Virus record (IMG/VR): IMGVR_UViG_3300032087_004909
Coordinates: 1-24,101 of that record
Reading direction: 5' to 3' (one strand)
DNA length: 24,101 nt
Source: a virus
Shown piece by piece: positions 1 to 24,101 of the stretch (position 1 is the first letter of the stretch; every line of letters starts with the position of its first letter). The translations under genes were made by a program, and so were the position numbers. The notes under the pieces are model-generated. The model was given only the letters and a program-made list of their open reading frames with translations. It searched no databases and was not told the DNA's origin.

Positions 1-802
1 TGCCAGAGCCGCTTACTTCTCGTTCGCCTGTTGAAGCGAGGGCTGTCGCACCAATAGTAAGCGCACCAGAACCCGTTACCGATCGTTCTCCGGTAGACGC
101 TAGAACGACGGCACCAGTGGTCAGCGCGCCTGTGCCAGTGATCCCGCTAGCCGCCGCCTCAAGCAATTCAATGGCAATGCCAACATTACGACTGCTAGTG
201 AGTGTTGTGAATGTTGCGCTGTCCAACCCAGCGGTTGCAACTATCTCGTATGCCACAGCCCCTTGGCACTCAGAGTTGACGTTTTGGTCAAGGGCCTCAG
301 TCGCATTTGTGGTCACGGGCGTTGCTGAGCCACCAGCGGCTGAAAAACCGTAAACCGACATGCTGTTATCAACAGTCGTGGTCAGGTTTATTACTCTGTT
401 TATAGCAGTATTATTATCATCAGACGCAAAGGTCGCGCCAAGGGCAGTTGTTTGGTCAACACCCGTAAACTCTGAACAAAATGCGCCAGACGCTCGAAAG
501 TTGTTGCCCCAATCCCATGCGAGCGTGCTGGCACCAGATGCAGGGGCAATCCACCACGCCATCGCAGAAAATGACCGAGAATTAGAAGACCCATTTTGGA
601 TGGTGCCATCAGGTGCGACACCCTCAAGGGTAATCGTGCCGAGTGTTGGCGAACCGCCAACGGTGCCGTTCATCCCGTGTACAAAGGCAACAACAATACG
701 ATCAGAGCCAGAACCGACAGTTATATCAGATGATGCTGTGAAAGAAGATACAGTACCACCGTTATTGTAGACTTCAACTGTCTGGACGTGTGTTACTGCC
801 AT
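1..802 (-). CDS. Tail/appendage protein with 21-residue repeats, partial (runs off left edge)
   Basis: An open frame starts at ATG 802 (MAVTHVQTVEVYN) and reads leftward without a stop to base 1, so at least 267 residues are present and the C-terminus is missing. GGAG lies about 9 nt before the ATG. The first ~200 residues are rich in Gly, Ser, Thr and Ala, with beta-strand-like stretches and motifs such as SAMAWWIAPASG. The last visible part has two tandem 21-residue units beginning ALTTGAVVLASTGER and ALTIGATALASTGER, each closed by a V-[TS]-G-S-G type segment, and a third probably begins at the edge. Such Gly/Ala/Thr repeats are common in phage tail fibre or tip proteins, so a structural appendage role is inferred. 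It is the last late gene visible, downstream of the other tail appendage genes. Confidence 0.72.
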   Translation of the reverse strand, partial: MAVTHVQTVEVYNNGGTVSSFTASSDITVGSGSDRIVVAFVHGMNGTVGGSPTLGTITLEGVAPDGTIQNGSSNSRSFSAMAWWIAPASGASTLAWDWGNNFRASGAFCSEFTGVDQTTALGATFASDDNNTAINRVINLTTTVDNSMSVYGFSAAGGSATPVTTNATEALDQNVNSECQGAVAYEIVATAGLDSATFTTLTSSRNVGIAIELLEAAASGITGTGALTTGAVVLASTGERSVTGSGALTIGATALASTGEREVSGSG

Positions 803-833
803 TTACATAGTCTCCAGCCAGCGCCGTTCAGGC

Positions 834-1319
834 CTACACACCCAAAGCTGTCAAGGCGGCATCAAGATCGGCAAGTTGTGTAGAATTTCTCACAGTCTGA
901 GCCATTGGATCACTTATTGACTTACTGTAGTACATTTCTTTGTATGGCATACCATCCCCGGTGACTGCATCATAAACATCGACCATGATAAACGGGTTAT
1001 TATCAAAGAAGGTTTTCATTGCTGCCGATAATGCGTTTGACGTAGTGTCAATATCATTAAGATCACTTGAAAGTGCAGCCGCCGTCGAACCACCAATTGA
1101 AGCTAGGAAGGCGTTAACATCTGGCATATTGCCAGCGAGTGCATCGGCCTGAGCAACCTTCCATCTCTGACGCATGTTTGCAATGGCAGTCCACAGGTTA
1201 AATAGTTGTGTAAAATCCAGATCACCCGTATTTGTACGAATATCCCGAACCACTGCTGCTGCTCGCTCTGAACTAGCAATCGCTTGCGGGATAGATTGAG
1301 TATATTTGACAAAAGCCAT
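834..1319 (-). CDS. Hypothetical protein of the tail-appendage cluster
   Basis: A 161-residue protein starting MAFVKYTQSIPQ, with a good ribosome-binding site (AAAGGA about 7 nt before the ATG). It is largely alpha-helical in character, with Ala-rich stretches (ERAAAVVRDIRT, SNALSAAMKTFF), and has no signal peptide, membrane segment or recognised catalytic motif. It lies 11 nt after the beta-helix protein gene and 31 nt before the repeat-containing tail protein, so it is co-transcribed with appendage genes. A small structural protein or a chaperone for a neighbouring fibre is possible, but I do not recognise the family. Confidence 0.7.
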   Translation of the reverse strand: MAFVKYTQSIPQAIASSERAAAVVRDIRTNTGDLDFTQLFNLWTAIANMRQRWKVAQADALAGNMPDVNAFLASIGGSTAAALSSDLNDIDTTSNALSAAMKTFFDNNPFIMVDVYDAVTGDGMPYKEMYYSKSISDPMAQTVRNSTQLADLDAALTALGV

Positions 1320-1330
1320 AAGTTATTCCT

Positions 1331-2512
1331 TTAAGTGAAGAACTGCGACCAGCGATTGTCAACCCGTGCAGAAGCTCGTGTCGCAACAGGATCGCCGTCT
1401 TGAATGGTGTTTAGAGCATCAACACCAGTGGGTTTTATAATTGCAGGAACAGTATTGTTCACGACTGTCAAATTCCCTGCGCTGATATTGATCTTTGGCG
1501 TCTGGATGCCGATTGATGCAGCGTCGTTGCGTGGTTGCCAAACCATCACATTACCGGACACTTCCATGCCTGAAATATTGTGCATGGCGATGCCGTTTGT
1601 GTGGCTGGCGATGATCACGTTGTCCTTCACCTCAACATTAGTCATTGCGTTTTTAGAGTCTGACCAGAGCGATTGTGAATAAAGGCCTTGGTTCATGTCC
1701 AAGAGGTTATCATTGATATACAGCCCATCAGCAACGCCCATGAATTGCATAGAATCCCGGTGGTCCCCAGAAAACTCAACTGTGTCTGCATCATGCACAT
1801 AATTTAGTTCAATCACGCAATTTGTAACTGTGCCAGTGTTCAAACCATCAGATCGGTATGTGTGGATGTCATTGCCACGGAAAACCAAACTGGTTCCGTT
1901 CAGCCCGATACCTTTCCATAGTGTATGAAACTCGCAGTTTGAAACTGTAACATTGTCATTGTTCCCCCACATGCGAACACCACGGCCCACACATGACCCG
2001 TTGCCGTTCCGAGTACCTTCGACCACGCAATTTGTGATTGTCACGTCTTGCAGATTTTCGAGGTATAGAATGACTGTTTGATCTTGTGTCGTAGGATCGG
2101 CGGGCAGCTTGAAGTGCAGCCCATCTAACGTAACACCCGTGGCCCCTGTCATCGAACTCTTAGAAACAAACTGCGCCTTGTTGCCCATATCAGCAGACAC
2201 AAGCGTGGTCCCGTCTGGGATACCAGGAAGCGCCCCATAATCTCCGGGTGCAAGACTTATCATGCTTTGACCGGAAGCCATCGCAGCCAACAACTCAGCG
2301 CGGTTGGTAACATCTGCCGTAGGCGTAGGCGTGGGCGTAGGAACCGGATCAGGCGTGGGCGTAGGGTCAGGGGTTGGATCAGGTGTAGGCGTAGGAGTTG
2401 TAGCATCCACCTTGAAGTCCAGAATATCCACACCCTTGTGGTTCACCCTAAAGGTGCCGTTGCCCTGATATACATCAAATACATCACCGCCGCGTGTGAA
2501 TGTTACTGGCAT
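1331..2512 (-). CDS. Right-handed beta-helix tail protein (tailspike/depolymerase-like) with Pro/Thr linker
   Basis: A 393-residue protein in three visible parts. Residues 1-37 form a small N-terminal domain (MPVTFTRGGDVFDVYQGNG), probably the attachment point. Residues 38-65 are a linker made almost only of Thr-Pro and Asp-Pro dipeptides. Residues ~66-393 look like a right-handed parallel beta-helix of the pectate-lyase type: repeated short strands with Asn/Asp/Gly turns (VTLDGLHFKLP, VTITNCVVEGT, VTVSNCEFHTL, LYINDNLLDMN, VEVKDNVIIAS, MEVSGNVMVWQ). Known phage proteins of this fold bind or cut surface polysaccharides, so host recognition or depolymerase activity is inferred. No catalytic residue set can be assigned by eye. 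The gene lies among appendage genes downstream of the lysis cassette. A secreted host-type protein is less likely, since no signal peptide is seen. Confidence 0.78.
   Translation of the reverse strand: MPVTFTRGGDVFDVYQGNGTFRVNHKGVDILDFKVDATTPTPTPDPTPDPTPTPDPVPTPTPTPTADVTNRAELLAAMASGQSMISLAPGDYGALPGIPDGTTLVSADMGNKAQFVSKSSMTGATGVTLDGLHFKLPADPTTQDQTVILYLENLQDVTITNCVVEGTRNGNGSCVGRGVRMWGNNDNVTVSNCEFHTLWKGIGLNGTSLVFRGNDIHTYRSDGLNTGTVTNCVIELNYVHDADTVEFSGDHRDSMQFMGVADGLYINDNLLDMNQGLYSQSLWSDSKNAMTNVEVKDNVIIASHTNGIAMHNISGMEVSGNVMVWQPRNDAASIGIQTPKINISAGNLTVVNNTVPAIIKPTGVDALNTIQDGDPVATRASARVDNRWSQFFT
2315..2401 (-). repeat. Low-complexity Pro-Thr/Pro-Asp linker coding tract
   Basis: The plus strand shows tandem short units of the GGCGTAGG/GGATCAGG type, encoding alternating Pro with Thr or Asp (residues 38-65 of the beta-helix protein). 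It acts as a rigid spacer between the N-terminal domain and the helix. Tracts like this can change length by slippage. Confidence 0.8.
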
Positions 2513-2533
2513 GATCTTCTCCCTGTGGAAGTG

Positions 2534-2923
2534 TTAAGAAGCTGGAACAGTAAGCGTCAATGCACTCACAGACACGGTATCGCTTGCGGCAATCGTGGTT
2601 GAGGACAGATTGAGTTCTGAACCTGACGTAGCGACGCCCCCGCGAATTACTTCGGTGTTGTCACGGTTCTGCAGCTTAAATGCAATAGCCGTTCCGCCCG
2701 TAGCATTGGTATCGTCTGAAATAGTCGCAGCGATACACTCACCGGGATTTGACGCGCCAGCATTACCGAAGGCCGGGTTGGTCATAGCAAGGATAGCTAC
2801 TTCAGCATCCGCAGCGGCCATGATAACCAAGTCCCCGTTGGCGTCAGTAGCGCCAACGTCAACTAAATCTGCGATAGCGTCAGCAGCCGCGTTCCGCGTA
2901 GCTGTAGTCAATGTAGTTGCCAT
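2534..2923 (-). CDS. Small virion-associated-type protein, function unknown
   Basis: A 129-residue protein starting MATTLTTATRNAAADAIADL, with GAGGA 9 nt before the ATG, 4 nt after the upstream stop. The pattern is a short N-terminal helix of Ala/Thr/Asp followed by alternating beta strands, with the segments LVIMAAADAEVAILAM, AIAFKLQNRDNTEVIRG and a C-terminal TVSVSALTLTVPAS. Small proteins with this same opening and organisation are recurrent in siphophage tail regions, in my recollection annotated only as hypothetical or structural. There is no signal peptide, membrane segment or catalytic motif. A minor tail or decoration role is inferred from its position between the membrane/lysis genes and the beta-helix protein. 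Confidence 0.72.
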   Translation of the reverse strand: MATTLTTATRNAAADAIADLVDVGATDANGDLVIMAAADAEVAILAMTNPAFGNAGASNPGECIAATISDDTNATGGTAIAFKLQNRDNTEVIRGGVATSGSELNLSSTTIAASDTVSVSALTLTVPAS

Positions 2924-2927
2924 GAGT

Positions 2928-3260
2928 TTATTCCTCTGTTAGGGTGCCAGCGATTGTCTGGCCGATTGGAGTATCCCCACGCGGGAACACACGAAAAATC
3001 TTTGCGGCGTCAGCTTCCGCCGGGAGGTCAATGACCACATTACAGGCAACCAACGGCTCAAGTGCTTTGAAACCTCCGGCGACCTTCTCCAGCTTCTTAA
3101 CGCCTTGCGCGTCAATAGCATAAGGGCCGGGGTGCAGCCCGAACTCGAGGCGCTCGGCCTCAGTCATCATGCCCAACTGAATTGGGTGCAGGGTTGCCGG
3201 GTCGTCAACCTTCGGCTTACCTGTTGTTCCATCACGTACTAGTCCAAAATGTTGGTTCAT
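2928..3260 (-). CDS. Hypothetical protein, 110 aa
   Basis: Starts MNQHFGLVRDGTTGKPKVDD behind a purine-rich leader (AAAGGAAGAGGAAG) and ends TLTEE, 4 nt before the next start. It is soluble and mixed in character, with a Pro/Gly-rich middle (GLHPGPYAIDAQGVKK) and a C-terminal half rich in Val, Ala and Asp. No known family is recognised. It sits between a membrane/coiled-coil protein and a small structural-type protein, so it could belong to either the lysis or the appendage group. Confidence 0.65.
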   Translation of the reverse strand: MNQHFGLVRDGTTGKPKVDDPATLHPIQLGMMTEAERLEFGLHPGPYAIDAQGVKKLEKVAGGFKALEPLVACNVVIDLPAEADAAKIFRVFPRGDTPIGQTIAGTLTEE

Positions 3261-3278
3261 GGTTTCTTCCTCTTCCTT

Positions 3279-3590
3279 TCAGTTTTTGCCGTTGTTTAGA
3301 TGCTCTAGTTGTCGCAACCTAGCTTCGTGATCTGATACACGGTCCACCAATGGTTTGATGTCGCGAATGGCCTGTGTTGCTGTGTATCGGTCGCCCGACA
3401 GCGCTCTAAAGTCGTCTAGCCTATCTGTCAGCGCATCAAGTTGTGTACCAAGAACAGCAGTGTCTGTCTTTAGTCCCGTGATCGCTGCATAGCCTCCAAT
3501 GATTCCGGTCACAGTTATAACTTGCACTATGTGCAATAAAATTCTTTCCACTGGCGATTGCCCTCTTGGTTCAGCTCCCATTACGCGCAT
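3279..3590 (-). CDS. Single-pass membrane protein with coiled coil, lysis-cassette associated
   Basis: A 103-residue protein starting MRVMGAEPRGQSPVER, with AAGG 4-5 nt before the ATG and a 10-nt overlap with the outer-spanin gene. One hydrophobic segment at residues ~17-40 (ILLHIVQVITVTGIIGGYAAI) is followed by a long charged heptad-like region (residues ~45-100, LDALTDRLDDFRAL to HEARLRQLEHLNN). A membrane anchor plus coiled coil resembles phage lysis accessory proteins of the XhlA type or holin partners. By position it closes the lysis cassette. It could also be a superinfection or membrane-remodelling protein. The membrane topology is clear and the function is inferred. Confidence 0.65.
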   Translation of the reverse strand: MRVMGAEPRGQSPVERILLHIVQVITVTGIIGGYAAITGLKTDTAVLGTQLDALTDRLDDFRALSGDRYTATQAIRDIKPLVDRVSDHEARLRQLEHLNNGKN

Positions 3591-3781
3591 CCAGCCTTAT
3601 GTCCCCGCACGATGTCTGTCGCAGGTTCCCCAACAGCATCAGGGGTTTCTGGATAAGCCAGCAACCCTTCTTTAAGTTCTGTAACAGCTTGAGTAAACCG
3701 TGGCTGACAGAACGCTGCATCACTTGTCGGTGCAAAGCAGCCGCTTAGTCCAGTGAAGATCAGAACAAGAATTAATTTCAT
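3581..3781 (-). CDS. Outer-membrane spanin lipoprotein (Rz1-like)
   Basis: A 66-residue protein with a short hydrophobic signal peptide ending in a lipobox: MKLILVLIFTGLSGC, with L12-S13-G14 before Cys15. Signal peptidase II should therefore lipidate Cys15 and leave a mature lipoprotein of about 52 residues. The start lies inside the 3' end of the inner-spanin gene in another frame (62-nt overlap), with AAGGGG about 10 nt before the ATG. Overlapping or nested Rz/Rz1 genes are typical of two-component spanins, which join inner and outer membranes and fuse them in the last step of lysis of Gram-negative hosts. The mature part has several Pro residues (PETPDAVGEPAT). The call rests on lipobox, size and gene arrangement. 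Confidence 0.72.
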   Translation of the reverse strand: MKLILVLIFTGLSGCFAPTSDAAFCQPRFTQAVTELKEGLLAYPETPDAVGEPATDIVRGHKAGCA

Positions 3782-3917
3782 TTATGATATCCCCTTCTCG
3801 CTCGATGCGAGTTTCGTTTTGCTTCTGTCGTGTGTCTTTACCGCCCTGCCAGTATATGAAGGCCCCCAGCAAGATGGTGCAAAGCAGCAGAAGCGGGAGG
3901 ACTAAATTATTATACAT
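3720..3917 (-). CDS. Inner-membrane spanin (Rz-like)
   Basis: A 65-residue protein. I use ATG 3917 (MYNNLVLPLLLLC) rather than the upstream in-frame start at 3947 because GGGAGGA lies 4-6 nt before it. An N-terminal membrane segment (residues ~4-22, LVLPLLLLCTILLGAFIYW) is followed by a charged, probably helical periplasmic part (KDTRQKQNETRIEREGDIIN) and a C-terminal segment with two Cys (NSCSDLHWTKRLLC). The N-in single anchor and periplasmic helix fit an i-spanin, which would contact the outer-membrane lipoprotein encoded in the overlapping downstream frame. The gene overlaps the holin stop by 8 nt. It is short for an Rz protein, so the assignment leans on context. Confidence 0.68.
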   Translation of the reverse strand: MYNNLVLPLLLLCTILLGAFIYWQGGKDTRQKQNETRIEREGDIINEINSCSDLHWTKRLLCTDK

Positions 3918-4119
3918 CTGATCCTCCCTGATTCCACAGCCGCCCAATCATCCCAGCAACTCCAAGGCCAATTGCGATAAAGGCCAGCCAAGTCACAGGA
4001 ATAGCTTCGCGCATCTCGACGGGGATAGCGAGCCAGACTGATGGAGCAATTGTTGAAGCAGCCATGCACCACATAGATACCCATTTCCAAGCGTTCTTTG
4101 CGTCAGGTACTAATTTCAT
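3910..4119 (-). CDS. Holin, two membrane segments
   Basis: A 69-residue protein starting MKLVPDAKNAWKWVSMW. There are two hydrophobic segments, at residues ~14-33 (VSMWCMAASTIAPSVWLAIP) and ~41-61 (PVTWLAFIAIGLGVAGMIG), with a short loop containing EMRE between them and a small charged tail. This is the usual form of small two-span (class II) phage holins, which permeabilise the inner membrane and release the endolysin. The gene shares an ATGA overlap with the endolysin stop, so translation is likely coupled, and it is followed directly by the spanin genes. The order endolysin-holin-spanins is unusual compared with lambda but common enough in other phages. Confidence 0.75.
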   Translation of the reverse strand: MKLVPDAKNAWKWVSMWCMAASTIAPSVWLAIPVEMREAIPVTWLAFIAIGLGVAGMIGRLWNQGGSDV

Positions 4120-4781
4120 TTTTTCAGTCCCCTCAAAAATCCCATTATTATGCCAAACAAGTTCGGCTTTTTCGCAACCGCGCGTTGCCCTGATCCGTCT
4201 TTCCGTCGTTTCGGTGCAGGAATGTCTGTGGCGCGATTTGCCAACATAGCCGCCCGATCAATCACACCGTGATCACCCATCTGCACCCCTTCCCACTTAC
4301 CAACAACTCGCCTCGTCCAGCCGTTCTTAAACGTAGGCCATATGGCTAAGCTTCTTAGGAATTTCATCCGATCATTGCACAATGTCTGAATTATGTCAAT
4401 AGGACTCCGGGCGTCCACTGCCTCTAAAGTTTCCAGTCCAATAACTCCATCTTGTGTAGTGCCGACAATTCGCTGAAGGTATTTAGCCGAACGTCTTACG
4501 CCACTATTGACCCCGAAATCATAAACAGCGTAATCCAGGCCTGATGGCAACTCGTCGCAGGACAGCTTGTCCCAATACTGAATCTTGTAAATAGCATCGC
4601 GCTCAGTCGCACTGATGTCCTTTACTGACCGTACAGATTGTCCACTTCGCTTTCGGTAAGCGTTGTAGGTTCGTTGAGTCACGCCAAAGTTTGTAGCTCC
4701 GCCAGGGTCTTTTGGATGATTGACGTATCCACCCTCATGCGCCAACACCCAGGGGTGAACCTTGTCAAAGTTTTCCCGCAT
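4116..4781 (-). CDS. Endolysin, glycoside hydrolase family 108 muramidase
   Basis: A 221-residue protein. The N-terminal ~90 residues carry the GH108 signature HEGGYVNHPKDPGGATNFGV, with Glu16 as the expected catalytic acid. The conserved YWDKLSCDELPSGLDYAVYDFGVNSG region follows (quoted in parts: YWDKL, LPSGLDYAVYDFGVNSG). Residues ~95-180 (AKYLQRIVGTTQDGVIG, TLEAVDAR, RMKFLRSL, GWTRRV) match the small peptidoglycan-binding domain that usually follows it. The enzyme cleaves the glycan backbone of peptidoglycan. It has no N-terminal signal or anchor, so export through the holin is expected. The C-terminal ~40 residues are basic and end in a short hydrophobic stretch (LFGIIMGFLRGLKK), which may help contact with the membrane. 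AAGGGA lies 7-8 nt before the start. Confidence 0.93.
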   Translation of the reverse strand: MRENFDKVHPWVLAHEGGYVNHPKDPGGATNFGVTQRTYNAYRKRSGQSVRSVKDISATERDAIYKIQYWDKLSCDELPSGLDYAVYDFGVNSGVRRSAKYLQRIVGTTQDGVIGLETLEAVDARSPIDIIQTLCNDRMKFLRSLAIWPTFKNGWTRRVVGKWEGVQMGDHGVIDRAAMLANRATDIPAPKRRKDGSGQRAVAKKPNLFGIIMGFLRGLKK

Positions 4782-4782
4782 A

Positions 4783-5097
4783 TCAAATTCCCTTATTCTG
4801 GCGCAGGTACGTGACCACCCGATCCCGATACAATGTTCTGATCTCTGTGCGGGAGAGTCCCGCTAGTTGGCCGTCCCGTGCAGCTATCACCAGATCAATG
4901 GTGGCTTGCGCCATAGCTACATCGCGTTCACTGTTCTGCGTGAGTTGATCAGCGATTGTTTGTACTTCCGCTTCCAGATAGGCTGCCTCATCTTCCACAC
5001 TTTTACAATATCCGAGGTCTATGGCTTCCTGTCTCGTATGCGTAGTTTGGGTTTGTTTACCTGTCCGAATATCTGTGATTTTTACCTTATAAGTCAT
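4783..5097 (-). CDS. Hypothetical small protein between fibre-like gene and endolysin
   Basis: A 104-residue protein. ATG 5097 (MTYKVKITDIRTGKQ) is preferred over 5133 because AAGGAG lies 7 nt before it. The N-terminal ~25 residues look like a small beta hairpin (YKVKITDIRTGKQTQTTHT). The rest is helical and charged (VEDEAAYLEAEVQTIADQL, TYLRQNKGI). It directly follows a fibre-like gene, a place where tail-fibre assembly chaperones are often found, but no family motif is visible. The endolysin start is 1 nt past its stop, so the two are probably translationally coupled. Confidence 0.68.
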   Translation of the reverse strand: MTYKVKITDIRTGKQTQTTHTRQEAIDLGYCKSVEDEAAYLEAEVQTIADQLTQNSERDVAMAQATIDLVIAARDGQLAGLSRTEIRTLYRDRVVTYLRQNKGI

Positions 5098-5108
5098 AGA
5101 CTTTCTCC

Positions 5109-5606
5109 TTACTTTAAGGCCCAAGCTGACCAAGTACCCGCATCAAACGTACCTGGTGAGATAGACAAAGTTATAGCTGTTGTGGCATTTACTATGGTAG
5201 TAGCTATAGCGAAAACATTGGTGTCACGAAACCTAACACAATGGCCATTTTTTAGTGGTATGAGCATGTTAGAGGAATAAATTGTGGTGTTAACTATTCC
5301 TGCTACAAGAATAACACCATTCAGACTTATGCTATAACTCCCCCACCCGGCAGCAGGTGACACGCCTTCGATCGCAATCATGAGCCTCGTGAATGAGGTC
5401 AGGTCCAGGCCTGTAATGGCATCCGAGGCAACACCTGAAACTGATTGATCGAGAAACAGAGGCAGGGCTGTTCGAGCAAGTGACGGAACCGTGCCATCAT
5501 TTTCCCCTACAGCAATTGCATTGTCTCGCAGCGCTGTCATAAGCGCCGTATCTATTCGAGCGCCAATGGCGACTTCGGCGTTAGTAATGGCTGTATAAGT
5601 ACTCAT
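5109..5606 (-). CDS. Tail tip/fibre-type protein
   Basis: A 165-residue protein starting MSTYTAITNAEVAIGARIDTAL. The opening pattern (ITNAEV, then a helix with LMTALRDNAIAVGEND) is the short N-terminal module seen at the head of fibre or tip proteins encoded after the hub in many siphophages. The remainder is beta-rich (LTSFTRLMIAIEG, GWGSYSISLNGVILVAG, ISPGTFDAGTWSAWAL) and resembles a small jelly-roll or decoration domain. The gene begins 3 nt after the hub stop. A tail-tip decoration or receptor-contact role is inferred. The binding target is unknown. Confidence 0.7.
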   Translation of the reverse strand: MSTYTAITNAEVAIGARIDTALMTALRDNAIAVGENDGTVPSLARTALPLFLDQSVSGVASDAITGLDLTSFTRLMIAIEGVSPAAGWGSYSISLNGVILVAGIVNTTIYSSNMLIPLKNGHCVRFRDTNVFAIATTIVNATTAITLSISPGTFDAGTWSAWALK

Positions 5607-5609
5607 AGT

Positions 5610-7922
5610 TTATCCTATCCTTGCTCCCTCAGACCCGTCGGAGTTCAGTCCAAAAGCGTCTGTAATGAATGGTCCGTAGGGACCGAAATCTGCGGCGTTG
5701 TATGTAGCTGCAATTACTGCAGGGTCCGCGATGAAGTACTGAATACCATCTTGCGTGATATCAACAGCCTTGATTTTCTGGCGATGCCCCGCCTCAACTT
5801 CTTCAGCTTCAATAATCAGCCAGCGGCGGGCGACGTCTTTCTTTCCTCGCCTGTCCAAAACTTTGTAGTGATCAACTGAGATGAAGTCGCCAACCCACAG
5901 TTGCCTGTCTTTGGCGTCAACCATAAAAGTGATGTACTGCGGAACGTCTTTGTAGCGTCGAGAATACCTTGCTCCGGTTTGGTTGCCTTGCGCAACAGTC
6001 TCCAACCAGCGAGAATACATCTGACGAGTTTGAGGAAGATCGCCGTATTCATCCGGCCCAGTGGCCTCACTATTACTTACGATAATATGCTGACGATAAT
6101 TCTTTCCCAGCCCCAAATCGCGCGTATAGTCTCGCGGCTGGATACGAATGGAAATGGTAGTCAACCGTTCTTTAGGCCGTTCCTCCAGCGTCAACGTGCC
6201 ATCAATTATATCATCAGCCTCAGTTAGAGTTTGGTCAACGGTAGTCAGCGGGCGAATGGCTTGCATGTCAACGATCTGCCGCCGCTCATTCCACCAGATG
6301 TAGAACGCACACTGCTCCGCGATCTCACCAATCAATTCATCCACACCAGTTGGTTCTGTGATAAGCGTGGTCAGGGTGTAGGCTGTAAGTTGCCCGTCAT
6401 ACTCGCTGGTGAATTTAGCCAAATCAAGAAGTTGTGTAGGAATTTGACTGTCATTAACCAGCAGGTCTTCGAGAACATCGTCAATTCTTGCACTAGTGTA
6501 TCTGCGACAAAGTTGCACATCATCCTCGATGTCATGAGTATCCGCCGTTGAGTTATCTGTTCCGCGCGTAACGCCGGTGAACTCGGTACGCGGCCCAGCA
6601 AGCGGGGTAGTTACGGTAAGCCCCGTGTACGTCATCAACTCATCGTCTATGCGAACTGTCCCGGTGTTTGGAAATTTGTCAGTCACGTCTCCGAGAATGA
6701 AGAAAGATGTTTGCGCGGCATCCATAGCGAAAAGCAAATCGCCGTCAGATTGCGCGGGAACTTGGGCTTTTGCAAACTCGGTCAGGGATAAATAGTCGCG
6801 GGTTTCCAGGGTTGCAGTCTTATCGCCCAGTATCAGACGATCAGCTACATAGGCTTGCGAGGTCATTTCAGATAGTTTCTGTCCATCATAGCCTGAGTAA
6901 AGGCGCACAACGGCGCGAGTCTTACCGAACTTATTTTGCACTAGCCAACGAGACCAAAAAGTTCCGATAGTCAGTGGGTCAGTTTCTCTATCGTTCAAAT
7001 AGGGATCGTAAGGGTAGCCTGAATGAGGAGCGTCGTTAAAGGTGGCCGACATAAACGCTCGACGACCAATCGGTTCGTATCGTTGATCACTATTAGCGAG
7101 GTTCAGTCTTGCGCCGACAGCCGATACACTATTCAGTATTGGCAATATATGAATATCATCAAGAGGTTTAGCTTTTCGGCCATCGTCAAAAAAGTACTCT
7201 ATATGATAACCATCTTCGTTTTCGTTAAGATTAGACCGCGCAGTATTTTCGTATATATTGAAACTTAAGATAAAGCCATTGAACGTGCCACCATCTTCCC
7301 CCGTTGGAATAGCTCCATTATCCCCACCAATTTGCCCCGCATCCGTGGAAGCCCATGTGGCAGGAACTGACCCGGTGAGTGTATTTTCGCCTAACTTTCG
7401 GAAATGTAGCTCAACAGGGTCAAAATACCACAAAGCAACTGTACCATTCTCAACTACACCAATAAAGTCCATTGTAGTTCCAATGAAAGGAGCGACTGGT
7501 GTAGTGATAATTGCCGTAGTAGTGTTGGGAGTAGCTGCACCGTTATACGCTCGAAGAACGATGTTGGCACCAGTAATCCCAAAGTACACGCCGGACGTAG
7601 AGTCGCCTTGCTCCCATATCGTTCCGACCGGGCTGGTTTTAAAACGTATCCGAGTCTTGAACAAGAAATCATCGGCAAGGTTAGCGAAATCGCCGCTTAC
7701 CAGAACATCATCTTGTTCCCCGAGTATTGTTGGAGTCAGATGTGCGAGTGGCCGCGCCTGATAATTTACGACATCATTACAAGTTGCACGAGTATTCATA
7801 CACTTCTGATCACCTGTCAGTGTGGCTGTGCAGGGAGCCACTCCATAAGTATTCACGCACTTTGGTGTGACTATATCGAGAATTTGTACGGGTTCACGAC
7901 CAACTGTATTTTCATCACTCAT
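5610..7922 (-). CDS. Tail hub/tip protein with N-terminal cysteine cluster and inserted LamG-like domain
   Basis: A 770-residue protein. ATG 7922 (MSDENTVGREPVQILDIV) is preferred over 7949 because AGAGG lies 9 nt upstream. Residues 22-48 hold C-x8-C-x9-C-x6-C (KCVNTYGVAPC, KCMNTRATC). Residues ~72-230 form a beta-rich LamG/concanavalin-like domain (DFLFKTRIRFKTSPVGTIWE, GVYFGITGANIVLRAYNG, MDFIGVVENGTVALWYF). Residues ~240-770 match the siphophage hub family typified by Mu-like/B3-like phages: a DPLTIGTFWSRWLVQN block, a TVRIDDELMTYTG segment, QLCRRYTSARIDDVLEDLL and EPTGVDELIGEIAEQCAFYIWW. It would close the tail tube and carry fibres. The LamG-like insertion may bind surface glycan. The start overlaps the distal-tail-like gene by 8 nt. 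Confidence 0.85.
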   Translation of the reverse strand: MSDENTVGREPVQILDIVTPKCVNTYGVAPCTATLTGDQKCMNTRATCNDVVNYQARPLAHLTPTILGEQDDVLVSGDFANLADDFLFKTRIRFKTSPVGTIWEQGDSTSGVYFGITGANIVLRAYNGAATPNTTTAIITTPVAPFIGTTMDFIGVVENGTVALWYFDPVELHFRKLGENTLTGSVPATWASTDAGQIGGDNGAIPTGEDGGTFNGFILSFNIYENTARSNLNENEDGYHIEYFFDDGRKAKPLDDIHILPILNSVSAVGARLNLANSDQRYEPIGRRAFMSATFNDAPHSGYPYDPYLNDRETDPLTIGTFWSRWLVQNKFGKTRAVVRLYSGYDGQKLSEMTSQAYVADRLILGDKTATLETRDYLSLTEFAKAQVPAQSDGDLLFAMDAAQTSFFILGDVTDKFPNTGTVRIDDELMTYTGLTVTTPLAGPRTEFTGVTRGTDNSTADTHDIEDDVQLCRRYTSARIDDVLEDLLVNDSQIPTQLLDLAKFTSEYDGQLTAYTLTTLITEPTGVDELIGEIAEQCAFYIWWNERRQIVDMQAIRPLTTVDQTLTEADDIIDGTLTLEERPKERLTTISIRIQPRDYTRDLGLGKNYRQHIIVSNSEATGPDEYGDLPQTRQMYSRWLETVAQGNQTGARYSRRYKDVPQYITFMVDAKDRQLWVGDFISVDHYKVLDRRGKKDVARRWLIIEAEEVEAGHRQKIKAVDITQDGIQYFIADPAVIAATYNAADFGPYGPFITDAFGLNSDGSEGARIG

Positions 7923-9165
7923 AAGAATAGACCTCTGCTTCAAAACCAAATGACCATAGGTCGCTGATACCCATAGAGGACGGGGGCGAAGTTTTTCCGC
8001 TCATAATGTAGGAGGCATCTGAGGTGAGTTCCGGACGCCACGCTATGAAGGCTGCGTTGGCTTCGAGGTTCTGAATAATACCTGACGGTGTGTCAATGTT
8101 AGTGCGAACCCAGGTGTAAGTAAGGTGCTGCCACTCATATTTTTCTGTCAGGAGTGTCCTGCGTTTGGACCTACCCATTAACTCGCCATTACCACTCAGA
8201 TTGCCAATGACTTCCGTAGCCCGCCCCATACGTGCGGGAGTAAACCCCGCATAAAATGGCCGTTCGAATACGAGTGGATCGCCTACATGCAGAACCCCAA
8301 TCTCAGGTAAGACACCCCGGTCCACTGTGATCCGCCAGCGGCTAGATGACACGCTAGCAAAGAAGAACATGATGGCGCTGTCATCTGAGGGGGACAATGT
8401 GCCGATCGAGGTCCACGTATCGTCATTGTTACTGTCATGCTCGAAGTTGATCCGTGCACCCGTAAGACCGAGATTGTGTGCGCCGATTGCCATGCAGGTT
8501 CCTGCCTGAGCGGTGAATGTGTCAAGGCGAAGGGAGGCGGACGAGGCATGAACTGCCATGCGCAACGCCTTGATAGTATTGGTGACTACTCCAGCATAGC
8601 TCACAGTTTCCGACCCGTTCGACATCAAGAGTTCAACAACCCCTGCCGCAGCAACTGGTGTGAAGCGGATGGTAAGCTCGAACTGATCATTGCCGAGGTC
8701 AAAGATTTGAGCGGTGCAATTGGCCTGTGTTCCTACAGTTCCGTCGCGCAAGTCGAAGAACGCGGTAAAGCTGGTTGTGCCATCGTTTGCACGAAGCTGG
8801 ACTTCTGGCACAGTCTGCCGCTCGACTCGAACCGCCGCCACATGCTCAACAGCCGTGAAAGTGTAGGGTTGCGAAATATCATGCTGGCCGCTGGTCACGG
8901 TCTCTATCAGTGTAAGCGTATCGCCGCCAATAGTCAGGTTCGTCGCAGTCCAGTCGTCCCCGGTGTAGTCGCTCGGATCAGTCAGGCCGTTGGCGAAAGG
9001 CTTCCAGCGGTCTACCGTCAGGTCGTTGTTGACAAGCGCTGAATTGCCTGACACCGCCTCAGCCGTGGCCGAAACCGACTTAATCCGCAGCTTGTTTCCG
9101 CGATGAAGTAGCCGAGCGTATTTTCCGTTGGTCCAGGTGTACCCTGCCTCAGTTGCAATTGTCAT
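7915..9165 (-). CDS. Distal-tail-type minor tail protein
   Basis: A 416-residue protein starting MTIATEAGYTWTNGKYARLLH. Its ATG shares one base with the tape-measure stop (TAATG). The centre is beta-rich and jelly-roll-like (residues ~50-220), followed by AIGAHNLGLTGARINFEHDS, which resembles F5/8 or discoidin-like segments. A conserved C-terminal block then contains FYAGFTPARMGRATEVIGN, GRSKRRTLLTEKYEWQHLTY, FIAWRPEL and SFGFEAEVYSYE. The same C-terminal block is familiar from proteins placed between tape measure and hub in siphophages. By position and fold it should form the distal tail ring joining the tube to the hub. No enzyme motif is seen. Confidence 0.78.
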   Translation of the reverse strand: MTIATEAGYTWTNGKYARLLHRGNKLRIKSVSATAEAVSGNSALVNNDLTVDRWKPFANGLTDPSDYTGDDWTATNLTIGGDTLTLIETVTSGQHDISQPYTFTAVEHVAAVRVERQTVPEVQLRANDGTTSFTAFFDLRDGTVGTQANCTAQIFDLGNDQFELTIRFTPVAAAGVVELLMSNGSETVSYAGVVTNTIKALRMAVHASSASLRLDTFTAQAGTCMAIGAHNLGLTGARINFEHDSNNDDTWTSIGTLSPSDDSAIMFFFASVSSSRWRITVDRGVLPEIGVLHVGDPLVFERPFYAGFTPARMGRATEVIGNLSGNGELMGRSKRRTLLTEKYEWQHLTYTWVRTNIDTPSGIIQNLEANAAFIAWRPELTSDASYIMSGKTSPPSSMGISDLWSFGFEAEVYSYE

Positions 9166-11390
9166 TATGTGCGTCCTCGAATACTAATTGGCAGCGTACC
9201 ATCGCTCGCGCCGTCGTTAATTGCCTCAGCAATCTGTACGATTTGCGCACGACTGAAACCTTGATCGCCGATGAGAGTGAGGGAAACTTGTGGACCTTGC
9301 GCCTGAGCGGGTGTAGCGGGGGCCGCTGAAGTCGCCCCACCTCCACCACCTGCGCCACCTGCGCTCACACTTTGAATGGATGAAATAGCCCCAAACCCTT
9401 GCGCCACAACAGCTGCAAAAGCTGCGATGTTTTGTGGGAAGGGTAACTCTAGTGCCTTTGCTGCCCCAACCCAGGTACTAATCAAGGCTTGTGCCGCACC
9501 AAATACTTTAGAGATTTTAACCATCTTTGAACCGCCTTGAGACAGCGCAGCCGCCATGTCGCCCATGAACTGCTCTGTTTGCTGCAGACTGGTCCCGTAG
9601 CGGTACACGTCAATCTGCGCCATCTTATTCTGATGCTGTTTCTGCGCTTCCTCACTCATGGCTTGATATTCTTGCTCTGTAAGGAGTCTTTGCTCAAGGG
9701 CGGTGCGGAGAACTTCTTGCTGTTCGGTGTAATGCGTAAGCTGGAGCTCAGCTTCGGTGGCCAAACTCTCGCGAAGGCGCTCGAGGTCTTCTTCACTGCG
9801 CTCGAAAGGAGACTTACCCCCACCACCTCCGCCTTTCCTACCACCACCGGGGCTTACGTAGCCAGGTTCTCCCGGTATAGGCTTAAAGTCTTCAGGAATA
9901 AATTCACCTTTACCGCCAAACGCAGTAAGGGGGTCTTCGGCGTTCATTAACGCAAGTCTTTCAGCATATAATTGATTGCCCGCAGCCACGGCTTGCTGAA
10001 GTCCTAGTTCTGAGCCTAGGACATCAACATAAGCAGAAGCAGTTAAGTCTATGGTGACAACGCGCTGTCTGTATAACTCATTCAATGCGACAGTTGCTGC
10101 GCTGAGACCCGCTTCGGAACCTAATATATCTACATATTTATTTGCTGTATCGTCAAGTGTTCCCAAACGAGCAGCAAATATATCAAGCACCGCAGCCGCT
10201 GCAGCTGCTAGGCCATCTTCTGATCCTAAAATGTCCTCATAATTATTGGCTGTGTCGTCAATAGTACCCAGTCGCGCTTTATACAATTCATTATTAGCTT
10301 TAATAGCTGCCGCCAGTCCTTCTTCTGAGCCTAGAATATCATCGTATGCTACTTTTCGCGCCCGTTCGATAGCTATCATTTCTTCGGCGGTCTGAATTAT
10401 AGAAACTAATTGCTGGTAGAAGGTTGCTTGCGCCTCATTCATTCCTTCATAAGCACCAACTACGCCTGTAAATTGTGTTAACAATTGGTTGGCTGCGGAT
10501 ACTTGTCCTTCTAGCGTATCTGATTTTCGTAACGTGTCGAAAGACGCAGAAAGCATCATTACCTCATCCTGTACATCTTTGATAGATACACGGAATGAGT
10601 CGAACATAGGTTTATCAATTAACTCTGATATTTTATCAATACGACTCGAAAAAGTCTTAGAGTCAAAAGTCTCAACCAAGAGATCACGAGCTGCGACCAG
10701 TTCTTTCTTCAGGTTAATAAAATTCATATGAACTACACTAGCGCCGAGACTAGATGTAGCTCCTGCAGCTTCTATGGCTTTTGAAATATAATCGTCGAGT
10801 TCGGGATTGAGTCTTTCAATTGACTCTTTATACGATGTCATCTTGGATTCAGTGGATTCAATTATCTTCTTAAAATCACGAGTTTCTTGACCCGCCTTAT
10901 ACGCCTTAAGCCCCCATTGCACAAGGTAGCTCGCCCCTGCAATAGCACCTAGAACCATCAGGCTCATAGGGTTGATCATAGACGTTATACCCTTACCCAG
11001 GGTCCTAAAAATCTGGGCGTTGGTTGCTCCATTGGCAGCCATCATTTGAAAGACTTGGTTGATCTGAGTACCCTGCTGGATCGCAGTCATCATCGGAGCC
11101 TGCCCGGCGGCTATCATAACGCTGACATCGTTGAACTGCGCAGCGAGGTTACCAGCACTCATCGCAGCAACACGGTTCTGTTTTTCTAAAGAGTTGGTAC
11201 GACCACTAGCTAGTACACTAGCCTCACCAGCAACTCTAGTTGCTGCAGCTTGAGCCCTCTGCGCGGCAGACGTATCATTGAGAGCTGCCGCCAGTCTTCT
11301 CTGCTCTTGCGCGGCCTTTCGTGCCTTATTTGTAAGGTCCGTAGCGTCCGCAGTCATGACTACGTGTGTGCCAGTTGTCTCAGTTGCCAT
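9165..11390 (-). CDS. Tape measure protein with four internal 35-residue repeats
   Basis: A 741-residue protein. The N-terminus is Ala-rich and coiled-coil forming (TNKARKAAQEQRRLAAALND). Residues ~80-117 carry the prophage tail-length tape-measure signature (NLAAQFNDVSVMIAAGQAP, MMTAIQQGTQINQVFQ), followed by a hydrophobic segment at ~139-160 (NPMSLMVLGAIAGASYLVQW). Long helices occupy 165-350. Residues 351-485 hold four tandem units opening D-[IV]-LGSE-x-GL. Residues ~505-525 are a Gly/Lys-rich flexible stretch, followed by a helical C-terminus with an amphipathic hydrophobic segment (FGAAQALISTWVGAAKAL). It sets tail length: at ~1.5 angstrom per residue, about 110 nm. The start overlaps the chaperone frame by 11 nt, as is usual for G/T-tape measure modules. 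Confidence 0.92.
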   Translation of the reverse strand: MATETTGTHVVMTADATDLTNKARKAAQEQRRLAAALNDTSAAQRAQAAATRVAGEASVLASGRTNSLEKQNRVAAMSAGNLAAQFNDVSVMIAAGQAPMMTAIQQGTQINQVFQMMAANGATNAQIFRTLGKGITSMINPMSLMVLGAIAGASYLVQWGLKAYKAGQETRDFKKIIESTESKMTSYKESIERLNPELDDYISKAIEAAGATSSLGASVVHMNFINLKKELVAARDLLVETFDSKTFSSRIDKISELIDKPMFDSFRVSIKDVQDEVMMLSASFDTLRKSDTLEGQVSAANQLLTQFTGVVGAYEGMNEAQATFYQQLVSIIQTAEEMIAIERARKVAYDDILGSEEGLAAAIKANNELYKARLGTIDDTANNYEDILGSEDGLAAAAAAVLDIFAARLGTLDDTANKYVDILGSEAGLSAATVALNELYRQRVVTIDLTASAYVDVLGSELGLQQAVAAGNQLYAERLALMNAEDPLTAFGGKGEFIPEDFKPIPGEPGYVSPGGGRKGGGGGGKSPFERSEEDLERLRESLATEAELQLTHYTEQQEVLRTALEQRLLTEQEYQAMSEEAQKQHQNKMAQIDVYRYGTSLQQTEQFMGDMAAALSQGGSKMVKISKVFGAAQALISTWVGAAKALELPFPQNIAAFAAVVAQGFGAISSIQSVSAGGAGGGGGATSAAPATPAQAQGPQVSLTLIGDQGFSRAQIVQIAEAINDGASDGTLPISIRGRT
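9936..10340 (-). repeat. Four tandem 105-nt (35-residue) units in the tape-measure gene
   Basis: Units start at 10340, 10235, 10130 and 10025 (last one incomplete), exactly 105 nt apart. The protein consensus is D-I-L-G-S-E-x-G-L-x-A-A, then a helix with NELY-x-x-R-L, then T-[IL]-D-x-T-A-N-x-Y. The DNA of the units has diverged at many third positions while the residues are kept, so this is an old, selected protein repeat and not a recent duplication. Confidence 0.88.
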
Positions 11391-11619
11391 TTTGCTCTAT
11401 CTTCTCACTATGGAGTTTGCGCGCCTTGGCCCACTCGCCCTCAGTAAACTTTGAGCCAGGCTTAGTCTGCATTTCCTTAATTCGCCTGGCTTCGGCTATC
11501 TTTGTATCGAACTCCCAGAACCATTCTTGTGTAGACAGGTTCCAAAATTCACTTGGGGCCATGTCCCAACTGCGGGCCGCTTTGTAAGCTGTCTTAACAA
11601 AATCGTTCCAGGTTATGAC
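11380..11619 (-). CDS. Tail assembly chaperone, frameshifted C-terminal part (T-like, TAC_6/GTA gp10.1-type)
   Basis: This frame is open from the slippery site at 11619 to the stop at 11380 (79 residues). It begins VITWNDFVKTAYKAARSWD, and the first ATG (11562) lies 19 codons inside it. The family resemblance is to small alphaproteobacterial tail chaperones with a W-x-x-F/L...A start and a P-x-x-FW-x-L-[ST]-x-x-E motif, here PSEFWNLSTQEW. That motif begins just after the internal ATG, and the conserved WNDF/AYKAA part lies upstream of it, so translation must enter from the overlapping G frame. The expected main product is the N-terminal chaperone fused to this domain by -1 frameshifting (about 205 residues). 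It should coat the tape measure during tail assembly. Internal initiation at 11562 remains possible. Confidence 0.78.
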   Translation of the reverse strand, partial: VITWNDFVKTAYKAARSWDMAPSEFWNLSTQEWFWEFDTKIAEARRIKEMQTKPGSKFTEGEWAKARKLHSEKIEQNGN

Positions 11620-11996
11620 TTTCCCGGCTCATCCTTCGCGTCTGACGTCTCCATTTCTTCTTCAGGCTGCGGGCCGACAATATGCGTGACGTAGCGGGTG
11701 GCTTCACTCATAGCCGAAAAGAATCCCTCCTCAAAAACCAATTCTTGCACCTCTTCCAACTTCATCGTCGATCCCGCAGCCTTGAGACCAATATAGATGA
11801 CTTGCGGAACATTGTCAATATCAAATTGCCATTTCGGAGTGTAGTTGATACCCCGAGAGTGCATTGCATCAGTTACAGAAGCCTCGCGGGCCATCTGCAT
11901 AGGGTCACAAACCTTCTCGGCCAATTCGAGGCTGGCCTTGAAATTCGCTAGCAGGGTAAGTTCTTTACCTGCGAGTTTGATGGTAACTTCTCTCAT
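11613..11996 (-). CDS. Tail assembly chaperone, N-terminal frame (G-like, GTA gp10-type)
   Basis: A 127-residue protein. ATG 11996 (MREVTIKLAGKELTLLANF) is chosen over the upstream in-frame GTG at 12029 because GGGAGA lies 5-6 nt before it, and because the longer form would run into a strong hairpin. The segment LAGKELTLLANFKASLELAE matches the beta-hairpin/helix opening of GTA gp10-like tail chaperones. A helical middle (VPQVIYIGLKAAGS) and an acidic tail (PQPEEEMETSDAKDEPGKS) follow. It lies between major tail protein and tape measure, where chaperones are found. Its last codons contain the heptamer GGGAAAG, so a fraction of ribosomes should continue into the downstream frame. The unshifted product ends at TAA 11613-11615. 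Confidence 0.82.
   Translation of the reverse strand: MREVTIKLAGKELTLLANFKASLELAEKVCDPMQMAREASVTDAMHSRGINYTPKWQFDIDNVPQVIYIGLKAAGSTMKLEEVQELVFEEGFFSAMSEATRYVTHIVGPQPEEEMETSDAKDEPGKS
11619..11625 (-). promoter_or_regulatory. -1 programmed frameshift slippery site G GGA AAG
   Basis: Read on the minus strand, codons CCG-GGA-AAG-TCA-TAA contain the heptamer GGGAAAG in the X-XXY-YYZ register required for tandem slippage. It is identical to the lambda G/GT site. After a -1 shift the frame continues GTC-ATA-ACC-TGG with no stop until 11380. The site lies 2 codons before the zero-frame stop, at the junction of the two chaperone frames. Confidence 0.82.
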
Positions 11997-12016
11997 TTTA
12001 TTCTCCCAAAGGTGGT

Positions 12017-12045
12017 ATGGTCCGTTCACACACTAAACGGACCAT
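12017..12045 (-). terminator. Intercistronic hairpin after the major tail gene
   Basis: A perfect 10-bp inverted repeat (ATGGTCCGTT / AACGGACCAT) with a 9-nt loop lies between the major tail gene and the chaperone gene. No U tract follows on the minus-strand transcript, so it is more likely an attenuator, or an RNA 3'-end stabiliser for the highly expressed major tail mRNA, than a full intrinsic terminator. Confidence 0.6.
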
Positions 12046-12052
12046 ATTGCAG

Positions 12053-12454
12053 TTATACAGATGCGGTGTAGGTCACAGCGCCTGTTGACATGAAGGTGGC
12101 ACTGAACTCGACAGCCCCATCGTGATCGCCGCTGTTCTCAAAACCCGAGACGAGGAAGTTGCCCACCATTGTACCCGGCGTAGTCAAGCTTGTAGGAAGC
12201 TCAATGCTGATAGCAGTTGCAGCCATCGAGGCTTGCATGATCGCGGCCAGCAGTACTTCGTCTGACGTGATGCCTGATACCGTTGACTCGACTGAGCGAA
12301 GACCCGGATCGGCCAGCAGGGTACGCCAGCCACTGTCATCATCTGTAGTCACATCGACGTAATCATTCGAGATAGAAAAGCCTCGTGTCTGTACACCTAC
12401 GAGGGTAGTTGCGGCGAAATCAATGATTAGCGCCCGTCCGTTAAATCCAGCCAT
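12053..12454 (-). CDS. Major tail (tube) protein, TP901-1-like
   Basis: A 133-residue protein starting MAGFNGRALIIDFAATTLVGV. It has the pattern of small siphophage tube proteins: an early strand with GRALIIDF, a segment GFSISNDYVDVTTDDDSGWRTL in which a new function is introduced by D-x-T-x-x-D/S, a helix (SDEVLLAAIMQASM), then strands to GDHDGAVEFSATFMSTGAVTY. This matches the TP901-1 family of major tail proteins. Polymerised hexameric rings would form the tail tube around the tape measure. It lies between the tail terminator and the chaperones, the standard position. Its ribosome-binding site AGGAGG lies in the last codons of the upstream gene, and a strong hairpin follows the stop. Confidence 0.85.
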   Translation of the reverse strand: MAGFNGRALIIDFAATTLVGVQTRGFSISNDYVDVTTDDDSGWRTLLADPGLRSVESTVSGITSDEVLLAAIMQASMAATAISIELPTSLTTPGTMVGNFLVSGFENSGDHDGAVEFSATFMSTGAVTYTASV

Positions 12455-12456
12455 GT

Positions 12457-12864
12457 TCAGGCCTCCTGTATTGTGAGCCGGTATCTCGCGACACCATGTC
12501 TCGTTTCACCGTCCTCGTCGAGCATAGTTAGACTATCCTCGTAAAGACTATCTAACAACGAGTAGCCCGCAAGGACAAAAGTGCCTCGATGTAGAATTGC
12601 GTAAATCTCGCCCAAGATAGTTTTGGTTTCAAGCATCCCCTCAGCGCGTGACCACACGTGCAGGGTTGAATGAACTATTTGACCGAGATCAGTATCGTTG
12701 TCGAATGGGTCCGCATTGCAGTCGTCTATGACTACATAGGGAAAATCTGCGTTTGGCATACCAGCCGGAAGATGCGGCACAGCATCAAAAACTGTAGCAC
12801 TGATATTACCGTTCAGCGCGGTGTATAGCATAGTCTGCGCAGCAAGCTCGAATTGAACACTCAT
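12457..12864 (-). CDS. Tail terminator protein (DUF3168-like)
   Basis: A 135-residue protein starting MSVQFELAAQTMLYTALNGN. The family pattern is visible: an N-terminal helix, then VFDAVPHLPAGMPNADFPYVVI, then the acidic loop DCNADPFDNDTDLGQ, then the strand STLHVWSRAEGMLETKTILGEIYAIL, and a final VARYRLTIQEA strand. These are hallmarks of the DUF3168/lambda gpU-type terminator that caps the tail tube and meets the head connector. The gene overlaps the HK97-gp10-like gene by ATGA and its last codons supply the ribosome-binding site of the major tail gene. Confidence 0.83.
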   Translation of the reverse strand: MSVQFELAAQTMLYTALNGNISATVFDAVPHLPAGMPNADFPYVVIDDCNADPFDNDTDLGQIVHSTLHVWSRAEGMLETKTILGEIYAILHRGTFVLAGYSLLDSLYEDSLTMLDEDGETRHGVARYRLTIQEA

Positions 12865-13295
12865 CGCAGCGCCTCAAATTCTTGCCGAAGCTCTTTGCCC
12901 ACCGATCGCACCGCAGAGCGATAAGAACGAAAAAGCCACGGACGAGCAGGCATTTTGGGCGTACCGTACTCCAGCCATTCGCCCTGCGGCAAATTCGAGC
13001 CAACTCTCATAATCTTACTTTTTGGCGAGGTCTTTGTCACCTTAATAGACTTGATAAGTTTCTTCCGGTCTATACGAGGATACGCCCCAGGGGCAGACGC
13101 TGTATGCAGTCTGCGTGGGTTGGTTCTGCGGTACGTTGCCCCTGTCGGAGGACTCTCCGCCATCCCTTGAATAGCCCTCTCGCGAGTTCGTTCACCAACT
13201 CGGTTCATCACGTTGCTCGCAGCGAGTTCTCCCGCCGGACCCATTTTCTCCAACTTGGCAATGAGTGCTCTCAGGCCCGTAATCTTAACACTCAT
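12861..13295 (-). CDS. HK97 gp10-like tail completion protein
   Basis: A 144-residue basic protein starting MSVKITGLRALIAKLEKMGP. It has the gp10 family layout: an N-terminal helix (LRALIAKLEKM), a conserved middle (PPTGATYRRTNPRRLHTASAPG), then KSIKVTKTSP, VGSNLPQGEWLEYGTPKMPARPW and a C-terminal helix (SVGKELRQEFEALR). The EYGTPKMPARPWL motif is particularly typical. Proteins of this family act at the head-tail joint or in early tail assembly. The gene has ATGA overlaps on both sides, so it is part of one tightly coupled connector operon. Confidence 0.87.
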   Translation of the reverse strand: MSVKITGLRALIAKLEKMGPAGELAASNVMNRVGERTRERAIQGMAESPPTGATYRRTNPRRLHTASAPGAYPRIDRKKLIKSIKVTKTSPKSKIMRVGSNLPQGEWLEYGTPKMPARPWLFRSYRSAVRSVGKELRQEFEALR

Positions 13296-13669
13296 GACGC
13301 TCTCCCATCAATCACAGTCATTTCGAGCCACTGTTCGCGGTCCTCAACATCAATAATCGCCTCGATGTTGTAGGTCCGGTTTCGATAAACTACGCGGTCT
13401 GCCTCGGTGTAGTACGGAGCGCCGTAAGCGTCACCGCGATGCCGAATGACTACGCGAAAGCGGTTGATCGGAGTTTGGCGACCTGAGCGAAGTTCCTCCG
13501 AGTTGAATTGCGCCGTACCTTTATATCCTGTCCACTCTGCCCACACGCCTTCAGCCGGATCAGCCGCCCACGTTTCCGTAAACCCTCCGATACCGTCAGC
13601 AACCTTAGTCTTCCGCTCAATCACGATAAGAGAGCGAAGTTTGCCTGAGTGAATATCACAGCACTTCAT
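13292..13669 (-). CDS. Head closure/head-tail joining protein (SPP1 gp16-like)
   Basis: A 125-residue protein starting MKCCDIHSGKLRSLIVIERK. The family pattern is clear: SGKLRSLIVIERKT, DGIGGFTETW, VWAEWTGYKGTAQF, a basic strand RFRVVIRHRGD, then DRVVYRNRTYNIEAIIDVEDREQWLEM. This matches head-tail adaptors of the TIGR01563/PF05521 group, which close the portal channel after packaging. The start shares one base with the stop of the upstream adaptor gene (TGATG). Two adjacent Cys near the N-terminus are not a family hallmark and may be incidental. Confidence 0.87.
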   Translation of the reverse strand: MKCCDIHSGKLRSLIVIERKTKVADGIGGFTETWAADPAEGVWAEWTGYKGTAQFNSEELRSGRQTPINRFRVVIRHRGDAYGAPYYTEADRVVYRNRTYNIEAIIDVEDREQWLEMTVIDGRAS

Positions 13670-14340
13670 CAGATGCGAACTTTCGTGTACTCGCTGAGGA
13701 GTTCTGCCGCCCCAGACTTCCGATAAGCCTCGAGTGGCTCACAGCCGTCCCCGCGATGCGCGTAAAGGTAGGCTGCCATAACGATAATTGCCCGCTGAGC
13801 AAGACTGTCAACGGTGTCAGGCGTGTCCCCGAAACCTGCCACATAGACTATCTCAATCCCATCATAGGTGCGAGTGGCCGTAGGCCATGCTTGCGAGTTC
13901 TTCATGACAAGTTTGCCAGGATAGCTTGAGGTGTCTGTGTAGAATAGGCTGAGGGAGGATACCGTAGCCGCATCAGCCTCGTCGTAGGTTGTGACCGATG
14001 TAATTGACTGAAGCGGAAACCGGGGCAGTATCACCGACTCGGCACGGGCATAAAGTTCGCTTACAGCCATTTGGCGCACACCGCTCCACCACTCAGTTGG
14101 CCCGTGCGGCCAATCATTCATAGTTAGTTTCCATGATTGCGTGATAAAGACGAGGCCTGTAGTAATTTCGATGAATTTCCGTGCGTCTATCAAGAGGCTC
14201 GCCAAATAAGCGTCCTCCGTAGTCGAAGTGATCCTAAGTTGCGCTTTCAGTGACGCCACGTCAACTGGCTCACGCACAGGAGCGGTCACAAGGCGATTAT
14301 TGCCCTGAAATGTCGCTTTTGGCACAGGAATAAGGGTCAT
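13669..14340 (-). CDS. Head-tail connector (gp6/phiE125 gp8-type adaptor)
   Basis: A 223-residue protein starting MTLIPVPKATFQGNNRLVTAP. It has the adaptor layout: PVDVASLKAQLRITSTTEDAYL with a following helix LLIDARKFIEITTGLVFI, a conserved QSWKLTMNDWP segment, ILPRFPLQSITSVTTYD, then the beta segment IEIVYVAGFGDTPD and a helical C-terminus (AIIVMAAYLYAHRGDG). The Val-Tyr-x-Ala-Gly-[FY]-Gly motif is distinctive for this family. It should form the ring just below the portal. There is no clear ribosome-binding site; the ATG is 1 nt past the stop of the upstream 77-aa gene, suggesting coupled translation. Confidence 0.87.
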   Translation of the reverse strand: MTLIPVPKATFQGNNRLVTAPVREPVDVASLKAQLRITSTTEDAYLASLLIDARKFIEITTGLVFITQSWKLTMNDWPHGPTEWWSGVRQMAVSELYARAESVILPRFPLQSITSVTTYDEADAATVSSLSLFYTDTSSYPGKLVMKNSQAWPTATRTYDGIEIVYVAGFGDTPDTVDSLAQRAIIVMAAYLYAHRGDGCEPLEAYRKSGAAELLSEYTKVRI

Positions 14341-14341
14341 T

Positions 14342-14575
14342 TTACGTCAAACTCTTGTTTTCAGGGGCCGCATTAAGGGCTTTTTTGGTTGTTTTTACCG
14401 CCTTAAACTGCGAAAATGGGGTGACTTTTGTCTCATAACTGACGGCCAAACCCGCCTTGTCTTGCAGCGCTTGCTGCGCCACGTCGCCATTCAGCACCGA
14501 TCCTTCCGGGATTTGAAGGAGTTTTTTGCCGTATTTCAGTTTATATCCGCCTTCTTGCGTTATCTTCACCTTCAT
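14342..14575 (-). CDS. Small protein of the head-connector operon
   Basis: A 77-residue basic protein starting MKVKITQEGGYKLKYGKKLLQI, with GGAG about 8 nt before the ATG. A short beta-rich first half (VKITQEGGYKLKYGKKLLQIPEGSVLNG) precedes a helical Lys/Ala/Gln-rich half. No family is recognised. Its position, between a decoration-like protein and the connector, is often occupied by small head or connector accessory proteins. A GC-rich hairpin precedes it and may lower its expression relative to the upstream capsid genes. Confidence 0.75.
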   Translation of the reverse strand: MKVKITQEGGYKLKYGKKLLQIPEGSVLNGDVAQQALQDKAGLAVSYETKVTPFSQFKAVKTTKKALNAAPENKSLT

Positions 14576-14597
14576 AGCATTATCTCCTAGTGGTTAC

Positions 14598-14627
14598 GGA
14601 GGGGCAGGACCACCAACCCGCCCCTCC
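14598..14627 (-). terminator. GC-rich intercistronic hairpin after the decoration-like gene
   Basis: An 8-bp inverted repeat GGAGGGGC / GCCCCTCC with a 14-nt loop lies between the decoration-like gene and the 77-aa gene. No U tract follows on the minus strand. It is likely a partial terminator or mRNA-protecting stem separating abundant head proteins from low-copy connector proteins. Confidence 0.55.
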
Positions 14628-14634
14628 TAGCTCA

Positions 14635-15084
14635 TTATGTGGCGGCTACACCAGTACCTGCGAACGTGGGAGGTTCATTTGAGGCACCGGAGAGTACAGC
14701 GACCACATTGACTACGGCGGAAGAACCGGTTGTCCCTGTAGCGCTCAAGCGCACATAACGAGCATCTCCGACATAGCCGATACCCCCAGCAACTTGATCA
14801 TCGGCGGCGTCTGACGTAACTGTCAGGGCTGCTTCTGTACCAATCAGCTCGGCATCGGCAACTGCAGTGGCGTTAGCTGCCGCAGTATCGTCGCTTTCTT
14901 CGACAACGTAGGAAAAGCCAGAAGCTGTCCCTGCGTCAGTTACTGTGTTGTTAATCGTGGCAAAGGTTACTTTGTCAAAGCCACGAGTATCAACCCAATC
15001 TGTTGAGACTGTAGAAGTCCCGCTCAGCGTCAGGACGCCCGCTAGGACCACCTGAATGCTGTTCTTTCCGTCACGTTGTGCCAT
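14635..15084 (-). CDS. Putative head decoration/stabilisation protein
   Basis: A 149-residue protein starting MAQRDGKNSIQVVLAGVLTLSG, with AAAAGGAG 9 nt before the ATG. It is rich in Ala, Thr, Val and Gly, almost free of Lys/Arg after the start, and dominated by predicted beta strands (ASGFSYVVEESDD, YVGDARYVRLSATG, SAVVNVVAVLSG). It lies immediately after the major capsid gene and just before an intercistronic hairpin, which suggests high expression. Position and composition fit a capsid-surface protein. No specific decoration family motif is visible, so the role is inferred. Confidence 0.7.
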   Translation of the reverse strand: MAQRDGKNSIQVVLAGVLTLSGTSTVSTDWVDTRGFDKVTFATINNTVTDAGTASGFSYVVEESDDTAAANATAVADAELIGTEAALTVTSDAADDQVAGGIGYVGDARYVRLSATGTTGSSAVVNVVAVLSGASNEPPTFAGTGVAAT

Positions 15085-15098
15085 GTGTCAGGCTCCTT

Positions 15099-16406
15099 TT
15101 ACGCTGTGAACTCGAGGAGATTGATGGCCTCGAAGTTAATGACATCACCGCCGACACGACGAGTTGTGTAGAACTTGATGTACGGTTTTGCTGTGAAGGG
15201 GTCACGCAGAACACGAGTCCCCTGGCGTTCGACGATCTGATAGGCCTGCCGCATATCACCAAAGGCGATTGCGAGGGCATCAGTTGTCGTGTAGTCCGGC
15301 ATGTCCTCAAAAGAAGCGATACCGTAGCCCAGGATTTGCGAAGGCTGACCTGCGACGAATGAAGGCTGCCACAGCATGTTGTTGTCGCCATCACGCAGAA
15401 GACGAACGCCACCCATAGTTGTGCGGTTCATAAAGAAGTTCGCGTTGTTGCGATACTCCGCCTTCAGATTGTAGATCATGTTGATCATCGCATCGCCACC
15501 GGAGGGGTCCGCTGCGAAATCGCCATCAACGCCAGTTAAGAAGCGTTTCAACTGACCTGGGTTCGTGGTGCCGGTTGGGTAGTCGAGGAAACCGCGAGGT
15601 TTACCGACGCCATCACCATTGACGAAGGCTGAGTTTTCAGTACGCGCCATCTGCGATGCGACTTTCTCAGCCAACCAGCTTTCCATGTCGATTTCTGCGT
15701 CATCGAGCAACTTCTGCGTCGCGCGAGGCTCGGCGTACAGCTCGTGAACCGGGATGGACCACGCCTTCAACTGTGGCGTAGTTGTTTCGGTCCGCGTTGC
15801 AGTTTCCGATACCCAGCCGGAGCTTGATTCATCCAGATCGAACAGCCCTTCGAGAACGTTGGTCGAAATCACCTGCGTTGAGGCGTAACGACGCACATCA
15901 GAGGTCTCGAAGATTTTCTTGACCATACGACCGCTGGTATCCGGGGAGACCACATAGCCGCCATCGGGATCAGAACCAACTGACAGCGCCTTCTGTTCAT
16001 CGGCAGACAATACGCGATCATCTTTGCGCAGATACTGTTTGAACGCGGCTTTGTAGGCCATTTGTTCGTCGTATCCGAACTCAGAGGCTTTCGTACCACG
16101 CGCATAAGCACGAGCATCGGCCCATTTCTGCGCTTTTTCGTTCAACTCTTCAATATCAACATCTTTGCCGTCGAGTGTGATGTGCGCGCGGCGTTGTGAA
16201 GTGTACAGCTTGTCGATCTGCGTTTGCTTTTCAGCAATATCATCATTGATCTTGGTCAATTTTTCGTCAAGCAGCGTATCGACAGCGCCTTTCGTGAGCA
16301 TCTCTTTCTGACGCTCATCGTCCGTCGCTTTCAGCTCTGCAAATGCGTTTTGCACATCTGCAATAGCTTTTGTGACCTCCTTGAGGTCAATCTTATCTTC
16401 CGGCAT
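15099..16406 (-). CDS. Major capsid protein, HK97 fold, with N-terminal scaffolding (delta) domain
   Basis: A 435-residue protein starting MPEDKIDLKEVTKAIADVQN, with AAGGAG 7 nt upstream. Residues ~1-100 are a charged coiled coil (LKATDDERQKEMLTKG, LTKINDDIAEKQTQIDKLYT) typical of the HK97 delta domain. The sequence then turns to KALSVGSDPDGGYVVSPDTS (residues ~139-158), the usual start of the mature shell domain, so cleavage by the adjacent protease is expected at about residues 100-135. Later blocks include GWVSETATRTETTTPQLK, VPVHELYAEPRATQKLLDD-like segments (here IPVHELYAEPRATQKLL), AFVNGDGVGKPRGFLDYP and the C-terminal FYTTRRVGGDVINFEAINLL. The gene overlaps the protease by 14 nt. Confidence 0.94.
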   Translation of the reverse strand: MPEDKIDLKEVTKAIADVQNAFAELKATDDERQKEMLTKGAVDTLLDEKLTKINDDIAEKQTQIDKLYTSQRRAHITLDGKDVDIEELNEKAQKWADARAYARGTKASEFGYDEQMAYKAAFKQYLRKDDRVLSADEQKALSVGSDPDGGYVVSPDTSGRMVKKIFETSDVRRYASTQVISTNVLEGLFDLDESSSGWVSETATRTETTTPQLKAWSIPVHELYAEPRATQKLLDDAEIDMESWLAEKVASQMARTENSAFVNGDGVGKPRGFLDYPTGTTNPGQLKRFLTGVDGDFAADPSGGDAMINMIYNLKAEYRNNANFFMNRTTMGGVRLLRDGDNNMLWQPSFVAGQPSQILGYGIASFEDMPDYTTTDALAIAFGDMRQAYQIVERQGTRVLRDPFTAKPYIKFYTTRRVGGDVINFEAINLLEFTA

Positions 16407-17088
16407 TGAGTTTCTCCTTCAAGCCTTTGAGTTGGGTTAACAAGTCTTGCACTTGCATTGTCTCATCTTCGTCATCATCACGATGATCTCCGGCCAGACG
16501 TTTGGTTGCCTCATTGAAGCCGTAAGAGGCTACCATTTTGGCGAATTTGTTAGGCACACCTGCATCACGCAGTATACGCTCAACATCACCGATGCCTTGA
16601 AGCTGCTTTACGGCAGTCACCAAAGCATTAGTTTCCATAGGGAAGGTTACGGCGGAAACCTCCCACAATTCAATTTCCGTAAGCTGGCGGTACTCGATCC
16701 CATCTTCCACGATATCTTTCGAGCCGATGGTACGATATCCGATTGACAGGCCGTCCATTGCGCCCGCTTTCATCAGTGCGTAGGCTTCCGCGGCACGCCG
16801 AACATCTTTCAACAAACGTCCTCTGACTTTGAGCCCTTCGGGCGAGTCTTCCATCGAGTCCCAGACGCCGATAGGTTCGGACGAATTATGCTGCCAGAGC
16901 ATCTTTGGCCGTTTTACGCCAGACTTGAAATTTTCGATTGATTTGGCGAAGGCTCCGGGCATCACCATGTCACCGCCCTGATCAATCTTGTTGTAGACTG
17001 AGGCAAAACCTGTAAACGTGCCGCTGTCTTCTACAGCCTTCAGGTCGAGGGGGACATATTTGAACTCAATTGAGTGGCTTGGGGGCAT
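16393..17088 (-). CDS. Prohead protease (HK97 gp4-like serine protease)
   Basis: A 231-residue protein. ATG 17088 (MPPSHSIEFKYVPLDLKAV) is preferred over the upstream in-frame ATG at 17118 because AAGGAG lies 6 nt before it. The family blocks are clear: GTFTGFASVYNKIDQGGDMV, MPGAFAKSI, MLWQHNSSEPIGVW with catalytic His67, then GAMDGLSIGYRTIGS with catalytic Ser115, then LTEIELWEVSAVTFPMETNA. These match PF04586. The enzyme cleaves the capsid delta domain during prohead maturation and digests itself. The C-terminus is acidic and charged (AGDHRDDDEDETMQVQDLL). It overlaps the portal gene by 23 nt and the capsid gene by 14 nt. Confidence 0.94.
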   Translation of the reverse strand: MPPSHSIEFKYVPLDLKAVEDSGTFTGFASVYNKIDQGGDMVMPGAFAKSIENFKSGVKRPKMLWQHNSSEPIGVWDSMEDSPEGLKVRGRLLKDVRRAAEAYALMKAGAMDGLSIGYRTIGSKDIVEDGIEYRQLTEIELWEVSAVTFPMETNALVTAVKQLQGIGDVERILRDAGVPNKFAKMVASYGFNEATKRLAGDHRDDDEDETMQVQDLLTQLKGLKEKLNAGR

Positions 17089-18328
17089 CTGGGTCTCCTT
17101 CAGCGGGCTTTTCGTCATGGCCTCGGGTTGCGGAGCGAAGTTCAGCTAAGAGCTGGCTCCCTTTGGTGGCATCCGCCAAGGGTTCATATCCCTTCATAGC
17201 ACGCGCTTCATTCACAGTCAATTCGTTTGAATTATCAACCATATCCCAGATTCCTTTACGCTTTTCGGCAACAGCCTCAATGGCGTCGATATCGGGCCGT
17301 ATTTCCGAGCCTTGCATGAATGGCGCAAGCCATGAGTTCATTTCGTCAGTGACGTAGTGGGCAAGAGGTATTACGGTGTCTTCGTAAAAGCCTAGACGAG
17401 CTTCGCGGTAGTTTGCGTAAGTGGTATCGCCGGGGATGTTAAGGAGGAGGGGCGGAACACCGAAGGCAAGACTGATATCGCGGGCTGCGCTATCCTTAGT
17501 ATCGATGATCGCCATGTCGTCGGGGGAGAGTCCCATAGCAATCCATTCCATCCCACCTTCGAGGAGCATAGGTCGCCCAGCATTACGCGGCCCTGCATAG
17601 ACATTCTCGATCTCTCGCTTGAGTTCAAGGAACTGGTTGTCAGAAAGTGTAGAGTCAGCCGGAACAGACAACGCGCCAGAAGGTCGGGCAGAGTTCTGCA
17701 GCAACGCCTGTATCCAAGACATCGAGGTATTGTGCTGGTCGATAGCGTAGGCACCCGCGCGAGCTGGCGGCATACCGTACCAATCATCGAGGGGGTTGAA
17801 TAGTTTGACGTGCCTAATATCGCTGTCACCGGTTATCGGGTCCGAGGGGAAGGTGGTCTTGCGGCTGTCCACAGAGTACTCGTAGGCTTTGGGCAACCCT
17901 GTCTTCGAAGGAACAATTGTCATTCGGTCAGGCCGATGCGTCCATAGTTCCAATAGCCGTCCCTGACTTATCACTCGCTCATCGTAACAATTACCCGAGA
18001 GGAAGAGGTAGGAAATTTTTGCCCGCCAGAACTCGGTGCCAGACTGCTGTGGGTTGGGATTTTTAAGTAAGGTAAGCATTGGATGTTTCGGTTGCAGCTT
18101 GTCGCCTTTCCACATCTGAAACGGAATGGAGGCTACGGCAGTGGCAAGACGGTTGACCGCCTGGAAGGCTACGACATTTTGTGAGTAACCTTCGGTGGCA
18201 AAATCCTTATAGTTGCGACCGGACCAAGCGGCAGTTGATTGCCCGGTGAAGTGCAAGGCATAGGCTTGGGATTGCTTCTGCTCAGGGGCGGCCCCCGATT
18301 TACGTGTTAGGAATTGAGGAAGTTTCAT
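17066..18328 (-). CDS. Portal protein, HK97 family
   Basis: A 420-residue protein starting MKLPQFLTRKSGAAPEQKQS. The HK97-portal blocks are visible in order: SQNVVAFQAVNRLATAVASI (clip/wing entry), PFQMWKGDKLQPKHPMLTLL, PNPQQSGTEFWRAKISYLFL, SGNCYDERVISQGRLLELW, VKLFNPLDDWYGMPPARAGA, QALLQNSARPSGALSVPAD, MEWIAMGLSPDDMAIIDTKD, IALAFGVPP-like ISLAFGVPPLLLNIPGDTTY, then NYREARLGFYEDTVIPLAHY, and a C-terminal ELTVNEARAMKGYEPLADA. It forms the dodecameric channel at the packaging vertex. Length is normal. It shares an ATGA overlap with the large terminase gene. Confidence 0.94.
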   Translation of the reverse strand: MKLPQFLTRKSGAAPEQKQSQAYALHFTGQSTAAWSGRNYKDFATEGYSQNVVAFQAVNRLATAVASIPFQMWKGDKLQPKHPMLTLLKNPNPQQSGTEFWRAKISYLFLSGNCYDERVISQGRLLELWTHRPDRMTIVPSKTGLPKAYEYSVDSRKTTFPSDPITGDSDIRHVKLFNPLDDWYGMPPARAGAYAIDQHNTSMSWIQALLQNSARPSGALSVPADSTLSDNQFLELKREIENVYAGPRNAGRPMLLEGGMEWIAMGLSPDDMAIIDTKDSAARDISLAFGVPPLLLNIPGDTTYANYREARLGFYEDTVIPLAHYVTDEMNSWLAPFMQGSEIRPDIDAIEAVAEKRKGIWDMVDNSNELTVNEARAMKGYEPLADATKGSQLLAELRSATRGHDEKPAEGDPDAPKPLN

Positions 18329-19572
18329 AGCAGTCTTACTCCGGGTTTAGAACGCGCTTTGATCATTGGCTCGAGCGCATATCGAATGGAGTCAATGAAA
18401 TGATTGTGGTCATCGAGAATGATCGGGAGAATGTCGCCTGACAGCCTGTCGGTTTTATAGCTGTAGTGTTTGAACTCACGTGCAACGCCTGGACATTCGG
18501 TGTGGATAATTATTTCATCAAAGGACTTCATGAACTCGATGCCGTCTTCGACTGAGCCTCGCCCTTTCTTACAGGCGACTATGAGTGGAACGCCGTGACG
18601 CTTGAGATACGATATTGACTCAGGCCGGGCGCTGTCAGCGCGGATCACGTGTTTTGTACAGCCGGGGATGGCCGAAGCGAGGGCCGCAGCAGTTTCGTCC
18701 AGCTCGAGTTTCGCCCGCCCCATTTCAGCCCTGATGTAGAGGCGGTTGTTATAGATGTAGCATTTTGTGGCAGCTGTCGGGTCTTGACTGAAGCCAAAAT
18801 CGAGGCCGTGATAGGGGCCGTCCCAATCATCATCCGGCGTGAACTCTTGGATGGAGTATTTATCCTTGAAAACCTGGGCATCCGTGAGAACGAGATAATC
18901 CCCTTCCCAGATATGATCGTAAGTGTCTGGGCGACGAAACTGATCTTCGAGGCGTTCCTTTTCCAGGACCTCAGGGAACCATGGATTGTCATTGTAGTTA
19001 AGTTGAATGATCTTTGAGTCCGAGGGCGGGTTGATCCAAAATCGCCTGTTGGTCGCGCTTTCCTCGTTCTCCCTGTTCCACGTGACCCAAATTTCTGACT
19101 GCCACCAAGCATCCTCACTCGCGTCCTCGGCGCGGACGGTTGGAATGAGTTTGTTCCAAGCGGTTTCCGATACGTTCTCGGCCTCGTCTATCCACGCGCG
19201 GAGGATTCGGGCTTTTGATTTAAGGCCGTCGAGATTGTGGCGTAGGCCTGTGAAGGTGTAGCTGATTCGGCGGTTCCTTGATCGAATGTATTTCTCACCG
19301 ATCTCGTAGTAGTCATCGAGGAAGGGTTCGGAACGAATGGCGGCTTTTACCTCCTCCATTGACGATTCTTCGAGGCTGTTCAGGTGTTCGCGTCCACAGA
19401 GAATGACGCCGCTGACGCCGCCCTCAGCAAGGCGATATCCGTCAACGGCTGTCATCTTAGCGAAGGAGAAAGTTTTACCGGAGCCTCGCCCACCCTGCGC
19501 CCCACGATAACGAGCCTTGCCTTGAAAAACTGGGATCAGTTTCGGGGGCATCCGTAGCTTAACACTATTCAT
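18325..19572 (-). CDS. Terminase large subunit (ATPase-nuclease)
   Basis: A 415-residue protein. ATG 19572 (MNSVKLRMPPKLIPVFQG) is preferred over the start at 19644, which would extend far into the small-subunit gene. Walker A is GGRGSGKT at residues 27-34. Walker B is ILRAWIDEAE with Asp129-Glu130. The C-terminal RNase-H-like nuclease shows YHGLDFGFSQDPTA (Asp258), VIRADSARPESI (Asp313) and LDDHNHFIDSIRYAL (Asp394 and neighbours). This order fits the PBSX/TIGR01547-like Terminase_3 group. It drives DNA into the prohead and cuts it. The start lies within the last codons of the small subunit (8-nt overlap), so translation is coupled. Confidence 0.95.
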   Translation of the reverse strand: MNSVKLRMPPKLIPVFQGKARYRGAQGGRGSGKTFSFAKMTAVDGYRLAEGGVSGVILCGREHLNSLEESSMEEVKAAIRSEPFLDDYYEIGEKYIRSRNRRISYTFTGLRHNLDGLKSKARILRAWIDEAENVSETAWNKLIPTVRAEDASEDAWWQSEIWVTWNRENEESATNRRFWINPPSDSKIIQLNYNDNPWFPEVLEKERLEDQFRRPDTYDHIWEGDYLVLTDAQVFKDKYSIQEFTPDDDWDGPYHGLDFGFSQDPTAATKCYIYNNRLYIRAEMGRAKLELDETAAALASAIPGCTKHVIRADSARPESISYLKRHGVPLIVACKKGRGSVEDGIEFMKSFDEIIIHTECPGVAREFKHYSYKTDRLSGDILPIILDDHNHFIDSIRYALEPMIKARSKPGVRLL

Positions 19573-20086
19573 CTTCGTCAGGACCAGCCAACTCAATACG
19601 AACAGGTTTCTTACCATCCTCAACCTTGCCGAGCGAGCGGTCACTCATGTCGGTGGTGATGGAGAGAAGCTCCCGGTTAGAAAACTTTCCGGGGTCCTCC
19701 TCTATACGATCCCGAAGCTCGAGGAGAGCGTCTCGTGACAGCCCGGACATATGCTCGAGGTTTGTGGCGAACTCGCGGTTCACCTCGTCACGATAGAGGG
19801 AAAGGAGTTCCTGGAACGCCGGGGATTGCTTAATGATTGAGATGCGGGAGTTGGAATAGCCGAGGGTGATCGAAGCATCGGACTCAGACATACCAGCGGC
19901 AATCAGTCGGGCCAAAGCATGGTGGCGATCGGTTAGCTTTTTCAAGTCCGGTGCCACCATGCCTCGATCCGTGGTAGACAAAAGCTGAAAGTCCAAATCT
20001 TGCAGCTCCCTCACGACCTCGTAGTCAAGCGGAACCGCCCGGCGTCCCGGTCCAGCTAACTTATCTATTTGAAGGTTCAGTGACAT
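19565..20086 (-). CDS. Terminase small subunit (DNA recognition)
   Basis: A 173-residue protein if it starts at ATG 20086 (MSLNLQIDKLAGPGRRAVPLD); an alternative ATG at 20095 would add three residues. I prefer 20086 because a GGA motif lies 8 nt before it. Residues ~60-90 contain a helix-turn-helix of the small-terminase type (ALARLIAAGMSESDASITLG, YSNSRISIIKQSPAFQEL). A long helix (LSLYRDEVNREFATNLEHM) and an acidic C-terminus ending AGPDEDE follow. The protein would bind the packaging site and regulate the large subunit encoded directly downstream. Identification rests on domain pattern and position next to the terminase ATPase. Confidence 0.83.
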   Translation of the reverse strand: MSLNLQIDKLAGPGRRAVPLDYEVVRELQDLDFQLLSTTDRGMVAPDLKKLTDRHHALARLIAAGMSESDASITLGYSNSRISIIKQSPAFQELLSLYRDEVNREFATNLEHMSGLSRDALLELRDRIEEDPGKFSNRELLSITTDMSDRSLGKVEDGKKPVRIELAGPDEDE

Positions 20087-20119
20087 ATGGCCCATCCACG
20101 AATTGCGCTTCCATTCCTG

Positions 20120-20149
20120 ACCCTAGCACACACTCGCGCGGGATGTCAA
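20120..20149 (-). promoter_or_regulatory. Leftward late promoter upstream of the terminase genes
   Basis: On the minus strand, TTGACA (20149-20144) is followed after 18 nt by TAGGGT (20125-20120), preceded by TGC as in an extended -10. Transcription would begin near 20113, a short distance before the small terminase start. It is a perfect -35 with a weak -10, so possibly activator dependent. Confidence 0.55.
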
Positions 20150-20496
20150 ATGATATGTCCGGGAGCCAGCTCACGGCTAGGGACGGCCATCAGACGAGAG
20201 GCGAGGCAGTTGTCGCCGCCGAGTCCGCCCGGCAGGAAAATTCTAAACTATTCAGGGACAGGAATCGGTGGGCAAGTTATTTGTGATAGGTAGAGGGCTT
20301 GTGATGGCCGCCCCGATTTCGCGGTGTCTAGGGACGGCCCCCAGTCAGGCGGAGCCGTAGTTTAATCTTTCGCGGGGGCGTGTCAGAAGGAACCGGACAA
20401 AGTATGGCTCTAAAAAATCACCGCAAACAAAGAGGGGTTAGAGAGCGACCGAACTTATATGAGGTTTTTTGAATATGTTTTTCTTCTATGAGTTGT
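20150..20496. other. Non-coding gap upstream of terminase; candidate packaging (cos/pac) region
   Basis: No credible gene is seen here. The 12-mer CTAGGGACGGCC occurs twice (20177-20188 and 20328-20339), and GGCCATC (20185-20191) has an inverted match GATGGCC (20303-20309). Long gaps are rare elsewhere in this compact late region, and packaging sites often lie beside the small terminase gene, so a cos or pac site is a reasonable inference. No cos overhang can be identified by eye. Confidence 0.35.
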
Positions 20497-20517
20497 GGGG
20501 GCGCGTTGTGCGCCCCC
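20497..20517 (-). terminator. Hairpin after the 197-aa gene
   Basis: An 8-bp GC stem GGGGGCGC / GCGCCCCC with a 5-nt loop lies 16 nt past the stop of the upstream leftward gene. On the minus strand it is followed by A-rich, not U-rich, sequence, so intrinsic termination would be weak. On the plus strand the T-rich side lies before the stem. Confidence 0.5.
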
Positions 20518-20532
20518 ATCGGTTGTTTCGCG

Positions 20533-21126
20533 TTATGCTTGTGCCAACGCCTTGGCCATCGCGTCCGATTGATCAAGTGACTCGCTTGCCGCTTGGTCCG
20601 CGTCGAACAAGGCTTGTGCCACCGGGTCGACAAGTTCCGATTGGCTCGCCGCCCATTGCATCTTATACGCCTTGCGCCCGGCGGCGTCCTTGGAGTCGAT
20701 GGCGGCGTATGTCTTGGCCAAGGCCGACCCGGCATGGTCACGAATCAAATCACCAACAACACGCAACCGATACTTATCAAGCGGGTCAACATTGCGCCCG
20801 GTGGAACGTGTGGTGCCGTGGATGTTCGACTCAAGGTCGTCGCGGCGGTTGGCCCGAAGGGTTTCCCGCATGTCGTACACGGCTTGTGGGTTGTCCCGCC
20901 CCCATGCCTTGCGTTCGATGGTATCGACGTCCTTGCCGGAAAGCCCGGTTGCATCTTCGTACGCGTCCGCCAAAGCGCTTGCGGCGGCGTCGTTGATGTC
21001 TTGCTTGACGCCATACGCCAACTCGCGCAAAACGGTTTCCGGCGTCCAATTCGTGGTGTTTACGGTAATGATGTCACCATTACGGTTGGCAACTTCAAAT
21101 GTGGCGGGAATTGTAAGATTTTTCAT
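20533..21126 (-). CDS. Hypothetical protein, 197 aa, first gene of the leftward region
   Basis: ATG 21126 (MKNLTIPATFEVANRNGDI) is chosen over the longer frame start at 21237 because GAAAGG lies about 10 nt upstream and a promoter sits just above. A short beta N-terminus (FEVANRNGDIITVNTTNW) is followed by an almost fully helical, Ala/Asp-rich, charged protein (AYGVKQDINDAAASALADAY, GRDNPQAVYDMRETLRANRR, DKYRLRVVGDLIRDHAGSAL). There is no signal peptide, membrane segment or catalytic motif. The gene is visibly richer in G+C than the early genes to its right. Its own promoter and hairpin make it a separate transcription unit between the control region and the terminase operon. Function is unknown; a DNA- or capsid-associated role is possible. 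Confidence 0.75.
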   Translation of the reverse strand: MKNLTIPATFEVANRNGDIITVNTTNWTPETVLRELAYGVKQDINDAAASALADAYEDATGLSGKDVDTIERKAWGRDNPQAVYDMRETLRANRRDDLESNIHGTTRSTGRNVDPLDKYRLRVVGDLIRDHAGSALAKTYAAIDSKDAAGRKAYKMQWAASQSELVDPVAQALFDADQAASESLDQSDAMAKALAQA

Positions 21127-21196
21127 GGTGGTAAGCCTTTCAAAGATATGGGCAAAATCGCCCGGAAAAAGGACGGATTTCGCCCCCTTCCCAATT

Positions 21197-21224
21197 AATA
21201 TATGCCGTATCGCGTATGGTTCAA
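21197..21224 (-). promoter_or_regulatory. Leftward promoter of the 197-aa gene
   Basis: On the minus strand, TTGAAC (21224-21219) and TATATT (21202-21197) are separated by 16 nt, about 70 nt before the ATG at 21126. A short GGGC/GCCC inverted repeat (21150-21163) lies in the presumed leader. Confidence 0.5.
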
Positions 21225-21406
21225 GGGGGAAAGGCAAAATAATTGCAAGAAAACTACAAATAATTTTCTGCCGCCAATCCGGCTTTCAATATGGTGATTC
21301 GCCATATATCGCCCACAAGACTCCTTACAAGCCCAACTCGGTATTGGTGACCATTGGGTCAAAAACTTGCGGCTTGACACCTTGCGGGGCAAGACAAAAC
21401 GGGAAC

Positions 21407-21567
21407 ATCACTGGGTGATGGATCATACAACAAAACCGTGAAAACCTCTGTCAATGTATTAAATTTCACCCAGGGTGATGGATCACCGGGTTACAAATCA
21501 CCTGATGAAAAATCACCCAGTGATAAATCATACATGGGTGAAAAATCACTGGGTGATGGATCATACA
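21407..21567. repeat. Repeat family 1: GTGATGGATCATACA-type iterons with ATCACTGGGTGAT dyads
   Basis: A 23-bp unit beginning ATCACTGGGTGAT and ending GGATCATACA is present identically at 21407-21429 and 21545-21567. Its dyad appears inverted as ATCACCCAGTGAT at 21512-21524. The core GTGATGGATCA occurs at 21415, 21475 and 21553, with the variant GTGATAAATCATACA at 21520. Further half-sites occur near 21465 and 21496. Irregular spacing and palindromic cores suggest binding sites for a dimeric initiator or repressor. Confidence 0.85.
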
Positions 21568-21579
21568 GTCGCCGAGCGT

Positions 21580-21595
21580 TAAGAAAATTTTCTTA
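21580..21595. repeat. 16-bp perfect AT-rich palindrome between the two repeat families
   Basis: TAAGAAAATTTTCTTA is self-complementary over all 16 bases. Its position exactly between repeat family 1 and family 2, flanked by GAGCGTT and ATCCCTGGGGG, suggests a regulator-binding or strand-opening site, not chance. Confidence 0.65.
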
Positions 21596-21603
21596 TCCCT
21601 GGG

Positions 21604-21790
21604 GGTGAGCGAAATATCAGAGACCGAGGGTTAAGGTGAGCGGAATATCGAGGGCTAAGGAAATATCGTTACCGCTCGGGGTGAGCGGAATATCGCGGTG
21701 GGAGGGTTAAGCCTATTTCCTTAACGCTCGTCCGAGCGGAATATGGAGGGTTACGAGAATATCTTTAACGCTGGGGGTGAGCGAAATATG
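21604..21790. repeat. Repeat family 2: GGTGAGCGGAATATCG plus GAGGGTTAAG units
   Basis: GGTGAGCG[GA]AATATC or close variants occur at 21604, 21635, 21680, 21733 (CGAGCGGAATATG) and 21776. Partial copies (AATATCG/AATATC) occur near 21661 and 21758. A second motif, GAGGG[TC]TA[AC]G, follows at 21626, 21650, 21702 and 21746. TTAACGCT/GAGCGTTAA arms also recur. The composite unit is repeated roughly every 30-55 bp, always in one orientation, in non-coding DNA. Confidence 0.85.
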
Positions 21791-22332
21791 AGAGTTGCCA
21801 CTTGCAACCGGGGATGTCCTACAAAAGTCTCAAAATCCCGGTATGGCGTTCGGGGATACGGCAATGGAGTGATTAGGAACACGTCTAAATGCAGTGGCGG
21901 TATGGCGCGTTCACTATCTGAATGGACCATATCCACCTCCACCCATACAATTCCCCATTCCTTAGCCATATTCCATTTATTGAATGTGTTTTCAGCTTCC
22001 CTATTTCTAAAACTTCTTCAGTTTCTCGGCTTATTTCCGAGTTCTGAGTTCTGGGTATGGTCTATCTCCTAAATTTTTTTTTTTTTAAACTCACCCCCAG
22101 AAACAAACCCCCAGGAAACTAATCCCTACACCGAAACCTAAGAACCAAACCAACAAAACGAACTCGGAGACAGAAACGACAAATCCAACTCAAACTGTAG
22201 TCCGCCGAAACCGAGTTGGGCCATACCTGCACCGAAAACGGACGTGTCCCAAACAGTGACAATGCCAAACCCGCCAATCCCTTACCAACGATTGCAGACA
22301 TTCGTAGGACATCCCCGATCCGACCCACAAGG
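21791..22332. other. Non-coding part of the control region with T13 tract and A+C-rich strand
   Basis: No supported gene is seen. A run of 13 T lies at 22074-22086. It is followed by a strand that is about 80% A+C by hand count (22087-22200) and stays poor in T to about 22360. A small inverted repeat CTCGG/CCGAG lies at 22025-22041. The stretch could be an unwinding or unstructured leader region. Leftward frames through it lack ribosome-binding sites. Confidence 0.5.
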
Positions 22333-22362
22333 CTGAACGAAACATCGCGGGACTGAACGAAA
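22333..22362 (+). promoter_or_regulatory. Pair of CTGAACGAAA direct repeats just upstream of the early promoter
   Basis: CTGAACGAAA occurs at 22333-22342 and 22353-22362, start to start 20 bp (about two helical turns), ending 5 bp before the -35 hexamer. This placement suits binding of an activator or repressor dimer. Confidence 0.5.
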
Positions 22363-22367
22363 GGGGC

Positions 22368-22396
22368 TTGACAAGAGCCGTGATAAATGATATAGA
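22368..22396 (+). promoter_or_regulatory. Strong rightward early promoter
   Basis: TTGACA (22368-22373) and TATAGA (22391-22396) are separated by exactly 17 nt, close to the sigma-70 consensus. Transcription would start near 22403, about 45 nt before the first early gene. A second TATAAG lies at 22397-22402. This is the best promoter seen in the window and should drive early genes directly after infection. Confidence 0.78.
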
Positions 22397-22450
22397 TATA
22401 AGTGTGCCGGAGCGTGGTGCCAAGGCCTAAAAACTGAAGGATTACCAATC

Positions 22451-22666
22451 ATGAAACTCAATCATTTCATTAAAGAAGCAGACGGGTCACTTGTTCTTGT
22501 TAAGCCTGATATGTTTCACGCGGCAGCCATGTCCTATGATGTGGACTCCGCCCTTAGCAATTATCGGGTAGAATACACCACAGGTATTCCCGTGGGTTTG
22601 TATAAAGGCGAGATATCTAAACCCATGAACCCTTTTCTCACACTAATTCAAAAAGACGAAGGATAA
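22451..22666 (+). CDS. Small early protein 1, unknown function
   Basis: A 71-residue protein, MKLNHFIKEADGSLVLVKPD, with AAGGA 10 nt before the ATG in the leader AAGGATTACCAATC, which resembles the leaders of three later early genes. It is soluble, with a mixed alpha/beta pattern and no recognised motif. First gene after the early promoter, so probably among the first products made. Its first four residues (MKLN) and the DNA around the start match those of the small gene at 23749. It ends GGA-TAA, the same final codon and stop as other genes in this cluster. Confidence 0.72.
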   Translation: MKLNHFIKEADGSLVLVKPDMFHAAAMSYDVDSALSNYRVEYTTGIPVGLYKGEISKPMNPFLTLIQKDEG

Positions 22667-22670
22667 TGCA

Positions 22671-22856
22671 ATGCGAAAAACTGAAAACGAATTTGCTAAT
22701 GAAAAATACCTGCAAGAAGGTAAGCGTACCATAACCTCATGGGCGAAAGATGGACATATTTATCTAGGTATCAAAACATTTGAAGACGCACCAGACTGGG
22801 TGACAAAAGAAACGAAAGAAAAACTAATATGCCATTACAATAAGTTAAAGGGATAA
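22671..22856 (+). CDS. Small early protein 2, unknown function
   Basis: A 61-residue charged protein, MRKTENEFANEKYLQEGKRT, beginning 4 nt after the previous stop. It has a central Trp/Gly segment (TSWAKDGHIYLGIKTFEDAP) and a basic C-terminal helix (KEKLICHYNKLKG). No family is recognised. Its GGA-TAA end forms the first strand of structured element A. There is no strong ribosome-binding site of its own beyond the upstream GGATAA, so it is likely translated by coupling to protein 1. Confidence 0.68.
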   Translation: MRKTENEFANEKYLQEGKRTITSWAKDGHIYLGIKTFEDAPDWVTKETKEKLICHYNKLKG

Positions 22857-22896
22857 TATCAATGCAAGGCTTCCGAGCCTTGTTATGATGCAATCC
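22851..22896 (+). ncRNA. Structured intercistronic element, copy A
   Basis: Predicted fold: GGAU (22851-54) pairs with AUCC (22893-96), and AUCA (22858-61) pairs with UGAU (22886-89). An inner 7-bp stem CAAGGCU/AGCCUUG (22865-71/22876-82) is capped by UCCG, a UNCG tetraloop. The stop codon of the upstream gene lies in the 5' strand. The 3' part also contains TGTTATGAT (22881-22889), an extended -10-like sequence. The leader AAAAGGAATACCAAA and the next start follow. Confidence 0.7.
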
Positions 22897-22920
22897 AGCG
22901 TCAATAAAAGGAATACCAAA

Positions 22921-23100
22921 ATGACCAAACAGTCCAAGACATTCAACGCACTTACCACCGAGTCATTCTTTCGTGCCATCGAGGCGATTGACGCGTCCAT
23001 CGAGCTTTACGCCGATCCGTCCGACCCGTTTGAGTCCGTGCGGGATTATGTAGGTTTCCCCGAGGCGCGGGAAATGATCACAATCGGCATGGGAGTGTAA
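22921..23100 (+). CDS. Small early protein 3, acidic, unknown function
   Basis: A 59-residue protein. ATG 22921 (MTKQSKTFNALTTESFF) is chosen over an in-frame ATG at 22885 because that one lies inside the structured element, and AAAAGGA stands 7-8 nt before 22921. It is acidic (IEAIDASIELYADPSDPFES), mostly helical, and ends REMITIGMGV. No known family. Small acidic early proteins of phages are often inhibitors of host proteins, but nothing here shows the target. Confidence 0.68.
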   Translation: MTKQSKTFNALTTESFFRAIEAIDASIELYADPSDPFESVRDYVGFPEAREMITIGMGV

Positions 23101-23104
23101 GGCG

Positions 23105-23323
23105 ATGAATAATCTTAAAACCTATTACGTGGTAATGTCGGCAATCACTGGGCCGGGTAAATCGCCATACGAGACAAACGCAATTGTGTATGACGAGGAG
23201 GCTGCACAACGTATTGCAGACCAACGCACAGCGGTAGAAAAGAAAGCGGGAAACAATATCTCGTGGTTCGTAAATACCGTACCAGCGGAAATGCAAAGGA
23301 TGTTAGCAGCGATTAAAGGATAA
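23105..23323 (+). CDS. Small early protein 4, unknown function
   Basis: A 72-residue protein, MNNLKTYYVVMSAITGPGKS, starting 4 nt after protein 3. A beta strand at the start (TYYVVMSAITG) is followed by a strand/helix (NAIVYDEEAAQRIADQRTAV) and a C-terminal helix (VPAEMQRMLAAIKG). No family is recognised; the alternating pattern suggests a small ferredoxin-like fold, with low certainty. The end GGA-TAA forms part of element B. Confidence 0.7.
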   Translation: MNNLKTYYVVMSAITGPGKSPYETNAIVYDEEAAQRIADQRTAVEKKAGNNISWFVNTVPAEMQRMLAAIKG

Positions 23324-23377
23324 TATCAGACAGGGGACGGCCATCACATACCTTCCGTCCCCTGCGTGATGCAATCC
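23318..23377 (+). ncRNA. Structured intercistronic element, copy B (long hairpin variant)
   Basis: The outer framework is the same as copy A: GGAU (23318-21) with AUCC (23374-77), and AUCA (23325-28) with UGAU (23367-70). The inner stem is a perfect 10 bp, CAGGGGACGG / CCGUCCCCUG (23331-40/23355-64), with a 14-nt loop. The upstream stop codon again lies in the 5' strand. The conserved leader AAAAGGACTACCAAA precedes the next start. Confidence 0.7.
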
Positions 23378-23403
23378 CTGTATCAGTGAAAAGGACTACC
23401 AAA

Positions 23404-23652
23404 ATGCCAAACACTAACTTCAAAATTAAACTTTACACAGGGCAAAGTGAACCGATAGACTTCGTTCTCGAGACACGAAGCCTAATGGCCGCAGTGCGTG
23501 TCTTCCCGAAAATCCTTAAATCCTTCGACGGCGGTGAGTGGACCCGTACCCCAGGGGAAACGCGGATTAAACTTCGCGGAGTAATGGCGGAATATCAAGA
23601 TGAAGATGGCTCGATTGTGGTCGCCCACATCAAACCGGAGTTGGTATCGTGA
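23404..23652 (+). CDS. Small early protein 5, unknown function
   Basis: An 82-residue protein. ATG 23404 (MPNTNFKIKLYTGQSEPID) is preferred over 23386 because AAAAGGA lies about 8 nt before it. Beta-rich start (FKIKLYTGQ), a helix (RSLMAAVRVFPKILKSF), then strands (TRIKLRGVMAEYQ, GSIVVAHIKPELVS). It has the look of a small single-domain alpha/beta protein. No family is recognised. The stop overlaps a GTG that opens an 11-codon frame running into element C. Confidence 0.7.
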   Translation: MPNTNFKIKLYTGQSEPIDFVLETRSLMAAVRVFPKILKSFDGGEWTRTPGETRIKLRGVMAEYQDEDGSIVVAHIKPELVS

Positions 23653-23684
23653 GATCGCGCCACTTCTACACCCTGGATGGATAA
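23649..23684 (+). CDS. Possible 11-residue peptide coupled to early protein 5
   Basis: GTG 23649 overlaps the preceding stop (GTGA) and reads RSRHFYTLDG to GGA-TAA at 23679-23684. Its last codon and stop fall inside element C exactly as the ends of larger genes fall inside copies A and B. It may be a real leader-type peptide or the remnant end of a gene lost upstream of the element. Confidence 0.25.
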   Translation: MRSRHFYTLDG

Positions 23685-23724
23685 TATCAATGCAACGCCT
23701 ACGGGCGTTGTTATGATGCAATCC
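23679..23724 (+). ncRNA. Structured intercistronic element, copy C
   Basis: Same 46-nt length and layout as copy A. GGAU (23679-82) pairs with AUCC (23721-24) and AUCA (23686-89) with UGAU (23714-17). The inner stem CAACGCC/GGCGUUG (23693-99/23704-10) is capped by UACG, a stable C(UACG)G tetraloop. Relative to copy A, two stem positions have changed on both sides so that pairing is kept. TGTTATGAT is also retained. The leader GAAAGGATTACTAAA follows. Confidence 0.72.
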
Positions 23725-23748
23725 AGCATCTAAGAAAGGATTACTAAA

Positions 23749-23940
23749 ATGAAACTCAATTTATCCCTACTCGAGGCAATCGAAGCATCGGCATATCCCA
23801 TCAGTCTTTCGATAAGTGAACTCAAACAGTTCCTCGCAATAAAAGAACCGGAGGACTGGAAACCGCAAGATGATATGATCCTCGAGCTTGCCGATCTTAT
23901 CCGCGCTGAGCGGAAGCTTACCGGGATGTTAGAGGGTTAA
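23749..23940 (+). CDS. Small early protein 6, acidic helical, unknown function
   Basis: A 63-residue protein, MKLNLSLLEAIEASAYPISL, with GAAAGGA 8 nt before the start. It appears almost fully helical (LSISELKQFLAIKEP, DDMILELADLIRAERKLTGM) and acidic. No family is recognised. The DNA around its start (AAGGATTACT, ATGAAACTCAAT) is close to that of early protein 1, suggesting a shared expression module, though the proteins differ after MKLN. Confidence 0.7.
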   Translation: MKLNLSLLEAIEASAYPISLSISELKQFLAIKEPEDWKPQDDMILELADLIRAERKLTGMLEG

Positions 23941-23941
23941 A

Positions 23942-24043
23942 ATGATCTTCCTTTACATCCTAGCCATTCCGGCGGCCTACATCATCATCACCCTCGCAGT
24001 AAGTGCAATTGCCATGCGAGGCAATCCTTACCGCACATTCTGA
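23942..24043 (+). CDS. 33-residue single-pass membrane peptide
   Basis: ATG 23942 lies 1 nt past the previous stop, with AGAGGG 5-6 nt upstream. The sequence is MIFLYILAIPAAYIIITLAV followed by a short basic, Pro-containing tail (RGNPYRTF). About 24 residues form a membrane helix. Such tiny inner-membrane peptides are common among early phage genes; roles such as superinfection exclusion or host membrane control are possible but not shown. Confidence 0.6.
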   Translation: MIFLYILAIPAAYIIITLAVSAIAMRGNPYRTF

Positions 24044-24057
24044 TCGGAGCGAAATCA

Positions 24058-24101
24058 ATGCTTATTTATTACATCCTCAGCGACTATGAAGCCGGAGCCC
24101 T
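24058..24101 (+). CDS. Early protein 8, partial (runs off right edge)
   Basis: ATG 24058 follows GGAG at about 8 nt and begins MLIYYILSDYEAGA, open to the window end. Too short to identify. It continues the rightward early operon. Confidence 0.5.
   Translation, partial: MLIYYILSDYEAGA

Follow-up and report, generated by a model that had tools for sequence, protein, structure and literature searches.

The closest described arrangement is the G/GT tail assembly chaperone pair of phage lambda (Xu, Hendrix and Duda 2004, as reviewed in PMC5009743). GGGAAAG lies there shortly before the first frame closes, and a -1 shift gives a fusion extension. Across tailed phages, G/GT genes commonly undergo -1 shifting at a low level (PMC5009743), about 7% frameshifting has been measured for an HK97-like chaperone cluster (PMC3711429), and phages of Rhodobacter capsulatus are stated to have the usual chaperone frameshift (PMC8601537). 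The second comparison is with RcGTA, one of the gene transfer agents (GTAs), which are domesticated phages, whose genes here have been named tail chaperone 1 and 2, the second being g10.5, in an account that leaves frameshifting unmentioned (PMC11409702).

The locus described here resembles lambda G/GT in its heptamer, in the -1 shift and fusion extension that it would produce, and in its place before the tape measure gene. It differs in that its two frames, A and B, fall within the GTA gp10/gp10.1 families, in that many of its relatives use GGGGGAG, and in that its fusion is predicted. It resembles RcGTA g10 and the gene that follows (rcc01692/rcc01693) in the order of the families, PF11836 then PF09550, in their place in the tail operon, and in the usual -1 position of B; in the Rhodobacterales GTAs that we read, by contrast, the second gene is started independently and the slippery site is absent. 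On the basis of sequence comparison we read the locus as a siphovirus-like tail assembly chaperone cassette in which a predicted -1 shift on GGGAAAG would yield a GT-like fusion, and we place the probability of this reading at roughly 0.93. Annotation would accordingly be corrected from two small "hypothetical" tail genes to one cassette with a predicted fusion product, and GTA gp10/gp10.1 would be tied to the lambda G/GT system.

Two overlapping frames between the tail tube and tape measure genes

The window, meaning the whole stretch of DNA that was analysed, is an entire viral contig of 24,101 bases. Its morphogenesis genes lie on the minus strand in the order terminase, portal, capsid, tail terminator, tail tube, A/B region, and tape measure. 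The overlapping pair of frames is flanked upstream of ORF A by the gene for the major tail tube protein (PF06199; 12053..12454, minus strand) and downstream by the tape measure gene (PF06791, 741 aa; 9165..11390, minus strand), whose first 11 nt, counted from the ATG, overlap frame B at its end. The protein encoded after the tape measure (7918-9165, minus strand) gave a weak match, below cut-off, to the NCBIfam model GTA_spike_fiber (NF048003, E 3.6e-7).

ORF A (11613..11996, minus strand) encodes a putative G-like tail assembly chaperone of 127 aa that ends in ...DEPGKS*. As the first-pass annotation had read it, the zero frame closes with CCG GGA AAG TCA TAA, and both the sequence and its relatives place the slippery heptamer GGGAAAG (11619..11625, minus strand) in the phase G_GGA_AAG, with the single sense codon TCA between it and the TAA stop (11613..11615, minus strand). 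A TGA in the -1 frame lies just upstream of the heptamer (11629..11631, minus strand) and therefore confines the shift to a 13-nt overlap, within which GGGAAAG is the sole slippery site. After the slip the -1 frame reads VITWNDFVK... and, again in agreement with the earlier reading, stays open for 79 codons up to a TGA at 11382-11380. This is ORF B (VITWNDFVKTAYKAARSWD...; 11380..11619, minus strand; 79 codons plus TGA), the T-like part of the predicted G-GT fusion of 205 aa (11380..11996, minus strand), in which the junction would fall between ...DEPGK and VITWNDF.... The first ATG of frame B (11560..11562, minus strand) is 53 nt beyond the A stop and, as had been pointed out, follows the conserved opening of the frame; its position is not conserved among relatives.

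Most ribosomes would read ORF A to the TAA and produce the short chaperone (G). A minority would slip by -1 on G_GGA_AAG, where tRNA-Gly would exchange GGA for GGG and tRNA-Lys would exchange AAG for AAA, and would continue through frame B to give the 205-aa GT fusion. By analogy with lambda, the role of the fusion may be to load the tape measure protein with tail tube subunits. We infer the occurrence of the shift, its rate, which by comparison with lambda may be a few per cent, and what G and T bind.

The family assignments of A and B draw on their relatives. ORF A of the window matched PF11836 (Phage_TAC_11, GTA gp10) with an E-value of 5.9e-4 and 20.3 bits, below the cut-off of 27.8, and ORF B gave no match to PF09550. 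Among 30 aligned proteins of each kind, 11 A proteins matched PF11836 (best 1.6e-6), 21 B proteins matched PF09550 (Phage_TAC_6; best 9.7e-5), and three B proteins matched TIGR02216 (rcc01693, GTA gp10.1). From these relatives, A is assigned as a distant member of PF11836 and B as a distant member of PF09550/TIGR02216, so that the link to GTA gp10/gp10.1 drawn in the first-pass annotation appears sound on grounds of homology. The predicted model of ORF A has a pLDDT of 92.4; a search of PDB structures with this model gave no significant match, the best (Z 4.1) being a Vibrio PICI-like protein of unknown function.

Conservation of the junction among phage relatives

Direct searches with the short proteins of the window found no relatives in viral contigs, and the same queries against phage records gave just weak, doubtful matches to one phage (phiR18). 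The major tail (tube) protein was used as bait instead, and 70 loci were retrieved from viral contigs. The junction is spanned in 46 distinct loci including the window, or 45 after leaving out the frame-broken locus L020. In these loci the gene after the tail tube gene is an ORF A homologue, followed by frame B in the -1 frame in all but L020, and in most of them frame B opens with [GK]xTWAxFVKxAYxxARxWGxxPSEFW. In L020 the frames are broken near position 1743, upstream of its GGGAAAA, when compared with L021, which is likely an assembly or sequencing error.

An in-phase slippery motif was present at the junction in 44 of the 45 distinct relatives, compared with 0.92 expected from the rate within gene A (10 in-phase motifs per 4,897 positions), and the same motifs occurred in the other two phases at the junction in only 3 and 2 of the 45. 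On these counts a chance origin of the motif is excluded at the level of the family. The expectation that the heptamer itself would recur in relatives held for its slippery function and failed for its exact sequence: the 46 loci carry GGGGGAG (19), GGGAAAG (10), GGGAAAC (8), AAAAAAG (3), GGGGGAA (2), AAAAAAA (1), and GGGAAAA (1), the remaining two being L020 and L038, the latter with GGAAAAG in that position.

The codons that precede the ATG, which the first-pass annotation had supposed to be conserved in relatives, were compared over 17 codons of frame B around its opening in 30 loci. The pooled values were pS 0.69 and pN 0.26 (pN/pS about 0.38); pN was the smaller of the two in 430 of 435 pairs, and when the same stretch was read in the other two frames pN exceeded pS. 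These codons are under purifying selection in the -1 frame only. The second frame has no initiation codon at its opening, and selection acts on it right from the point of slippage. The conservation of the motif, its phase, and the selection confined to the -1 frame make programmed -1 frameshifting to a GT-like fusion very likely, which would place the locus among frameshifts of the lambda G/GT kind.

Frame B might instead be translated by itself into a small protein, beginning at the ATG at 11562 or at a non-ATG codon, by coupling to the termination of A and with no fusion formed. An ATG-initiated ORF of 60 aa is indeed present in frame B, Rhodobacterales GTAs do start gp10.1 independently, mostly at an ATGA or GTGA overlap, and in four GGGGGAG relatives whose stop is TGA a GTG occurs at the overlap. 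The ATG nevertheless comes only after the conserved [GK]xTWAxFVKxAY opening and is absent or shifted in relatives, and no ATG, GTG, or TTG occurs before the end of the opening (the conserved AY) in 36 of 45 relatives. Of the two routes to the opening that had been offered, a frameshift or a non-ATG start, the first is therefore retained and the second falls away as a general alternative. Separate initiation would also leave unexplained the slippery motif in 44 of 45 relatives, a motif that is absent from own-start GTAs, and we regard it as improbable.

Cultured phages carry the same A/B arrangement, with AAAAAAG, CCCAAAG, GGGAAAC, or GGAAAAG in the overlap, and share the gene order of the window: these are Oceanospirillum phage GJ44, Marinomonas phage P12026, Alteromonas phage PB15, Pseudoalteromonas phage Pq0, Idiomarinaceae phage 1N2-2, Desulfofustis phage MD02, and Microcystis phage Mae-JY02. 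A prophage version with GGGGGAG was found in a Hoeflea MAG. The A/B slippery arrangement was not found in Rhodobacter phage RcapNL, and no joined A-B product is annotated in the records of the cultured relatives that were checked. In the Mae-JY02 record (PP395635.1; L185:3425-5335), the gene that occupies the tape measure position bears the annotation NAD-dependent DNA ligase, probably in error. The window is a metagenomic contig and L020 does look frame-broken near the junction, features that might suggest a single ancestral gene split either through faulty sequencing or through the recent gain or loss of one base. A lone indel would not recur in this way, with the same -1 offset and motif in 44 of 45 relatives, in cultured phages, and in the Hoeflea MAG, and the comparison with relatives refutes that explanation, to which we give almost no weight.

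Slippery-site variants and a downstream hairpin

The GGGGGAR and GGAAAAG sites fall outside the strict X_XXY_YYZ pattern; they could fit it if tRNA-Glu (UUC) leaves GAR to pair with GGA, a G-U pair forming at the middle position. The same argument has already been proposed for GGGGGAA in the PRFect study, which reports this sequence in about a thousand phage motifs, as the "fivetwo" motif of actinobacteriophage tail chaperones (PMC10885494). The idea that GGGGGAG is a new class of slippery site was dropped for this reason. The relatives' GGGGGAG has the Gly-then-Glu codon logic in common with the "fivetwo" motif and differs in ending in G, in having the stop directly after the heptamer, and in a covarying hairpin. 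The window carries the canonical GGGAAAG instead.

Relatives with GGGGGAG have their stop codon immediately after the heptamer and, usually, a 10-bp hairpin that starts 5 nt past the heptamer (seen in L027, L028, L037, L062, L077, and others); this hairpin is absent from most relatives with canonical heptamers. In the RNAalifold consensus for this group, four of the ten pairs are changed on both sides, with 13 both-side-changed cells compared with 3.8 in shuffles and far lower values in slid controls, although part of this covariation could be codon constraint, the stretch being protein-coding as well. Mean folding z was -2.2 for the GGGGGAG loci and -0.4 for the canonical-motif loci (Mann-Whitney p 0.0009, for related sequences that are not independent). 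Folding of the window, which belongs with the canonical-motif loci, revealed neither this hairpin nor another strong downstream structure (z 0.1). It is plausible that the weaker slippery sequence is paired with a stronger stimulator.

Slippage of RNA polymerase, rather than of the ribosome, is a very improbable route to the -1 frame, since a few relatives do have runs of A6-A7 or G5 but the runs in GGGAAAG are only three long, too short for polymerase slippage, and both the dependence on zero-frame codon phase and the hairpin of the GGGGGAG group fit ribosomal slippage.

The gp10/gp10.1 junction in gene transfer agents

The first-pass annotation had remarked that gp10 and gp10.1 are usually annotated as separate genes. 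This is true of the Rhodobacterales GTAs, and GTAs of other orders carry CCCTTTN at the junction. Rhodobacterales here means the order that contains a Rhodobacteraceae genome. PF09550 is present in 129 of 150 genomes of that order. At 55 of the 70 Rhodobacterales loci read, A and B are in different frames, gp10.1 has its own start, and there is no heptamer; 47 of these 55 are in the -1 phase, with a typical overlap of ATGA or GTGA. One further locus has its own start together with a chance G7 run.

For three other orders (junctions read at L102, L104, L107, and L189-L249), the 65 loci comprise 40 in which gp10.1 lacks a start and CCCTTT[C/T/G] stands in phase, 24 with an own start and no heptamer, and one assigned to neither class; the two arrangements exclude each other. 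CCCTTT is invariant at all 40 sites, with C (27), T (9), or G (4) as the seventh base, and 0.66 heptamers of any kind would be expected at these sites by chance. TTT accounts for just 35% of the phenylalanine codons in these GTA genes, despite its invariance at the slip sites. In the own-start GTAs that keep the FxW motif, CCC never precedes the F codon, which is TTT in 15 of 21, compared with 38 of 38 CCCTTTN loci (Fisher p 0.0012). Trees of the tail tube and gp10 proteins give four to five switches between the two arrangements; as a single own-start clade is not rejected (AU p 0.53), they fix neither the direction nor the number of the switches.

In three distant prophage-like loci of Rhodobacterales genomes, the A and B domains lie in one uninterrupted frame (L172:166-822, L173:349-960, and L176:222-989). 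The single frame of L172 matches both families, with a weak match to PF11836.

We regard it as probable that RcGTA-type GTAs of several alphaproteobacterial orders join gp10 to gp10.1 by a -1 shift on CCCTTTN, and that the GTAs of Rhodobacterales, the group of the laboratory model RcGTA, use a separate gp10.1 start, usually in an ATGA overlap by which the -1 phase is preserved. GTAs and phages would then have three modes: frameshift, separate start, and single frame. No published account of frameshifting at GTA gp10/gp10.1 was found in the literature searched, which mostly excluded subscription journals, so that this absence is no proof of novelty. A paper on the Wolbachia GTA (PMC10299305) was considered as a precedent and set aside; it deals with a +1 shift in a hydrolase rather than with gp10/gp10.1. 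Frameshifted and separately started GTAs offer a natural comparison for asking if building a tail of set length, especially a very short one, depends on a covalent GT fusion and on its ratio.

The loci are genuine GTA clusters. In L251, portal, protease, capsid and tail tube genes occur together with TIGR02217-2219 and a megatron of full length, and L258 contains the corresponding Pfam families, PF11836 and DUF2460 among them. L251 and L258 both show the RcGTA-type succession of short tape measure, DUF2460, NlpC/P60, and megatron. The window lacks this succession: its tape measure is 741 aa long and its tail tip genes are of other kinds. It is a phage, not a GTA.
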